Below the pieces are notes generated by a model. It worked only from the letters and a program-made list of their open reading frames with translations. It was not told where the DNA came from and did no database searches. The translations under genes and the position numbers were made by a program. Shown here piece after piece: positions 1 to 64,000 of a stretch of 64,000 bases of DNA (position 1 is its first letter; every line of letters begins with the position of its first letter). This DNA is from Verrucomicrobiales bacterium (GTDB lineage Bacteria; Verrucomicrobiota; Verrucomicrobiia; Verrucomicrobiales; DEV007). Location: positions 1 through 64,000 of the forward strand of contig PBSY01000038.1 in NCBI GenBank assembly GCA_002726915.1, in the 5' to 3' direction.

Positions 1-758
1 TGCACCCAGGGGATCTCGCCACCCTGGCAGGAGAACCTTCAAAACTTCAAGAAACGGTGATGCGACTTCAAGCGCGTTCCGGTAAAGACCAGAAAAGTAA
101 CATCGTTATTTTTGGAGGGGGTGAATACGGCTTTTCACTCGCTCAATCACTCGAAAGTTGGAACTGCCGTATCCGCATTTTCGAGGAAGACGCAGAACGC
201 TGCCAAGAACTCACCGACCTCCTCACCAACGTTACCATTCTGAATGCTGACGCGACCTCGATTGCTGAGATGAAAGAGGAACTGATCGGTGACGCTGACT
301 TTTTCATCGCGGTGACTGATATCGATGAAGATAATGTGATGACCTGCCTTCAGGCTCATAGCCTTGGCACCAAATACTGCCTGCCGGTCATCCACCGCGC
401 CGACTACGCTGATGCCATGACAGGCTTTGGCGAAAAGTTAGGCATTCTTGCTGCGATCAGCCCGCGCGAAACGACGAGAAAAGACCTGTCACGCTTCATT
501 ACGTCCGACCGTTTTCACCTCCTTCACAAACTGGAAGGTGTCGAATTGATCGAGTCTTCTGTCAGTAAAAGTTCCGCTATCATAGGAAAGAAAGTTAAAG
601 AAGTGGACTGGCCAACCGACTGCGTTCTCGTCGCCCAACTGCACGGTGCTCGCGGAGAAGTTCCCGCAGCGGATGATATCATCGACGAAGAAGACAGCCT
701 CTACGCTCTTGTGAAGCCGAAGGCGAAGCGTGCATTCCTCAAGCTTGTCGCTCCCTGA
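1..758 (+). CDS. trkA: Trk potassium uptake protein TrkA, 3' part
   Basis: Cytoplasmic NAD-binding regulatory subunit that gates the TrkH potassium channel. The reading frame is open from base 3, so the gene starts before the window; the GTG/ATG at 57-62 is internal. The visible part begins with the end of an RCK_C domain (LATLAGEPSKL), followed by a second Rossmann nucleotide-binding half with the glycine motif IVIFGGGEYG and a conserved D in ILNADAT, and a final RCK_C domain ending in LKLVAP. TrkA usually has two such halves (about 450 residues), so roughly half is visible. The stop overlaps the start of trkH (ATGA), typical of a translationally coupled trkAH pair. The identification is firm; only the N-terminal half is unseen. 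Confidence 0.93.
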   Translation, partial: HPGDLATLAGEPSKLQETVMRLQARSGKDQKSNIVIFGGGEYGFSLAQSLESWNCRIRIFEEDAERCQELTDLLTNVTILNADATSIAEMKEELIGDADFFIAVTDIDEDNVMTCLQAHSLGTKYCLPVIHRADYADAMTGFGEKLGILAAISPRETTRKDLSRFITSDRFHLLHKLEGVELIESSVSKSSAIIGKKVKEVDWPTDCVLVAQLHGARGEVPAADDIIDEEDSLYALVKPKAKRAFLKLVAP

Positions 759-2242
759 TGAACCTTCGCATCATCATTAAAACTCTGGGCGTCCTCTCGC
801 TTCTTATAGGACTGGCCATGGGAACCTGCTGGCTTTACGCCTTGGCTGTTGTCCATACCGAGGGACGCAACGACCTTAATTCAAGTGCCCAAAGTGCACT
901 CGGAATTTCTACCGGAATCACCATTACTATTGGTTTCCTCATGTATCTCGTTGGGATTCGCTGCAGGCACGAACTGCTTCGCCGCGAAGCCATGATCATC
1001 GTGGGGCTCAGCTGGATTTCGGTTAGCCTACTTGGGGCCCTTCCCTATTGGCTCTGCGAACCAGGTCTCAACATCTTCGACTCGATATTTGAATCAGTGT
1101 CAGGATTCACCACAACGGGCTCGACCATTATGGCTGATATCGAGGCCTTCCCCAAGGCAATCCTGTTATGGCGATCAGTGACTCAGTGGTTGGGTGGTAT
1201 CGGTATACTTGTGGTCTTCGTGGCAGTGCTCTCATTTCTCGGAGCGGGAAGTCGGTCAATTATGCAGCAGGAGTCGAGCTTGAATATCTCCGACTCAGGA
1301 GCCTCACGAATCCGTGATATCGCTTTTACACTGCTTAAAGTTTACCTCGCCCTGACGATTGTCTGTCTTTTTGGTCTGATAGCGCTGGGAATGCCGATCT
1401 TTGAGGCCACCTGCCACGCTATGTGTACGATCGCTACCGGCGGCTTTAGCCCCAAGAATCTCAGCATTGGGCATTATCAGGATGTCGGGATCGAATTATG
1501 GGTCGCATTTTTTATGTTCTTCTCCTCGATCGGATTCATGCTCTACGTCATCGTGGTTCACCGGCGCTGGGAGCGCCTCAAGGCGGAGGAGGAAGCCCGC
1601 TATTATTTCTTCCTCGTTCTTCTTGCCGTAGTCGCCATTGCATTTGACCTCCACTTAGCAGGGACTCATGACGGCTATGCCAAAGCTCTCCGTGAAGGCT
1701 TCTTTAATGTCGTTTCGATAGGCTCCACCACCGGATTTTGCGCCTCAAACTATGACCAGTGGCCTCTCTTTTCCAAGATGCTGCTTATGTTCATGATGCT
1801 GGTCGGCGGTTGTGCGGGATCCACCGCGGGCGGGATCAAGATGAACCGCGTCATTTTATTCACCAAAATTACCAACCGTGAAATGGTGCGTTCCTTTCGC
1901 CCCAATCAAGTCTTCCGCATCAAGCTCAACGGGATGGCCCCAGACGAAAAAGTCTTTGTAACGACTTCGTTTTTTATTGCGCTCGGTTTCGCCCTTTCGG
2001 GCCTTGCTGGTATTATGGTCTCCCTCCTCGAGCCAGACCTGAACATGATTTCCACGATCGGCTGTGTCTTCGCAACCCTTTTCAATATTGGGCCAGGGTT
2101 TGATGCAGTCGGCCCGGCGCATAACTTTTCTTTCCTCGGCTCTGACACTAAGATGGTCCTGAGCTTCTGCATGATCCTGGGAAGACTTGAGTTCTTCGCT
2201 CTTCTTGTTCTCTTTGTTCCTTCCCTCTGGAAGAAATACTGA
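758..2242 (+). CDS. trkH: Trk potassium uptake channel protein TrkH
   Basis: Inner-membrane potassium translocating subunit, partner of TrkA. At 494 residues it has the usual length and about ten hydrophobic segments. The selectivity-filter loops of the TrkH/Ktr superfamily are visible: SGFTTTGSTI near residue 115, CTIATGGFSP near residue 222, GSTTGFCAS near residue 322 and GGCAGSTAGGIK near residue 352, each with the conserved glycine. It overlaps the trkA stop by one base (TGATG), so the two are probably one transcript, and recG follows after 14 bases. No Shine-Dalgarno sequence is needed given the coupling. Confidence 0.95.
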   Translation: MNLRIIIKTLGVLSLLIGLAMGTCWLYALAVVHTEGRNDLNSSAQSALGISTGITITIGFLMYLVGIRCRHELLRREAMIIVGLSWISVSLLGALPYWLCEPGLNIFDSIFESVSGFTTTGSTIMADIEAFPKAILLWRSVTQWLGGIGILVVFVAVLSFLGAGSRSIMQQESSLNISDSGASRIRDIAFTLLKVYLALTIVCLFGLIALGMPIFEATCHAMCTIATGGFSPKNLSIGHYQDVGIELWVAFFMFFSSIGFMLYVIVVHRRWERLKAEEEARYYFFLVLLAVVAIAFDLHLAGTHDGYAKALREGFFNVVSIGSTTGFCASNYDQWPLFSKMLLMFMMLVGGCAGSTAGGIKMNRVILFTKITNREMVRSFRPNQVFRIKLNGMAPDEKVFVTTSFFIALGFALSGLAGIMVSLLEPDLNMISTIGCVFATLFNIGPGFDAVGPAHNFSFLGSDTKMVLSFCMILGRLEFFALLVLFVPSLWKKY

Positions 2243-2256
2243 GCCCTCCTGCCTGC

Positions 2257-4272
2257 ATGTTCGCTCTCGATACTCTCCTGACTGAGACCGGCTTAATCCG
2301 ATTCGACAAGAAGACCTGTGAATGTCTTGAAAAAATGGGGCTCCGCACTGTAGGCGACGCTCTAACCTACTACCCTAGACGCCACGAAGATCGAACCCAA
2401 TTCAGCACCTTTCCGGAAAACCCTACAGCTGAATCCATTTGTCTCCACGTCGAGGTAATCGATGCTCAGACTCGCTTCGGCCGCGGGCGCGGCAAGCGCT
2501 GGTTCGAGGCGACCGTCGAACCCGCTACAGGTGGCAATCTTCTTGGCAACCGCATCGTTCTCCGCTGGTTTGGCCTATCCTACATCCAAAAAATTATCGC
2601 GGCCGGACATTTGCTCGTTGTTTACGGGCAGCCAAAAATGAGCGGCCGCAAGCTTGTTATCGATCATCCAGATTTCGAGATTGTTGATGATGACCCCTCC
2701 TCTGCTGACGCCCACATGGGGCGCATCATTCCAATTTACCCACTCATTAACGGCATCAATCAGAAGAGTATTCGAACGCTCATCCATGGAATCATCGAAT
2801 CGGTTACTGACGAAACGATCGTCGACTGGTTGCCGCCGGACTCAGTCGATTCGGAACTCACGCGAGCTCAAGCCATCCGGCAAACCCACTACCCGGACAG
2901 CTTCGAATCACTCGAACCCGCTCGGCGCTATCTCGCTCTCGAAGAATTCACCCAACTCCAAATCATTCTCCAAAAACGACGCGCCGAACATCGCGCCAAA
3001 GGCGGCAAATCTCACGCAGGCCCCGGAACGCTTCTCGAAAAATTTCTCAGCGATCTACCCTTCGCCCCAACAAACGCTCAAACGAAAGCATGGGAACAGA
3101 TCCGGGCAGACATGGTTGCCGAAGCACCTATGGTGCGCCTGCTCCAAGGAGATGTTGGCGCTGGTAAAACCCTCGTGGCGGCGGTGGCAATTCTTTTTGC
3201 GATTGAAGCTGGATTCGATGGTGCGCTCATGGCGCCAACACAGATCTTAGCTGAGCAGCATTTTCAAAGTTTCCGGGAATGGTTCGAGCCACTTGGAATC
3301 GAGGTCACCCTTAAGACCGGAAATAAGGAGGCCGGGGGAGATCTACCACTCTTTGCTGGAGTCGGAAACGGCTACGGAACCTTGACGATTGGCACCCATG
3401 CCCTCATTCACGACGAGAGCCGATTTCCGCACGGACTTGGCCTCGCGGTAATCGATGAACAACACAAATTCGGTGTTGATCAAAGGCAGGCGCTTATCAA
3501 TCGTGGCGACTTTCCCGATGTTCTCGTCATGACGGCTACCCCGATTCCAAGAACACTCGCACTCTCCTTCTACGGCGATCTCGATGTATCAATACTCGAC
3601 GAACTCCCTCCCGGACGCGGCAAGATCATCACTGGCATTCGACTCACGTCACAGGGCGAAGAAGCCGCAAAATTCATCGGAGAGCAGGTAGCAAATGGTC
3701 GGCAGGCCTACATCGTTTATCCGCTGATCGAAGAGTCCGACAAAATCAGCGCCGGAGCCGCCTCGGTCGAGTATGAGGTCTGGCAGAAACGGTTACCTGA
3801 TATCTCCATGACCCTACTTCATGGTCGGATGACCGGCGAAGAAAAGGATGCCGTCATGGAAGAATTTCGAAGCAGCAGAGCGAGTGTATTAGTCTCTACT
3901 ACCGTCATCGAAGTCGGAGTGAACGTGCCCAACGCGAACGTCATGCTGATCTATAATGCGGAACGCTTCGGCCTCGCCCAGATCCACCAACTGAGGGGGC
4001 GCATAGGGCGCGGCGAGCACAAAAGCTTCTGCGTACTTATGCTCGATTCTGATAACGCTGATGCCCGCGAACGACTCGAGATCCTAGAGAAAACCCACGA
4101 TGGCTTTGTTATAGCTGAAGAAGATCTCAAAATTCGCGGCCCAGGCGAAATGTTAGGCACTCAGCAAAGCGGGTTACCCGACTTAAAGTTTTCGGACTTT
4201 CTCGGCGACAGTCGCCTCGTCGAACGATCTCGGGAAATTGCCCGCGGAATGGTTGGATCTGACTCTGCTTGA
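2257..4272 (+). CDS. recG: ATP-dependent DNA helicase RecG
   Basis: Branch-migrating helicase that remodels stalled replication forks and Holliday junctions. Length (671 residues) is close to the family norm. The N-terminal wedge/OB region spans about residues 1-240. The helicase core shows Walker A GDVGAGKT near residue 297, the DEQH box IDEQHKFG near residue 398, TATPIPRTLA (motif III) and the RecG-type motif VI QLRGRIGRGEHKS near the C-terminus, followed by the RGPGEMLGTQQSG TRG-type motif. It starts 14 bases after trkH, so it may be read from the trk promoter. No ribosome-binding site is visible before the ATG. Confidence 0.96.
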   Translation: MFALDTLLTETGLIRFDKKTCECLEKMGLRTVGDALTYYPRRHEDRTQFSTFPENPTAESICLHVEVIDAQTRFGRGRGKRWFEATVEPATGGNLLGNRIVLRWFGLSYIQKIIAAGHLLVVYGQPKMSGRKLVIDHPDFEIVDDDPSSADAHMGRIIPIYPLINGINQKSIRTLIHGIIESVTDETIVDWLPPDSVDSELTRAQAIRQTHYPDSFESLEPARRYLALEEFTQLQIILQKRRAEHRAKGGKSHAGPGTLLEKFLSDLPFAPTNAQTKAWEQIRADMVAEAPMVRLLQGDVGAGKTLVAAVAILFAIEAGFDGALMAPTQILAEQHFQSFREWFEPLGIEVTLKTGNKEAGGDLPLFAGVGNGYGTLTIGTHALIHDESRFPHGLGLAVIDEQHKFGVDQRQALINRGDFPDVLVMTATPIPRTLALSFYGDLDVSILDELPPGRGKIITGIRLTSQGEEAAKFIGEQVANGRQAYIVYPLIEESDKISAGAASVEYEVWQKRLPDISMTLLHGRMTGEEKDAVMEEFRSSRASVLVSTTVIEVGVNVPNANVMLIYNAERFGLAQIHQLRGRIGRGEHKSFCVLMLDSDNADARERLEILEKTHDGFVIAEEDLKIRGPGEMLGTQQSGLPDLKFSDFLGDSRLVERSREIARGMVGSDSA

Positions 4273-4336
4273 TTCACGTGAAGCAGCCCCACTTTTCCTT
4301 GTCAGTGTCGTCAGGCTTAGGAATGCTGTATAGTAG

Positions 4337-5605
4337 ATGAAAGCTTTTTCCTTAATCGTCTGCCTACTCATTCTGCCGTTTCTCAGTCTGGCCGAAAATT
4401 GGCCTTCTTGGAGAAAAGACCACCTCGGCTCCGGCCAGACCAGTGAGACCAATTTACCAACCACCTGGGGGCCTAGAGAAAACGTACGATGGCGAACAGA
4501 ACTGCCCGAACCCAGTAACTCCACTCCCGTCATTTGGGGCGAGCATATCTACGTGACCCAGCCTGAAAGTTCCAGCAAGTTTCGGAGCCTGCTCTGTTTC
4601 GATCGCAACAACGGCGAGCTGCTCTGGAAGAGAGGAATTATTTACGAAGCTGAAGAACGCAGCCACCGCACCAACCATTACTGTTCCGCGTCACCGACAG
4701 TGAACGATGAGCGAATTGTGGTGTCATTCGGTTCAGCTGGCGTCATTTGTTATGATCACGACGGGAAGAAACTGTGGCAACGTGATTTTGGTCCAATCGA
4801 CCATACCTGGGGCAACTCCACCTCTCCTGTCCTGCTCGACGACATCCTCATCCACTACCACGGCCCTGCCACCAACGCGGTCCTCTACGGACTCAACCCG
4901 GAAACCGGAGAAACAATCTGGGAATGGAAAGAGCCGGCCTGGAAACCGGAACAGCGAACCGATGGTTTCAACGATCGTCCTGACCAGGGCATCATCGGTG
5001 CATTCAGCACTCCTATACTCGTTGAAACCAATGAACGTCGCGAATTAATCATGAGCTTCCCTATGCAGATGAAAGCATTTAATCCGGCCACGGGTGATGA
5101 ACTCTGGGCATGCTCCGGACTCAATCCATTAGTCTACACTTCTCCAATGTATGCAGACGGCATCGTCGTTGCCATGGGCGGTTACTATGGAAACTCTATC
5201 GGCGTCAAAGTTGGGGGTAGTGGCGACGTCACCAAGAGCCATCGTCTCTGGCAGGAGGTCCGTCACAATGGCGGTATTGGCAGCGGCATCACCAAAAACG
5301 GAAAACTCTACTACCAAGATGCGGGTGGTATTGCCTATTGCGATGACATGAAAACCGGCGAAACCCTCTGGCGTGCCCGACTGCCCGGAGCCGGCAAGTC
5401 GTGGGGTTCCTTTATCGCGTCGGGAGATTTGATCTACACCTTGAGCCAAGCGGGCGATACTGTCGTCTTCAAAGCTTCGGAAGAAGGGCTTGAAGTCGTC
5501 TCCCAAGGTCAGGTGGATGAGCACACGAACTCCTCCTTAATTGTCTCCAACGGGGAGATTTTCATCAGAACTCATGAAGCGCTCTGGTGTATCGGGACTC
5601 GGTAG
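4337..5605 (+). CDS. secreted PQQ-type beta-propeller protein
   Basis: Predicted exported beta-propeller of 422 residues. The N-terminus is a signal peptide (Met-Lys, hydrophobic core, cleavage likely after SLA before ENWPSWR). The rest carries recurring PQQ-repeat blades ending in G-x-x-(L/I)-W: GELLW, GKKLW, GETIW, GDELW and GETLW. The fold is shared by BamB and by PQQ-dependent dehydrogenases, but none of the metal- and PQQ-binding residues of the dehydrogenases are evident. Proteins opening with WPSWR or WPxFRG are abundant in Verrucomicrobiota and Planctomycetota and mostly of unknown function. It lies 64 bases after recG and converges on the helicase gene, with only 6 bases between their stop codons. 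A structural role in the periplasm is the most that can be said. Confidence 0.85.
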   Translation: MKAFSLIVCLLILPFLSLAENWPSWRKDHLGSGQTSETNLPTTWGPRENVRWRTELPEPSNSTPVIWGEHIYVTQPESSSKFRSLLCFDRNNGELLWKRGIIYEAEERSHRTNHYCSASPTVNDERIVVSFGSAGVICYDHDGKKLWQRDFGPIDHTWGNSTSPVLLDDILIHYHGPATNAVLYGLNPETGETIWEWKEPAWKPEQRTDGFNDRPDQGIIGAFSTPILVETNERRELIMSFPMQMKAFNPATGDELWACSGLNPLVYTSPMYADGIVVAMGGYYGNSIGVKVGGSGDVTKSHRLWQEVRHNGGIGSGITKNGKLYYQDAGGIAYCDDMKTGETLWRARLPGAGKSWGSFIASGDLIYTLSQAGDTVVFKASEEGLEVVSQGQVDEHTNSSLIVSNGEIFIRTHEALWCIGTR

Positions 5606-5611
5606 TTCAGT

Positions 5612-8176
5612 CTACTCCTCCACCTCACGTCCCAGTTTCCGCTGCATCTCCCGATAGAGGCGCTCAATTGCCTCCTCGGGCGACTCCATCATCATTCCCT
5701 CCTTGATTTTACTGGCATAGAGACCAAAGGCGAAGGGAGAGACCGCCGGCACGTTGAGTAAGACCCATTCAAGGTCTTGAGCTGAATCGAGAAAGGCAGC
5801 GGCGCGATCAGTATCCAAAAAAGTATGTTTGGCCTCGTAGAGTGCCTGCTCCAGCAGGGGGTGATCAGGCTCCCGTTCTGACAGCACCTGGAAGAGTAAA
5901 TCGGAACTCCAGCGAATTTGTTTCATCTTTCGTTGCGCTCCCGGCAGGTTTCTTGGAACCATCAGCCCCGTCTGCGCAACTCCGGAGAACTGCCACTTCA
6001 CCAACTGAGAATCCTTCAAAACACCTTCCAAGTCTTTTTCGGCACTAGCCCTGACAAACAACTCTTTCCATTGGTGCTTTTCCAAATCCTGAAAGTCCTT
6101 CACACTCAACATGAAGCCATAGTCATCAATCGTCACGAGAGTGTTCCCTCCTACTTTCTTTTTGAGACGATGACTCACAATTCGGGAAAGCGCATCATTC
6201 GCCGCCCGACCAATCAAAGTATGAAAGAAGAAGTGAATCCGTTCCTCATCTTCACTATCAATAAATCGCTCAATCAACATGCGATCTTGCCGCGGAACTT
6301 GCGAGAGGAGCATCTGGTTCTCGAAATGTTCGATGATGGCGGCAGCATTTGACTGAGAAATTGACCATTCTTCAACGAGCCAATCGATCACGTCCTCCGG
6401 TTCTTCGCCTTTTTCGTTTAGCCGTCGGTCCAATTCTGTTCGCAAACGCGCCACTTCGTTCGCAATCCCTGAAGCCAACGGCATTTTATTCGCATTCCAT
6501 GCGGGTACGGTAGGTAGTCGCCCGCTCGCATTCTCCACGATTATTTCTGAAGGAGAGCTGTCGATTAGCTTTACCGTTTTGCCAGCGAGAACAAATACGT
6601 CCCCCATTTTAAGCCCTTTAACGAAACGCTCTTCCACCGCTCCCAGCCTTCGGCGGCCCAGCCTGACATTGACCATGCCGTCAGCATGAATCGTTCCGAC
6701 ATTGACCAGATACTCTCGCTCCACTCTCTTAGAAACAGTGTGGTAGATCCCGTCTTTTTCCTCAATTTTTCCAAAGGTCTGACGGTATTGCTTCTGAAGT
6801 GAGCGCCCTCCACCCTCCAAATATTCAACGAGCCGATCAAATCGTTTTCGATCGAGTTTCCGAAACGGATAGGCGGAACGGACGGTGTCAAAGGCCTCAT
6901 CCACGGTCACCCCGTCGTCCATCGCCATCCCAAGGAGATGCTGGATCACGACGTCGGAAGCGGAGTCAAGGATTCGGACGGGCTCCAGTTCCCTCTCATG
7001 CGTGAGACGGGCACAAACGATGCATTCAATGAGATCGTTAATATTGGTGGCGACCAAAACTCCGTGACTCGTCTGATCGATGGAATGCCCTGAACGACCC
7101 ACCCGCTGCAAAGCCCGCGAGATGCCTTTCGGCGTGCTCACCATGATGACCGTGTCGATGTGTCCGATATCAATCCCCAACTCGAGGCTGGTCGAACAGA
7201 CCACCGCCCGAAGATCTCCTTCCTTAAGCCGATCTTCGACTTCTTGTCGAATATTACGGTCCAATGAGGAATGATGGCATTCCACCAGATGGTTAAGCTT
7301 GGGAAGCGCGAGCTTTAGCCGATGCGAAATTCGTTCCGCTCCGGAACGGGTGTTTGTGAAAATTAGAGTCGCCCGGTTCGCTTCGACAATCCGGGCTATG
7401 TCGGTAATCACCCGCGTCGCTGTGTATCCCGCCGGCGGATAGGCTTGCCGCCGCAGCGGGGTCATCACCTCAATTAGAGACTGCCTTGCCATGGACGCCT
7501 CGCGCACTTGGCAAGGTTGGCCTGAACCGGCGAGGAAGGCTCCTACCTTATCCAGTGGCGCCACAGTAGCAGACAAACCAATGCGACAAAGCGGTTCTTC
7601 GTTCTCCCGCAGTCGCTCAAGCCTTTCAAGAGAAACCGTCAGGTGAGTTCCTCGCTTGTTCTCAGCAAAAGCATGCAATTCATCCACGATGACAAACTCA
7701 CAGCGACTCAGTGCATCGCGATAACCCCTCTGAGGCAAAACGATGGCAAGGCTTTCTGGAGTAGTGATTAAAATATGAGGTGGCTTCCGTCGTTGTTTCT
7801 GTCGCTCCGCCGCCGAAGTGTCTCCGGTTCGAAGTCCGACTGTGATGACCTCCTCCAAGCCCATCCCTACTAGGGGCTGCTTGAGGTTCTTTTCGATATC
7901 ATAGGCAAGAGCCCGCAGCGGCGATACGTAGACGCAACGAATTCCATGAGGGCGCAAGCGACCCTCATGATGTTCTTTTGCCAACCGATCAATAATCCCC
8001 AGAAAGCCCGCCAAGGTTTTGCCGGATCCAGTTGGAGACGAAAGCAGCACGGACCGTTTGGAGGAAATATCGGGAATACAGAGTTCCTGCGCTTCGGTTG
8101 GTTTACCAAAGGTCCGACGAAACCAATTCCAAGTCTCAGGATGAAGAGATTGGTCGAATGTTTGCTCAGGATTCAC
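5612..8176 (-). CDS. Lhr-like DEAD/DEAH-box helicase
   Basis: Superfamily 2 helicase of the Lhr-core type, 854 residues, probably a 3'-5' DNA helicase linked to DNA repair. Visible motifs: Q-like motif GKPTEAQ, Walker A SSPTGSGKT (about residues 46-54), YVSPLRALAYD (Ia), DELHAF (DExH, motif II), LSATVAP (III), CSTSLELGIDIG (V) and the motif VI QRVGRSGH. A DUF1998/Lhr winged-helix and beta-barrel region follows (residues 480-850). The start is GTG at 8176; no in-frame ATG gives a better N-terminus because NPEQTFDQSLHPETWNWF leads directly into the helicase. Lhr-core is often beside a nuclease or metallophosphoesterase, but here its neighbour upstream is adenylate kinase, 83 bases away. Confidence 0.9.
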   Translation of the reverse strand: MNPEQTFDQSLHPETWNWFRRTFGKPTEAQELCIPDISSKRSVLLSSPTGSGKTLAGFLGIIDRLAKEHHEGRLRPHGIRCVYVSPLRALAYDIEKNLKQPLVGMGLEEVITVGLRTGDTSAAERQKQRRKPPHILITTPESLAIVLPQRGYRDALSRCEFVIVDELHAFAENKRGTHLTVSLERLERLRENEEPLCRIGLSATVAPLDKVGAFLAGSGQPCQVREASMARQSLIEVMTPLRRQAYPPAGYTATRVITDIARIVEANRATLIFTNTRSGAERISHRLKLALPKLNHLVECHHSSLDRNIRQEVEDRLKEGDLRAVVCSTSLELGIDIGHIDTVIMVSTPKGISRALQRVGRSGHSIDQTSHGVLVATNINDLIECIVCARLTHERELEPVRILDSASDVVIQHLLGMAMDDGVTVDEAFDTVRSAYPFRKLDRKRFDRLVEYLEGGGRSLQKQYRQTFGKIEEKDGIYHTVSKRVEREYLVNVGTIHADGMVNVRLGRRRLGAVEERFVKGLKMGDVFVLAGKTVKLIDSSPSEIIVENASGRLPTVPAWNANKMPLASGIANEVARLRTELDRRLNEKGEEPEDVIDWLVEEWSISQSNAAAIIEHFENQMLLSQVPRQDRMLIERFIDSEDEERIHFFFHTLIGRAANDALSRIVSHRLKKKVGGNTLVTIDDYGFMLSVKDFQDLEKHQWKELFVRASAEKDLEGVLKDSQLVKWQFSGVAQTGLMVPRNLPGAQRKMKQIRWSSDLLFQVLSEREPDHPLLEQALYEAKHTFLDTDRAAAFLDSAQDLEWVLLNVPAVSPFAFGLYASKIKEGMMMESPEEAIERLYREMQRKLGREVEE

Positions 8177-8259
8177 GGTGACCGCTATGGTAACGGCTAC
8201 GCCTCATCAAGGAGACACGATGCACTGCCTCGCAGAGCCTGCCTTAAAAGATCCTCCAC

Positions 8260-8886
8260 TTAGACTTCGCCAACAAATTCTTGCCACTCGGGATGGTTCA
8301 GGATTTCGCCGAGAATATCGTGCGTCACCTTGAGCGGAAACTGATTGGCATTAATGTCTGTACGGCGGTCTGAGTAAAAGTCCAAGAGCCCCTTAGTCTC
8401 ATCCTCATAAGTCTTGATCCGCTTCTGGATCACATCATCGATTGCATCATCCATGCGACCTTCCTTGAGAGCTCTCTTCCGAATCCTAGTGATGAGCTCT
8501 TCGCGATTCGGGCAGGAAAGATGGAACAACTGCAGCACCTCAACATGCTCCTCAAGTAGCTTGGCCTGTTCCACACTCCGTGGAATACCATCGAGAATCA
8601 TGATGTCGATGTCAGGCTTAAACATGTGCAGATTTGCCCGCGCATCGACTTGGATCTTAAAATACCGAACCGTTAATTCGTCAGGCACCAGTTCACCCCG
8701 GCGGGAGTAGGCAATAAACTCCTGACCAATTGGAGTTCGCGTATCCATTGAGCGAAAAGCGTCGCCCATCGCAAAGTGATAAATCCTCGGGATCGATCCG
8801 AGAATCTTGCCCTGCGTTCCTTTACCGCAGCCTGGAGCCCCAACGAAGATGAATGCCTTATATTTGTCAGGGTGATCGCTGGTCAT
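8260..8886 (-). CDS. adk: adenylate kinase family nucleoside monophosphate kinase
   Basis: Cytosolic kinase interconverting ATP + AMP and 2 ADP. The P-loop GAPGCGKGTQ lies at residues 16-25, the NMP-binding segment contains FAMGDAFRS and RRGELVPDELT, and the DGIPRSVEQA motif (family DGFPRxxxQA) follows. The LID is the short form: RALKEGRMDDAIDDVIQKR joins the helices directly without a zinc-finger lid. Compared with canonical Adk, G-F-P is G-I-P and the first residue after the P-loop region is H-F-A-M-G-D rather than I-S-T-G-D. The protein could therefore be a second Adk paralogue or prefer another nucleotide. Divergent from the permease gene at 8969; an 82-base gap holds both promoters. Confidence 0.82.
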   Translation of the reverse strand: MTSDHPDKYKAFIFVGAPGCGKGTQGKILGSIPRIYHFAMGDAFRSMDTRTPIGQEFIAYSRRGELVPDELTVRYFKIQVDARANLHMFKPDIDIMILDGIPRSVEQAKLLEEHVEVLQLFHLSCPNREELITRIRKRALKEGRMDDAIDDVIQKRIKTYEDETKGLLDFYSDRRTDINANQFPLKVTHDILGEILNHPEWQEFVGEV

Positions 8887-8968
8887 AGAGAGAGTCTTTT
8901 TTTGAGGGTGAATTAGACTATCGAATTTAGGATAAGCGCGTAACGTGAGGAAAAGTCAACCCTGAGTC

Positions 8969-10303
8969 ATGCTTTTCAGCCCTTTCATAGCGGCCCGCTA
9001 CCTTAAGCCGAAGCGAACTTTCGTTTCAATCATTACCGTTATTTCCATCCTTGGAGTCGTGCTCGCCGTCTGGATGCTCACCGTCGTAATCGCTGTCTTT
9101 ACCGGATACGGCGAACGCCTCAAGGAAAGCATTCTTGGATTCGAACCGCACCTCACAATCGACGCTGGAGGCTTTATCGGAGACTTTGTTCCGGTGCTCG
9201 AAGAAATGGAGAAAATTGAGGGCTTTACCGGAATTACTCCATTCGTCAGCGGTCAAGTTATCATGGACTATCGCGGTCTGCGCAGCGCTCCTACAATTCG
9301 CGGTATTATGCCGCCAAAAGGCGCTGAGCTGGAGCGACTCGAGGGCAAGATCGCTGTTCAGAAAGAACTCGGTCCCTCCTCGCTTTCCAAACGCGGCAAT
9401 TTTGCCCTGTTAGACCCCTATTCCGCTGTCATTGGTGATGGTATCGCGGATTCGCAGAATATTAAGATCGGCGATACTATCGTTCTGCAATCACCTCGTG
9501 ATGTTCAGTCATTCATGAACCGACTCGACGAGCTATCTTCAGCTGAGAACGCTGACGAACGCGAGCGGCTCTTCGATGAGTTTCGAGAATTCACAGCACC
9601 GCAGGAAGTCACCGTCACCGGTATCTTTGACTCGGGTCACTGGGACTTCGACAGCACCTTCGTCTACGTTCACCTCGAAACAGCTCAGGTGCTCTATGGA
9701 TTTGATCTCGAAGAATGCCATGGCGTTGCCGCCCGGGTTGAAGATGCTTTCCGGGCACACGAATACTCAGAGAAATTGCATGCTACCCTTCCACAGCAAT
9801 TCCGAGCCATGACGTGGGGCGAACGCTATCAGGCAATCTTTAACGCCGTTGCGACTGAAAAGCAGGCGATGTATATTATACTCTTTATGATCATGGTGGT
9901 GGGCGCTTTCTGCATCATGAACACGATGATTACAGTGACGGTTCAAAAACGCTCCGAAATCGGATTAATGAAAGCCCTCGGTTCCACCGAAGAACAAATT
10001 GTCGGTATCTTCCTACTCCAAGGATTACTTGTCGGGATCATCGGCGTAGCCGTCGGGATGGGGCTCGCCCAATGGACCATCTTTGAGCGAAACACAATCG
10101 GCGGCTGGCTTGGCGAGACCTTTGGGATCGCCATCTTTGCCGAAGATATCTACAAGGTCGACGGGGGTATTCCTGCCAGGCAAAGCATTAAGGATCTCGT
10201 CACCATTTCAGTTGGTTCATTCGTCGCGTGTACCGTGGCCGCCCTTATTCCCGCGCTGATTGCTGCAGGTCTTCAACCAGCAAGAGCGCTTCGCAGCGAG
10301 TAA
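8969..10303 (+). CDS. LolC/LolE-type ABC transporter permease
   Basis: Inner-membrane permease of the lipoprotein-releasing (LolC/E, MacB-FtsX fold) type, 444 residues. It opens with the family N-terminus FIAARYLKPKR, a membrane segment (about residues 22-45), then a large periplasmic domain (residues 50-295). Three further membrane segments follow in an FtsX domain containing MIMVVGAFCIMNTMI and GLMKALGSTEEQI, with the coupling-helix sequence just before it. It ends PARALRSE, also typical. No LolD-type ATPase lies next to it, so the ATPase must be elsewhere. The large number of lipoproteins in this window (26.1, 24.2 and 19.99 kb) fits a Lol system. The next gene follows after 32 bases. Confidence 0.9.
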   Translation: MLFSPFIAARYLKPKRTFVSIITVISILGVVLAVWMLTVVIAVFTGYGERLKESILGFEPHLTIDAGGFIGDFVPVLEEMEKIEGFTGITPFVSGQVIMDYRGLRSAPTIRGIMPPKGAELERLEGKIAVQKELGPSSLSKRGNFALLDPYSAVIGDGIADSQNIKIGDTIVLQSPRDVQSFMNRLDELSSAENADERERLFDEFREFTAPQEVTVTGIFDSGHWDFDSTFVYVHLETAQVLYGFDLEECHGVAARVEDAFRAHEYSEKLHATLPQQFRAMTWGERYQAIFNAVATEKQAMYIILFMIMVVGAFCIMNTMITVTVQKRSEIGLMKALGSTEEQIVGIFLLQGLLVGIIGVAVGMGLAQWTIFERNTIGGWLGETFGIAIFAEDIYKVDGGIPARQSIKDLVTISVGSFVACTVAALIPALIAAGLQPARALRSE

Positions 10304-10335
10304 CCCTTCCCCTCCCTTATTCATAACTTCTCTTT

Positions 10336-11172
10336 ATGGAGTTCTATCTCTCAATCGACGGCGACAAAAAAGGCCCCTTCACCCTTCTTAAAGTAGGGAG
10401 CCTTTTAGAAGACAGCACAGTCACCCCGGAGACGCTGGCTTGGCACAAGGATCAAGAAAGCTGGCTACCCATCAGTGAAATACCAGCCCTTGAAAGTATG
10501 GTCGAAGCCACTCAGCGGGAAGCAGAAGCCTCTGAATCTGAGGCGACAGTAATTCCGGAGGTAACGAAGCGACCCACTCTGGCTCCCGGAGGACGCTCCG
10601 AGGAGGCGACACCCCACTTCGTCCAAAAGGTCCGCCCATTCGCCCGCTTCTGGGCACGAATGTTTGACTGCCTTCTCGTCATGACGGTGGTGTATTTCTT
10701 CGTCGACACAAGTTTTCTCATGCCGAAAGAGGATGAAGCCATGAGTGACTGGTTCATTCGCTACCAAGAACAAATCAGTTCTCCGGAAGCCATGGCCATC
10801 GCCACGACCATCGTTCGTGCTTTTTTCGCCTGGCATTTTCTGGAGGCAGCCATGCTTTACCTCTGGGGAACGACCCCCGGTAAAGCTCTCTTTGGCATCC
10901 GCGTCAGCGGCGTCGACGGGGGTCGGCCCAGCCCTTTTCGCTGCCTTGGCCGATCGCTTTACGTCTATGTCATGGGTGTGGGATTTTACCTTTTCCCCTT
11001 CATACTCATCGGTATGACATTCAGCTTTTTCCGACTCATGGCCACCGGGCAGAGCCTATGGGATCAGCACCTCAAATTAGAATCATCCGGCGGACGGCTT
11101 TCCGGGACGCGGATAATACTGGCCATTTTTGCCTTTTTCGTTTTAGTAATGTTGCAGTCTCTTAAAATTTAA
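10336..11172 (+). CDS. GYF_2-RDD domain membrane protein
   Basis: Two-part protein of 278 residues. Residues 1-55 form a GYF_2 domain (FYLSIDGDKKGPFTL, then W-H-K-D-Q-E-S-W-LP), a small adaptor fold common in PVC bacteria. After an acidic linker, an RDD domain begins at about residue 100 (FARFWARMFDCLLVMTVVYF), with the R and D of the first helix, a second D later (LWDQHL), GTTPGKALFGIRV and three or four membrane segments. RDD proteins are associated with ion or small-molecule transport in a few cases, but the function here is not known. The stop TAA overlaps the ATG of the GH57 gene by one base, so the two are probably co-translated. Confidence 0.85.
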   Translation: MEFYLSIDGDKKGPFTLLKVGSLLEDSTVTPETLAWHKDQESWLPISEIPALESMVEATQREAEASESEATVIPEVTKRPTLAPGGRSEEATPHFVQKVRPFARFWARMFDCLLVMTVVYFFVDTSFLMPKEDEAMSDWFIRYQEQISSPEAMAIATTIVRAFFAWHFLEAAMLYLWGTTPGKALFGIRVSGVDGGRPSPFRCLGRSLYVYVMGVGFYLFPFILIGMTFSFFRLMATGQSLWDQHLKLESSGGRLSGTRIILAIFAFFVLVMLQSLKI

Positions 11173-12779
11173 TGAGTCGGAATTGTTCCATCGTGCTGAA
11201 CGCACACGTACCCTGGGTTCGTCACCCGGAGGTAGCCCATTGCCTCGAAGAGGATTGGCTGCACAGCGCAGTACTCGAAACACATCTCCCACTTCTCGAG
11301 ATGCTGTTCCGTCTTCGCGAAGAAGGCGTGCCCTATAAACTGACACTTAATCTGTCGCCAACCTTTCTCGCTATGCTCCAGGATCGCTCCCTGAAGCGCC
11401 GGACTATCGCTTACCTCGATCGTACCCTTCGCCTCTGCCGGGATGAAGTGGAGCGCGGCGATATCACAGGCTTCGGGAAACTGGCAGAAACCTACGAGGA
11501 CCGTTTTTACAAGCTTCGCTCCCTATTCATTGACGACTGGCACGGAGATCTTGTTCGCGCCTACATCAACCTGCGCGACAGCGGACACCTCGAATTGACT
11601 GCCAGTGCAGCAACCCATGGATTGCTGCCGCTCCTGATGAGGGTTCCTGAGTCCGTCCAGGCGCAGATTCGAGCCGGTATTCGCCAATATGTGCAGTGTT
11701 TTGGCAGGATGCCTCAGGGATTCTGGCTCCCGGAGTGCGCCCACGTCCCGTCTCTCAGCGCCATGCTAAAAAATGAGGGCATTGACTGGACACTGGTCGA
11801 AGAGCATGGCATGACCGATGCCCATCATAGCAACGAAGCGTTTCCCTTCATTCCCGGGATGACTCCTGAAGGCTTGATTATATTTGGCCGAGATCAGAAC
11901 AGTAGTAGCGAAATCTGGAGCGCTGACGAAGGTTACCCCGGCGACAGTCGTTATCGCGACTTTATGCGTGATGTCGGCCTTGATGCTCCTATTGAACACC
12001 TGCGAGAGTATCTAGACGACTCCGAACAGCGCCAATTTACCGGCTTGAAGTACTTCCGAGCGTCCCGGGACAACGATGAGAGCGAACCCTATGACGAGGA
12101 GCTCGCCAACAAGGCACTGGAGGAACACTCGGTGCACTTTGTTTCCAGCCGCGGAGCGCAGCTCGCTGCGCTTGAAGCCAACGGCACGGCAAACCCCATG
12201 ATTGTTTGTGCTTTTGACGCTGACCTTTTCGGCCACTGGTGGTACGAAGGCACGAGCTTCCTAGAACGTATTTTTCGTAAGGCGGCCGAACGCGGAGATT
12301 TCACTTTCAGTAACCCAAGTTCATACCTGACCGAAAGTGACGAACAAACATTACCGACAGTGACACCCGTCTCATCCTCTTGGGGAGAAGGCGGTTACTT
12401 CGAAACCTGGACCAGCGAGAGCAACAACTGGGTTCACAATGAAACTCAGAGGCGCGCCGAGCAATTGGCTCGTTTTGTTCGTCTCTTCGAGGAGAACCGC
12501 GACGACTTTACAGCGGAGGCTATTGCCCACCGCCAGCGATGCATTCAACTAATGACGAAAGAGTTACTCCTCGCCCAATCCAGTGACTGGGCTTTCCTGA
12601 TGAACAATGAGCCGTCCCGCGAGTATGCAGAGAAACGTACTCGTGATCACTTCGCTAATTTTGACCGTATCTGGGTTCTTACCACCAAATCGAGTGACGA
12701 CGGTGAGTTTGATGAAGTAGATCCATTGAATCCGATCTACTCAGACTTGCCATGGAACTTGTTCGAGCCTTACCGGTAA
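11172..12779 (+). CDS. GH57 family 1,4-alpha-glucan branching enzyme
   Basis: Predicted glycogen branching enzyme of glycoside hydrolase family 57 (535 residues). N-terminus SIVLNAHVPWVRHPE matches the barrel start (L-x-A-H-x-P-W-x-R). The catalytic nucleophile lies in GFWLPECAH (Glu188) and the acid/base in FDADLFGHWWYEG (Asp349). The C-terminal domain with WGEGGYFETW, N-N-W-x-H-N-E and the final segment around LLLAQSSDWAF correspond to the DUF1957/helical domain of bacterial GH57 branching enzymes. No glgA, glgC or glgP is nearby. It overlaps the preceding GYF_2-RDD gene and is followed 13 bases later by the exonuclease gene. Confidence 0.9.
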   Translation: MSRNCSIVLNAHVPWVRHPEVAHCLEEDWLHSAVLETHLPLLEMLFRLREEGVPYKLTLNLSPTFLAMLQDRSLKRRTIAYLDRTLRLCRDEVERGDITGFGKLAETYEDRFYKLRSLFIDDWHGDLVRAYINLRDSGHLELTASAATHGLLPLLMRVPESVQAQIRAGIRQYVQCFGRMPQGFWLPECAHVPSLSAMLKNEGIDWTLVEEHGMTDAHHSNEAFPFIPGMTPEGLIIFGRDQNSSSEIWSADEGYPGDSRYRDFMRDVGLDAPIEHLREYLDDSEQRQFTGLKYFRASRDNDESEPYDEELANKALEEHSVHFVSSRGAQLAALEANGTANPMIVCAFDADLFGHWWYEGTSFLERIFRKAAERGDFTFSNPSSYLTESDEQTLPTVTPVSSSWGEGGYFETWTSESNNWVHNETQRRAEQLARFVRLFEENRDDFTAEAIAHRQRCIQLMTKELLLAQSSDWAFLMNNEPSREYAEKRTRDHFANFDRIWVLTTKSSDDGEFDEVDPLNPIYSDLPWNLFEPYR

Positions 12780-12792
12780 TGTTGTTCCGAAC

Positions 12793-13347
12793 ATGTCCGA
12801 AAACTACGTCTACTTCGATCTCGAAACCCAGCGATCCGCCAACGATGTCGGAGGCTGGGATCGTAAAGCCGACATGAAAATGTCGGTCGGCGTAACTTAC
12901 AGCTCAGCCAACGGCTCTTACATGATATATGATGAGTCCAATGTGCAGGGCCTTATCGATGAACTCGTCTCAGCCGACGTCGTTGTTGGATTCAACCACA
13001 TCTGGTTCGATTACGAAGTGCTAATGGGATACACCATTCTCGACCTCAAAGAACAGACCACGAATCTTGATCTAATGCTCGATCTGGAAAAAGCTCTCGA
13101 ACATAAGCCCAAGCTTGATGCTGTCGCCGCGGAAACTTTAGGGGAAGGGAAAACAGCCGTCGGCACCGACGCGCTCAAGTGGTGGCAGGAGGGCCGTATC
13201 ATGGACATCGCGGAGTATTGTTGCTTCGACGTCAAAGTCACCAAACTGGTTCACGAATACGGCGCCCAACACGGGATTGTGAAATACAAGAACCGCTTCA
13301 ATCAGTCCCTCGAAGTCCCAGTGGACTGGGAAATGCCTGCACCCTGA
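12793..13347 (+). CDS. DEDD-type 3'-5' exonuclease-like protein
   Basis: Small (184 residue) ribonuclease H-like protein with the DEDD exonuclease acidic motifs: YFDLET (Asp9, Glu11) near the N-terminus, GFNHIWFDYEVL (N-x-x-x-x-D, Exo II) and YCCFDVKVT (Exo III-like Asp near residue 149). No polymerase or helicase is attached, and the third motif does not clearly fit either DEDDy or DEDDh, so activity is inferred from the fold only. Related stand-alone domains also occur at the C-terminus of Lhr or YprB-like helicases. It lies 13 bases after the GH57 gene and 96 bases before the tandem uvrA, the latter suggesting a repair role (inference). Confidence 0.75.
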   Translation: MSENYVYFDLETQRSANDVGGWDRKADMKMSVGVTYSSANGSYMIYDESNVQGLIDELVSADVVVGFNHIWFDYEVLMGYTILDLKEQTTNLDLMLDLEKALEHKPKLDAVAAETLGEGKTAVGTDALKWWQEGRIMDIAEYCCFDVKVTKLVHEYGAQHGIVKYKNRFNQSLEVPVDWEMPAP

Positions 13348-13443
13348 GATAGCCGCGACGGTCCTCTACGAAAAAGAACGGGGAAGCGTCGATATTCCTG
13401 ACTGCTCAATCGCGTTTCATGCGTAACCTCTGGTTCCCGAGGA

Positions 13444-16400
13444 ATGCCCAAAACCCCCTCCAAATCAGCCCAAAGCATTGAAGTTCGCGGTGCCCGCCAA
13501 AATAACCTCCTAGGCATCGATCTGGACATCCCCATCGGCAAGCTCACCGTGATGACCGGGCCAAGTGGGTCCGGCAAATCAAGCCTCGCCTTTCAGACCC
13601 TCTACGCTGAAGGGCAACGCCGCTACGTAGAAACCTTCTCGCCCTACACCCGGCAGTTCTTTGATCGAATGGACAAGCCACAGGTCGACGCGATTCACGG
13701 CATCCCCCCTGCAATCGCAATTGAGCAACAAAACGCCGTCAAAACGACCCGCTCCACCGTTGGCACGATCACTGAAATTAACGACTATCTGAAGCTCCTA
13801 TTTCCCCGTCTCTGCCGCGGTTACGACCCGGTTAGTGGAGACCTCATTGAGCCAGATACTCCAGAATCAATTCACCGCAAGACCGTTGAACGCTTCAGTG
13901 GAACCACCACCCTACTTGTTCTCTTCAGTGTCCCCGTTCCCGCCAATACTCCCGTCGCCGAATTTTTTGAATTCCTCCAACAGCAGGGCTATGCCCGCGT
14001 CTGGATTTACGAAAACGCCTACCGCGTGGATTCCCCTAATACCTACGACAGGAAGAGCCTGCCCAGCAAAGTCGACGTGATTCAGGATCGCATCGCCCCA
14101 GGGAAGCGTTCTCGATTTATCGAAGCTATTGAACGCGCACTCGACTTCGGCAAAGGAACGGTATCCCTAGTCGAACCCACTTCCGGAAATCGAGCCGCTT
14201 TCTCGCAAGGTTGGACTTCTCCTGAAACTGGGACGACCCTAAAACCTCCCCTACCGGGACTCTTCTCTTTCAATCATCCCATGGGCGCATGCCCTGAGTG
14301 CCGCGGCTTCGGGCGTGTTATTGGAATTGATATCGACAAAGCTCTTCCTGACAAATCAATATCCATTGCCGAAGGACTAGTGCGAGCTTTCCAGGGTGAA
14401 GCCTACTACGAATGCGAAGAGGATCTTGAGCGCTGTGCCCGGACCCGCGGACTCAGCATCGTGACCCCTTTTGAAGATCTACCCGAAGAGGACCAGCAAT
14501 GGATCATCGAAGGCGAAGGAGGGACCCCCGAAGACGCCTACCAAATGGGCTCATGGTACGGCGTTCGTGGCTTTTTTGAATGGCTGGAATCGCGCGCATA
14601 TCGCATGCATGTCAGGGTTTTTTTAAGTCGATACCGCAGCTATACAACCTGTAATTCGTGTAAGGGAACTCGCCTTAAATCTGACGCTCTCAATTATAAG
14701 ATCAACGAAAAAACTCTGCCTGATCTCTGGCAGCTTTCGATCGATGATCTTGCTGAATTTTTTACCACAATCAAGGCACGCCCAAACGACCGCACCACGA
14801 CGATGCTCTATGAGGAAGTTGGTAACCGCCTCGGTTACTTGCGCGAGGTGGGACTCGGCTACCTCAATCTCGATCGCCCTACCCGTACGCTTTCTGGCGG
14901 GGAAACGGAGCGAGTCAATCTGACGACCTGCCTCGGAGCTAGCCTGACCAACACCCTGTTCGTCCTCGACGAGCCTACTGTCGGTCTTCATCCGCGTGAC
15001 GTTGGTAAGCTAATCGGCATAATGCAACGTCTCCGTGATCTTGGAAATACGTTGGTTGTGGTAGAGCATGAGGAAGCTGTTATTCGTGCAGCAGACCACC
15101 TCGTTGATATTGGTCCCGGTCGCGGTGAGGAAGGCGGGCACCTCGTTTACGCGGGCTCAGCAGCCAGCACTGCCGCTCAAGCTAAACTTCTAGCAAAAGC
15201 GAATCCGGAGTCGCTCACCCTCCAATACCTCAGCGGAGATCAGGAAATTTCCCTGCCGAAAAAACGGCGAAAGGCCAAGCACCAACTCAAAATCAAAAGA
15301 GCCACTCAACACAACCTGAAGAGGCTGGATGCTGATATTCCCCTCGGAGTGTTTTGCTGTGTCACGGGGGTGTCAGGTTCAGGGAAATCGACCCTAATTC
15401 ACTCAGTTCTCTACGGCAACCTTGTGAAAGAACTAGGCCTTTCCGGTGCGACTACGGAAATAGGTTTCTGCAAAGGAATCGCGGGCGCCAGTCGAATTCG
15501 CGAAGTCGTCATGGTCGACCAGGCCCCTCTCGCCAAAACGCCACGCTCAACGCCCGCTGTTTACACTGGTATATTTGAGCCGATTCGGAAGCTGTTTGCC
15601 GAAACGCCTGACGGTAAATCTCGTGACCTCACGCCAGGTTACTTTTCGTTCAACAGTGGAACCGGACGGTGCTCCCGTTGCATGGGAAACGGATATGAAA
15701 AGGTTGAGATGCAATTTCTTAGCGACCTTTATGTGACCTGCCCTGAATGCGAAGGCAAACGTTACACTCCTGAAGCACTTGAGATAGAGCTTGAAGGGAA
15801 AGATATTTATCAGGTGCTCAGTATGACGGTGACTGAGGCGATTAAGTTTTTCTCAACAATCGACAATCGTAAGGCGCGGGTCGTGGTAGAAGGGCTGAAC
15901 CTCCTCTCTGAGGTCGGCCTCGGTTACCTTCGCCTCGGGCAACCCCTTAACACTCTCAGTGGCGGCGAAAGCCAGCGCCTGAAGCTGATCGGTCACCTGC
16001 TAGCTAAGCCAAAGCGAGCAAAAAAGGACGACAAGACCACCTTGCTGATTTTCGACGAGCCAACCACCGGCCTTCATTTCGACGATACCAGCATGCTTCT
16101 GAAGGTCTTTGAGCGGCTCGTCGAAGCAGGGGATTCGGTGGTCGTGATCGAACACAACCTCGATGTCATCAAATGCGCTGACCATCTCATCGACCTCGGA
16201 CCGGAAGCCGGGATCAATGGCGGTGAAATCGTGGTAGCGGGATCACCGGAGGAGGTCATGGCCAACGCAAGATCTCACACCGGACACTACCTCGCCCAGC
16301 ATCTCACACCTCGAAAGTCTGTCGCGCGTGACCAGCTAAAGGTCGCCGACTCCGCCAATCCGGTTCTCTACGAGGCCAACCGGGCGGAAAATGCAATCCA

Positions 16401-19080
16401 GCTACACGGAGCAAGGGAGAACAACCTCAAGGGAATCGATGTAACGATTCCACGCGAAAAATTCGTCGTTGTCACGGGCCTGAGTGGATCCGGGAAATCA
16501 ACTCTTGCCTTCGATATTCTCTTTGCCGAAGGCCAGCGCCGCTTTCTCGACAGCATGTCGACTTATGCCCGCCAATTCGTCGAGCAGATGGAACGTCCTG
16601 ACATTGATGTTATTTCCGGCCTTCCTCCCACCGTTGCAATCGAGCAACGCATCTCTCGTGGCGGCGGAAAGTCCACCGTTGCCACTGTGACTGAGGTATG
16701 GCATTTCCTGCGCCTACTTTATGCTAAGGTGGGAACCCAATTTTCCCCGGATTCTGGCAAAAAAGTCGAGAAGCAAAGCGTCACTTCTATCGTCACCCGC
16801 ATTCGCAAGACTTCCAAAAAAGGTAAGCGCCCCGTTAAAGTAATGGCTCCGCTTATCAAGGCGAGAAAGGGTTACCACACCGAGGTGGCCGAGTTGGCTG
16901 GGCGACAAGGCTTCGATACTCTACTGGTCGATGGGCAGTTCGTAGAGGTAAAATCCTTCAAACGCCTCGAACGGTTCAAGGAACACTCCATTGACGTCAT
17001 TGTCGGAGAGGTGACGCCGAAAACCACTCCGGAAACTGTTCTCGAATTGGTGGAAACAGCACTCCGACTGGGCAAGCGGACGCTCCGCTTTCTGGATCCC
17101 GAAAATCGGATTCAGGTTGCCAACACCGAAATGAGTGATCCCGATACGGGTCGCTCCTTCGAAGAACTCGATCCTCGCCTCTTCTCCTACAATTCCCCCC
17201 ATGGCTGGTGTCCTCTCTGCCGCGGCTACGGCACCATAGAGAAACGCAGTGTCCGCTCCGATGAACGTGACGCTGAATCGCAACTTGATGCTGAACTCCG
17301 CGAAGAACATCGTCGATCCCGCGTAAAAGACGACAGCGAGACGGAAATTTGCCCAGAATGTAATGGAGGCCGACTCAATGAGGTTGCTCGATTTGTCCGT
17401 CTCGTGCAAGGATGTGAGCAAATTGCAATCCATGAACTTGCGGCCCTCTCGGTTAGCGAAGCCAAGCTGAAAATCAGTCATTTTAAATTTGAAGGTGAGA
17501 AAGCCCTCATTACACGCGACATCCTGCCTGAAATCATCCAGCGACTCCACTTCATGGAAGAAGTTGGCCTTGGCTATCTTCAACTGGATCGATCCGCTAC
17601 TACCCTCAGCGGAGGCGAAAGCCAACGTATTCGCTTGGCGGCTCAGTTAGGATCCAATCTAAGGGGTGTTCTCTACGTTCTCGACGAACCCACCATCGGG
17701 CTTCATCCCCGTGACAATGCCAACCTGCTCGACACTCTGGAGGCTTTGAAGGAAAAGGGGAACTCCCTTGTCGTGGTAGAACACGATGAAGAGACGATCC
17801 GTCGATCTGACCATCTCATTGATCTCGGACCCGGAGCCGGGCAATTCGGAGGGGAAGTGGTGTGGCAAGGATCGCCGGAAAAGCTTTTCAACGCGAAGAA
17901 AAGCAACAGTAAGTCACCCACCCTTGAGGCTTTCTCACATCCGCTGACACACCCGATGAAAGGAGCCCGACGCAAACTCCCTGCCAAGAATCGCAAGGCT
18001 GGATGGATAAGGATCAAGGGTGCCTCGGCTAACAACTTAAAGAATATCGATGTTCGTATACCTGTTGGTCGTCTGACCGTCATCGCCGGCATTTCAGGCT
18101 CGGGCAAATCCAGCCTCATGCGAGGGGTTATCAAGCCCGCGGTCGATTCTGTTCTCAAGAAACCCAAAGGCAAGACAGCCCAGAAAAAGGAGCCGAAGAC
18201 AAAATCCACCTCACACCGTAAAACATGGAGTTCTATCGAAGGAATCGACCAACTCGAAGCGGTTTATGAGGTCGATCAGTCCCCCATTGGGAAGACTTCA
18301 CGATCCACTCCAGCCACCTACGTGAAGGTCTTTGACGAAATCCGTAAGCTGTTCGCTCAGTTACCGGAGGCCCGAGCCCGCGGCTACACCCCCTCGCGCT
18401 TCTCTTTCAACACTAATGGTGGACGCTGCGAAGCCTGCAAGGGCAACGGCCAGATCAAGCTGGAAATGAATTTTCTTCCAACTACATACGTCGTTTGCGA
18501 AGAATGTCAGGGGCGTCGCTTCAACAGCTCAACTCTCGAGATTGAATACAACGGTAAATCCATCGGTGACATCATGGATTTATCCATTGAGGAAGCAGCC
18601 AGCTTCTTTCAAGGCCACCCCAAGATCTCACGGACGCTAAACCTGATGACTGATACTGGTCTCGGCTACCTCCGTCTCGGCCAACCCAGCCCCTCTGTTT
18701 CCGGAGGGGAAGCTCAGCGCATCAAGCTCGTGTCCGAGCTAACGCGAGGCATGGGCCGTTCCGCCAACGCCCGCATTCGCCAAAATCGACAACCGAAGTC
18801 GAATCTCTATCTTATTGAGGAGCCCAGCATTGGTCTCCATACGGCTGATGTGAAACGTTTGCTCGAAGTGATGCATCGTCTCGTAGATGACGGGCACACC
18901 GTGATCGTCATCGAGCACAGTCTTGAGATCATGGCGGAAGCCGATCATCTTATTGAGATAGGACCCGAAGCCGGAGTTAATGGCGGCACCCTCGTGGCGG
19001 CAGGAACTCCGGAGGAAGTGAGTAAAGTTAAGGATAGTCGGACCGCGCCATTTTTATTGCGTGAGTTGAATCTCGCTTGA
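13444..19080 (+). CDS. uvrA: tandem double-length UvrA (excinuclease ABC subunit A)
   Basis: Damage-recognition ATPase of nucleotide excision repair, here 1878 residues, about twice normal length. It is a tandem fusion of two UvrA-like units with four ABC cassettes: Walker A at about residues 39 (GPSGSGKSS), 642 (GVSGSGKST), 1012 (GLSGSGKST) and 1549 (GISGSGKSS). Signatures are LSGGETERVN, LSGGESQRLK, LSGGESQRIR and VSGGEAQRIK, each with a D-E-P or E-E-P Walker B. Both units keep CxxC zinc modules, for example CSRCMGNG/CPECEGKR in unit 1 and CEACKGNG/CEECQGRR in unit 2. The units join near residue 965. The start ATG has a Shine-Dalgarno-like GAGGA 5 bases upstream, rare in this window. The frame is intact throughout. 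Confidence 0.95.
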   Translation: MPKTPSKSAQSIEVRGARQNNLLGIDLDIPIGKLTVMTGPSGSGKSSLAFQTLYAEGQRRYVETFSPYTRQFFDRMDKPQVDAIHGIPPAIAIEQQNAVKTTRSTVGTITEINDYLKLLFPRLCRGYDPVSGDLIEPDTPESIHRKTVERFSGTTTLLVLFSVPVPANTPVAEFFEFLQQQGYARVWIYENAYRVDSPNTYDRKSLPSKVDVIQDRIAPGKRSRFIEAIERALDFGKGTVSLVEPTSGNRAAFSQGWTSPETGTTLKPPLPGLFSFNHPMGACPECRGFGRVIGIDIDKALPDKSISIAEGLVRAFQGEAYYECEEDLERCARTRGLSIVTPFEDLPEEDQQWIIEGEGGTPEDAYQMGSWYGVRGFFEWLESRAYRMHVRVFLSRYRSYTTCNSCKGTRLKSDALNYKINEKTLPDLWQLSIDDLAEFFTTIKARPNDRTTTMLYEEVGNRLGYLREVGLGYLNLDRPTRTLSGGETERVNLTTCLGASLTNTLFVLDEPTVGLHPRDVGKLIGIMQRLRDLGNTLVVVEHEEAVIRAADHLVDIGPGRGEEGGHLVYAGSAASTAAQAKLLAKANPESLTLQYLSGDQEISLPKKRRKAKHQLKIKRATQHNLKRLDADIPLGVFCCVTGVSGSGKSTLIHSVLYGNLVKELGLSGATTEIGFCKGIAGASRIREVVMVDQAPLAKTPRSTPAVYTGIFEPIRKLFAETPDGKSRDLTPGYFSFNSGTGRCSRCMGNGYEKVEMQFLSDLYVTCPECEGKRYTPEALEIELEGKDIYQVLSMTVTEAIKFFSTIDNRKARVVVEGLNLLSEVGLGYLRLGQPLNTLSGGESQRLKLIGHLLAKPKRAKKDDKTTLLIFDEPTTGLHFDDTSMLLKVFERLVEAGDSVVVIEHNLDVIKCADHLIDLGPEAGINGGEIVVAGSPEEVMANARSHTGHYLAQHLTPRKSVARDQLKVADSANPVLYEANRAENAIQLHGARENNLKGIDVTIPREKFVVVTGLSGSGKSTLAFDILFAEGQRRFLDSMSTYARQFVEQMERPDIDVISGLPPTVAIEQRISRGGGKSTVATVTEVWHFLRLLYAKVGTQFSPDSGKKVEKQSVTSIVTRIRKTSKKGKRPVKVMAPLIKARKGYHTEVAELAGRQGFDTLLVDGQFVEVKSFKRLERFKEHSIDVIVGEVTPKTTPETVLELVETALRLGKRTLRFLDPENRIQVANTEMSDPDTGRSFEELDPRLFSYNSPHGWCPLCRGYGTIEKRSVRSDERDAESQLDAELREEHRRSRVKDDSETEICPECNGGRLNEVARFVRLVQGCEQIAIHELAALSVSEAKLKISHFKFEGEKALITRDILPEIIQRLHFMEEVGLGYLQLDRSATTLSGGESQRIRLAAQLGSNLRGVLYVLDEPTIGLHPRDNANLLDTLEALKEKGNSLVVVEHDEETIRRSDHLIDLGPGAGQFGGEVVWQGSPEKLFNAKKSNSKSPTLEAFSHPLTHPMKGARRKLPAKNRKAGWIRIKGASANNLKNIDVRIPVGRLTVIAGISGSGKSSLMRGVIKPAVDSVLKKPKGKTAQKKEPKTKSTSHRKTWSSIEGIDQLEAVYEVDQSPIGKTSRSTPATYVKVFDEIRKLFAQLPEARARGYTPSRFSFNTNGGRCEACKGNGQIKLEMNFLPTTYVVCEECQGRRFNSSTLEIEYNGKSIGDIMDLSIEEAASFFQGHPKISRTLNLMTDTGLGYLRLGQPSPSVSGGEAQRIKLVSELTRGMGRSANARIRQNRQPKSNLYLIEEPSIGLHTADVKRLLEVMHRLVDDGHTVIVIEHSLEIMAEADHLIEIGPEAGVNGGTLVAAGTPEEVSKVKDSRTAPFLLRELNLA

Positions 19081-19136
19081 TCAGACCTCACCTATTGCCG
19101 CTTGTCGTGTAGCCGGCGATGCCATAAAATTCTGTT

Positions 19137-19616
19137 ATGGATCCCTACCTCTCTTCAAACTCAAGCGATGTCTCTGCCGCTATTATCGATCAGCTCGCCA
19201 AAACAAGAGGCTGGACTATGTTTGTCAGCGTGATGCTCTGGCTCGGTGCCGGCTTTCTTTTACTCGCTGGTATTGCCCTGCTCGGCATTGGCATGATCGG
19301 AAGTGCTGCCGGGGGAGAGGCCTTCGGCGAGATGAGTAATTCGATGGGGGGGACCATAGGCATGATGGCCATCGGCGTCTTATACATCGTCTTCGCAGTC
19401 GTTTACATTTTTCCAGCGTTAAAGCTGGGTAAGTTTTCCTCTCGCTGCAGCGAACTAAAAAACGCTCAGACCGAAACAATGTTAGTGGCTGCGCTTAACG
19501 AAATGCGTGCCTTCTGGAAATTTGTTGGCATCTCGCTGATCGTCCTAGTCTCTCTTTACCCCATCATTATCGTCGGAGCCATTGTCGTCGGCGTCTTCAG
19601 CGCCGAAGCGATGTAG
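19137..19616 (+). CDS. DUF5362-like small membrane protein
   Basis: 159-residue integral membrane protein with four hydrophobic helices (about residues 30-55, 72-98, 125-150 and the intervening region). The central pattern of an N-terminal soluble stretch, then WTMFVSVMLWLGAGF, then VVYIFPALKLGKFS and a final helix after MRAFWKFVG resembles DUF5362 proteins, whose function is unknown. It follows uvrA by 56 bases on the same strand and may be co-transcribed or separate. No catalytic residues can be pointed to. Confidence 0.65.
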   Translation: MDPYLSSNSSDVSAAIIDQLAKTRGWTMFVSVMLWLGAGFLLLAGIALLGIGMIGSAAGGEAFGEMSNSMGGTIGMMAIGVLYIVFAVVYIFPALKLGKFSSRCSELKNAQTETMLVAALNEMRAFWKFVGISLIVLVSLYPIIIVGAIVVGVFSAEAM

Positions 19617-19690
19617 GACAAAAGACACAAACCAGTGCCGCGCCAATACGACTCGGTGCTTTCGAGATTCTTCTAGGTGAATCAGGCCGT

Positions 19691-19993
19691 CTACTCGGTC
19701 GCTTCCTCGATTTTCTTGACCGCATCATTGACCGCTTCTTTGGCCCTGTCAGAAGCGGCATCAGCCGCTTCTCTGACTTTTTCCGTGGCTTCGTCGGCTG
19801 CTTTCTTGGCATCCTTCTTTATGTTTTCAGCTGCCTTCTTCATCGCATCCTCGGCAGCCTCTTCCGCTTCCCTCATTGCTTCGGTAGCATCTTCCTTAAT
19901 GCCTTCGACCGTCTTTTCACAACTCACCAGAAAAAGGCCGGTGAAAATAACCATCAAGGCTATCAATTCTTCAATTCTTGTAGTCATTTTCAT
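19691..19993 (-). CDS. helical-repeat lipoprotein (LEA-like)
   Basis: 100-residue predicted lipoprotein. Residues 1-25 form a lipoprotein signal peptide with lipobox LVSC (Cys25). The mature part is almost entirely Ala, Lys, Glu and Asp in an amphipathic pattern with a period near 11 residues (DAMKKAAENIKKDAKKAADE, then REAADAASDRAKEA), resembling group 3 LEA and YtxH-type proteins, which bind membranes or protect against desiccation. Function is inferred only from composition. The antisense Ala/Ser-rich frame at 19677-20009 is a shadow. It converges on the DUF5362-like gene. Confidence 0.72.
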   Translation of the reverse strand: MKMTTRIEELIALMVIFTGLFLVSCEKTVEGIKEDATEAMREAEEAAEDAMKKAAENIKKDAKKAADEATEKVREAADAASDRAKEAVNDAVKKIEEATE

Positions 19994-20172
19994 CTTAGTT
20001 CGGAGGTGATTGGTTTGCCCAACTTCAGCCCTAAACTAGCATCGCCAAGACCTGAAAATCAATAAATCCTAAGCGGTTTCTTTTCCCCAGAAAACCTCGA
20101 GGCAACCATATTTCCGTTATCCTCCGCACCAACCTTGTGCTACTTTCCCGCCCAATTTTACACGACAGCTAT

Positions 20173-21600
20173 ATGAGCAAAAGTCTCTTCGAAAAAGTAT
20201 GGGAAGCCCACTCAGTGAAGCAGTTGTCCAACGGACAAACTCAGCTTTTGATTGGCACCCACCTTATCCATGAGGTCACGAGTCCGCAGGCGTTCGGTAT
20301 GCTTCGTGACCTTGGCCTCAAGGTGAAGTATCCAAACCGCACTTTTGCAACGGTCGACCACATTGTTCCGACGAGGAGCCAAGTTGAGCCGTTCGAAGAT
20401 AATCTGGCCCAAGATATGATCAGTGCCCTGCGCCAGAACTGTCGAGAGTTTGGTGTCACTTTTTTTGACATTGGCAGCGGTGGTCAGGGCATCGTCCACG
20501 TTGTGGGTCCCGAGCAGGGTATCACCCAACCGGGTTCAACCATTGCCTGCGGCGATTCTCACACCGCAACTCACGGTGCTTTTGGGGCTATTGCTTTTGG
20601 TATCGGCACTACGCAAATTCGTGACGTGTTGGCCACCCAGACCATGGCCATGACTAAGCTCAATGTCCGACGAATCAATGTTGATGGTGAACTTCCTCCT
20701 GGTGTCTACGCCAAAGATGTCGCGCTGCACATCATTAAGCTACTCGGAGCCAAAGGCGGCATTGGCTATGCCTACGAATACGGAGGTAGCGTTTTCGATA
20801 ATTTCTCCATGGAGGAACGCATGACGGTCTGCAACATGTCAATCGAGGGTGGAGCCCGCTGTGGCTACGTCAATCCCGACGAAAAGACTTTCAGTTATCT
20901 CAAAGATCGCAACTACTGCCCTAAAGGGGATGACTGGTATGCCGCCGTGGCTGAGTGGGAGGCCATCGCGTCTGACCCCAACTGCGACTACGACGACGTC
21001 GTTGCGATCCGCGCCGAGGATATCGCTCCCTCTGTAACTTGGGGCATTTCGCCCGACCATGGTATCTTCGTAAATGAAAGAATTCCTTCCGCTTCCGATG
21101 CGAAAGGTGAGGAGGAAAAAGCCTCGATCGAGGAAGCCCTTGAATACATGAAGTTCGAGGGTGGTTCTCCCATCGCCGGCACACCGGTAGACGTCTGTTT
21201 CATCGGTAGTTGCACCAACGGCCGTCTTTCCGACTTTCGCGAAGCTGCTAAGTATCTCGAAGGTCATACGGTCGCTGACGGTGTGCAAGCCATCGCCGTC
21301 CCTGGATCCGAAATCGTGGATCAACTGTGTCGCGAAGAAGGGCTCCATACCATCTTCGAAGAAGCAGGGTTCGAGTGGCGCGGCGCAGGCTGCTCTATGT
21401 GTTTAGCCATGAACCCTGACAAACTAGTGGGCGACCAACTGTGTGCGAGCTCGAGTAACCGAAACTTTAAAGGCCGACAGGGAAGCCCAACAGGACGCAC
21501 GATTCTGATGTCACCAGTGATGGTCGCAGCCGCTGCTGTCAAAGGCGCCGTAGCTGACGCTCGCGAAGTGTTTCAGGTCGATGAGACTGTAGCTGCCTAA
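20173..21600 (+). CDS. leuC: 3-isopropylmalate dehydratase large subunit LeuC
   Basis: Aconitase-family iron-sulfur enzyme converting 2- to 3-isopropylmalate in leucine synthesis, acting as LeuC-LeuD. The start is set at the ATG giving [15 protein letters not shown], which matches the family start; an upstream in-frame GTG/TTG-type extension of 12 residues to 20137 is unlikely. The 4Fe-4S ligands are visible: [10 protein letters not shown] and [11 protein letters not shown], and the [13 protein letters not shown] substrate-binding motif is present. The length (475) is normal. LeuD is not adjacent; the gene is followed by SRP RNA on the other strand. Confidence 0.96.
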
Positions 21601-21612
21601 ACCCAACGAAAA

Positions 21613-21708
21613 GTGCCAGAGAACTGCGGCAATCATGGACAAGCTACCGTTGCTGCCTTCCGGCCCTGGCGGAGTTTACCTGCCATGACTCCACAGCCTC
21701 TGACGGGG
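21613..21708 (-). ncRNA. ffs: small-type signal recognition particle RNA
   Basis: The minus strand carries the SRP RNA core GGGCCGGAAGGCAGCA, the conserved GNRA/Ffh-binding hairpin region. The flanking arms pair as expected for a small bacterial SRP RNA: minus-strand GTCAGAG (21698-21704) pairs with CTCTGGC (21615-21621), CTGTGG with CCGCAG, and CATGG with CCATG, forming one long hairpin. It scaffolds Ffh in targeting membrane proteins to the Sec translocon. It lies alone between leuC and trpB; the mature ends are approximate. Confidence 0.9.
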
Positions 21709-21780
21709 CGAATATACACAGCTCGTCAAAAATGCGAGCATTGAAAACAATTCGATCATTCGGAACGTAACCATCCAGAC

Positions 21781-22992
21781 ATGAGTACGGTAACAACGGA
21801 AGCCCTACCTGACGCCAGCGGCCACTACGGAACTTTTGGCGGACGCTTTGTCCCTGAAACGCTTGTTGCGGTACTCAACGAACTGACGGCTGAATATGAA
21901 AGGGCCAAAAACGATCCGAAATTCCAAGCCGAATTAAAAAAGCTGCTCGCCGAATTTTGCGGACGTGAGACACCTCTCTATTACGCCGAACGATGGACTG
22001 AAAAACTCGGCGGAGCCAAGATCTACCTCAAGCGCGAAGATCTACTTCACACCGGAGCTCACAAGATCAATAACGCCCTAGGGCAAATCTTATTGGCAAA
22101 GCGCCTCGGGAAGAAGCGAATCATTGCTGAAACTGGCGCCGGCCAACATGGAGTTGCCACGGCGACCGTGGCTGCCCGCTTTGGCATGGAGTGCGTCGTT
22201 TACATGGGTGCCATTGATATGGAACGCCAGCACCTAAACGTGGTTCGGATGCGGCTACTTGGCTCTGAAGTTCGTGGAGTCGAAGCTGGTCAGAAAACCC
22301 TGAAGGAAGCGGTCAACGAAGCCCTGCGCGACTGGGTTACTAATGTAAATGACACGCACTACATTCTAGGGAGTGCCTTGGGACCACATCCCTATCCAAT
22401 GATGGTGCGCGACTTTCACCGAGTCATCGGGATCGAAGCACGGGCTCAGATCATGGAACGGGAAGAACGGCTTCCTGATCTCCTCGTTGCATGCGTTGGT
22501 GGAGGCTCCAACGCAATCGGATTGTTTCATCCTTTCCTCGATGCTGAGGAAGTAAGAATGGTCGGCGTTGAAGCTGGCGGTCACGGCATAAAGCAAGGCG
22601 AACATGCTGCCCGCTTCCAAGGAGGCAAACTTGGCGTCCTCCAAGGCACTAAAACGTGGCTCCTTGCTGACGACGACGGTCAGATCGAGCTAACTCATTC
22701 GGTTTCGGCAGGCCTCGACTACGCAGCCGTTGGGCCGGAGCACGCTTTTCTCCAAGACGCGGGGCGTGTGGAGTACACCTATGCCACCGACGATGAGGCG
22801 CTGGCTGCCTTCCAGGGACTCGCTGCCGTTGAGGGGATTATTCCCGCTTTGGAAACCTCTCACGCGTTGGCTTACGTCAACAAGGTTGCGCCAGCTATGG
22901 GCAAAGATCAGATCATTGTGGTCAACCTGTCCGGGCGCGGTGACAAGGACGTGGAGCAGGCCTCCAAGTATCTTCTGCCGGAGGAGCGCTGA
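21781..22992 (+). CDS. trpB: tryptophan synthase beta subunit TrpB
   Basis: PLP enzyme forming tryptophan from indole and serine, partner of TrpA. At 403 residues it has the typical TrpB1 length. The N-terminus [12 protein letters not shown], the PLP lysine in [13 protein letters not shown], the [13 protein letters not shown] loop and the [10 protein letters not shown] phosphate-binding loop are all visible. No trpA or other trp gene is adjacent in this window, so the pathway genes are scattered. An 8-bp perfect hairpin begins inside the stop codon (22989-23007). Confidence 0.97.
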
Positions 22993-23007
22993 TCTCTTTG
23001 AGATCAG
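22989..23007. terminator. stem-loop at convergent trpB / 23014 gene ends
   Basis: CTGATCTC-TTT-GAGATCAG is a perfect 8-bp stem with a 3-base loop, overlapping the trpB stop codon. It lies just before the stop of the convergent gene at 23014. There is no U-tract on either strand, so it is a candidate bidirectional stem-loop terminator or mRNA end-protecting hairpin rather than a classical intrinsic terminator. Confidence 0.5.
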
Positions 23008-23013
23008 GGGTCG

Positions 23014-23940
23014 CTACTCCGACACTTCGCCTGAAATAACTCCTCCGGTCGCATCGGGCCTTACCGTCGTAGGCACCTCACCCGCGGGCTTGGTGGCTCC
23101 GCCTTGCGTGGAAACAATCTGTCGCTTGGATCCGTAAATACCGTCAAGGAGGGCTTCAACCATGAGTCGGAGATCCTCAACTCCATTTTCGCTGAGCACC
23201 TCCTGCTCAGGAAGGTCAACCCGTTCCTGAATTCCCTTCAAGCTGCCTCGAATGTCTTTCACGGTATCGCTAACCTGAATTCGCGACTCCATGGTCTTGA
23301 GGTTGCCGATGAAATACTCGACCACCTCCGGGCGCGCAAGAATAGAAGCTTTCTCCGGACTGTAAGGGTTAAGCGAAGCCGTTAATCCAATCTCGAAAGC
23401 TCGAAGCCAACCCGCAAGGCTGATCAAGTTCGCCGAATCGACATCTCGAATCATGACCATTTCTTTTTCGACATCCTTCTGAGTTCGGGCCAGTTCGATC
23501 TTCAATTCTTCCCAGTCGCTCCCTGCCGCTTTCTGAAGCAGGCTGTTCATGTGACTCGAGATTCGGCTTCCCGAACCGAGGCCTTTAGCGTGAGTCAACA
23601 GCGTACGACCTACCGGTTCGAGGTCATATACCTGCTCGGACTCGACCGCGAAGAACCCATCAGCGAGGAGAAAGCCAACGCTCAGAGCCAGTTCAGTTCG
23701 ATCCTGCGGCACTTCTTCGGGCCACTGCCGTTTTAATTCATCGTAGGGCAAAGGTCGAAGTGTCTGTAGGTCCTCAAAAATCTTTCGAATGGAGGGCGTC
23801 GTAAATTGATTCACCCCGAATTCCTCGCGAACGTGCTCATCTTCAAGCAATTCCTCCGGAATCTCCTGACCAAAAAGAAAGCCGGTCAATCCAACGATCC
23901 CTATGCCCATGATAGCGAGGTATTTGAAATTTTGAGACAT
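23014..23940 (-). CDS. exported protein of unknown function
   Basis: 308-residue protein that I do not recognise. The first 25 residues form a signal peptide or signal anchor (MSQNFKYLAIMGIGIVGLTG, likely cleavage near FLFGQEIP). The rest is predicted mainly alpha-helical, soluble and acidic, with no cysteine clusters or catalytic motif evident. The helical segments around SRISSHMNSLLQKAAGS and QKDVEKEMVMIRDVDSANL could be coiled coil-like. The C-terminus is disordered (Gly/Pro/Thr-rich, ending GVISGEVSE). It converges on trpB. A short inverted repeat (GAGAATTATTCTC, 23951-23963) lies just upstream of its ATG; such a repeat could be chance. Confidence 0.72.
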   Translation of the reverse strand: MSQNFKYLAIMGIGIVGLTGFLFGQEIPEELLEDEHVREEFGVNQFTTPSIRKIFEDLQTLRPLPYDELKRQWPEEVPQDRTELALSVGFLLADGFFAVESEQVYDLEPVGRTLLTHAKGLGSGSRISSHMNSLLQKAAGSDWEELKIELARTQKDVEKEMVMIRDVDSANLISLAGWLRAFEIGLTASLNPYSPEKASILARPEVVEYFIGNLKTMESRIQVSDTVKDIRGSLKGIQERVDLPEQEVLSENGVEDLRLMVEALLDGIYGSKRQIVSTQGGATKPAGEVPTTVRPDATGGVISGEVSE

Positions 23941-24156
23941 AGGGTAGCTGGAGAATTATTCTCTTCCGACAAACTGAAAGGTAAATCCAGCAGGAAAGAA
24001 TGCTAGAAATTTGTCTTTTAGTTAAGATTAGTTTACATTTTCTCCGCGGATTTTCTGCTAACCACTTCTACTTACTCTCACATCCTAAATCTCGGGAATT
24101 AGCAAAGAGGCATTCTAATAGAACCGCCTACCTATCGTTGTAGCTGCTAAACCCGA

Positions 24157-25098
24157 ATGAGAGTAAAAACACAAATCCAGCTGATCCTACTGTTTTTAAT
24201 GGGCGCTATTCCATTACTATCAACAAGTTGCGTCACTCACAATTTGGTAAGAAAGGACACATTCAGTGTGCTCAAAGTATCGGTGCCCACTCAAGAAATG
24301 ATCCTCTACAAGGAGGGTAAAATAGTGAAAACTTATCCGGTTTCGACTTCAAAATTCGGTCTTGGAAACGAAAAGGGGAGCTATCACACCCCCCTCGGTC
24401 GCATGCAAGTCGCTGAAAAAATTGGCGGCGGCACGCCAGCTGGCGCCGTATTTAAGAGCCGTAAGTGGACTGGCGAGGTAATTAAACCTGATTCGCCAGG
24501 TCGCGATCCGATTGTTTCGCGGATTCTCTGGCTACGCGGGACAGAAAAGAAAAACGACAACACCTATTCCCGATGCATTTACATTCACGGTACTGCAGCA
24601 GAAAAAGACATCGGCAAACCGGTCAGCTACGGTTGTATCCGCATGACCTCAAACGATGTTATCGACCTCTACCGTAAGGTGGGCGAAGGAGCGACGGTTT
24701 ACATCACCAAAAAGGACCTCACCGAGGAGCTCCTCTCGAATCCGAGAATCGGTGACTCAGGTGAGGTTGAGATCGAGGCCCTGCCTCTAGGTCCCGCCGA
24801 CTCTGTAATTTCGGCTCTTCAGCCGACTCTGACCTCTCACGCCGCCACACCAGAGGCGCACAATGCACACGCCCCCACGGATCAAACGACCAACACCCCA
24901 GCAGCCCTACCTTTCGGTCATCCAGCTAGTCTTGCCAATCCTGAGACCCAGTTCCAGCCTAGAGCACCCGCTCGGATCGCACCAACGGCACAAGAACGGG
25001 GTAGTCCCGAAGCCGGTCCGGTCCAGATTCCACCCGCAAACCCCGCGGAAGCACCTATGAAACGCGAATTCCGCCCGTTCCGGATGAGTTCAAGCTGA
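24157..25098 (+). CDS. L,D-transpeptidase (YkuD) lipoprotein
   Basis: Predicted lipid-anchored L,D-transpeptidase (313 residues) that cross-links peptidoglycan or attaches proteins to it. The signal peptide ends in lipobox LSTSC (Cys25). The YkuD domain spans about residues 40-190, with catalytic His144 in IYIHGTAAE and Cys160 in SYGCIRM, the family H-x(15)-S-x-G-C-x-R-M pattern. A low-complexity Pro/Ala tail (residues 220-313) is probably a disordered wall-spanning or linking segment. It stands alone between the unknown gene and rpsT; no Shine-Dalgarno sequence precedes it. Confidence 0.9.
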   Translation: MRVKTQIQLILLFLMGAIPLLSTSCVTHNLVRKDTFSVLKVSVPTQEMILYKEGKIVKTYPVSTSKFGLGNEKGSYHTPLGRMQVAEKIGGGTPAGAVFKSRKWTGEVIKPDSPGRDPIVSRILWLRGTEKKNDNTYSRCIYIHGTAAEKDIGKPVSYGCIRMTSNDVIDLYRKVGEGATVYITKKDLTEELLSNPRIGDSGEVEIEALPLGPADSVISALQPTLTSHAATPEAHNAHAPTDQTTNTPAALPFGHPASLANPETQFQPRAPARIAPTAQERGSPEAGPVQIPPANPAEAPMKREFRPFRMSSS

Positions 25099-25111
25099 GG
25101 TTGTTTCTCTC

Positions 25112-25139
25112 TTGACGCAGCGCTTAGATCGATTACGTT
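25112..25139 (+). promoter_or_regulatory. possible sigma-70 promoter of rpsT
   Basis: TTGACG (25112-25117) matches the -35 consensus in 5 of 6 bases. TACGTT (25134-25139) sits 16 bases downstream and matches the -10 box in 3 of 6. It lies 43 bases before the rpsT start. The weak -10 makes this tentative. Confidence 0.4.
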
Positions 25140-25181
25140 CCGCGCCCTCAATCTAGCTTTTGAGGGAAACACCGTAAAAAA

Positions 25182-25445
25182 ATGGCTAATTCCAGATCAG
25201 CACTCAAGCGCGTCCGTCAGACGAAGGTCCAGACGGCTCGCAACCGCAACCTTAAGTCTCGCGTGAAAGACACCCGTAAGGATGCTCTTGCTGCTGTTGA
25301 GGAAGGTAACCAAAAAGCGGCAGCAACTGCCTACAATGCATTCGCATCCGCTACTGACAAAGCTGCCAAAGGTGGTGCCATGCACAAAAACACGGCCAGC
25401 CGCCTGAAGGGGCGTATCGCGGCTAAAGTTAACGGTCTTTCCTAG
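25182..25445 (+). CDS. rpsT: 30S ribosomal protein S20
   Basis: Small basic ribosomal protein of 87 residues that binds 16S rRNA early in assembly. The N-terminus MANSRSALKRVRQTKVQTAR and helical, Lys/Arg-rich body with the C-terminal HKNTASRLKGRIAAKVN motif are typical S20. It is monocistronic: a clear intrinsic terminator follows at 25507, and a candidate promoter lies upstream. Confidence 0.97.
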   Translation: MANSRSALKRVRQTKVQTARNRNLKSRVKDTRKDALAAVEEGNQKAAATAYNAFASATDKAAKGGAMHKNTASRLKGRIAAKVNGLS

Positions 25446-25506
25446 CAACTGCAGAGAGATCCCCCGACACCGTCAGGTCACCTAAACGTCCTTGATCCAA
25501 ACCAAG

Positions 25507-25533
25507 CCCCCGTCAGATGATGGGGGTTTTTTT
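25507..25533 (+). terminator. intrinsic terminator after rpsT
   Basis: CCCCC (25507-25511) pairs with GGGGG (25522-25526), then seven T (25527-25533). It sits about 60 bases after the rpsT stop. A classical Rho-independent terminator on the plus strand. Confidence 0.9.
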
Positions 25534-25654
25534 ATTTCCTGAAATGGCCTCGTTAAGACGGACTATGATCTATATAACGGCTAATTGTTCTACTGCCCTC
25601 ATCGAAAACAGGAATCGGGACCGCATTCACAATGAGCCTTTGAAATCCGGGCGA

Positions 25655-26137
25655 TCAGTGGTGAACGCGGATCAAATCGACCTCGAAGATCAAGGTCTCG
25701 TTGGGACCAATCTTTGGAGGGGATCCGGCGGCTCCATATGCGAGATGAGGAGGAATCGTGAATCGAAACCTCGACCCTTCCTGCATCAACGGAATACCTT
25801 CGGTCCAACCGGAAATCACCTGCTGGAGTGAGAAAGTAGCCGGTTGCCCCCGCTGCACACTGCTGTCAAAAACCATTCCGTTCGTGAGTTTCCCGGTGTA
25901 ATGCACCGTGACCATCGAATAGGCAGTCGGTCGTTGTCCCGTTCCGGGACTGAGTATCTCATATTGCAGTCCTGAATAGGTGCTTTGGCGACCAGAAGGA
26001 ATAGTCACCGACGAGTCGCTGACTGACAAGGAATTCGGTTCATTTACGGAAATAGATTCCGGCTTGTTGGACTGGCAGGCTGAAGTGATCAAAAGGATCA
26101 ATATCAGCGTCGGGAAGAGAACCGAGATCTTTTTCAT
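25655..26137 (-). CDS. FKBP-type peptidyl-prolyl isomerase lipoprotein
   Basis: Predicted lipid-anchored prolyl isomerase (160 residues) that helps fold exported proteins. The start is placed at MKKISVLF because the upstream in-frame ATG at 26182 adds 15 non-signal residues before a clean lipoprotein signal; the lipobox is TSAC (Cys21). The FKBP domain (about residues 60-158) shows MVTVHYTGKLTNGMVFDSS, VISGWTEGI and the PPHLAYG-AAGSPPKIGPNETLIF end of the family. It is the last gene of the cluster that starts at lgt and includes lspA, the enzymes that would process its own lipobox. Confidence 0.9.
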   Translation of the reverse strand: MKKISVLFPTLILILLITSACQSNKPESISVNEPNSLSVSDSSVTIPSGRQSTYSGLQYEILSPGTGQRPTAYSMVTVHYTGKLTNGMVFDSSVQRGQPATFSLQQVISGWTEGIPLMQEGSRFRFTIPPHLAYGAAGSPPKIGPNETLIFEVDLIRVHH

Positions 26138-26194
26138 AATTCTAATTTCAAGCTGCTTCAGATTCGATACTTTCGAAAGCAAAAACCAAGGACG

Positions 26195-26755
26195 TTATTC
26201 GCTCTCCTTGAGCGTGAGGCGATGTTTTTTGTCCAATAATCTGCCCCAGAGCTTGTTGTAAGGATGAACCCAATCCGTAACATAACCATTTCCATCCACG
26301 ACCTCTCTTCCTTCATTCACCCAACGAAAAATCCCCCCTTTAAGATGGCTTAGGTTGGAAACGCCACGGTCATCCATCTCCTGCGCCAACTCGGCCGCTC
26401 GATAACCAAGCGCACCATAGATCACCACTGGATCGTTCGAGTCAGATCGCGATTCGAGAAAATCAAGAATCTCTTCAACTTCGTTGAGATTCAACGCACC
26501 TTCGAGACGGCTCACTTGATATTCCTCTGCCGAACGTGCATCGATCAGGGTAACTGACTGGCTCGTCTCCTGATAAAGCGCTAAGCCCTCGGGTATCATG
26601 GCGTCAGCCGAGGGAAATTGACGGACGATATCTGCTTCAACGTTTTCAAGAGACTGAAACGTCTGAATCTTCTTATAACCACACTGACCGATACCTAAAA
26701 GCGCAAAGGCGAAGACAAACACGCTACCTAAAATCCGGGCTCCTCGTTGACTCAT
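26195..26755 (-). CDS. membrane-anchored rhodanese-like protein lacking active-site Cys
   Basis: 186-residue protein with an N-terminal membrane helix (residues 7-26) and a rhodanese fold (about residues 55-155). TLIDARSAEEY and EGALNL are standard, but the active-site loop reads VVIYGALGYRAAEL. The catalytic Cys that normally follows Tyr is Gly114, so sulfur transfer is not expected. Such inactive rhodanese domains usually bind partners. It lies 8 bases after lspA and 57 bases before the FKBP gene start, inside the envelope-biogenesis cluster. Confidence 0.82.
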   Translation of the reverse strand: MSQRGARILGSVFVFAFALLGIGQCGYKKIQTFQSLENVEADIVRQFPSADAMIPEGLALYQETSQSVTLIDARSAEEYQVSRLEGALNLNEVEEILDFLESRSDSNDPVVIYGALGYRAAELAQEMDDRGVSNLSHLKGGIFRWVNEGREVVDGNGYVTDWVHPYNKLWGRLLDKKHRLTLKESE

Positions 26756-26763
26756 ACATAAAG

Positions 26764-27300
26764 TTACGCATCAACTTCCTTAGAAGTCGATTTCCCCGTA
26801 GGCTGACAAAAAGCCGAAATAATCAGGAGTCCGGCTGCAATACAAATGCAAGAGTCCGCCACGTTGAAGGAGGGAAAATGGCCTCCTGACGAAGGGACCA
26901 GCTTTTCGTAGAAAGGGGGAAGGAAATCGAGAAAGTCGACAACATACCCGCGGTTAGGTAGAACTCGGTCAGTTAGGTTTCCGAGAACACCACTGAGCAA
27001 TAACGTGACAGCGACCTGACTAAGCCGGTCCGGGAAAGCACCTCGACGAAACAAAGCGATAATCCCCGCGATTGCAAAAATTCCGATCGTCCCAAAAATC
27101 CAATTGGAGTAGGGATTACCATTCAACATCCCGAAAGCCATCCCTGTATTGTGAACCCGAACGATATTAAAGAAACCGGGGATCACCTCAATCGCACGCG
27201 GCATCGCCGGCGGGGCCGGAAACGTTGTGACGACCCAAAGCTTGGTCAATTGATCGAGGACGAAAAGCGGGAGCGCCAAATTAAAGAAAAGCTTCATCAA
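26764..27300 (-). CDS. lspA: lipoprotein signal peptidase LspA
   Basis: Aspartyl peptidase in the inner membrane that cleaves prolipoprotein signal peptides after lipid addition. The length (178) is normal for the family. It has four membrane segments, HNTGMAFGML (family N-x-G-A-F-G region), catalytic Asp in GNLTDRV and in FNVADSCI. It lies just 10 bases after ileS, the classical ileS-lspA order. Lgt, which supplies its substrate, is encoded upstream in the same strand run. Confidence 0.95.
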   Translation of the reverse strand: MMKLFFNLALPLFVLDQLTKLWVVTTFPAPPAMPRAIEVIPGFFNIVRVHNTGMAFGMLNGNPYSNWIFGTIGIFAIAGIIALFRRGAFPDRLSQVAVTLLLSGVLGNLTDRVLPNRGYVVDFLDFLPPFYEKLVPSSGGHFPSFNVADSCICIAAGLLIISAFCQPTGKSTSKEVDA

Positions 27301-27310
27301 AGTAACCTAG

Positions 27311-30106
27311 CTAAGAACCTTTCATCACCGTGGCGCAGCGCACGCAAAGCTCAGAACTCGGTGCTAAAGGAAGCGAGCGACGACAACGAGGGCATTCCGG
27401 CTCAACGGTCTCTGCAACAGACGCGCTTGCCTCACTAAATTCTTCAACCGCATAGGAAGAAACCATCAGGAACTCAAGTGCCTCCTCTGGAAAATTCTCA
27501 AGCACGAGACGCGCCGGATCATCAGCTGGAAGTTGGAAAATCACCGCGGCACGTTCACGCTTCTTAAATTGATTCGCTTTGATTGCTGCATCGATCGCCA
27601 CCTGGGCAAGATCACGAAGGCGGCCAAGCTGTTCAATGGAATTACCCGCTTTGTTGTCGCTGAATTTTGAGTCAGGCTCGGGGAAGAGTTCAAGGTGCAC
27701 CGAACTATCGTTCCCCGCATATTCCCAAGCTTCGTCAGCGGTAAAAGCCAGAATTGGAGCGATTAACTTCACCAGTGAATCAAAAATCCGGTGCATCGCT
27801 GTCTGAGTCGCTCGCCGACGTACCGAGTCCACCGAATCGCAATACATCCGGTCCTTAGTGATATCGACGTAAAACGCACTCAGGTCTGAGGCGCAAAACT
27901 GGTTGAGGATATTGAATACCTTTCGGAACTCGAAAGCTTCGTAAGCTTCCTTGCATTCGTGCTCCACATCATGGAGGCGCTCAAGGATCCACCAGTCGAT
28001 CAGAGAAAGCTGATCGCTGGAAACCTCATCTTTGTCCGAGTCAAAGTCATTCAGGTTAGCGAGCAGAATCCGAAGGATGTTGCGGAAGCGACGATAAGGC
28101 TCCGCGGTTTGCTTGAAGATGTCCTCGCTGAAAGGAACTTCGTTCTGCCAATCAACAGAACCTGCCCAAAGACGAACAATGTCTGCACCAAATTTATCGT
28201 AAAAATGAGCCGCGTTCATTGGCTTACCGCCACTCTCGTCCGACTTGGAAACCTTCAAATTTTTGACTGGTCCCATCCCCTGTTGACGGCGCTTCTCATT
28301 CTCTTCTTTCGTGGCACGACGAACCACGAAGCCGTGCGTCATGACCGACTTGTATGGAGCCGCACCACGAACCGCCGTACTCAGCATGAGGGAACTTTGG
28401 AACCAACCGCGGTGTTGGTCGGTGGCTTCAAGGTAAAGGTCAGCTGGACAGCTCAACTCAGGATGGCGGTCCATGACCGCGACGTGACTCGAGCCCGAAT
28501 CAATCCAGACATCGAGTGTGTCCGTGCAGCGACGAGTGCCTTCAGGAAGGTTGAGTTTTTCGGCCCACCACGCGTCGTCGTGCTGAAACCATAAATTTGT
28601 ACCTCCCTCTTCAGTTACATCAGCCACCCTGCGAGCTAATTCGGCATCAATATTCGGCTCCACTTCACCAGGAAGATAGAAAACCGGAAGCGGCACCCCC
28701 CAAGTGCGCTGCCGAGAAATACACCAGTCCGGTCGCGACTCAACGGTGCCGTAGATGCGATTACGTCCCCAGTGGGGTAGCCACTCGACCTTGTCAATCT
28801 CATCAAGCGCCGTCTTTCGGAGATCATCGATACGAATAAAAAACTGAGGGACCGAACGAAAGATAATAGGTGTCTTGGAACGCCAGCAGTGAGGGTAGCT
28901 GTGCTTATATTTCTCTTTCCCAATCAAGGCTCCCTTTTTGGCAAGTAACTTAATGATCGGGATATTCGATTCGAGAACGTGTTCGCCTACGAGGAAGTCG
29001 ACCCCGACCTCATCGGTGAATCGACCTTCATCATCTACCGGCGAAAGCAAACCTAGATTATTTTGTTGTCCGGCGAGATAGTCATCGGCGCCATGGCCGG
29101 GGGCAATGTGCACCGAACCGGTGCCAGACTCTGTGGTCACGAACTCAGCAAGAATGAGCCGGGACGTCCGGTCAAGAAATGGATGCTGCGCTTCAAGCCC
29201 TTCCAAGGCCTCTCCTTTAATCTCGGTTAATTCTCCTGAAGGCACAAAGCCAGTCTTTTCCGAGAACGTCTCAAGCAATTCCCTCACGATCACAAAGGTC
29301 TCGGTGATCTCACGTTCGGCGTGAGTGAATTCACCGACGAGGTAAGTGAAGCGAGGATGCACCGCGACACCCAAGTTGGCGGGAAGCGTCCATGGCGTCG
29401 TAGTCCAAATGACCATAGATGCCTTTCCAGCAAGTTCACCAGTCGTGAGCTGGAATTTCACGAAGATAGCGAGATCCTTTACGTCCTCGTACTCCACCTC
29501 CGCTTCAGCCAGGGCCGTTTGCGCACCGTAGCTCCATTGTACGGGCTTCTTACTCTGATAGACAAGCCCACGGTCAATGAGTTGGGCAAACACGCGAATG
29601 ATGTCCGCCTCATATTCAGGGGCTAGTGTCAAATAGGGATGATCCCAGTCGCCAAGGACCCCGAGGCGACGAAATGAAGCGCGCTGAGTGTCAATCCACT
29701 CGCGGGCAAAAGCCTCGGAACGAGTCCTGATCTCAGCTGGCTCGAGCCCTTTCGATTCCTTGACGACCTTAAACTCAATCGGAAGTCCGTGGCAATCCCA
29801 GCCGGGGACATAGGGGCACTCGTAACCCGCCATCGACTTGCTTTTCAGCACGAGATCTTTGAGCACCTTATTGAGGGCTGTCCCCATGTGAACATCCCCA
29901 TTCGCAAACGGAGGTCCGTCATGCAGAATAAAACGATCTGAGCCGGCTTCTTTGCGCTTATTAATAATCCGCTCGTAAAGCTGGCTGCTTTCCCAATTTT
30001 CGAGTCGGGCAGGCTCACGTTTAACCAAGTCTCCGCGCATTGGGAAGTCGGTTTCAGGCAAATTCAGCGTGGCTTTATAGCCGGAAGAACCGTCGTCAGA
30101 ACTCAT
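27311..30106 (-). CDS. ileS: isoleucyl-tRNA synthetase
   Basis: Class I synthetase charging tRNA-Ile (931 residues, normal bacterial type). HIGH motif: VHMGT after PFANG at residues 73-76. KMSKS appears as KVSKS near residue 616. The editing CP1 domain (about 200-400) holds TTPWTLPANLGVAV and GTGSVHIAPGHG. The C-terminus ends in a zinc-ribbon CPRCRR-(12)-CVRCAT. Located directly upstream of lspA, 10 bases apart, and 91 bases after lgt. Confidence 0.97.
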   Translation of the reverse strand: MSSDDGSSGYKATLNLPETDFPMRGDLVKREPARLENWESSQLYERIINKRKEAGSDRFILHDGPPFANGDVHMGTALNKVLKDLVLKSKSMAGYECPYVPGWDCHGLPIEFKVVKESKGLEPAEIRTRSEAFAREWIDTQRASFRRLGVLGDWDHPYLTLAPEYEADIIRVFAQLIDRGLVYQSKKPVQWSYGAQTALAEAEVEYEDVKDLAIFVKFQLTTGELAGKASMVIWTTTPWTLPANLGVAVHPRFTYLVGEFTHAEREITETFVIVRELLETFSEKTGFVPSGELTEIKGEALEGLEAQHPFLDRTSRLILAEFVTTESGTGSVHIAPGHGADDYLAGQQNNLGLLSPVDDEGRFTDEVGVDFLVGEHVLESNIPIIKLLAKKGALIGKEKYKHSYPHCWRSKTPIIFRSVPQFFIRIDDLRKTALDEIDKVEWLPHWGRNRIYGTVESRPDWCISRQRTWGVPLPVFYLPGEVEPNIDAELARRVADVTEEGGTNLWFQHDDAWWAEKLNLPEGTRRCTDTLDVWIDSGSSHVAVMDRHPELSCPADLYLEATDQHRGWFQSSLMLSTAVRGAAPYKSVMTHGFVVRRATKEENEKRRQQGMGPVKNLKVSKSDESGGKPMNAAHFYDKFGADIVRLWAGSVDWQNEVPFSEDIFKQTAEPYRRFRNILRILLANLNDFDSDKDEVSSDQLSLIDWWILERLHDVEHECKEAYEAFEFRKVFNILNQFCASDLSAFYVDITKDRMYCDSVDSVRRRATQTAMHRIFDSLVKLIAPILAFTADEAWEYAGNDSSVHLELFPEPDSKFSDNKAGNSIEQLGRLRDLAQVAIDAAIKANQFKKRERAAVIFQLPADDPARLVLENFPEEALEFLMVSSYAVEEFSEASASVAETVEPECPRCRRSLPLAPSSELCVRCATVMKGS

Positions 30107-30197
30107 AGTTTTTCAGGATCAAAAGGGCGTCGAAAGTAGCACCCGCTGGAGGAGTGGTCAAAGAGGAAGGACGGCCCAATTTTTAGGTGCTCCGAAC

Positions 30198-31244
30198 TCA
30201 GCCTGAGGTCAGCATGTTACGTCGTTTCATAACGAAGGCATACAAGAGGAAAACAACCCCCATTCCAATCATGAAAATTGAGTAAAATTGCCCTTTCGAC
30301 ATCGCCCCGATCAGCTCTGAATCTGGTTCTCGATAGTTCTCCACGAGGATTCGGCCGATACCGTAAACGAAAAAGAATATCCCCGAGAGCACGCCCTGAT
30401 AAAGATCACGCCACTTTAAGCGGATCGCCATCAGCAGCACAAAAATGGCGAAACCCTCGACCAAAGCCTGATATATCTGAGACGGATGACGAACAGTCAG
30501 ATATTCGGCAAGAATCGCCCTGAAATCAGAATTCTCGCGCGAAGTGTTGATCAGTAGTTCCGCCGCCGCGGCGTGTGGAAATCGACCAGCAGACTGCGCT
30601 TGAGCAATAACTGTCTCGAACTTATTCGTAAGATCAGGGAGAATTTCGCCAGCATTCGCGATGATTTCCCTGAAATTCTCAATGGAGTATTTGAGATACC
30701 GACCATTGGGAGACTCGACCACATGATTCAACTCCTCTGGGAATTTTACTCCCATCGAGGTCGTTGTCTCGCGACCATACAGTTCACCATTAATAAAATT
30801 AGACAAGCGTCCCAGAAAAACCCCAGCAGGAGCGACACACACCAGGTTGTCCCCCAGCCCGAGAAAGGACTTTTTGGTAAATTTAGCATAGCCCCAGACC
30901 GCAAGGATCAACCCGACAAAAGCTCCATGGCTCGACATGCCTCCTCCAAGAAAGTCAAAAAAGATGGCGGGGTTCCGCGAGAAACTGTCCCAATTGTAGA
31001 AAAGCATATAGCCGAACCGCCCACCAAGCATCACGCCAACCACTGCTACTACCGTAATGAAATCGGCGACCTGATCTTTTTTGAGTTCGCTGATTTTAAG
31101 CTTCACAAACCAGCAAATCAGGAAGTAGGCGATTAAAAATCCCGCCACGTAGGCGAGGCCATACCATCGGATTCCAAAGCTTTCCGTAAAGTGGATCGCA
31201 ATCGGATCAAAGTGATGGACGTAGACTGCCAGCGGAAAGGACAT
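30198..31244 (-). CDS. lgt: prolipoprotein diacylglyceryl transferase Lgt
   Basis: Inner-membrane enzyme that transfers diacylglycerol to the lipobox Cys of prolipoproteins. Key signatures: FGIRWYGLAY near the N-terminus, GGRFGYM, SSHGAF, GRLSNFINGELYGR (residues 145-158, containing conserved R and N), and RHPSQIYQ (residue 252). At 348 residues it is longer than the usual 270-300 because of about 50 extra residues between positions 160 and 250, mainly a charged helical insert. It heads the lgt-ileS-lspA run. Confidence 0.93.
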   Translation of the reverse strand: MSFPLAVYVHHFDPIAIHFTESFGIRWYGLAYVAGFLIAYFLICWFVKLKISELKKDQVADFITVVAVVGVMLGGRFGYMLFYNWDSFSRNPAIFFDFLGGGMSSHGAFVGLILAVWGYAKFTKKSFLGLGDNLVCVAPAGVFLGRLSNFINGELYGRETTTSMGVKFPEELNHVVESPNGRYLKYSIENFREIIANAGEILPDLTNKFETVIAQAQSAGRFPHAAAAELLINTSRENSDFRAILAEYLTVRHPSQIYQALVEGFAIFVLLMAIRLKWRDLYQGVLSGIFFFVYGIGRILVENYREPDSELIGAMSKGQFYSIFMIGMGVVFLLYAFVMKRRNMLTSG

Positions 31245-31268
31245 ATGTTTCGAACGTTGTTACCCAAA

Positions 31269-31472
31269 TCAACAGCCGCCGACTCGTAAAGCAAGCGCCG
31301 AAACGGGAGCTGAAGCTCTAAAAGCTGGACCATACAAATAACGGGAGCCGTAGTAGCCACGCTGTTGATCCTCAGTAATTTCCTCTGGCACAACCGGCTT
31401 ACGACCCGTCAGATCATCTTTGCTACGAAGGTTTGGTAATTTAACCTGTCGTGGATGAGCGCAATCGATCAC
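31269..31472 (-). CDS. possible small protein upstream of lgt
   Basis: Open frame of 67 codons starting with GTG (31472), with a stop codon immediately before it. It ends 25 bases before lgt on the same strand. Its translation, including PNLRSKDDLTGRKPVVPEEI and GYYGSRYLYGPAF, has balanced charge and normal codon use with t/a/c/g at third positions, unlike most shadow frames here. No signal peptide is seen and the C-terminus is Ala/Ser/Val-rich. I do not recognise it; it may be a real small gene or chance. Confidence 0.35.
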   Translation of the reverse strand: MIDCAHPRQVKLPNLRSKDDLTGRKPVVPEEITEDQQRGYYGSRYLYGPAFRASAPVSALALRVGGC

Positions 31473-31675
31473 TTAAATTTTTGTGCCACGTCACTTCAAA
31501 CTACGTGGCGAAACCAAATCAATCGGTGATGCTCAACTAACCTTAGCCGGCTCAGCCACCTCTACGCCCCAGTTGTCTCAGGCTCCAAGTGAAACACCGG
31601 CTGGCCTCTCAGGAGCGAGCGGGCGCTTGACGAGGGCAATCCCCAGCACCAAAAAGCCCTAGAGAATAGAATTAG
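31473..31675. other. intergenic, no recognised feature
   Basis: Part of the non-coding stretch between lgt and gltA (31245-31675). I see no tRNA, no ORF with a convincing family match, and no strong hairpin; the only candidate in that stretch is the small frame at 31269-31472. Confidence 0.6.
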
Positions 31676-32812
31676 TTAGCCGCGCTCCGAAATTGGAGTG
31701 ACGGGCTGGTCATCGTTCGGGCCGGTATACCAAGTCAACGGGCGATAGAGTCGATTGTCTTCCAATTGCTCGAGCACTTGGGCAGTCCAACCGGCAGCAC
31801 GAGAGATCGCAAAAATCGGGGTGAAAAGATCCGTTGGAATCCCAAGAGAATAATAAACAGTTGCCGAGTAGAAATCGACGTTGGCGTTTAGACCCTTTCC
31901 TTCACGCATCATCTCAGCAATCCGCTCGGACATATCGATCCACTTAGTTTCACCAAGTTCTTCCGTGAGTTTGATCGCCATCTTGCGAAGATGTGGCGCG
32001 CGCGGGTCAAGAACACGATAAACGCGGTGGCCAATCCCCATGATCTTCTTCTTATTGGCAAGGCAGTCCTCAACATAGGCATCAACCTTATCAAGACTTC
32101 CAATTTCCTGAAGCATATGGATGACACCTTCGTTAGCGCCGCCGTGTAGAGGACCCTTGAGTGTGCCGATCGCGGAAGTAATGGCGGAGTACATGTCTGA
32201 TAGCGTCGCGATGGTGACGCGGGCACTAAAAGTGGAAGCATTCATGCCATGGTCGGCATGAATGATGTAAGCCACATCAAGAGTGCGAGCTGCCTCGGCG
32301 CTCGGCTCTTCGCCATTGATGAGGTAAAGAAAGTGGGCGGCCTCGGAAAGATCCTCGCGAACGGGCGGAAGGTCGAGCCCTTGGCGGGCGCGATGGAAAT
32401 ATGCCACAATGAGCGGCATCTGCGCACAAATGGCAATGGCCCGCCCTTCGTTAAGGTCGTAGTCCTGGTCGCCTCCACGCTGATCATACATACTGAGCAT
32501 GCTGACGCCAGTGCGAACCACTTCCATAGGTTGGGCATCCTTGGGGGCCGCCATGATGAAATCAATCACACCCTGGGGAAGATGACGCTCAGCGCGGAGA
32601 GTCTTGGTGAAAACATCGAGTTCAGACTGGTTTGGGAACTTTCGACGATGAAGAAGATACATAACTTCCTCGAAGCTGCAGTTATCAACGAGGTCATCGA
32701 TGTTGTAGCCTAGATAACGAAGGATACCTTCCTGTCCCTGAACGTCACTTAGACAAGATTCATTGGCGATGACTCCTGCGAGTCCCTTGGCGTATTCCGG
32801 TTTCTCCGACAT
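31676..32812 (-). CDS. gltA: citrate synthase
   Basis: Condenses oxaloacetate and acetyl-CoA, the entry of the TCA cycle (378 residues, the short dimeric type). Visible motifs: HADHGMNASTF (catalytic His), PLHGGANEGV, GIGHRVYRVLDPRAPH and FYSATVYYSLGIP with the catalytic Asp. It is the third gene after sucC-sucD on the same strand, 71 bases after sucD, so a sucCD-gltA transcript is likely. Acetyl-CoA supplied by the pyruvate dehydrogenase operon at 57-62 kb would feed it. Confidence 0.96.
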   Translation of the reverse strand: MSEKPEYAKGLAGVIANESCLSDVQGQEGILRYLGYNIDDLVDNCSFEEVMYLLHRRKFPNQSELDVFTKTLRAERHLPQGVIDFIMAAPKDAQPMEVVRTGVSMLSMYDQRGGDQDYDLNEGRAIAICAQMPLIVAYFHRARQGLDLPPVREDLSEAAHFLYLINGEEPSAEAARTLDVAYIIHADHGMNASTFSARVTIATLSDMYSAITSAIGTLKGPLHGGANEGVIHMLQEIGSLDKVDAYVEDCLANKKKIMGIGHRVYRVLDPRAPHLRKMAIKLTEELGETKWIDMSERIAEMMREGKGLNANVDFYSATVYYSLGIPTDLFTPIFAISRAAGWTAQVLEQLEDNRLYRPLTWYTGPNDDQPVTPISERG

Positions 32813-32883
32813 GGCTTACTTACTGAAAAAATTACGATCGGTTAGATCAAGTTGTGTGGGGATTTATTGAGTTCAGATACAAA

Positions 32884-33777
32884 TCAGCTCATAGCGCGAA
32901 CGAGTGCCTGACCCATGTCAGAGGGGTTTTGGGCAACTTCAATCCCAGCTTGTTGCATAGCAGCAATCTTAGCTTCGGCCGTTCCCTTTCCTCCCGAAAC
33001 AATCGCTCCCGCATGTCCCATACGGCGTCCAGGCGGAGCAGTCGCTCCCGCAATAAATCCCGCAATGGGCTTATCGCAGTTTTCCTTGGCCCACGCCGCA
33101 GCCTCTTCTTCGGCAGTTCCTCCGATCTCGCCAATCATGATGATCGCCTCGGTTTCAGGGTCGTCGTTAAACATCTTGAGAACGTCGAGATGCGACGTTC
33201 CGTTGATGGGGTCACCACCAATACCGACACAGGTGCTTTGGCCGAGCCCGAGGCTGGTGAGTTGATAAACTGCTTCGTAAGTCAGGGTGCCGCTTCGAGA
33301 AACCACACCAACCTTACCGCGCTTGTGAATATATCCGGGCGCGATCCCAATCCGGCAGCCACCATGCGAGTTTTCTCCAGTTCCAGGAGTGACGATCCCT
33401 GGACAGTTGGGCCCAATGAGCCTCGCTCCAGAGGCTTCCATCGCGGCCCGAACTTTCATCATGTCCATCACCGGAATTCCTTCAGTAATCGCCACGACGA
33501 GATCAACGCCTGCATCAACTGCTTCGAGGATGGCATCACCAGCAAATGGCGGCGGAACAAAGATCGCACTCACAGTGGCGTCGGTCTCGGCAACCGCATC
33601 GCCTACCGTATCAAAAATCGGAACGGTGTCAGCGAACTTTTGACCTCCCTTCCCAGGCGTCACTCCGGCAACAAGTTTCGTGCCATAGTCAAGGCTGAGC
33701 TGCGCGTGGCGACCGCCAAAGGAACCGGTAATACCCTGAATCAGGATTTTGGTGTTTTCGTCAACTAAAATGGCCAT
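32884..33777 (-). CDS. sucD: succinyl-CoA synthetase alpha subunit
   Basis: Subunit that binds CoA and carries the phospho-histidine (297 residues). [13 protein letters not shown] is the CoA-binding loop, IGPNCPGI is the family motif and [15 protein letters not shown] contains the active histidine. It is encoded directly downstream of sucC (26 bases) with gltA following. The large antisense frame 32854-33768 is a shadow of this gene. Confidence 0.97.
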
Positions 33778-33803
33778 GGGAGATAGCGTGTAAAATTTCC
33801 TTA

Positions 33804-34982
33804 TTAAGCGATAGCATTGACGGCCTTTTGAGCTGCGTCGGCTAGGGTGTCTGCTGCGATAAGATCAACATCGGATCCAGCGAGCGTTTTCTTGCCGGCT
33901 TCAACATTGTTTCCTTCGAGACGAACCACTAGTGGGATATTGAGGTCAACTTCACCGCAGGCAGCGACAATACCTTTGGCAATGACGTCACAATCCATGA
34001 TGCCGCCGAAGATATTAACAAGAATGGCCTTCACATTGGAATCGCTCAGGATAATTTTGAAAGCGTTTCGGACCTGCTCCTGCGTGGCGCCGCCTCCAAC
34101 ATCAAGAAAGTTCGCCGGCTCACCGCCACTGTGCTTGATAATGTCCATCGTAGCCATCGCAAGGCCAGCGCCATTCACGAGGCAAGCAATGTTTCCATCA
34201 AGGCCAATGTAGTTAAGATCATACTTCGCCGCTTCAACTTCGCGAGGGTCTTCCTCAGTCGGATCGTGAAGTTCAGCGATTTCAGCATGGCGATAAAGCG
34301 CGTTATCATCGAAGTCGAACTTCGCATCGAGCGCGAGGACATCGCCATCAGGCGTGGTCACCAGTGGATTCACCTCAACCATGGAACAGTCACAGGACAT
34401 GAATAGCTTAAAGAGTCCTTTTAACAACTTGCCGAACTGCTTGGCAGTATCGCCCGAAAGACCCAGCTTCGAAGCAAGGTTTCGAATCTCGTAAGGCTGA
34501 ATTCCGAGAAGGGGATGAATGACCTCTTTATGAATCTTTTCAGGCGTAACCTCGGCCACTTCCTCGATATTCACGCCACCTTCAGTGCTGGCAACGATAA
34601 CGGGAGACCGACTCTCGCGATCCATGAGGATAGAAAGGTAATATTCCTTTTCAATATCGACGGCATTGGCCACCATTATTTTACTCACGAGCTTACCCTC
34701 CTCCCCGGTCTGGTGGGTGACGAGTGTTTGCCCGATCATCTTGTCGGCGATTTCAGCAGCTTCGGCGGCAGAATTAACAAGGTGAACGCCGCCTTTGAAG
34801 CCATTCCTGAATGTCCCTTTGCCGCGACCGCCAGCATGAACCTGTGCTTTTACTACAATGTTAGGACCTAGGTTAGAAGCCACTTTTTTTGCCGCTTCCG
34901 CGCTATCAGCAACCTGGCCTTGAGGGGTGGCAACCCCGAACTTTTCGAACAATTCCTTGGCCTGATACTCGTGGATATTCAT
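33804..34982 (-). CDS. sucC: succinyl-CoA synthetase beta subunit
   Basis: ATP-grasp subunit (392 residues). [17 protein letters not shown] is the family N-terminus, [14 protein letters not shown] the grasp motif, and FLDVGGGAT and [13 protein letters not shown] the C-terminal domain motifs. First gene of the sucC-sucD-gltA run; its promoter must lie in the 186-base gap before the OmpA-like gene. The start is MNIHEYQ, followed upstream by an A/T-rich stretch, no Shine-Dalgarno sequence. Confidence 0.97.
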
Positions 34983-35168
34983 GAAAAAAAATAGCGGCTC
35001 AACCGTGAGGTCGGCAACTTACGGTGGGCCTTTCTGAGGTCAAGATAGAACCTTGGATTTACGCGATTTACCACCCTGAGCGAAGAGACTTAATCCACCT
35101 GTGGATGAATGGCTTTCATCCGCCGGAATGGTGTGTCCGATTGAACCTTATTGTATCGGAATTGACGC

Positions 35169-36497
35169 TTAAAAATCGAGGTAAACCTCGGCGCGTCGGT
35201 TTTCCGAACGACCAGTCGGGTTGTCTGAGCCGTCGGGATTAAAATTGGGTCGCCGTGGCTTGCTTTCACCAAAGCCTTCGGTAACAACCTGATTAGATGA
35301 AACCCCCATTAAAATGAGAGCTTCACGGATTGCATCGGCTCGTTGATTGCTTAATTTTGCATTGTAGTTATCGCTTCCCAAAGCGTCCGCGTGTCCGTTA
35401 ATCCGTATAACACGATCTTCCCCTTGGCTGAGAATGTCAGCCACAATGGCAAGTTGGCGATTACCTCTTGAGGTCAGGTTGGTCTCATCGAATTCAAAAT
35501 AGAGCACCAGCGAGTCTCCGCCGGCCGGATCCTCCACGATCGGGCTGTAGGCCACACCGCCACCACCCGCTGCCTGAGCGAGTGCCGAAAGCACCTTGGA
35601 AAAGGTGAGTCCACTGACTTTCCAGTTTCCGTCAAACTGTCCAAGCTCAACTGCAAATTCAGAAGCGCCACTATCAGATTGAAGGCGGCTCAAGACCCAG
35701 GTGATGTCTTCGCGGGCTAAGGTAACCACAAAGGGGCGGTCTTCTTTCAGGGTAAAGTTACCTTCTTCTATAGCGATGATAAGAGCTGCGACTCGCTCGT
35801 CAGTGACAGACTCACGATTAGAAAGGGCTCTTGCTGTCTCAAAGTCGCGTTGCACGACGGCGAGTGAGAACGCATGAACAATGGCGAGCGCATCAGAACG
35901 ATCGGGAGAAGCACTCCCTGAGCCTCGTGGTGCTGAAGGGTCCGTAAGGGCAATCTCAATCGGAAGCCGGATACCTGAAATAGCGATCTTCCCACCTTCA
36001 ATTTCAGCGAGATCGGCATAGAGCTTTGCACCTTTCTCGAAATTGTCGGATTCAAAGTTTAAAGCCCATCGAAACGAATGAGCTGATTTGGAGATTTCGG
36101 TAAAAGGTTTTTCGGGCGAGAGCTTTAAATCGGGATTCTGAACAATTGATTGAACCTTGGGGCGAATGGATTGTGGTAATGCCTTGCCTCCTACGAAGGC
36201 TTTTAGAGCTTCGAAGTCTCTTTTGCCAAGAACTCGACTCAACGCCTTCATGGCCGCCTCCGGGGAGCCAAACCCAAGTTCCAGCTCTGCGTCAGGCTTA
36301 ACCGCAGGTTTCTCTACTTTATCCTTTGACTTGGCTTTTGTTCGATTCTGATCCGTTTCCGGTAATTCCGGACTAGGGATGTTGGTCTCGTTCTCCCCCA
36401 ATTCGACCGGCTTACTGCAAGTATTCAGAGTGACAAGAGAAATAACCAGTCCAAGCAGGATGATCCCAAAGAACACGATAGCCGTCGTTTTATTCAT
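35169..36497 (-). CDS. OmpA-family peptidoglycan-binding protein
   Basis: 442-residue envelope protein. A single N-terminal membrane helix (residues 5-26, FFGIILLGLVISLVTLNTC) anchors a charged linker and a large central region (about 70-330) with no named domain, in which two stretches look like repeats: GSPEAAMKALSRVLGKRDFEALKAF and SDALAIVHAFSLAVVQRDFETARAL. The C-terminal OmpA domain (about 330-442) has YFEFDETNLTSRGNRQL, INGHADALGSDNYN, LSNQRADAIREALI, and GFGESKPRRPN, ending RSENRRAEVYLDF. It probably tethers the membrane to the cell wall. It runs toward sucC, 186 bases away, and hisS starts about 1.4 kb upstream. Confidence 0.85.
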   Translation of the reverse strand: MNKTTAIVFFGIILLGLVISLVTLNTCSKPVELGENETNIPSPELPETDQNRTKAKSKDKVEKPAVKPDAELELGFGSPEAAMKALSRVLGKRDFEALKAFVGGKALPQSIRPKVQSIVQNPDLKLSPEKPFTEISKSAHSFRWALNFESDNFEKGAKLYADLAEIEGGKIAISGIRLPIEIALTDPSAPRGSGSASPDRSDALAIVHAFSLAVVQRDFETARALSNRESVTDERVAALIIAIEEGNFTLKEDRPFVVTLAREDITWVLSRLQSDSGASEFAVELGQFDGNWKVSGLTFSKVLSALAQAAGGGGVAYSPIVEDPAGGDSLVLYFEFDETNLTSRGNRQLAIVADILSQGEDRVIRINGHADALGSDNYNAKLSNQRADAIREALILMGVSSNQVVTEGFGESKPRRPNFNPDGSDNPTGRSENRRAEVYLDF

Positions 36498-36609
36498 GAC
36501 TGGGCGGGCGCCTCTCTAAGAGACGGACCCCTCTAAGGTAGCAGAAGGACTTACGATCGAAACCTGAAATCTGCAATTCATTCAGCGTCGAAGCGCTAAA
36601 AGATTTGGC

Positions 36610-37860
36610 TCACTCAGAAACGTCTGACAGCAGAGAATCGAGACTGCTAATACTTTCAGAACGCTCCTCAAGGTTCTTAATGCTCAATTGAGGGTATTCA
36701 GACCCAACCACGACAGCGCGCTTGGCGCCCGATTGTTCAGCCGCCTGAAACTGTTTTCCGACCTTCATGGGAGTGAAAGGGAAAGTAACCCGGTAACCGG
36801 CGCCACGCAAAAGCTGAGCCACTCCAACTGCTTCGCCAGCCCTTTCCGAGTCAGCGACGATAAGGTAAAAGTCGATTGAACTTCGTTCCATAACGGCAGC
36901 CTCAAGCTTTTGAGCAGGCACCTCCGTTTCACGAATCAGATCAGTGATGACCATATCTCCCATGGCAAATCCACAGGCCGGCATATCAACGCTGCCGATC
37001 AACTGAACCAATTGGTCATAACGACCTCCCCCAGCAACCGCTCGCATTCCTTTCCCAATGTCAAAGATCTCGAATACCGGGCCAGTGTAATATGCCAGAC
37101 CCCTTACGATACTGAGATCCACCTCCACGTATTCTGAGAGCCCGCGGAATTCAAGATTGACGAGAATTTCAGCGAGTGAATCTGACGCCTCAGGACCCGA
37201 CTGCATAAACGCCTTAATGGCATCCAGTGAGAGTCCCAGCGCAGCCAACTGTTCATTCGTTTTGTCCTCAGGGGTGCGCCCTATCTTATCAATGATCTGG
37301 AGGAAGGTGGAAAGGCTACCTTCCGCGACCCCACTTCGGCTGGCAAACTCGACCCAGGCATTGCGATCACTTAGACGAATACGAAAATCTTCCTTAGTGA
37401 ATCCCAGTTCTCGCATGAGGTCGATTGAAAGGGCTACCAATTCGGCATCTGCGATAACGGAATCTTCTCCGAGAATATCGCAATTAAACTGATAGAACTC
37501 ACGACCCCTGCCTTTCTGGTGACGCTCATAGCGGAAAAATTGTCCAATCGAGAACCATCTCAGTGGTTTTCTGAAGTCACGCTGACGAGCAGCAGCCATT
37601 CTGGCCAAAGTCGGGGTCAACTCAGGGCGCATCGCCACATCACGCTCTCCCTTGTCTTCGAAGTTGAAAAGCTGGTTCACGATCTCGTCGCCACTCTTTC
37701 GCTGATAGAGATGGGTTGGCTCGAGAATCGGACCTTCATATTCTGCGAATCCGTATCGCCTAGCGACACTTCGCCAGACATCAAAGACGTAATTTCGCGC
37801 CGCACATTCCGCGGGGTAGAAATCGCGAAAACCGGGAAGCGTTTTGAAGGATTGAGCCAT
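36610..37860 (-). CDS. hisS: histidyl-tRNA synthetase
   Basis: Class II synthetase (416 residues, normal length). Motif 1 GFRDFYPAE, motif 2 FRYERHQKGRGREFYQF, the HisA motif RGLAYYTGPVFEI and the glycine-rich GGGRYDQL are all visible; the C-terminal anticodon-binding domain starts near residue 330. Starts 58 bases after the purU stop. No regulatory leader such as a T-box is evident. Confidence 0.97.
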   Translation of the reverse strand: MAQSFKTLPGFRDFYPAECAARNYVFDVWRSVARRYGFAEYEGPILEPTHLYQRKSGDEIVNQLFNFEDKGERDVAMRPELTPTLARMAAARQRDFRKPLRWFSIGQFFRYERHQKGRGREFYQFNCDILGEDSVIADAELVALSIDLMRELGFTKEDFRIRLSDRNAWVEFASRSGVAEGSLSTFLQIIDKIGRTPEDKTNEQLAALGLSLDAIKAFMQSGPEASDSLAEILVNLEFRGLSEYVEVDLSIVRGLAYYTGPVFEIFDIGKGMRAVAGGGRYDQLVQLIGSVDMPACGFAMGDMVITDLIRETEVPAQKLEAAVMERSSIDFYLIVADSERAGEAVGVAQLLRGAGYRVTFPFTPMKVGKQFQAAEQSGAKRAVVVGSEYPQLSIKNLEERSESISSLDSLLSDVSE

Positions 37861-37917
37861 GATTCAATCTTAATTCGAGTTGGAAGTTTTGCGAGCGTAG
37901 ACCGGTCGACTTCCGGG

Positions 37918-38790
37918 CTATCCAAAAACCACGGTGCGATTCCCGTGCACCAGAGTGCGCCGCTTGAGGTGAAGCCAGACTGCCCGTGAGAGCACACTCT
38001 GCTCAAGTGCTCTTCCCTTTCGCACGAAATCAGCCACAGAGTCGCTGTGAGACACTGGCGTGACGCCCTGAAAAATAATTGGCCCTTCATCCAGATCCTC
38101 GGTCACATAGTGGCCCGTTGCTCCGACCAATTTCACCCCTCGACGATGCGCGGAATGATAAGGTTTTGCTCCGGGGAAGGCGGGCAGAAAGGAGTGGTGA
38201 ATATTGATGATCCGATTCGGAAAGGCCTCCGTCATCTTTGGGCTCAGAATTTGCATGTAGCGAGCGAGAACGACTAGATCAATCCTGTGTTCGTGCAGTA
38301 ATGCAATTTCAAGTCCCTCTTGATCTAATTTGTTCTCTTGGGAAATTGGAAAATGGTGAAATGGAATACCAAACCGCTCAGCCGCAGGTCGGAGATCCTC
38401 GCGATTACTCACGATCAGGGGAACTTCCATGCGAAGTTCGCCACTCTCATGCCTCGACAAGAGGTCGTAGAGGCAATGGTTATCCCTTGTAACGAATAAA
38501 GCCACCCTTGGAACCACATCAGAAAAGTAGAGCGACCATTCCATAGAGAAACGCTCTGCGAGCGGCGCAATCGCCTCGCTGATTTCATCCCGCGAAACGG
38601 CGAAACCACCGGTCTCCCATTCTACACGCATCAAAAAGACGCCATACTCTCTGTCCACGTGCTGATCAACATCAACGATGTTTCCCCGATTCTCAAAAAG
38701 AAAAGCGGAAACAGCAGCAACGATGCCGGGCTGGTCGGGACAAGAGACGAGCAGGATAGCTGTCTGAGGGTCTTTAGAGGAATCACTCAC
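37918..38790 (-). CDS. purU: formyltetrahydrofolate deformylase
   Basis: Hydrolyses 10-formyl-THF to formate and THF, supplying formate for purine synthesis and balancing one-carbon units. An ACT domain (residues 10-85, VSCPDQPGIVAAVSAFL) precedes the formyltransferase domain with NIHHSFLPAFPGAKPY, GATGHYVTEDLDEGPII (catalytic Asp). It starts with GTG at 38790. tRNA-Leu is directly upstream (26 bases), so it may share that transcript. Length (290) is normal. Confidence 0.94.
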   Translation of the reverse strand: MSDSSKDPQTAILLVSCPDQPGIVAAVSAFLFENRGNIVDVDQHVDREYGVFLMRVEWETGGFAVSRDEISEAIAPLAERFSMEWSLYFSDVVPRVALFVTRDNHCLYDLLSRHESGELRMEVPLIVSNREDLRPAAERFGIPFHHFPISQENKLDQEGLEIALLHEHRIDLVVLARYMQILSPKMTEAFPNRIINIHHSFLPAFPGAKPYHSAHRRGVKLVGATGHYVTEDLDEGPIIFQGVTPVSHSDSVADFVRKGRALEQSVLSRAVWLHLKRRTLVHGNRTVVFG

Positions 38791-38815
38791 GGTCCGCCTG
38801 AAAGATTAACATAAG

Positions 38816-38897
38816 TGCTCGAGGGGGGAATCGAACCCCCACGGGTTGCCCCACAGGATCCTTAATCCTGCGCGTCTACCAATTCCGCCACCCGAGC
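38816..38897 (-). tRNA. tRNA-Leu (anticodon AAG)
   Basis: The minus strand folds as a class II tRNA. The acceptor stem GCTCGGG pairs with CTCGAGC (one G-U). The anticodon stem CAGGA/TCCTG encloses loop TTAAGGA, giving anticodon AAG. An extra arm GGGGCAACCC and a T-arm GGGGG-TTCGATT-CCCCC follow. The D-loop with GGTAGACGCG is typical of Leu. CCA is not encoded. A34 would normally be deaminated to inosine. It reads CTT/CTC. The anticodon assignment rests on counting the loop by hand. Confidence 0.87.
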
Positions 38898-39235
38898 AAT
38901 CACACTGTGCCTTTATTAGCACTGGCGAAGAGGGCTGATTGATAAATTCGAATTGTCCGTTTCGCAAGTAATCTTTCTGCCGGAATAGCAAAAACCTTCC
39001 GAACTTCCTCCACCTCACTAGCTTGGAGCTTGATAGCCTTGAGGCTGACGAACCTGAATAACCTGTAGCAAAAGGACAAAAGGCATCAGGAGACAAGCCA
39101 AACGGGGTGAATTGATTCAAGCTCGTCTGAGGGTTTCCTCGACGGAATGAGCACCCGCGCGAATTTCGAAAATTATGAGAAATAGAAAATTAAACTGAAA
39201 ACCAGCCACAGGACAAATCCTCTAAAATAAGCATT
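38898..39235. other. intergenic, no recognised feature
   Basis: A 338-base stretch between tRNA-Leu and comM. It holds A/T-rich sequence, but I see no confident ORF, hairpin-terminator or repeat. The frame 38806-39120 runs through the tRNA and is not credible. Promoters of the tRNA should lie here. Confidence 0.6.
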
Positions 39236-40789
39236 TTATGCCCAAAGGTTCCGATCAAGAGTTCGATATTGGATCGCCTCCAGAACATGAACCTCACCAA
39301 CATCACGCTCACCATCGAGATCGGCCAAAGTCCGCGATACCTTCAAAATTCGATCATAAGCCCGAGCGCTGAAGTTGAGGCTGTTCATAGCTTGCTCCAA
39401 TGTTCGTTCGCTGGCCTGAGTCAGCCGACAGAATTCGGTGACCTGTCGTGTTCCCATATCCGAATTACAACTCAACCCGGGGTGGGATATAAATCGCTGA
39501 AGTTGTATTGTTCTTGCTTCTTCAACCCGCTGACGAATCGTGGCTGACGATTCCCCCCGTTGATCGTTTCTCAACTCACGATAATCAACAGCAGGCACGT
39601 CCACGTGCAGGTCGATCCGATCCAAAAGGGGGCCGCTGATTCTCTGCCGATACTTTTCAATCTGGTTGGGTGAGCATCGACATTCCCGTGAAGGTTCTCC
39701 GAGATAACCACACGGGCAGGGATTCATCGCCGCCACGAGACTGAATCGACTTGGGAAAGTAAATTTTCCAGCTGCTCTTGAAATGGTTACCTGCCCGTCT
39801 TCCAGCGGTTGCCTAAGCACCTCCAGAGTAGGCCGTCGAAATTCGGGCAACTCATCAAGAAAGAGGAGCCCATTGTGCGCTAAGCTGACTTCTCCCGGGG
39901 ATGGATGGCTACCTCCTCCTAACAAGCCAACATCAGAAATGGTATGGTGAGGTGATCGAAACGGGCGGGTCGCAAGGAAACTGTTCTTCCCATTCGCCAG
40001 TCCAGCCACGCTATGAATCTTGGTAGTTTCAATCGCTTCCTCTTCCGTCATGGCAGGGAGAATCGTAGCAAGCCGCTTAGCAAGCATTGACTTACCTGTC
40101 CCAGGACTGCCTAACATTAGTATGTTATGTCCGCCTGCCATCGCGACCTCAAGGGCGCGCTTTGCATGAGCTTGGCCTTTTACCTCATCGAAGTCTATGT
40201 GGTAATCCTGCTTTGATTGAAGAAAAGCCTCTCGATCGAGTTGATGTGGACTCACATTGCCATCGCCGGAAAGAAGTTCGTAAGCCGAACGCATGGAATC
40301 GATCCCATAGACGTAAATTCCATCAACAATACTTGCCTCTGCAGCATTCTCTGAAGGAACCAGAATTGCTCTTTTCCCTTCCCGCTTGGCCTGAATAGTC
40401 AGTGGGAGGATTCCTTTGATTGGCCTCACTCTCCCATCGAGAGCCAACTCACCGGCAACCGCACATTTCTCTAGAGCGCCTTCTTTGAGTTTGCCATTGC
40501 GGTCTTCATCAAGGGCCGCCATACCCAAGGCTATCGGGAGGTCGAAGCTTGGGCCCTCCTTGCGAATATCAGCCGGCGCAAGATTGATCGTGATTGGCTT
40601 ATTGGGCCACTGAAGAGCGCTGTTCTTGATCGCGGTCGTGACGCGGTCGACGCTTTCGCGCACTGCCGCATCAGGCAGCCCTACCAGCTTAATGTCAATT
40701 TGACCGCTGTCGCCAGCGTTGACCTCTACTTCGACCGATTGGGCGTCGACGCCGTGCAACGCCCCTGAAGATACACAAATCAGAGCCAT
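39236..40789 (-). CDS. comM: YifB/ComM-type AAA+ ATPase
   Basis: Magnesium-chelatase-like AAA+ protein of 517 residues. ComM proteins drive branch migration during natural transformation in some bacteria. The N-terminus [23 protein letters not shown] is a Lon-S5-like domain. The AAA+ core has GSPGTGKSM (Walker A), [10 protein letters not shown] (Walker B) and the Mg-chelatase motifs [11 protein letters not shown] and [26 protein letters not shown] is a cysteine-rich insert typical of the family. The C-terminal Mg_chelatase_C domain has [21 protein letters not shown]. Runs from priA toward tRNA-Leu; whether the organism is competent is unknown. Confidence 0.94.
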
Positions 40790-40846
40790 TCCCTACCATC
40801 GTCCAACAGGTCACGACTTGGCAATAAAAAACTGTTCAAAAATACA

Positions 40847-43087
40847 CTATCCCATTGAATAGGGATCGACATCGACGGTCACGATTACATCCGATGGAAA
40901 GGTAAGATCCCGCATCACCTGAGAGACATAAGCAGCCAGTTTTCGCGCACTGGTCGCCTTTAAGATGACCTGATATCGCCACTGGTCGTGTGATTTCACC
41001 AACGGAGATGGAAGCGGCTCAGTCAGGCGCATGTCGTCTGGAAGTCCTTTAGCCAAGCGAGCGTGGAGAGTCTTAAGGGAAAATTCGGCCCGCTGCTGGT
41101 GAACCGATCGAGCCGTTATCAAGACAAGATGCAAATAGGGTGGATGGCCGAACTGGCGGCGCATTTGTAGTTCCTGATCGGCAAAGCCCTCAAAATCGTG
41201 ATGTCTGGCAAACTGGATCGAGGGATGATGGGGGGTGTAAGTTTGCACCACAACCTCACCCTCAAGTTCGCCACGTCCTGCCCTGCCAGCGACCTGAGTC
41301 AACAGTTGGAAGGTTCGCTCCCCGGCTCGAATATCAGGAATATGCAGCCCAACATCGGCATTGAGTATACCAACGAGAGTCACATTCGGAAAGTGAAGCC
41401 CCTTGGCGATCATCTGGGTCCCGATCAGAATATCGATCTTGTTGGCTCGGAAATCGTTCAGGGTGTCACGTAGCTGGTTTTTTCGACGCATTGCGTCGGT
41501 ATCAACCCGAGTGATTCTGGCACGGTCGAAAACTTGCTTCAGAACCTCTTCGACTCGCTCCGTTCCGTAACCGGCATTCACAATGGACTTGCTGCTGCAT
41601 TCTGGGCAGCTCTTAGGTGGCAGCTGAGAAAAACCACAAATATGGCAGACGAGGCGATCTTCTTTGCGATGAAGAGTCATCGTTGTGCTGCAATGACGAC
41701 AGTTCGCGACATACCCGCATTCCGGACAGAGAATATTCTTGGCGAATCCTCGGCGATTCAGGAAGAGGATGGTTTGCTCTCCATTACTCAACCGCTCTTC
41801 GATTGATTGACGAAGCTTGTGGGAGAGTATTGTTGGACCCGCTTGTGCCTTGCGTGACTCCTGACGCATGTCGATGATCCGGATCAGTGGCATTTTCCGG
41901 TCATCGATTCTCTGGCTCATGATAGTCAGTTCGTATTTGTCATTTTGCGTGTTACTCCAAGATTCCAACGAAGGCGTCGCGCTGCCCAGAAGCACAGGGC
42001 ACTTTTCCAAGTGGCCTCGTACTACCGCAACATCACGAGCCTGATAACGCGGCGAAATATCCTGTTTGTATGAGTTCTCATGTTCCTCATCGACGACGAT
42101 AAGACCGAGATTCGTGATCGGTGAAAAAATAGCACTCCGCGCGCCTATCACAATGCGAGCCTTCTGTTCGAGGACTTTCCGCCACTCGTCGTGCCTTTCT
42201 CCCTCCGAAAGATTACTGTGGAGGATTGCTACTTGATCTTTGATCTTTGCAAAACGCTTTTTGAATCGATCTGCCGTTTGAGGGGTCAACGCTATTTCAG
42301 GTACCAAGACGATGGCACCCTTTCCTGCGTCGATCGCTTTTTGAATCGCCTGAAGATAAACTTCAGTTTTACCGCTGCCGGTGACTCCATAGAGGAGAAT
42401 AGGCTTAACCTTTCCGCCGGTTTCGATTTCGCGTGCTGATGCAAGGACACATTTCAATACTTCTGCCTGCTCCTCATTCAAGTTGAGCGGCTTTGATTCA
42501 ACATACTCGACTTCGGCCAAGGGATCACGCGTCACAATCCGTTCACCCACTATCGCATAGGATTTATCTTCGAGGGCTTTGATCGAGGAACGGGAAAAAC
42601 CAAGCGCTCCGGTCAACCGCGCCAACGACTCTGTTCCATTAGAAGAGAGATACTCGAGCACCTTCTTCTGCTTTACCTGCCGCCCCGAAAACCCCTCAAG
42701 CACAGCCGACGAAAAACTATCGCTCAAAGAAACCACTTTTTCCGTCTTTCGCTTTTCTGACTCGCCTCGCGATGGCTTCGGCAACATCGTTCGGAAGACG
42801 GATTCAATAGGAGTCAGGTAGAAACTCGAAATCCAGGAAGCTAACTTCATCAGCCCCGGAGTTAAAAAGGGATCTTTGGAAACGAGGCCTCCAATCGGCT
42901 TCAATTCATAGGGAAGGCTGGAGATATCAAGGTCCTCGACTGAAATAACAGTTCCAATAGCGCCGCGGTTTCGAAGAGGGATGCGGACTCTCTGACCAGC
43001 CACTACCGACAGACCCTTGGGAACCGTGTAACTGAACGTCAGATCATCTGACGCGCCATCTATCAGAACCTTGACCACAGTCTCCAT
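40847..43087 (-). CDS. priA: primosomal protein N' PriA
   Basis: Replication-restart helicase (746 residues). The N-terminal 3'-DNA binding region includes the RVRIPLRNRGAIGTV core. Helicase motifs: GVTGSGKTE (Walker A), VVDEEHENSYKQD (DExH), and QVAGRAGRGEL (motif VI). The zinc-binding cysteine clusters CPECGYVANCRHCSTTM and CHICGFSQ-CPEC are intact, as required for primosome assembly. It is followed downstream by comM, 57 bases from its stop. An intrinsic terminator of the gene upstream precedes its start. Confidence 0.96.
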   Translation of the reverse strand: METVVKVLIDGASDDLTFSYTVPKGLSVVAGQRVRIPLRNRGAIGTVISVEDLDISSLPYELKPIGGLVSKDPFLTPGLMKLASWISSFYLTPIESVFRTMLPKPSRGESEKRKTEKVVSLSDSFSSAVLEGFSGRQVKQKKVLEYLSSNGTESLARLTGALGFSRSSIKALEDKSYAIVGERIVTRDPLAEVEYVESKPLNLNEEQAEVLKCVLASAREIETGGKVKPILLYGVTGSGKTEVYLQAIQKAIDAGKGAIVLVPEIALTPQTADRFKKRFAKIKDQVAILHSNLSEGERHDEWRKVLEQKARIVIGARSAIFSPITNLGLIVVDEEHENSYKQDISPRYQARDVAVVRGHLEKCPVLLGSATPSLESWSNTQNDKYELTIMSQRIDDRKMPLIRIIDMRQESRKAQAGPTILSHKLRQSIEERLSNGEQTILFLNRRGFAKNILCPECGYVANCRHCSTTMTLHRKEDRLVCHICGFSQLPPKSCPECSSKSIVNAGYGTERVEEVLKQVFDRARITRVDTDAMRRKNQLRDTLNDFRANKIDILIGTQMIAKGLHFPNVTLVGILNADVGLHIPDIRAGERTFQLLTQVAGRAGRGELEGEVVVQTYTPHHPSIQFARHHDFEGFADQELQMRRQFGHPPYLHLVLITARSVHQQRAEFSLKTLHARLAKGLPDDMRLTEPLPSPLVKSHDQWRYQVILKATSARKLAAYVSQVMRDLTFPSDVIVTVDVDPYSMG

Positions 43088-43095
43088 CAGTGTAC

Positions 43096-43131
43096 AAAAA
43101 GAAATCGCCCTCCCGCTAAGGAGGGCGATTT
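43096..43131 (-). terminator. intrinsic terminator of the TorF-like gene
   Basis: AAATCGCCCTCC (43102-43113) pairs with GGAGGGCGATTT (43120-43131) around a 6-base loop. Reading on the minus strand it is followed by CTTTTTG. It is a 12-bp perfect stem located 50 bases after the porin gene stop and just upstream of priA, separating the two transcripts. Confidence 0.9.
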
Positions 43132-43180
43132 ACACCAAGGTTTAAAGTAAGAATTTTAAATCTTTTACCTTTTAGTCACC

Positions 43181-43957
43181 TTAGAAGGAGACGGAAAGAC
43201 TCACACCACCGTGGAGGATGTCAGACTGACCTTCGTTGATGGACTGATTTGGAATGTCAGCAGCCCAGCCGGTAGGCGCTCCCTGAAAGCCGACGTAAGG
43301 CGTCAAGGTCGCGCGGCAGTTAAGTTCGATTGGAAGTGCCGCAGTCACATAGTAGTGGCTCCAGTCAGCTACAACACCGTTGTAGCCATCATTGTAAGCA
43401 AGTCCAAGTCCCAAAACAAGATCCACTGTATCGGTTACAACAAATGCTTTTTCAATTCCTGCTTCGTAGTACTGATAGTCTTGACCTGCAATTCCGAGTG
43501 AACTCGTGGCGGAAAGAGAGAAGTCGACGATGCCGAGGCTTCTGCTAAGACCGAGGGTGAGATCGCCCGTGCTAGGATCATTAGCAGTAGGGAAGTAGTA
43601 GTGAACGTAGGTTAGGCTAGTATCGAATCCGAGGTAGTTACCAAGCTCAGCACTCACGTAGAGGTCAAACTCGTCATAGTCATCTTCAATTCCGCTAAGA
43701 TACCAAAGGCCAACGTTCAAAGGAACGATGCCAGTATCGATCGTGTAGTTAACGTCAGTCCAAATGTTATCGTCTGTAAAACGCTGCCCGTAAAATACGA
43801 AAGCAGTGTCGTATCCAACGCTGATTGAACCGCCGATATCAAGACACTCTTCGATAGGTGTTTTGTCGACGACTGGGGCTTTGCCCCAATCTCCTGCGTT
43901 AACGCCGAGCGTCATCGCACCAATAATTGCAACTAGGATTGCTTTTTTCATATTCAA
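43181..43957 (-). CDS. TorF-like outer-membrane beta-barrel protein
   Basis: 258-residue exported protein with a signal peptide (MKKAILVAIIGAMTLGVNA, cleavage before GDWG). The mature protein has alternating aromatic and small residues in about ten or more amphipathic strands and ends with F (SVSLSVSF), the outer-membrane barrel signature. The segment SVGYDTAFVFYGQRF is like the TorF/Gcw_chp family of putative porins. Start is at 43957 (MNMKK) or the second ATG at 43951. A GGGAG Shine-Dalgarno sits 12 bases before the ATG, unusual here. A near-perfect sigma-54 promoter drives it, suggesting nitrogen- or other stress-related control. Confidence 0.82.
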   Translation of the reverse strand: MNMKKAILVAIIGAMTLGVNAGDWGKAPVVDKTPIEECLDIGGSISVGYDTAFVFYGQRFTDDNIWTDVNYTIDTGIVPLNVGLWYLSGIEDDYDEFDLYVSAELGNYLGFDTSLTYVHYYFPTANDPSTGDLTLGLSRSLGIVDFSLSATSSLGIAGQDYQYYEAGIEKAFVVTDTVDLVLGLGLAYNDGYNGVVADWSHYYVTAALPIELNCRATLTPYVGFQGAPTGWAADIPNQSINEGQSDILHGGVSLSVSF

Positions 43958-43997
43958 TTAACTCCCTTGGTTTGAGATGTGGTCGTAATAACCTGTT

Positions 43998-44015
43998 AGT
44001 GGATTTTAATCCACT
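43998..44015 (-). promoter_or_regulatory. 5'-UTR inverted repeat at the porin transcript start
   Basis: AGTGGATTTTAATCCACT is an 8-bp perfect inverted repeat with a 2-base centre. It lies directly downstream of the sigma-54 -12 element, so the predicted transcript would begin at or within it. It could be a 5' end hairpin or an operator. Chance occurrence of such a repeat somewhere in the window is not negligible; the position is what makes it notable. Confidence 0.45.
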
Positions 44016-44024
44016 GGATGTCAC

Positions 44025-44041
44025 CGCAATGTTCGTGCCAG
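44025..44041 (-). promoter_or_regulatory. sigma-54 (-24/-12) promoter of TorF-like gene
   Basis: Minus-strand CTGGCACGAACATTGCG matches the sigma-54 consensus (TGGCACG-N4-TTGC) at every conserved base. The spacing is exact: the GG (44038-44039) and GC (44026-44027) are separated by ten bases. The expected start site is near 44014, giving a 5' leader of about 57 bases. Inferred from sequence alone. Confidence 0.85.
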
Positions 44042-44162
44042 CTTTTGACTGTTACTTACATCAAAGGACAATCCGTCGTCAGTCTCATTTAAGAGTAGCA
44101 GTCACGCAACAAAAAATATGTGAACTTTTTCTAATAAAGCATTTGCTTGATCGTCCTTAACT

Positions 44163-44999
44163 CTAGGATTTTTTGACTATTTCAAATGTTAATGCCTTAT
44201 AATCAATGGGTTTGCACTGATTTGGGTCGTGCTTAAAAAGCCCCAATCCGACCCATGAACCGGGCTCAAATAGCTCAAAAGGGCCGGTAGCTTTGCCATG
44301 TTCTCCGAGGGAGTTTTTAATATTTTCCCCCGATTCGACGGGTTTTTCTGATTTCAGGAGCCTTAAACTTTTTTTCACCCTTCCAACACTTTCTATTCGG
44401 GAAACGATTTCTTGCCCCAAATAACAGCCCTTGTGGAAATCTACAGCCCATCGGTCCAGCCCCAGCTCTGCCGGGAAACGATTTCCGTCGATCTCGTATC
44501 CAAGTCGTGGGACTTTTGCAATAACGGAAGCCAAACGATACTCGGAAGTGCTGATACGTGATGCGGACTTAAACGCGCATGGCATTTCTTCCGATGGTAG
44601 CCAGAGATCTTTCCCTTTGAGCCCCATGCGGCGGGAACTCACTCCCAACTGGCCCTCATCAAAGTGGTGAACCAGTTTCAAGCGCCCCGTTTCATCTATA
44701 ATCTCGCAATCATCAGCTATCAGATAGCGGTCGAGACGGTGTAAAAGATCTTCCCGCTGGGAAAGCTCCCCATCTAAGATCAATTCGTCCTCCGTCGCAC
44801 TGATCCAAACGAGTGCCTCTACTTTACCCTTGATGGTGCAAAGACAAGCTGCGACTGCCTGCTGGGTGAGATCTTTCGAAACATCATTCGTGACTTGCCC
44901 GTTTAGATAACGCACCCGGTCCGGTCCTGTGATGCGAAAGACCGCCCGATCCTCTATCGAAGCCCAGCGCCCATTTAGTGATTCAATCACTTCCTTCAT
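44163..44999 (-). CDS. YgfZ/GcvT-domain folate-binding protein
   Basis: 278-residue relative of YgfZ, which assists iron-sulfur cluster assembly using folate. It shows the folate-binding GcvT-type N-terminus (FRITGPDRVRYLNGQVTNDV) and the family-diagnostic KGCYLGQEIVSRIES with the conserved Cys. The C-terminal barrel is short. The start overlaps the preceding gene's stop by 4 bases (ATGA-type), so it is translationally coupled to the dehydrogenase upstream. LeuC in this window is a candidate client (inference). Confidence 0.88.
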   Translation of the reverse strand: MKEVIESLNGRWASIEDRAVFRITGPDRVRYLNGQVTNDVSKDLTQQAVAACLCTIKGKVEALVWISATEDELILDGELSQREDLLHRLDRYLIADDCEIIDETGRLKLVHHFDEGQLGVSSRRMGLKGKDLWLPSEEMPCAFKSASRISTSEYRLASVIAKVPRLGYEIDGNRFPAELGLDRWAVDFHKGCYLGQEIVSRIESVGRVKKSLRLLKSEKPVESGENIKNSLGEHGKATGPFELFEPGSWVGLGLFKHDPNQCKPIDYKALTFEIVKKS

Positions 45000-45868
45000 T
45001 GCGTGGCTTTGTCCTTTTCAGATTCTTGGAAACGCGCAGCAATCACCGAGAAGTCTTTTTCACCGAGTTCCTTCTTCATGGATCGAAACATGATATTCGC
45101 GGTCGTCGATACGGCGGGCAGTTCAACCCCCAGGCTCTTCCCGAGGCCGAGGGCGTACTGGGCGTCCTTAAACATATTCTTAAGAGTAAAGTGTGGCTCA
45201 TAATCACGCTCGATGATTGTGGGCAGCTTCATTCCCGTCAGAACAGACCCGCATGCATTATGCTCGATAGCTTGCTCAAGCCTTTCCGGACCAATCCCTG
45301 CGGCAGTAATTAAACCATAGGCCTCTGACAATACTTCGACCGTTGCCGCCGTAATCATGTTAGTAGCGATTTTCAAAATGGTTGCCTCGCCCACGCGGCC
45401 TAGGAACAAAATCTCTTTTGAGGAAGCTTCCAAAACTGCTGTGACCTTTTCGAGAACAGGCAAATCGCCACCCACATAATACACTAAGGCGCCATTGCCT
45501 GCCGCTACCTTACTTCCGGTGAAGGGGGCATCGAGAAACGCTGCTCCCGTCTCCTTCACAATCTGATAAGCTCTAACCACAGATTCCGGATCTGCTGTGC
45601 AGTTGGAAACAACCGTATGTCGTTGACACAGTTCACTCTTCATGGAGGTGACCACCTCAAGAAGTGCCTCTCCATCACTCACAAAGAGGTGAATCACATC
45701 AGAGAGTTTGGCTATCTCCATGGGCGAACTCACGAAATTAGGCTCCGGCTTCGGCGTTCGATTCCAAACATAAACATGCCTTCCCGTCTCCCTCAATTGA
45801 GCGGCTACTTGGTTTCCAATAATACCAAGACCAATGACTCCGACTTTTTCAGTTCCGTCGCTTTGCAT
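44996..45868 (-). CDS. NAD(P)-dependent beta-hydroxyacid dehydrogenase
   Basis: Member of the 3-hydroxyisobutyrate/tartronate semialdehyde reductase family. GVIGLGIIGNQVAAQL is the Rossmann motif; FLDAPFTGSKVAAGNG carries the substrate-binding S-G-x-x-x motif in part; ATNMITAA contains the region with the family catalytic Lys (here K-I-A-T-N-M). The start is placed at the ATG 45868 (MQSDGTEKV); a GTG one codon earlier is possible. The substrate cannot be assigned. Followed by the YgfZ-like gene with a 4-base overlap; ruvX lies upstream on the same strand. Confidence 0.85.
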   Translation of the reverse strand: MQSDGTEKVGVIGLGIIGNQVAAQLRETGRHVYVWNRTPKPEPNFVSSPMEIAKLSDVIHLFVSDGEALLEVVTSMKSELCQRHTVVSNCTADPESVVRAYQIVKETGAAFLDAPFTGSKVAAGNGALVYYVGGDLPVLEKVTAVLEASSKEILFLGRVGEATILKIATNMITAATVEVLSEAYGLITAAGIGPERLEQAIEHNACGSVLTGMKLPTIIERDYEPHFTLKNMFKDAQYALGLGKSLGVELPAVSTTANIMFRSMKKELGEKDFSVIAARFQESEKDKATQ

Positions 45869-45951
45869 CACAAGTTTTCTTCTTTGCTGGTTACGGCGCC
45901 TACTCCAATTCTATTCAAATCATTGCAAGCGCAGAATTGACTGGGCCCCGG

Positions 45952-46401
45952 CTAATCATCGGGAGAAGCGGGTTCCTCTCTCAAATCGAGCCACCGCTGC
46001 AGAATCTCGACCGCGGCAGCCTGATCAATGATGCCCTTCGAGTCTTTCGCTGTGCGGCCAACCTGGTGAAGTTTCTCCATCGCCATTTGCGTGGTGTAGC
46101 GCTCATCAACTTCATGGAACATCACCGAAGCTGGGAGGCTTTTCTTTAACTCCCTGACAAAATCCCTCACTCCTTCAACCGCAGTCCCCTCTTCGCCGCT
46201 GACCCGAAGCGGTAGACCAACCACCACGTCACGAACGCTACGGTCGTTTACGACTTCCATGATGCGTTCCACAGCACGGTCAAGGTCTGAAGCTGGAACC
46301 GTCTCCAGAGGGTGGGCCAGCATACCGATATCATCGCTCGCCGAGATCCCTATACGAGCTCTCCCGAAATCAATCCCAATCGCTTTGACCCACTTAGCCA
46401 C
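45952..46401 (-). CDS. ruvX: Holliday junction resolvase-like protein RuvX (YqgF)
   Basis: 149-residue RNase H-fold nuclease involved in 16S rRNA maturation and possibly recombination. GIDFGRARIGIS is the catalytic Asp motif, VVGLPLRVSGEEGT with the Glu region, DERYTTQMA and DQAAAVEILQRWLD complete the set. It starts with GTG. It lies 12 bases after manC; an 80-base gap separates it from the dehydrogenase. Confidence 0.94.
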   Translation of the reverse strand: MAKWVKAIGIDFGRARIGISASDDIGMLAHPLETVPASDLDRAVERIMEVVNDRSVRDVVVGLPLRVSGEEGTAVEGVRDFVRELKKSLPASVMFHEVDERYTTQMAMEKLHQVGRTAKDSKGIIDQAAAVEILQRWLDLREEPASPDD

Positions 46402-46413
46402 TTAGTATTTCTG

Positions 46414-47490
46414 TTAGGTCAACTCTGGCGGAAGCTCCTCCACCAGTTTTTTAATTTGGTCAGCATCATTTCGATCGGCCACAAGGATTGCATCCGCAGT
46501 ATTAACTACAATTAGATCGTTGACGCCCAATAATGCGATAGTCATCTCATCCACCGCCGAGAAGACAATGTTATTGTTAGAGTCGACACTAACAAGTTTG
46601 CCTCGATTCGTGTTACCTGATTCATCTTCATTAAGATATTTTGCTACTGACGGCCAACCGCCGACATCATCCCAGCCAACATCCGCCTCGATGTTAAGAA
46701 TCGTCTTTGCATTCTCCATAAGGGCGTAGTCAATCGATACTTTCTCTAGGTCTGAAAACGAGTCGGCTACGACCTTTTTGAAATCTCCGGCGCGCTGCAA
46801 CGTTTCGATAAACTCGGCAAGTTGGGGACAATGCTGCGAGAGCTCTCGCACCAGAGTCTGGATCGTCCAGATAAAGATCCCTGCATTCCATGAGAAGTTG
46901 CCGCTCTTCAAATACTCCTCAGCCAATTGAATGGAAGGCTTCTCTCTGAAGCAAGTTACCTCGTGGACATCATGGGAGGTATCTACTGAATCCAATTTTG
47001 CGCCCCGCTCGATATAGCCGTAACTTGGACAGGCCCAGTCAGGCCGAATCCCAAGGGTAATGATCGCGTCTTTCACCCTAGCGACTTCCGCCGCTGACTG
47101 AAGAACAGCCCGAAATTCTTCGTCCTTCATCACGAGCTGATCAGCTGGCAAGGCAATCATCGTTGCTTCGGGATCTCTAGCCGCAATCCAGCCTGCGGCA
47201 AGCGCAATGGCTGGGGCCGTATCTCGGCGGGCCGGCTCAGCCACCACGTTTTCAGCTGGAATCGTCGGCAACACCTTCCGAATACCGTCAACCTGTGCCT
47301 CGTTAGTCAGCACAAGCACTCGCTCTGGATCAACCAGTCCTTTCAACCGGTTCACGGCTTTTTCGATCAAAGTTTCCTCATCGAAAAGGTTAAGTAGCTG
47401 CTTCGGCCTTACGTTTCGGCTCAGCGGCCAAAAACGCGTCCCACTGCCACCGGCTAAAATGAGAGCATACAAATTAGAGGTTTCACTCAT
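46414..47490 (-). CDS. manC: mannose-1-phosphate guanylyltransferase
   Basis: Makes GDP-mannose for polysaccharide or glycan synthesis. The nucleotidyltransferase signature ALILAGGSGTRFWPLSR lies near the N-terminus and RPKQLLNLF follows. FREKPSIQLAEEYLKSGNFSWNAGIFIW is intact. The start is placed at MSETSN (47490) because the longer frame to 47577 adds 29 residues unlike the family. At 358 residues it lacks the C-terminal phosphomannose isomerase cupin of bifunctional AlgA-type enzymes. No other glycan genes are nearby. Divergent from the UbiA-like gene. Confidence 0.92.
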   Translation of the reverse strand: MSETSNLYALILAGGSGTRFWPLSRNVRPKQLLNLFDEETLIEKAVNRLKGLVDPERVLVLTNEAQVDGIRKVLPTIPAENVVAEPARRDTAPAIALAAGWIAARDPEATMIALPADQLVMKDEEFRAVLQSAAEVARVKDAIITLGIRPDWACPSYGYIERGAKLDSVDTSHDVHEVTCFREKPSIQLAEEYLKSGNFSWNAGIFIWTIQTLVRELSQHCPQLAEFIETLQRAGDFKKVVADSFSDLEKVSIDYALMENAKTILNIEADVGWDDVGGWPSVAKYLNEDESGNTNRGKLVSVDSNNNIVFSAVDEMTIALLGVNDLIVVNTADAILVADRNDADQIKKLVEELPPELT

Positions 47491-47602
47491 GGAGGAGGGC
47501 AATCGATGGCAGAAGCAATCACTACCGTCACTTGTCTGGATTGCAAAAGAATATGACCGCATTCTCTTGCAGAGCAACGACTGCGACGCTTTATGAAGAG
47601 TT

Positions 47603-48457
47603 GTGAATCTGCGTTGGATCCAAACTACCTTCTTTTTACCCTCGTTCCTCTGTCTTGACGTTCCTTTCGTGACCTTATCCTGGGCATTGGCAGTGGCCTT
47701 GGATTCAAGTAGCGATGTTAAAACGGCACTCCCTAAGTTCCTGCTTCTCTTCTTCGGGGTCTGGGCAGTCTATTTGATAGATCGGATCCTCGACTCTTAT
47801 CGACTTCGAAAAGCGACCGTAATCACCGATCGTCATCGGTTTGCAATCCGGTTCCGTTGGCTTCTCTGGATTCTTTTGGCTTTTTCAGCAGCGCTAGCAC
47901 TCCTTCAACTCTATCTTGTGCGAGACGCCCTCTACGTCTTGGGTGGCGTTCTTTTAGCCATAGTCACGGCGACATACTTCTTAGCATTTCGTTTCGGATC
48001 GAATACCTCGACCCGAAAACTTCCGAGCAAAGAACTCACCATTGCGATCTGCTTTGCGGCCGGCGTCATGCTGACCTCAGGAGCCTTTTCTCTGAGTTGG
48101 CTCAACAGTGTCATTGCCCTCGGGTTAACCAGTGTCGCCTTGTTTAACTGTCTTGTGATTTCATACGGAGAAGCTGACTTCGATCGACGCCACGATCTGA
48201 AAGCCTACTACGCCAGACAAGTGCAGGCTGGACCTCCCGCGACCTCTGGCTGGATTGGAGTCACCTGCGGCTGCGCCCTAGTGCTAATCAACGGAACTTT
48301 TATTCTCGGAAGCTCCATGATCATCGCTAGTATGGCTCTCTACTGCCTTTCGCGCTGTCTCGACCGCGATAACCCCAGTCAGGTGACTCAAGCGGTAGCC
48401 GATGGTATCCTTCTCATCCCAATCCCGCTGATTCTCATGATGGATTATCTCTTCTAG
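47603..48457 (+). CDS. UbiA-like prenyltransferase family membrane protein
   Basis: 284-residue membrane protein with about eight hydrophobic helices, starting GTG at 47603. The segment YLIDRILDSYR contains Asp60 and Asp64 in the D-x-x-x-D spacing of the UbiA superfamily. A second acidic motif YGEADFDRRHD sits near residue 190, matching the second UbiA Asp-rich loop. It is shorter and less conserved than UbiA or MenA, so substrate is unknown; the family fit is inference from these motifs and topology. It lies 78 bases upstream of serS on the same strand and is divergent from manC. Confidence 0.68.
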   Translation: MNLRWIQTTFFLPSFLCLDVPFVTLSWALAVALDSSSDVKTALPKFLLLFFGVWAVYLIDRILDSYRLRKATVITDRHRFAIRFRWLLWILLAFSAALALLQLYLVRDALYVLGGVLLAIVTATYFLAFRFGSNTSTRKLPSKELTIAICFAAGVMLTSGAFSLSWLNSVIALGLTSVALFNCLVISYGEADFDRRHDLKAYYARQVQAGPPATSGWIGVTCGCALVLINGTFILGSSMIIASMALYCLSRCLDRDNPSQVTQAVADGILLIPIPLILMMDYLF

Positions 48458-48534
48458 ATTGCCACTAGTACAGTCCCAGCCGTGCACCGCTTGACCCGTT
48501 GACGGCTTCATAGCCTGCATTACACTCCACCGTC

Positions 48535-49806
48535 ATGCTAGATATCAGAATGCTTCGAGAGGACGCAGATTCCGTGAAAGCCCGCATCAAAGCTCGCGGA
48601 GGCGACGCCTGGTCGCTGATTGATGAAATTCTCGAATGCGACGAGAAGCGTCGCTCAGGAGAAACCGAAAAGCAGCAACTCCAGGGAGACCGTAACCGCA
48701 TCTCAAAAGAGATCGGAATACTTAAGCGAGAAGGGAAGGATAGCTCCGATATTGAGACAAGGGTGCGAGCGATCAGCGAACGGATCAAGACCATCGGCGA
48801 AGAAGCCGATGCCGCCGAAGCGCGCCAGACAGAATTGCTCCTACAGATACCCAATCTTCCTCACGAAGCTTGCCCCGCCGGCGAAGATGAAAGCGCTAAT
48901 CCCGAGGTTCGGACCTGGGGAGAGAAACCTACTTTTGACTTCGAACCCAAAGACCATGTTCAAATAGGTGAAGATCTAAATCTTTTTAGTTTTGAGTTAG
49001 CGACCAAGATCAGCAGTAGCGGATTTATCACCTTTACCGGGGCCGGAGCCAAACTGCAGCGCGCTTTGATTCAATTTTTGCTCGATCTGCAGACCAAGGA
49101 ACATGGTTACACAGAGGTCGCCCCCCCTTGTATCATCAATCGGGATGCCATGTTTGGCACCGGGCAACTACCCAAGTTCGAATTCGATATGTATGGCCTC
49201 GAGGACAACGCCTTCTTCCTCGCACCGACCGCTGAAGTTCCCGTTACCAACCTTTACCGCGAGGAAATCCTCAAACAGGATCGGCTCCCAGTTAAGTTGA
49301 CTGCGCACACACCGTGCTTTCGGCGGGAAGCCGGTTCAGCTGGACGGGAAAGCCGGGGCATGATCCGGATGCACCAGTTTGACAAAGTGGAACTGGTCAA
49401 CATTGCCCACCCTGATGAGTCTTTCGAGATGCTCGAGACTTTGACGAAGGAAGCAGAGGCAGTTCTTCAGAAGCTCGGCCTACACTATCGCACCATCGAG
49501 TTATGCACAGGCGATTTGGGATTCAGCTCTGCTAAAACCTATGACATCGAGGTCTGGGCACCAGGGCATGGAGGTTACCTTGAAGTATCGAGTTGCTCCA
49601 ATTTTGTCGACTATCAGGCACGTCGCATGCGCCTTCGCTTTAAGGACAGAGACGGTAAGAACCATTTCTGCCACACCCTTAATGGTTCAGGAACAGCACT
49701 TCCCCGCCTTTACGTCGCTTTGATCGAGACCTACCAGCAGATCGATGGAAGCATTCTCGTGCCGGAAGCCCTCAGGCCCTATGTGGGGGCTGATCATATT
49801 TCCTGA
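48535..49806 (+). CDS. serS: seryl-tRNA synthetase
   Basis: Class II synthetase (423 residues). The N-terminal coiled-coil arm (residues 1-110) starts MLDIRMLREDADSVKARIKARG. Motif 2 FRREAGSAGRESRGMIRMHQFDKVE and motif 3 GSGTALPRLYVALIETYQQ are visible. Follows the UbiA-like gene by 78 bases. It converges on glnB; a stem-loop lies between them. Confidence 0.97.
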   Translation: MLDIRMLREDADSVKARIKARGGDAWSLIDEILECDEKRRSGETEKQQLQGDRNRISKEIGILKREGKDSSDIETRVRAISERIKTIGEEADAAEARQTELLLQIPNLPHEACPAGEDESANPEVRTWGEKPTFDFEPKDHVQIGEDLNLFSFELATKISSSGFITFTGAGAKLQRALIQFLLDLQTKEHGYTEVAPPCIINRDAMFGTGQLPKFEFDMYGLEDNAFFLAPTAEVPVTNLYREEILKQDRLPVKLTAHTPCFRREAGSAGRESRGMIRMHQFDKVELVNIAHPDESFEMLETLTKEAEAVLQKLGLHYRTIELCTGDLGFSSAKTYDIEVWAPGHGGYLEVSSCSNFVDYQARRMRLRFKDRDGKNHFCHTLNGSGTALPRLYVALIETYQQIDGSILVPEALRPYVGADHIS

Positions 49807-49829
49807 TTCTGCAAGAGTAACTCAGGGAA

Positions 49830-49862
49830 GAAAAAACCCGGCAACGCAGAGCGAGGCCGGGT
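49830..49862 (-). terminator. intrinsic terminator of glnB
   Basis: Minus-strand ACCCGGC (49856-49862) pairs with GCCGGGT (49836-49842) around a 13-base loop, followed by a T-run (TTTTTTC). It closes the glnB transcript and sits between the convergent serS and glnB stops. On the plus strand there is no T-tract, so serS may use it only as a hairpin. Confidence 0.85.
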
Positions 49863-49887
49863 CATTGGATTGACGATAAAGCTGAGA

Positions 49888-51845
<1,958 letters not shown>

Positions 51846-51849
<4 letters not shown>

Positions 51850-52568
51850 GCGGTCGGAAGAGCTAGCCAAGCAGTCGTGGTGCCATCAGCGTAACGCAGC
51901 CCAAGCCGACTATTCATTTGCCCGGCCAAGACTGCGGCTGTCGCCAAACCAAGGCCATAATGTTCAGCTCCCTTGGTGGTGTGAAAAGGAACGAAAGACT
52001 GCTTCAAGCTTTTATCCGTCATCTCAACGCTCGTGTTACGGATAAAAAGATCGACAGTGCCGCCAGAACTTGCCTCCCCAGGAGGAAAAACATCGATCGC
52101 CACAGAACCATTTGGAGTCTCCGCTGAACCCTCCGCAGCGTTCTTGATCAACTGGGTGAAGACATTGCCCAGTTTCCCGGAATCTCCCGAGACCGATGGA
52201 AGCCCCTCACAAAAATTAATCTGAAGACTCACCCCAGCAGCAGCACAAACTTCCTCTGCCTTGGATTTCCAATACGTAGAGACCGTATCCAACGAAATTG
52301 AGTCACTATCGCAGCGGCCGCAACCGGAAGAGATCAACACTTCCCGATTGAGGTCCGAAGCCGTCTTGGCCGCATCCTGCATCTGTTGGGCGCTCTCACG
52401 GACCTCGTTGCTAATTCCCTCATCATAGAGAATAAGGCTCGAGAATCCCTGAATCACTCCCATCAAGTTATTGTGCTTGTGGACGAGACCCTTAAGAAAC
52501 TCCTCGTAGAAGTTCCGTGTGGCGCCTTCTTCGAGCCGATAATCGTCTGCAAATATGAAGTCGGCCAT
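51846..52568 (-). CDS. soluble histidine kinase (no sensor domain)
   Basis: 240-residue cytoplasmic kinase, probably the partner of the adjacent regulator (inference from position). HisKA-like segment LVHKHNNLMGVIQGF places the phosphoacceptor at His30, resembling the HDFNNLL type. The ATPase domain shows LIKNAAEGS (N box) and GLGLATAA (G2 box). A CGRC motif (Cys83-Cys86) between the helices could be a redox or metal site. It has no membrane segment or PAS domain and is much shorter than NtrB. It is encoded convergently with the regulator with 4-base overlap of the stops. Confidence 0.78.
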
Positions 52569-52654
52569 AGTCGAATTCTCAGTTCTGTTTTAAATAGTAG
52601 AATTAAAATTAGTTAAAACAACTTAATAAATAGGGCTGCTGAAACTACCAAAAC

Positions 52655-53458
52655 CTAACGGAACAACACTCGCTCAGCGCTGAGGATGGATTTGTTTCCC
52701 TGGTCACCCTGATTCACGATCAGCTCTCCGTCTTCCCCTAGGCCGGCTCCGATTCCCCGAACCATTCCCATCGCCGTGACCACTTCGATCTCCCTGCCAG
52801 ACAGAACACTTCGGGAATGGAGCCATTCACGAACTTCGTCGAAATTAGTAAGCATGTTAGGATAGCACCTAACAAAACCACTTACGATTTCACTAAGGAG
52901 AAAACTCCGGCTCGACTCGCACTCTTCTAGCTCGTAAATCGAAGTGGCGATCGCTCTCAATTCTTCGGGAAATTCGGTAGCACGCACGTTCACGTTGAGC
53001 CCAATCCCCACCACTGCGTAGGGCTCTGGAACTAGAATGGTTTCGACGAGTATGCCGGCGAGCTTCTTCTCATCAAAAAGTAGGTCATTAGGCCACTTCG
53101 CTTGAATTTTACCGCTCATCGTCAGAACCGACTCAACAGCCTTTCCAAGTACAAAGGCAGCGAGGTGAGGTAACCGGCACCAGATCGCTTTCGGCTCCTC
53201 AAGTTTCAGCGCCAAGGAAAAAAGTAAGTTTCGTCCTGCAGGCGCCTCCCACCGGTCGCCTCTTCTCCCTCGTCCTTGGTGTTGCAAGTCGGTAACGACA
53301 AGGTCGAGGTGTCTCGCCTTCTTACTCCGAATCCTGTTCAGTAAGTCATCATTCGTGGAATCGGTTTCCGGCAGGTAATGGAACTGTTCGACACTAAACT
53401 GCTCCCTGACCGCCTCACCAAAACCTGAGGAAACTGACTCGTAGGAAAGGTCGCTCAT
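52655..53458 (-). CDS. birA: biotin-[acetyl-CoA carboxylase] ligase BirA
   Basis: Attaches biotin to carboxylase carrier protein. At 267 residues it has no N-terminal helix-turn-helix, so it is a group I (non-repressor) BirA. ETDSTNDDLLNRI, GRGRRGDRWEAPAGRNLLFSL (biotin/ATP loop), KWPNDLLFDEKKLAGILVE and GIGLNVNV are visible, and the C-terminal SH3-like cap follows. It overlaps the nadC stop by 4 bases. The start is MSDLSYESV. Confidence 0.95.
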   Translation of the reverse strand: MSDLSYESVSSGFGEAVREQFSVEQFHYLPETDSTNDDLLNRIRSKKARHLDLVVTDLQHQGRGRRGDRWEAPAGRNLLFSLALKLEEPKAIWCRLPHLAAFVLGKAVESVLTMSGKIQAKWPNDLLFDEKKLAGILVETILVPEPYAVVGIGLNVNVRATEFPEELRAIATSIYELEECESSRSFLLSEIVSGFVRCYPNMLTNFDEVREWLHSRSVLSGREIEVVTAMGMVRGIGAGLGEDGELIVNQGDQGNKSILSAERVLFR

Positions 53459-54306
53459 GAAAACAAATCGAGCCCGAGATCGATCGATCGGACGGAGTGA
53501 GTGAGAGCACCAACTGAGATAAAATCCACCCCGGTTTCAGCAATGCCACGAACTGTTTTGAGAGTGACACTGCCACTGGCTTCGAGCTTAATCTTGACAC
53601 CCAGCTTATCTCGCATCTCTACCGCCGAAGCGAGCTGATGGTTTGACATGTTATCCAAAAGGATCACATCGATCCCGTCGATCTTCAGAAATGCTTCGAC
53701 CTGGTCTAATCGATCAGCTTCGACTTCGATTTTAAGACCTGAATGCTCGTTTTTAAAAGCTGCTAACTGATCGGCCAGATTTATAGGCGTCAGATTTGCT
53801 GCCAAGTGATTGTCTTTCACCATGACCGCATCATAGAGACCAATCCGATGATTAGTTGCTCCGCCATGAACCACAGCCGATTTTTCCAAAGCTCGCCAAC
53901 CCGGCGTAGTTTTCCGAGTATCGAGAAGAACAGCTCCTGTGCCTTCGATGCTGTCGACAAAAGTCTTTGATATCGTTGCCACCCCCGATAGTCGCTGCAA
54001 GAAATTTAACACGGTCCGCTCGGCTGTTAAAATTGAGCGAGTCTTGCCGAGCAGTTCGCACACCACATCCCCCGACCTAACGACCTCGCCATCAGCGATT
54101 AGGGCGACAAAACGCATGTCGTTGTCCACCTCGCTACAAACTTCTTCAGCCACTTCAAGACCAGAAATCACAGCCTCCTCGCGGCTGACGATCCGCCCCA
54201 CGGATTCGTGATTTTCATCAACGAAATTTTGGCTGGTGAGATCCCCGACGTCTTGAAGGTCCTCTTCCAGCGCCATTTTGACGAGTGCGAGAGAGGCGGA
54301 ATTCAT
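53455..54306 (-). CDS. nadC: nicotinate-nucleotide pyrophosphorylase NadC
   Basis: Quinolinate phosphoribosyltransferase in NAD synthesis (283 residues). EEDLQDVGDLTSQNF, ERTVLNFLQRLSGVAT, LLDTRKTTPGWRALEK, and GGATNHRIGLYDAVMVKDNH are the conserved motifs with the Lys/His/Arg phosphate-binding residues. It overlaps both flanking genes by 4 bases (54303-54306 and 53455-53458), indicating a translationally coupled operon mnmG-metallopeptidase-nadC-birA. Confidence 0.96.
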   Translation of the reverse strand: MNSASLALVKMALEEDLQDVGDLTSQNFVDENHESVGRIVSREEAVISGLEVAEEVCSEVDNDMRFVALIADGEVVRSGDVVCELLGKTRSILTAERTVLNFLQRLSGVATISKTFVDSIEGTGAVLLDTRKTTPGWRALEKSAVVHGGATNHRIGLYDAVMVKDNHLAANLTPINLADQLAAFKNEHSGLKIEVEADRLDQVEAFLKIDGIDVILLDNMSNHQLASAVEMRDKLGVKIKLEASGSVTLKTVRGIAETGVDFISVGALTHSVRSIDLGLDLFS

Positions 54307-55127
54307 AGCTCTGGCTCAGATGTAGCGCTCAGCTGAGTCGCAATTCGCCGAAAATAGAGCCGATCCATATTGGGATCAAGCTTTCGATAGAAGTCGATTA
54401 AAACGTCAACTTTCTGGTCGATACGAGGGAAACGTTCACAAAAACCCCAGAGATCAGGATTGGTGAAAAGATGAGCTGCGAGCTCATTCATGTCCTGCTC
54501 CACGGAAACCCGACTGTAGGGAGTTAAGAACCCTTCTTCCATCAAATCTTCATCCAATCGCAAGAGACTACTGCCTGATCCGCCAGTCCTTTTCTGCTCG
54601 GCGGCAAGGACACGCGTCGCCTCAGAACGATCTCCTCTCTGCTCCTCAACGATACCGCGAGCACGGTAAGAGAAATCAATCCCGTTAGCCGAGCGCCAGC
54701 GATCACCATCGAAGAGGGCTTCATTATTCTCCAATAAAATCGAAGCAAATTCATGGTGAAAGCGCTGCTCGAACCCACGCGCATCAAACGTAGGACGGTA
54801 AACCAGAACGATTTGGCGGCCCTTCGCCATATAGGTGCCCCCGTAACCAACATCATAGAATCTCAACGAACCCACGATCGAAACCCCTTCAAGGAACTCC
54901 TTCACCATCGCTTCAGAGTATTTTGCCAGCGCCTTTTGAATGATTGCCTCGGCGGATGCGCGATATTCCGGCTTCAAAACTTCCACCTCAGCTCCAATGG
55001 GATCCAAGATCCAATTGCGGGGCAGGAACCCGTTATCCCTAGGAAAACGAACCAATCCGTCCCCCCCGAAAACGGAAGGAAAGAACCAAAACAGGAAGAG
55101 CCCCGCGATAAACGATACCTTAGGCAT
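54303..55127 (-). CDS. putative exported zinc metallopeptidase-like protein
   Basis: 274-residue protein with a signal peptide (MPKVSFIAGLFLFWFFPSVFG). A central FHHEFASILLEN resembles the putative metallopeptidase family in which HHE(F)xS replaces HExxH; the second His of HExxH is Ser here, so catalytic metal binding is uncertain. Downstream acidic residues (VEQDMNELAAHLF) could be the third ligand region (Glu/Asp in SxxEDxNExA). It sits between mnmG (6 bases) and nadC (4-base overlap). Related proteins occur in Bacteroidota and PVC bacteria with unknown substrates. Confidence 0.6.
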   Translation of the reverse strand: MPKVSFIAGLFLFWFFPSVFGGDGLVRFPRDNGFLPRNWILDPIGAEVEVLKPEYRASAEAIIQKALAKYSEAMVKEFLEGVSIVGSLRFYDVGYGGTYMAKGRQIVLVYRPTFDARGFEQRFHHEFASILLENNEALFDGDRWRSANGIDFSYRARGIVEEQRGDRSEATRVLAAEQKRTGGSGSSLLRLDEDLMEEGFLTPYSRVSVEQDMNELAAHLFTNPDLWGFCERFPRIDQKVDVLIDFYRKLDPNMDRLYFRRIATQLSATSEPEL

Positions 55128-55133
55128 ACAGAT

Positions 55134-56993
55134 TCAGCGACTACCGCGCTCCAACCATACCGCAAGAAGCGAGATATCGGCAGGAGTAATTCCACTAATT
55201 CTTCCCGCCTGCCCGAGGGTCTTCGGCTTAATATGCTGGAGTTTGGCCTGGGCTTCTCTCTTGAGGCCAGTAATGGCCCCAAATTCGACCCAAGCCGGAA
55301 TCGGCTTTTCTTCCATGCGCCGTGTCTTTTCGACCACATCGCTCTGTCGTTTTATGTAGCCCTCATACTTGATGTCTGTTTCTGTCTGTTCCCAGATAGC
55401 TGGGCTAAAGTTTCCCTTCAAGTCGTTATCGAAGTCCTTCCAGGAGGATTCTGGACGACGCAGCCACTTAGCGAGAGAACCCTCTGCCGTATGAGTATTC
55501 TCAAGTTGATGGGTGAGTGCTTCAATGCGATCACGCTTATCGAAGGTCTGCTTCCTAAAATCCTCCTCGATCAACCCGTGCTCGTGAGCTTTCCCAACCA
55601 ATCGCAGGTCAGCGTTGTCTTGGCGAAGCAGAAGCCGATGCTCAGCTCGGCTGGTGAACATTCGATATGGCTCATCCGTACCCTTGGTCACCAGATCATC
55701 GATCATCACTCCGATGTAGGCTTCGTCTCTCCCAAGGATAAACTCTTTACGGCGCGCGGCCTTCAATGCCGCATTGGCGCCTGCTACCAACCCCTGACCG
55801 GCTGCTTCCTCATACCCTGAGGTGCCATTAATCTGTCCAGCAAAGTAGAGCCCGGCGATTCGCTTGGTTTCAAGGGTAAGGGACAACTGTGTTGGCAGGC
55901 AGTAATCGTACTCCACGGCGTATCCTGGCCGAATGATTTCAGCGTCCTCCAGACCTGAGATTGAGCGAATAAAATCATACTGAACCTCAAACGGAAGAGA
56001 AGTAGAGACCCCATTAACGTAATATTCATGAGTCTGGCGTCCCTCGGGCTCCAGAAAGACCTGATGCCGTTCTTTTTCAGCAAAACGCACTACCTTGTCC
56101 TCGATCGAAGGACAGTAGCGGGGGCCCACCCCCTCGATTTTCCCAGAGTACATTGGAGACTTATCCAGGTTCGCATTGATAACGTCATGCGTGGTGCTGT
56201 TTGTGTAGGTGATCCAGCAGGGCAGTTGTTCCACGTGGAACGCGGGATCCGACCAGTTATTCAGGCTGAAAATATCATCTGCTTCCCTCCTCTCAAGGTG
56301 GGAGCGGAAGGAGAACAAAGGCGGGGGAATATCGCCGTCCTGGCGCTCACACTTAGCAAAGTTAATTGAATTGCCGTTGAGTCGGCACGGCGTTCCCGTC
56401 TTAAAACGCTCCACTTCGAAACCAAGGCGGATTAAGTCGTCACTCAGTGTTGAGGTCGCGTCCCCCATGCGCCCACCCTGCTGATTCTGAAGACCTACGT
56501 GCATCAGCCCTCTCATGAAGGTTCCCGTCGTGACAACCACCGAGAGAGCCTCAACTCTCAATCCGAGCGAAGTCTCCACTCCTTTCACTTTGTCATCCTC
56601 GATCAGTAATTGAGCGACGTTCCCCTGATGCAGTTCGATATTTCCCTGGCCTTCCAACAACCACTTCATCCGAAACTGGTAGGCTTTTTTATCGCACTGA
56701 GCTCGGGGCGCGCGGACACTGGGTCCTTTCCTGGCGTTCAAAGTTCGGAACTGAATCGCTGTCGCGTCAGTATTCAAACCCATAAGCCCACCTAAAGCAT
56801 CAATCTCGCGGACCATGTGGCCTTTTCCCAGACCCCCAATGGCCGGATTGCAGGACATCGCGCCAAGGGTATCGAGGTTTTGGCTCAGCATCGCGACCTG
56901 AGCACCTACCCGAGAAGCCGCTAAAGCCGCTTCGCAACCAGCATGACCGCCGCCGATTATTAATACGTCGTATTTTTTTGGGTAAACAAACAT
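55134..56993 (-). CDS. mnmG: tRNA uridine-5-carboxymethylaminomethyl modification enzyme MnmG
   Basis: FAD-dependent enzyme (GidA) that with MnmE modifies the wobble uridine of several tRNAs. 619 residues, normal length. IIGGGHAGCEAALAASRVGA is the FAD motif; SCNPAIGGLGKGHMVREIDALGG, VTTGTFMRGLMHVG, and FAGQINGTSGYEEAAGQG are family motifs. The C-terminal helical domain binds MnmE. The gene includes a parS core (56227-56242) read as FHVEQ, and a second perfect parS lies 13 bases upstream of its start. In many bacteria mnmG lies near oriC with rsmG and parAB. Confidence 0.97.
   Translation of the reverse strand: MFVYPKKYDVLIIGGGHAGCEAALAASRVGAQVAMLSQNLDTLGAMSCNPAIGGLGKGHMVREIDALGGLMGLNTDATAIQFRTLNARKGPSVRAPRAQCDKKAYQFRMKWLLEGQGNIELHQGNVAQLLIEDDKVKGVETSLGLRVEALSVVVTTGTFMRGLMHVGLQNQQGGRMGDATSTLSDDLIRLGFEVERFKTGTPCRLNGNSINFAKCERQDGDIPPPLFSFRSHLERREADDIFSLNNWSDPAFHVEQLPCWITYTNSTTHDVINANLDKSPMYSGKIEGVGPRYCPSIEDKVVRFAEKERHQVFLEPEGRQTHEYYVNGVSTSLPFEVQYDFIRSISGLEDAEIIRPGYAVEYDYCLPTQLSLTLETKRIAGLYFAGQINGTSGYEEAAGQGLVAGANAALKAARRKEFILGRDEAYIGVMIDDLVTKGTDEPYRMFTSRAEHRLLLRQDNADLRLVGKAHEHGLIEEDFRKQTFDKRDRIEALTHQLENTHTAEGSLAKWLRRPESSWKDFDNDLKGNFSPAIWEQTETDIKYEGYIKRQSDVVEKTRRMEEKPIPAWVEFGAITGLKREAQAKLQHIKPKTLGQAGRISGITPADISLLAVWLERGSR
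56227..56242. promoter_or_regulatory. parS-like site inside mnmG
   Basis: TGTTCCACGTGGAACG contains the perfectly palindromic 14-base core GTTCCACGTGGAAC, identical to the core of the site at 57009. It matches the parS consensus TGTTNCACGTGNAACA at all but the last base. It lies inside mnmG coding sequence, where it encodes F-H-V-E-Q. Confidence 0.8.
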
Positions 56994-57008
56994 CTCAATA
57001 GTCCAAAA

Positions 57009-57024
57009 TGTTCCACGTGGAACA
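57009..57024. promoter_or_regulatory. parS site upstream of mnmG
   Basis: TGTTCCACGTGGAACA is a perfect parS palindrome; the symmetry extends 3 more bases each side (57006-57027). It lies between divergent mnmG and pdhA, 16 bases upstream of the mnmG start. ParB binds parS and spreads to organise the origin region. Confidence 0.9.
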
Positions 57025-57139
57025 TTTACATGAATCCGACATATTTTTCGCCAAATTCGTCGAGTTAGCGTTTTCCTAAGTTGCTACTTTAAGCTAACGT
57101 CCGCTCCCTTCCAACTCGAGGGATAATTTTTTTACAGAG

Positions 57140-58225
57140 ATGGCCTCAAAGACTCCAAAGAAATCCACTGCAGAATACGCTGACGATCCGATTAACGCTT
57201 CGTTAACTGATGAAGAAAAGATTGGGCTGCTTCGCACCATGGTCCGCATTCGGCGATTTGAGCAGATTTCGCTGAAGCATTACCACGCCGGATCCATCGG
57301 CGGCTTCCTTCACCTATATATTGGGCAGGAATCCGTCGCCGTCGGATCAATCTCCCTACTCGGGGAGCACGATCACGTTATCACCGCCTATCGTGACCAC
57401 GGTCATGCTTTGACTGTTGGCATGAGTATGGACGAGTGCATGGCTGAGGTGTTTGGAAAGAAAACAGGCTGCTCTAAAGGCAAGGGTGGATCAATGCACT
57501 ATTTCGCCCCAGACAAAAATTACTGGGGTGGTCACGGCATCGTAGGTGGCCAAACTCCTCTTGGCACCGGACTCGCTTTTGGTGTGAAATATTTCGGACA
57601 GAAAGGATGTTGCCTCTGCTACCTTGGCGACGGAGCCATAAATCAGGGCGCTTTTCACGAGGCTCTCAACCTCGCGGCCCTCTGGGATCTCCCTGTTATC
57701 TTCATTATCGAGAATAACGGTTATTCCATGGGAACCTCCCAACTTCGCTCCTCCGCGTATCCAGAAGAAGGGCTTGCTGCTCGCGCCGAGGGCTACAAGA
57801 TGGACTGGGCCAAAATCGATGGGGTCAGCCTTTACGAAATCCGCGCTGGTGTTAACAAGGCAGTCGTGCGTGCCCACGAGCACTCGCGCCCCACAGTCCT
57901 TGAGATCAAAACCTACCGTCATAAGGGACACTCCGTGGCAGATGCCAACGCCGAGAAATACCGGACGAAAGAAGAAATTAAGGAATACATGGATGAACAC
58001 GATCCAATCGATTTTTGGATCCATACCCTCATCGAAGAAGGCGTCATTACTGCCGATGACTACAAGCAAATGAATAAGGAAGCCGGAGCCGAAGCCGATG
58101 CTGCGGCCGAATTCGCGATCAAGAGCCCCTACCCCGACGAGTCCGAGATCTTCGACGACATTTATTGGGAAGTTGATAACAACACCGAAGCTGGGCGCAC
58201 CGGACGTCACTTCTTCCATGGCTAA
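57140..58225 (+). CDS. pdhA: pyruvate dehydrogenase E1 component alpha subunit
   Basis: Thiamine-diphosphate decarboxylase subunit (361 residues, heterotetrameric E1 type). YHAGSIGGFLHLYIGQESVAVG and GKGGSMHYF are family motifs; the ThDP-binding motif GDGAINQGAFHEALNLAALWDLPVIFIIENN is intact; the H-x-x-S-V-(x)-D phosphorylation-like loop appears as YRHKGHSVADA. First gene of the operon pdhA-pdhB-pdhC-lpd, all on the plus strand, divergent from mnmG. Confidence 0.95.
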   Translation: MASKTPKKSTAEYADDPINASLTDEEKIGLLRTMVRIRRFEQISLKHYHAGSIGGFLHLYIGQESVAVGSISLLGEHDHVITAYRDHGHALTVGMSMDECMAEVFGKKTGCSKGKGGSMHYFAPDKNYWGGHGIVGGQTPLGTGLAFGVKYFGQKGCCLCYLGDGAINQGAFHEALNLAALWDLPVIFIIENNGYSMGTSQLRSSAYPEEGLAARAEGYKMDWAKIDGVSLYEIRAGVNKAVVRAHEHSRPTVLEIKTYRHKGHSVADANAEKYRTKEEIKEYMDEHDPIDFWIHTLIEEGVITADDYKQMNKEAGAEADAAAEFAIKSPYPDESEIFDDIYWEVDNNTEAGRTGRHFFHG

Positions 58226-58286
58226 AACAAACGCAATCCTATTTGGCCATACACCTAAAACCTTTTTTACTTTTTCTTAAAACGAT

Positions 58287-59282
58287 ATGCCACGCGAAAT
58301 CACCTATCGTGAAGCTCTCCGTGAAGGACTCGACGAAGAACTCGCCCATGACGACAACGTGGTCATCATTGGTGAGGAAGTCGCCGAATACAATGGAGCC
58401 TATAAAGTCACAGAAGGACTTTGGAACAAGTGGGGCGACAAGCGCGTCATTGATGCCCCCATTTCAGAAGCCGGATTCATCGGCATGGGAATAGGCGCCT
58501 CGATGCTCGGTGTTCGTCCGGTGATGGAGTTGATGTTCTACAGCTTCGCCTACGTTGCTTTCGACCAGATGATGAACAATGCAGCTACCTGTCGCTATAT
58601 GTCCGGCGGTCTCATTAATGTCCCCATCGTGGTTCGCGGACCTGCCAACGGTGGCACCAACGTCGGAGCGACTCACTCGCACACTCCGGAGAATATTTTC
58701 GCAAACATGCCGGGCCTCAAAGTGGTATCACCCTCCGATGCCTACGACGTGAAGGGACTTATCAAATCATCAATTCGAGATAACGATCCAGTTTACTTCA
58801 TGGAAAGTACCGTGCTCTACGGCATGAGTGGGGAGGTTCCTTCAAACGATGAACTCGACGATGGAGAACTCATCGTCCCGATCGGCAAAGCTAAGGTGAA
58901 GCGGGAAGGCGCCGACATCTCGCTGATCGCCCACGGGCGGGCCGTGGTCACCTCACTCGCCGCCGCTGATATCCTTGCCGACAAGTATAACATCCACGCC
59001 GAAGTTCTTGACCTGCGATCCATTCGTCCGATCGACGAGCAAGCTATCATGGAATCAGTGCGCAAGACGCACCGCGCCATTTACGTCGAAGAAAATAAGC
59101 CCTTTTGTGGAATCGGCGCTCAAGTTTCTTCCATGATCATGGAACAAGCCTTTGATGATCTCGACGCGCCCGTGCTGCGTATCACCAGCGCAGATGCTCC
59201 GGCATTCTACAGCCCGGCGATCGAGAAGCTCCAACTGCCCGCGCCCGAGGAAATCGTGGAGCGTGCTTTAACTATTTGTTAG
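58287..59282 (+). CDS. pdhB: pyruvate dehydrogenase E1 component beta subunit
   Basis: Partner of PdhA (331 residues). REALREGLDEELAHDDNVVIIGEEVAEYNGAYKVT is the N-terminal ThDP-binding region; ISEAGFIGMGIGASMLGVRPVME is the conserved core and VLDLRSIRPID the C-terminal transketolase fold. 61 bases after pdhA. The ATG is not preceded by a Shine-Dalgarno sequence. Confidence 0.96.
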   Translation: MPREITYREALREGLDEELAHDDNVVIIGEEVAEYNGAYKVTEGLWNKWGDKRVIDAPISEAGFIGMGIGASMLGVRPVMELMFYSFAYVAFDQMMNNAATCRYMSGGLINVPIVVRGPANGGTNVGATHSHTPENIFANMPGLKVVSPSDAYDVKGLIKSSIRDNDPVYFMESTVLYGMSGEVPSNDELDDGELIVPIGKAKVKREGADISLIAHGRAVVTSLAAADILADKYNIHAEVLDLRSIRPIDEQAIMESVRKTHRAIYVEENKPFCGIGAQVSSMIMEQAFDDLDAPVLRITSADAPAFYSPAIEKLQLPAPEEIVERALTIC

Positions 59283-59324
59283 GACTAACATTATACTATA
59301 AATATCAACCTTAGAAAATTCTGA

Positions 59325-60602
59325 ATGGCTGCCTACGTCACGATGCCCAAACTGAGCGACACCATGACCGAGGGGACCCTCGTTAAGTGGCTCAAGAAAG
59401 AAGGTGACTCCGTCTCTATGGACGAGGAGATCGCCGAAGTAGAAACTGATAAAGCCACCATGGCGATGCCCTCATTCGACGAGGGCACTATTCATAAAAT
59501 CTATGTCAAGGAAGGCGAAAGCGCGCCCCTTGGAGCCACTCTCGCCCTGATCCTCGAAGAGGGCGAAGAACCACCCGAAGACGCCGACACTCCCCCGACC
59601 GTTGAAGCCGCCCCTGCCGAAGAAGAGGCCCCTGCGGAAATCGAACCCAAAGCTAAAGTTTCTGCCGAGACTCAGACACCCGAACCAGCACCGTCATCTA
59701 CTTCGCACGCGACTCCAGCGCCCTCTAATGACGGCCAACGCATTAAGGCCTCTCCTGTTGCCCGTAAGCTTGCGGCCGAGTTGGGAGTCGACTTATCGCA
59801 CATACGTGGAAGCGGACCCGGTGGTCGCATCGTCAAAGAGGACGTCGAATACGCGCCTAGCAGTGGCGGTGGTGGCGATCTCGGCCTTCTGCCCTCAAAG
59901 ACTGGGCTCACTAACGATAATACCCCGCTGACCGGTATGCGCCGCGTCATTGCTCAACGTCTCCTTGAGAGTAAAACTACGGTTCCTCATTTCTACCTCA
60001 ATATAGAAGTCGATACCGAGCCACTCATGGAATTGCGCGCTAAGGTTAACGAGGCCAGCCTTGCTAACAAGGGCCCCAAATACACAGTCAACGATTTTGT
60101 CATGCGCGCTACCGTGCTGGCAACGGTCGCTGTCCCCGAAGTGAATTCCTCCTTTATGGGAGACTCAGTCCAGCACTACTCTGATGTCAACCTGTCCATC
60201 GCCGTTGCGATCGACGAAGGTCTCGTTACACCTGTGATAAAGGCTGCCCAGAATAAGTCAATTAAGGAGCTTTCCGCCGAGATCAAAGATCTCGCTGGAC
60301 GAGCCCGAGATAAGAAACTGTCACCTGACGAAATGCAAGGTGGGACGATCACAATTTCCAATCTTGGTGCATATGGCATCTCCAATTTCGATGCTATCAT
60401 CACCCCGCCACAGTCTGCTATTCTCTCCATCGGAACGATTTCCAAACAACCCGTGGTCAACGCAAGCAACGAAATTGTTCCCGGACAGCGGATGTGGATC
60501 GGCATGAGCTGCGATCACCGGGTCATTGACGGCGCCGTCGGAGCAACTTTCCTTGCCAAAATGAAGTATTTCCTTGAAAGCCCCTTCCTTCTAATCTCCT
60601 AA
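59325..60602 (+). CDS. pdhC: dihydrolipoyl acetyltransferase E2
   Basis: Core of the pyruvate dehydrogenase complex (425 residues). A single N-terminal lipoyl domain holds Lys43 in EVETDKATM. A Pro/Ala/Glu linker (about 85-140) leads to a peripheral subunit-binding domain (KASPVARKLAAELGVDLSHI, then GPGGRIVKEDVE). The catalytic acyltransferase domain ends with SCDHRVIDGAVGATFL (catalytic His/Asp) and ESPFLL. It follows pdhB by 42 bases. Confidence 0.96.
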   Translation: MAAYVTMPKLSDTMTEGTLVKWLKKEGDSVSMDEEIAEVETDKATMAMPSFDEGTIHKIYVKEGESAPLGATLALILEEGEEPPEDADTPPTVEAAPAEEEAPAEIEPKAKVSAETQTPEPAPSSTSHATPAPSNDGQRIKASPVARKLAAELGVDLSHIRGSGPGGRIVKEDVEYAPSSGGGGDLGLLPSKTGLTNDNTPLTGMRRVIAQRLLESKTTVPHFYLNIEVDTEPLMELRAKVNEASLANKGPKYTVNDFVMRATVLATVAVPEVNSSFMGDSVQHYSDVNLSIAVAIDEGLVTPVIKAAQNKSIKELSAEIKDLAGRARDKKLSPDEMQGGTITISNLGAYGISNFDAIITPPQSAILSIGTISKQPVVNASNEIVPGQRMWIGMSCDHRVIDGAVGATFLAKMKYFLESPFLLIS

Positions 60603-60611
60603 ATTTCTGTC

Positions 60612-62003
60612 ATGGCATCCTACGACCTTATCGTCATCGGCGGCGGCCCCGCCGGATATGTCGGCGCCATTCGCGCCGCTCAACTTGGAAAAAAAGTAGC
60701 CTGCGTTGAAAAAGAGCGCGCCGGCGGAACCTGCCTAAACTGGGGCTGCATTCCGACCAAAGCCCTTCTTAAGAACGCGGAGCTCTATCACACTCTAAAG
60801 CATCACGGAGACGACTTTGGACTCTCCTTTGACAATCTCAGCTACGACTGGAAAAAGGTCGTAAAACGTTCCCGAAACGTTTCCGACAAATTGGCGGGCG
60901 GTATCGAATTCCTCTTCAAAAAGAACAAGGTGGACTACATCCGCGGAGTCGGCGGTCTTGCCGCGAACGGTAAGGTCGAAGTGCTCGACGCTGATGGTAA
61001 AACTGAGTTACTGACGACCAAAAATGTCCTCGTTGCTACCGGATGCGTTTCCCGCGAACTTCCATTCCTCCCCTTCGATGGTGAAAAGGTTGTCGGCTCA
61101 CGCGAAGCGATGAATCTTCCCAAACAACCGAAATCGATCACCATCATCGGAGCTGGTGCCATCGGCATTGAATTCGCCTACTTTTTTAATGCATATGGAA
61201 CAGAAGTGAACGTCGTCGAAATGATGGATCATGTTCTCCCGATCGAAGACAATGACGTAAGCGAGACTCTTAGTAAGTCGCTTACCAAGCAGGGCATTAA
61301 CCTACTCACCGGCACTAAAACAACTTCAGCTGATACCAGTGGTGACGGAGTAAAGCTCACCGTGGAGCCTGCAGATGGCGGGGACAGCCAAGTGCTTGAG
61401 TCGGAAATGGTGCTCGTCGCTATCGGTATTGCTCCCGTTCTTCCCAACAACGCCGAGCAGATTAAGCTCGAACGAGGATTCATCGACACCGATGATCGCT
61501 ACCAAACCAGTGTAGCAAACGTCTACGCTGCCGGGGATATTACCGGCCCGCCATGGCTTGCGCATACTGGCAGCTACGAAGCCATCCAAGCGGTCGAAGG
61601 TATGTTTGTTGACGGATACGAGCCAAAGCAGGTCGGCATCTTCCCCGCCTGCACTTACTGCCACCCTGAGGTCGCTTCCGTCGGGCTCACTGAGCAAGCC
61701 TGCAAAGAACAAGGTCTCGAATACAATGTCGGTAAGTTTCCTTTCGCCGCCAGCGGACGTGCTCTTGCTGTGGCCGACTCGGAAGGCTTTGTTAAAATGA
61801 TCTTCGATAAGAAACACGGTGAGATTCTAGGGGCTCACATGATAGGCGGAGGGGCCACGGAGCTAATCGCCGAAGTTGCCCTTGCTATGAATCTCGAAGC
61901 AACCAGCGACGAGATCGAAGCGACCATCCATGCGCACCCAACACTCGCTGAGGCGATTCATGAAGCCACCAGTGACGCTTTCGGGCACGCTATTCACATC
62001 TGA
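60612..62003 (+). CDS. lpdA: dihydrolipoyl dehydrogenase E3
   Basis: FAD flavoprotein that reoxidises the lipoyl arm (463 residues). GGGPAGYVGAIRAAQLG is the FAD motif, GGTCLNWGCIPTKALL contains the redox disulfide, IIGAGAIGIEFAYFFNAYG binds NAD, and the C-terminal HAHPTLAEAIHEA has the catalytic His-Glu pair. It is the last gene of the operon, 10 bases after pdhC. A strong hairpin follows. Confidence 0.97.
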   Translation: MASYDLIVIGGGPAGYVGAIRAAQLGKKVACVEKERAGGTCLNWGCIPTKALLKNAELYHTLKHHGDDFGLSFDNLSYDWKKVVKRSRNVSDKLAGGIEFLFKKNKVDYIRGVGGLAANGKVEVLDADGKTELLTTKNVLVATGCVSRELPFLPFDGEKVVGSREAMNLPKQPKSITIIGAGAIGIEFAYFFNAYGTEVNVVEMMDHVLPIEDNDVSETLSKSLTKQGINLLTGTKTTSADTSGDGVKLTVEPADGGDSQVLESEMVLVAIGIAPVLPNNAEQIKLERGFIDTDDRYQTSVANVYAAGDITGPPWLAHTGSYEAIQAVEGMFVDGYEPKQVGIFPACTYCHPEVASVGLTEQACKEQGLEYNVGKFPFAASGRALAVADSEGFVKMIFDKKHGEILGAHMIGGGATELIAEVALAMNLEATSDEIEATIHAHPTLAEAIHEATSDAFGHAIHI

Positions 62004-62055
62004 TCCAGCTAGGCAGACTGAAACATTTGCCCCACTCTTCGCTGATCTGATTGTT

Positions 62056-62085
62056 GAAGAGGTCGTCCCGCGGGACAACCTCTTC
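62056..62085. terminator. strong stem-loop after lpdA
   Basis: GAAGAGGT (62056-62063) pairs with ACCTCTTC (62078-62085), continuing through GTCCCG/CGGGAC. Two opposed bases (C64/A77) are unpaired; otherwise this is a 30-base near-perfect palindrome. No T-tract follows on either strand. It lies between the convergent lpdA and ECF sigma genes, so it is a candidate bidirectional transcript end. Confidence 0.6.
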
Positions 62086-62116
62086 CACTGATCACTCGAG
62101 AATTTGTTTCGCCGCT

Positions 62117-62665
62117 TTAAAGCTCTATCTCAAGCCGCTCTAGGGACAGGCTCCGGCGCAACGCCTCCATACCATATCGATATCGAGAAGCAGCAGTGTT
62201 TGGCGATATCGTCAGGGCCTTGCCAACCTCTTCGAATGTCTGCTCTCCCCAGATCTTTAATGTAATAACCTCGCGGAATTTTTTCGGAATCTTAGAAAGC
62301 GCCACCTGCAGTGCTCTCGAGGTGTCATCCTCAGGCAACTCAAACCAGGTTACCATCTCACCTGTTTGACGATGAGATTCGTCTTCACGCCTCCGGCGAC
62401 TGTCCGTGCTGCGGGCGAGGTCGATCGCACAACGTTTTATGTTCGTGTAGGCCAAGCTCAATACTTTTTGATCTGGGGCTCCAAGATGGGTCTTCCAGGT
62501 TTTCACCAAAGCCACCTGAAGCACATCTTCGGCATCAGCTTCACTGCGGGTCTGCTGACGCGCAAAGAGCATTAGCCGATTTCCGTATTCAGCCAACCAT
62601 GTTCGCCATAGTTCAGAGGAATCCTGCATTACTGTAATAGACGTTCGAGATGACCTTTCGTTCAC
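62117..62665 (-). CDS. ECF-type RNA polymerase sigma factor
   Basis: 182-residue sigma-70 family factor. Region 2: ADAEDVLQVALVKTWKTH (region 2.2-2.4-like); region 4: LSKIPKKFREVITLKIWGEQTFEEVGKALTISPNTAASRYRYGMEALRR, with the helix-turn-helix. The region between them is short, as in ECF factors. No anti-sigma or zinc-finger ZAS protein is adjacent. The start may be at MQDSSELW (residue 13) rather than 62665. Role unknown. Confidence 0.88.
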   Translation of the reverse strand: MNERSSRTSITVMQDSSELWRTWLAEYGNRLMLFARQQTRSEADAEDVLQVALVKTWKTHLGAPDQKVLSLAYTNIKRCAIDLARSTDSRRRREDESHRQTGEMVTWFELPEDDTSRALQVALSKIPKKFREVITLKIWGEQTFEEVGKALTISPNTAASRYRYGMEALRRSLSLERLEIEL

Positions 62666-62731
62666 ATTTTACACACAAAGTTTAAGTGGTCACTGTTGAA
62701 ATTGCCTGACAAGCCCTCCTCTCACCGGCAA

Positions 62732-64000
62732 CTATTCGGGGAAGTCCGCCTCATATTTTTCGCGAATCTCAAGGAAACGCTCCACCACTTCAGGATGCTC
62801 GATTCGAAGATTTGTCGTCTCACCCGGGTCTGATTTCAAGTCAACAAGGAACAACTCCTTGTCTTCTTGACTAAGTTCAGAAATCCCTTCAGGACGAACC
62901 GTTTCACGAATATTTCCAAGGATTTTCCAATCTCCTTCTCTCACCGACCACTTTGCATTATTCCCTTTGCCCATTCTCCAGTAAAGCTCTCGATGTGGGG
63001 AAGGCAAATCACCTGATTTCAACAACGATACCAAGGACTTACCATCGACAGGATGGGCGTCGGGAATCTCAGCCCCTGCCAACTCCGCCAGGGTTGGATA
63101 CCAGTCAATACCACAGGCCAACTGATCTCTCACTTCACCTTCAGGCAATCCTGCTGGCCAACTGGCGATCGAAGGAACTCGAAGCCCACCTTCCCACAAG
63201 GTCCCCTTATGTCCTCGATACGGACCGGCGGAACCGCCACCGCTGAAAGTACGCTCTTCAACCGAATGGCCGTGATCCGACTGAAAAATGACAAGTGTGT
63301 TTTCTCTCAGTCCTTTTTCTTCTAAATGACTTAGCAACTCGCCGATCAGGTCATCCGTTGAGGACATGAATGCGGCATACATGTTTCGTGGAGATGGGAG
63401 ATCCTTGTAATACTCGCGCCACCTCTCGGTTCCCTGCAGTGGATAGTGTGGCCAGTTAATCGCCCAATAAACAAAAAAGGGACCTTTTTCATTGCGATCA
63501 ATGAAGCCACGCAACTCGTCCATCATACCCGTCCCAAAAAACTTTCCATCCTCCCAGATTTCCTCACCGTTGCGCCACAGGTCATGCCGATTCGGACCAT
63601 TCCAATAAAAGAAATGGGAATAGTTGTCAATGCAGCCACCCATATGTCCATAGGAGTAGTCAAAGCCCTGGGCATTGGGCATTGTTTCCGGCGTGTAACC
63701 TAAGTGCCATTTACCGATATGTCCGGTAGCATAACCCACCCCTTTAAGCATCTCAGCTATCGTCACTTTTTCGGTCGGCATACCAGCTACACCCTGGGCT
63801 GAAGAAACGTTTCCAGGAACGCCTGCGCGGGCCGGAAACTGTCCTGTCAGGAGCCCGGCACGCGACGCCGAACAGATCCCCGAAGGCGCCATCATCTGAG
63901 TGAAGCGAACACCAGTCTCTGCCAGCAGGTCAATATGAGGCGTCACGAGATCCTTCGAGCCGTAACAATTCGCATCAACAGATCCTTGGTCGTCCGTATA
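62732..64000 (-). CDS. sulfatase, 5' end beyond window
   Basis: Arylsulfatase-like enzyme. The frame is open to the window end: the last 18 codons before the GTG at 63946 read Y-T-D-D-Q-G-S-V-D-A-N-C-Y-G, a typical sulfatase N-terminal segment with the first metal-binding Asp pair, so the true start is upstream of base 64000 on the minus strand. The formylglycine signature is CSASRAGLLTG, a Cys-type sulfatase that needs FGE. HIGKWHLG and QSDHGHSVEE supply further metal and active-site residues. Substrate (sulfated glycan) is unknown. No sulfatase-maturation gene is visible. Confidence 0.9.
   Translation of the reverse strand, partial: YTDDQGSVDANCYGSKDLVTPHIDLLAETGVRFTQMMAPSGICSASRAGLLTGQFPARAGVPGNVSSAQGVAGMPTEKVTIAEMLKGVGYATGHIGKWHLGYTPETMPNAQGFDYSYGHMGGCIDNYSHFFYWNGPNRHDLWRNGEEIWEDGKFFGTGMMDELRGFIDRNEKGPFFVYWAINWPHYPLQGTERWREYYKDLPSPRNMYAAFMSSTDDLIGELLSHLEEKGLRENTLVIFQSDHGHSVEERTFSGGGSAGPYRGHKGTLWEGGLRVPSIASWPAGLPEGEVRDQLACGIDWYPTLAELAGAEIPDAHPVDGKSLVSLLKSGDLPSPHRELYWRMGKGNNAKWSVREGDWKILGNIRETVRPEGISELSQEDKELFLVDLKSDPGETTNLRIEHPEVVERFLEIREKYEADFPE

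Follow-up and report, generated by a model that had tools for sequence, protein, structure and literature searches.

A porin-like gene of a member of the Verrucomicrobiales lies downstream of a close match to the sigma-54 promoter consensus and of an inverted repeat that coincides with the transcription start predicted from this match, which raises the question whether these elements are regulatory signals or chance resemblances and, if they are signals, at what level they act on the porin. The locus belongs to a stretch of 64,000 nucleotides (hereinafter, the window) from a genome of 3.53 Mb. To our knowledge, most of what is known about how outer-membrane channels are controlled comes from Pseudomonadota.

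The porin-like gene and its product

The gene (43181-43951, minus strand) is an open reading frame for a protein of 256 amino acids with a signal peptide-like N-terminus. It is preceded by a GcvT-like gene (44163-44999), and a strong intrinsic terminator-like hairpin (43102-43131, minus strand) is located at its end, so that the gene probably gives rise to a single-gene transcript. The structure model consists of 12 strands and an N-terminal helix (mean pLDDT 85.4, pTM 0.78) and combines the signal-like N-terminal segment with the even number of strands that characterize outer-membrane beta-barrel channels. A Foldseek search with this model retrieved FapF, a COG4313 channel and OmpG and, by target TM-score, PcoB, NanC and VhGalP, at 6-16% identity. 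The model thus indicates that the protein is channel-like.

The label "TorF-like" given in the preliminary description is weak: with the TorF family of putative porins (TIGR02001) the protein has in common the beta-barrel and a weak profile match over residues 94-205, but the score of 18.2 bits is well below the cut-off of 47.15, and a Pfam search revealed no family match. A sequence search for a relative of the porin family with a solved structure yielded no credible candidate; the best hit, PCNA, contained no passing stretch and was rejected. Elsewhere in the window, an open reading frame of 1878 amino acids (13444-19080) reads like a tandem fusion of two UvrA proteins.

A conserved sigma-54 promoter element

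The region upstream of the porin gene contains the -24/-12 element TGGCACGAACATTGCG (44025-44040, minus strand). The sigma-54 consensus ends in W; the element is an exact TGGCACG-N4-TTGC with a G at this last consensus base, and the initial claim of an exact fit with the right spacing therefore holds for the spacing and is nearly right for the sequence. As in sigma-54 promoters generally, GG and GC occupy -24 and -12 at the standard spacing. Counting 12 nt past the C of the GC in the -12 element places the predicted start at 44014, at the edge of an 8-bp inverted repeat, AGTGGATT-AA-AATCCACT (43998-44015), as had been noticed before.

A bare motif of this kind proves little, and on its own it does not go beyond chance. 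There are 18 sites with at most 2 mismatches in the window (16.8 expected), and the whole genome contains 8 exact copies of TGGCACG-N4-TTGC compared with 3 of the reversed pattern. Among the other 7 exact copies, the only one in promoter position precedes a glutamine synthetase gene; 4 lie inside open reading frames of the same direction, 1 is antisense within an open reading frame, and 1 has no open reading frame of at least 100 aa within about 1 kb downstream. Because the bare motif is barely enriched in either the window or the genome, one might regard the sigma-54 match and the hairpin as fortuitous, but this reading is scarcely credible, being already refuted by the comparisons of conservation and position that follow.

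As far as sequence comparison can tell, the evidence for the sigma-54 site is its conservation rather than the exactness of the motif. Porin homologues are present in 69 of the 74 genomes of the family, and 110 gene copies, a subset of the homologue matches in these genomes, were compared using a score that is our own simple weighting of the consensus (maximum 24; strong sites, at least 20). Scores of at least 20 were found within the last 250 nt upstream of 26 of 109 porins and in 0 of 109 mirrored sequences; the remaining copy (L088), with only 18 nt upstream, was dropped from this count. Among the 108 porins with 400 nt of upstream sequence, there were 23 matches within 130 nt of the start. 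The controls gave 5 matches over 41,580 positions of the opposite strand and 6 over 27,540 positions lying farther upstream. In most conserved sites, the -12 element is located about 77-109 nt ahead of the porin ATG. Such position-specific conservation before orthologues is characteristic of a sigma-54 promoter. The preliminary description had made its reading depend on the conservation of the -24/-12 element and the hairpin, and both are conserved, the former in these 23 strong sites among 108 porins and the latter in its pairing (see below). The distribution of the site is patchy: the -12 element is changed in two copies (L025 and L029), several paralogues are without a site, and none was found before L027, the syntenic copy in genome G030.

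A second group of porin paralogues (L038, L054, L055 and L060), devoid of the leader motif described below, has sigma-54 or near sites 28-32 nt before the ATG.

The genome encodes RpoN (E 3e-61) as well as four strong sigma-54 activators, and RpoN would be the sigma factor used at the porin promoter.

A structured leader on one porin family

In the order of the predicted transcript, the leader consists of a hairpin, P1; an A-rich spacer; CAGGUUAUUACGACC, which would form a second hairpin, P2; ACAUCUCAAACCAAGGGAG, which includes the Shine-Dalgarno sequence; and the ATG, mostly 10-11 nt further on. P1 (43998-44015, minus strand), indicated by the fold and by compensatory changes, is located at the predicted 5' end and has a stem of 6-7 bp and a UAAA loop. 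P2, GGUU-AUUAC-GACC (43981-43993, minus strand), is mostly invariant, and its pairing is weakly indicated. The near-invariant segment ACATCTCAAACCAAGGGAG (43962-43980, minus strand) holds the Shine-Dalgarno sequence GGGAG (43962-43966), which stands 10 nt ahead of the porin ATG at 43951. In line with the earlier remark that this strong Shine-Dalgarno sequence is rare in the window, GGGAG was found at the porin alone among 37 hand-picked ATG-start genes; Shine-Dalgarno sequences seem to be used sparingly in this genome.

A free-energy test, which is independent of the alignment, gave a mean z of -1.16 for 35 leaders, with p <0.05 in 10 of them; L102, L103, L107 and L118, which have no more than the Shine-Dalgarno part in common with the others, as well as L045, L048 and L049, were kept out of this set, and the former four were also excluded by name from a broader set of 38 leaders. 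The leader alignment comprised 19 of 21 picked leaders, and the covariance model was built from 4 hand-chosen ones. The covariation input consisted of 89 searched loci (L050, L053, L057, L069, L088 and L112-L127 having been removed), in which 43 matches correspond to 39 distinct rows, the same place being counted again in overlapping loci; four weak matches (L100, L103, L105 and L108) are probably false leaders. Across these rows, all 4 modelled pairs of P1 are changed on both sides. There are 38 cells with compensatory changes compared with 9.0 in shuffled alignments, and the covariation is 0.326 compared with 0.131 in shuffles and 0.02-0.05 in slid controls, 0 of 500 shuffles being as high in either case and the cell counts of all slid controls being far lower; these figures lean upward because the sequences are related and were aligned by fitting them to the model. 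Two further measures did not stand out from the shuffles: pairs showing a double change numbered 4, a value reached in 259 of 500 shuffles, and 13 pair types were counted, a value reached in 68 of 500. In P2, pairing is kept in 91% of the cells, with one-sided changes only and no compensatory double change in the 39 rows.

Since the letters of the P1 stem vary while the pairing is kept, P1 appears to be conserved as RNA, which agrees with the original placement of a hairpin at the transcript start and speaks against the suggestion, made at the same time, that it is an operator. The inverted repeat, an almost perfect palindrome of 18 bp that overlaps the predicted start, could be a DNA operator for a repressor; nevertheless, GC, CG, AU and UA pairs all occur at the stem positions among the homologues, and so many sequences could hardly be read by one protein, so that this possibility is highly improbable and largely refuted. 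For 22 copies that have a sigma-54 site, the beginning of the best stem falls at -4 to +12 relative to the predicted transcription start (combined p 1.5e-5, although only 8 of the 22 reach a p of 0.1 singly). Moreover, P1 is stronger in leaders with a sigma-54 site (n=15, mean z -1.78) than in those without (n=20, mean z -0.70; p 0.002), which appears to tie it to the sigma-54 transcript. P1 also persists in copies without the site: the leader is found on porin paralogues lacking a sigma-54 site, and in these P1 would not lie at the very 5' end.

The leader is restricted to this porin family. The exact motif ACGACCANNTCTCAAACCAAGGGA occurs in 23 copies on 18 contigs of a collection of 84,980 species, each of the 23 before this porin, and the carriers are Verrucomicrobiota MAGs, one of them deposited as Opitutaceae. 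The covariance model detected 34 leader copies in 22 of the 33 genomes of the genus, all 34 directly before a family porin as judged by coordinates. In the entire order, 23 of 288 genomes have a leader match, and only G034 lies outside the genus. A search of Rfam revealed no family match for the leader, the two weak matches (E 5.2 and 0.17) being far below the gathering scores. The match in G034, from another genus (G034:C105:38688-38770), is borderline (26 bits).

Conservation extends into the beginning of the coding region: codons 1-10 of the porin (43922-43951) show a synonymous identity of 0.81 compared with 0.47-0.62 elsewhere among 11 relatives. A CTA codon among these ten is mostly conserved. 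A hairpin suggested by the fold in codons 4-8 was rejected, as it has 5 pairs in many copies and 1-4 in others. Any of seven Shine-Dalgarno-like strings is present at 5 of the 37 hand-picked ATG starts mentioned above.

An upstream sigma-70-like module

Further upstream (44081-44134, minus strand), there is an A/T-rich UP-like stretch followed by GTTGC (44106-44110), a 17-nt spacer and a weak -10-like hexamer, GAGACT (44081-44086). The preliminary description correctly recognized the hairpin but missed both this module and the longer leader, which some copies carry even though they lack a sigma-54 site. In 20 homologues, an A tract, a T tract and GTTGC are found at fixed spacing before xAnnnT, with A at +25 in 20 of 20 and T at +29 in 19 of 20; because the pattern used to pick these 20 modules fixes TTAGA and TTGC, only the other columns count as evidence. 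We consider, with moderate confidence, that the module is a basal sigma-70-type promoter. A less likely interpretation, which we regard as doubtful, is that the conserved TTAGAAAAA...TTTTTTGTTGC block is an activator site for the sigma-54 promoter and that there is no sigma-70 promoter. In 19 of 20 homologues, GTTGC stands 141-184 nt upstream of the start codon, which corresponds to an enhancer-like distance from -24 (the 271 nt in L029 reflect a start placed too far downstream owing to masked bases), and the -10-like hexamer is poor and is not listed by a consensus promoter scan. However, the block is seen in copies without a sigma-54 site as well as in those with one, the A at +25 and the T at +29 fit a -10 element separated from TTGCR by 17 nt, and the positions of the two tracts are those expected of an UP element.

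The nitrogen context

In the same window, glnB (49888-50241, minus strand), a likely co-regulated neighbor that encodes the P-II protein and has homologues in 31 of the 33 genomes of the genus, is preceded by a sigma-54 site of its own, TGGCACGCTAGATGCT (50284-50299, minus strand). The palindrome GGTAATTAAATTACC (50377-50391) is located between glnB and the divergent gene for an NtrC-like sigma-54 activator with receiver, AAA+ and Fis-type HTH domains (50419-51849, plus strand), which is one of the four strong activators and lies about 6 kb from the porin; the activator scores 458.3 bits against TIGR01818, below the cut-off of 558.6. A histidine-kinase-like protein containing HATPase_c (51846-52568, minus strand) is a possible partner. 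Sets of 30 loci each were collected for glnB and glutamine synthetase, of which 27 and 29, respectively, were scored: a sigma-54 site precedes glnB in 27 of 27 and glutamine synthetase in 28 of 29 genus loci, the mirrored count being 0 for both. In ten genomes (G000, G002, G006, G010, G023, G024, G026, G027, G029 and G030), the porin and glnB are on one contig, about 6-9 kb apart by coordinates.

The genus-wide sites at glnB and glutamine synthetase support a nitrogen link of the porin, as would be expected of the NtrC/sigma-54 nitrogen regulon (glnA, glnB); in contrast to that regulon, the porin has no recognized shared activator site. A porin would, in our judgement, be an unusual member of such a regulon. 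The glnB palindrome is a likely activator site: the dyad GGTA-N7-TACC was found in 24 of 54 upstream regions of glnB and glutamine synthetase combined, all 24 of them belonging to glnB (24 of 27), and in 0 of 27 glutamine synthetase and 0 of 26 porin upstream regions. An activator dyad common to glnB and the porin was rejected given this absence from the 26 porin upstreams. As the porin does not share the palindrome, its activator and its nitrogen signal remain putative. The original suggestion that the porin is upregulated together with glnB under nitrogen limitation thus gains a genus-wide sigma-54 regulon that includes glnB and glutamine synthetase but not a common palindrome, and stays at the level of inference. 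Upstream of glutamine synthetase (L211, G000:C87), the -24 element of the sigma-54 site is immediately preceded by TTGACA in many relatives, which gives the impression of an overlapping sigma-70 -35 element.

A model of porin control and its alternatives

The best explanation of these observations, in which we place about as much trust as doubt, is a nitrogen-controlled sigma-54 porin with a basal sigma-70-type promoter and an ompA-like stabilizing or regulated leader. Under this model, the sigma-54 promoter would drive the porin, very probably via an NtrC-type activator in nitrogen shortage, and the upstream sigma-70-type promoter probably adds basal transcription. The sigma-54 transcript would begin at or beside the stable hairpin P1, and P1, P2 and the open near-invariant segment with its unusually good Shine-Dalgarno sequence would make up one leader that resembles that of Escherichia coli ompA in its action: degradation of the porin mRNA would be hindered by the paired 5' end, and an accessible ribosome site would allow a high yield. 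Probably, the invariant segment also serves as a landing site for a small RNA or an RNA-binding protein that lowers porin synthesis. On this analysis, the leader probably controls the lifetime or the translation of the porin message.

The 5' untranslated region of ompA, a stabilizing leader and a target of MicA, has a hairpin at its 5' end, a second hairpin and an open stretch with the Shine-Dalgarno sequence. The porin leader, likewise upstream of an outer-membrane gene, shows the same arrangement, the stem-loop being 5'-terminal if the predicted start is taken as the 5' end; unlike ompA, it is tied to a sigma-54 start and has an invariant segment common to paralogues; the likeness concerns anatomy. 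The stability of E. coli ompA mRNA and its relation to MicA have been described (PMC7509114). Another report describes BCAL3473 of Burkholderia cenocepacia, a porin with sigma-54-like elements that is induced by nitrogen depletion in parallel with a P-II gene and whose 5' region is a target of the small RNA NcS25 (PMC10117139). This Burkholderia porin thus provides a precedent for each piece of the present model. BCAL3473 differs in belonging to another phylum and in its extended -24/-12 spacer, which is standard here.

Counted against the model are the lack of a recognized activator site, the presence of the leader on paralogues without a sigma-54 site, the loss of sites in L025, L029 and L027 and the absence of compensatory double changes in P2. 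A different reading, possible albeit on the unlikely side, is that the main role of the leader is to switch translation or decay in response to a trans-acting factor, a small RNA or an RNA-binding protein, by which the levels of all porin paralogues are set together, sigma-54 being a later, optional input. The segment around the Shine-Dalgarno sequence is indeed preserved almost word for word with and without sigma-54 sites while the sequence of P1 drifts, and in the predicted fold UCUC can pair with the Shine-Dalgarno GGGA, a pairing that L024, with GAGA, keeps. Yet the invariant letters yield no covariation, the factor is hypothetical, and the stronger P1 in sigma-54 copies links P1 to that start. 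A broader idea, put forward here tentatively, is that the leader represents a genus-specific class of cis-regulatory RNA that marks the porin mRNAs of this Verrucomicrobiota group. A dedicated small RNA or protein would recognize it, such that the paralogues would be dosed together, and sigma-54 promoters would supply some of them with a nitrogen input.

Among open-licence PMC papers, we found nothing related for Verrucomicrobiota combined with sigma-54 and a porin, nor for the TorF family combined with a porin, and no Verrucomicrobiota RNA motifs with covariation; within the same literature, which was also examined for sigma-54 regulons of PVC bacteria and for sigma-54 in connection with porins under nitrogen limitation, neither the combination described here in Verrucomicrobiota nor the leader motif was found in print. 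The main text of a sigma-54 regulon survey (PMC12316311) has no word beginning with "porin".

The locus offers a testable case in Verrucomicrobiota in which one porin family is subject to both a structured leader and a nitrogen sigma factor, in the context of a genus-wide nitrogen regulon that would comprise glnB, glutamine synthetase and the porin, and the conserved RNA motif provides direct handles in the form of compensatory mutants and a search for small RNAs.
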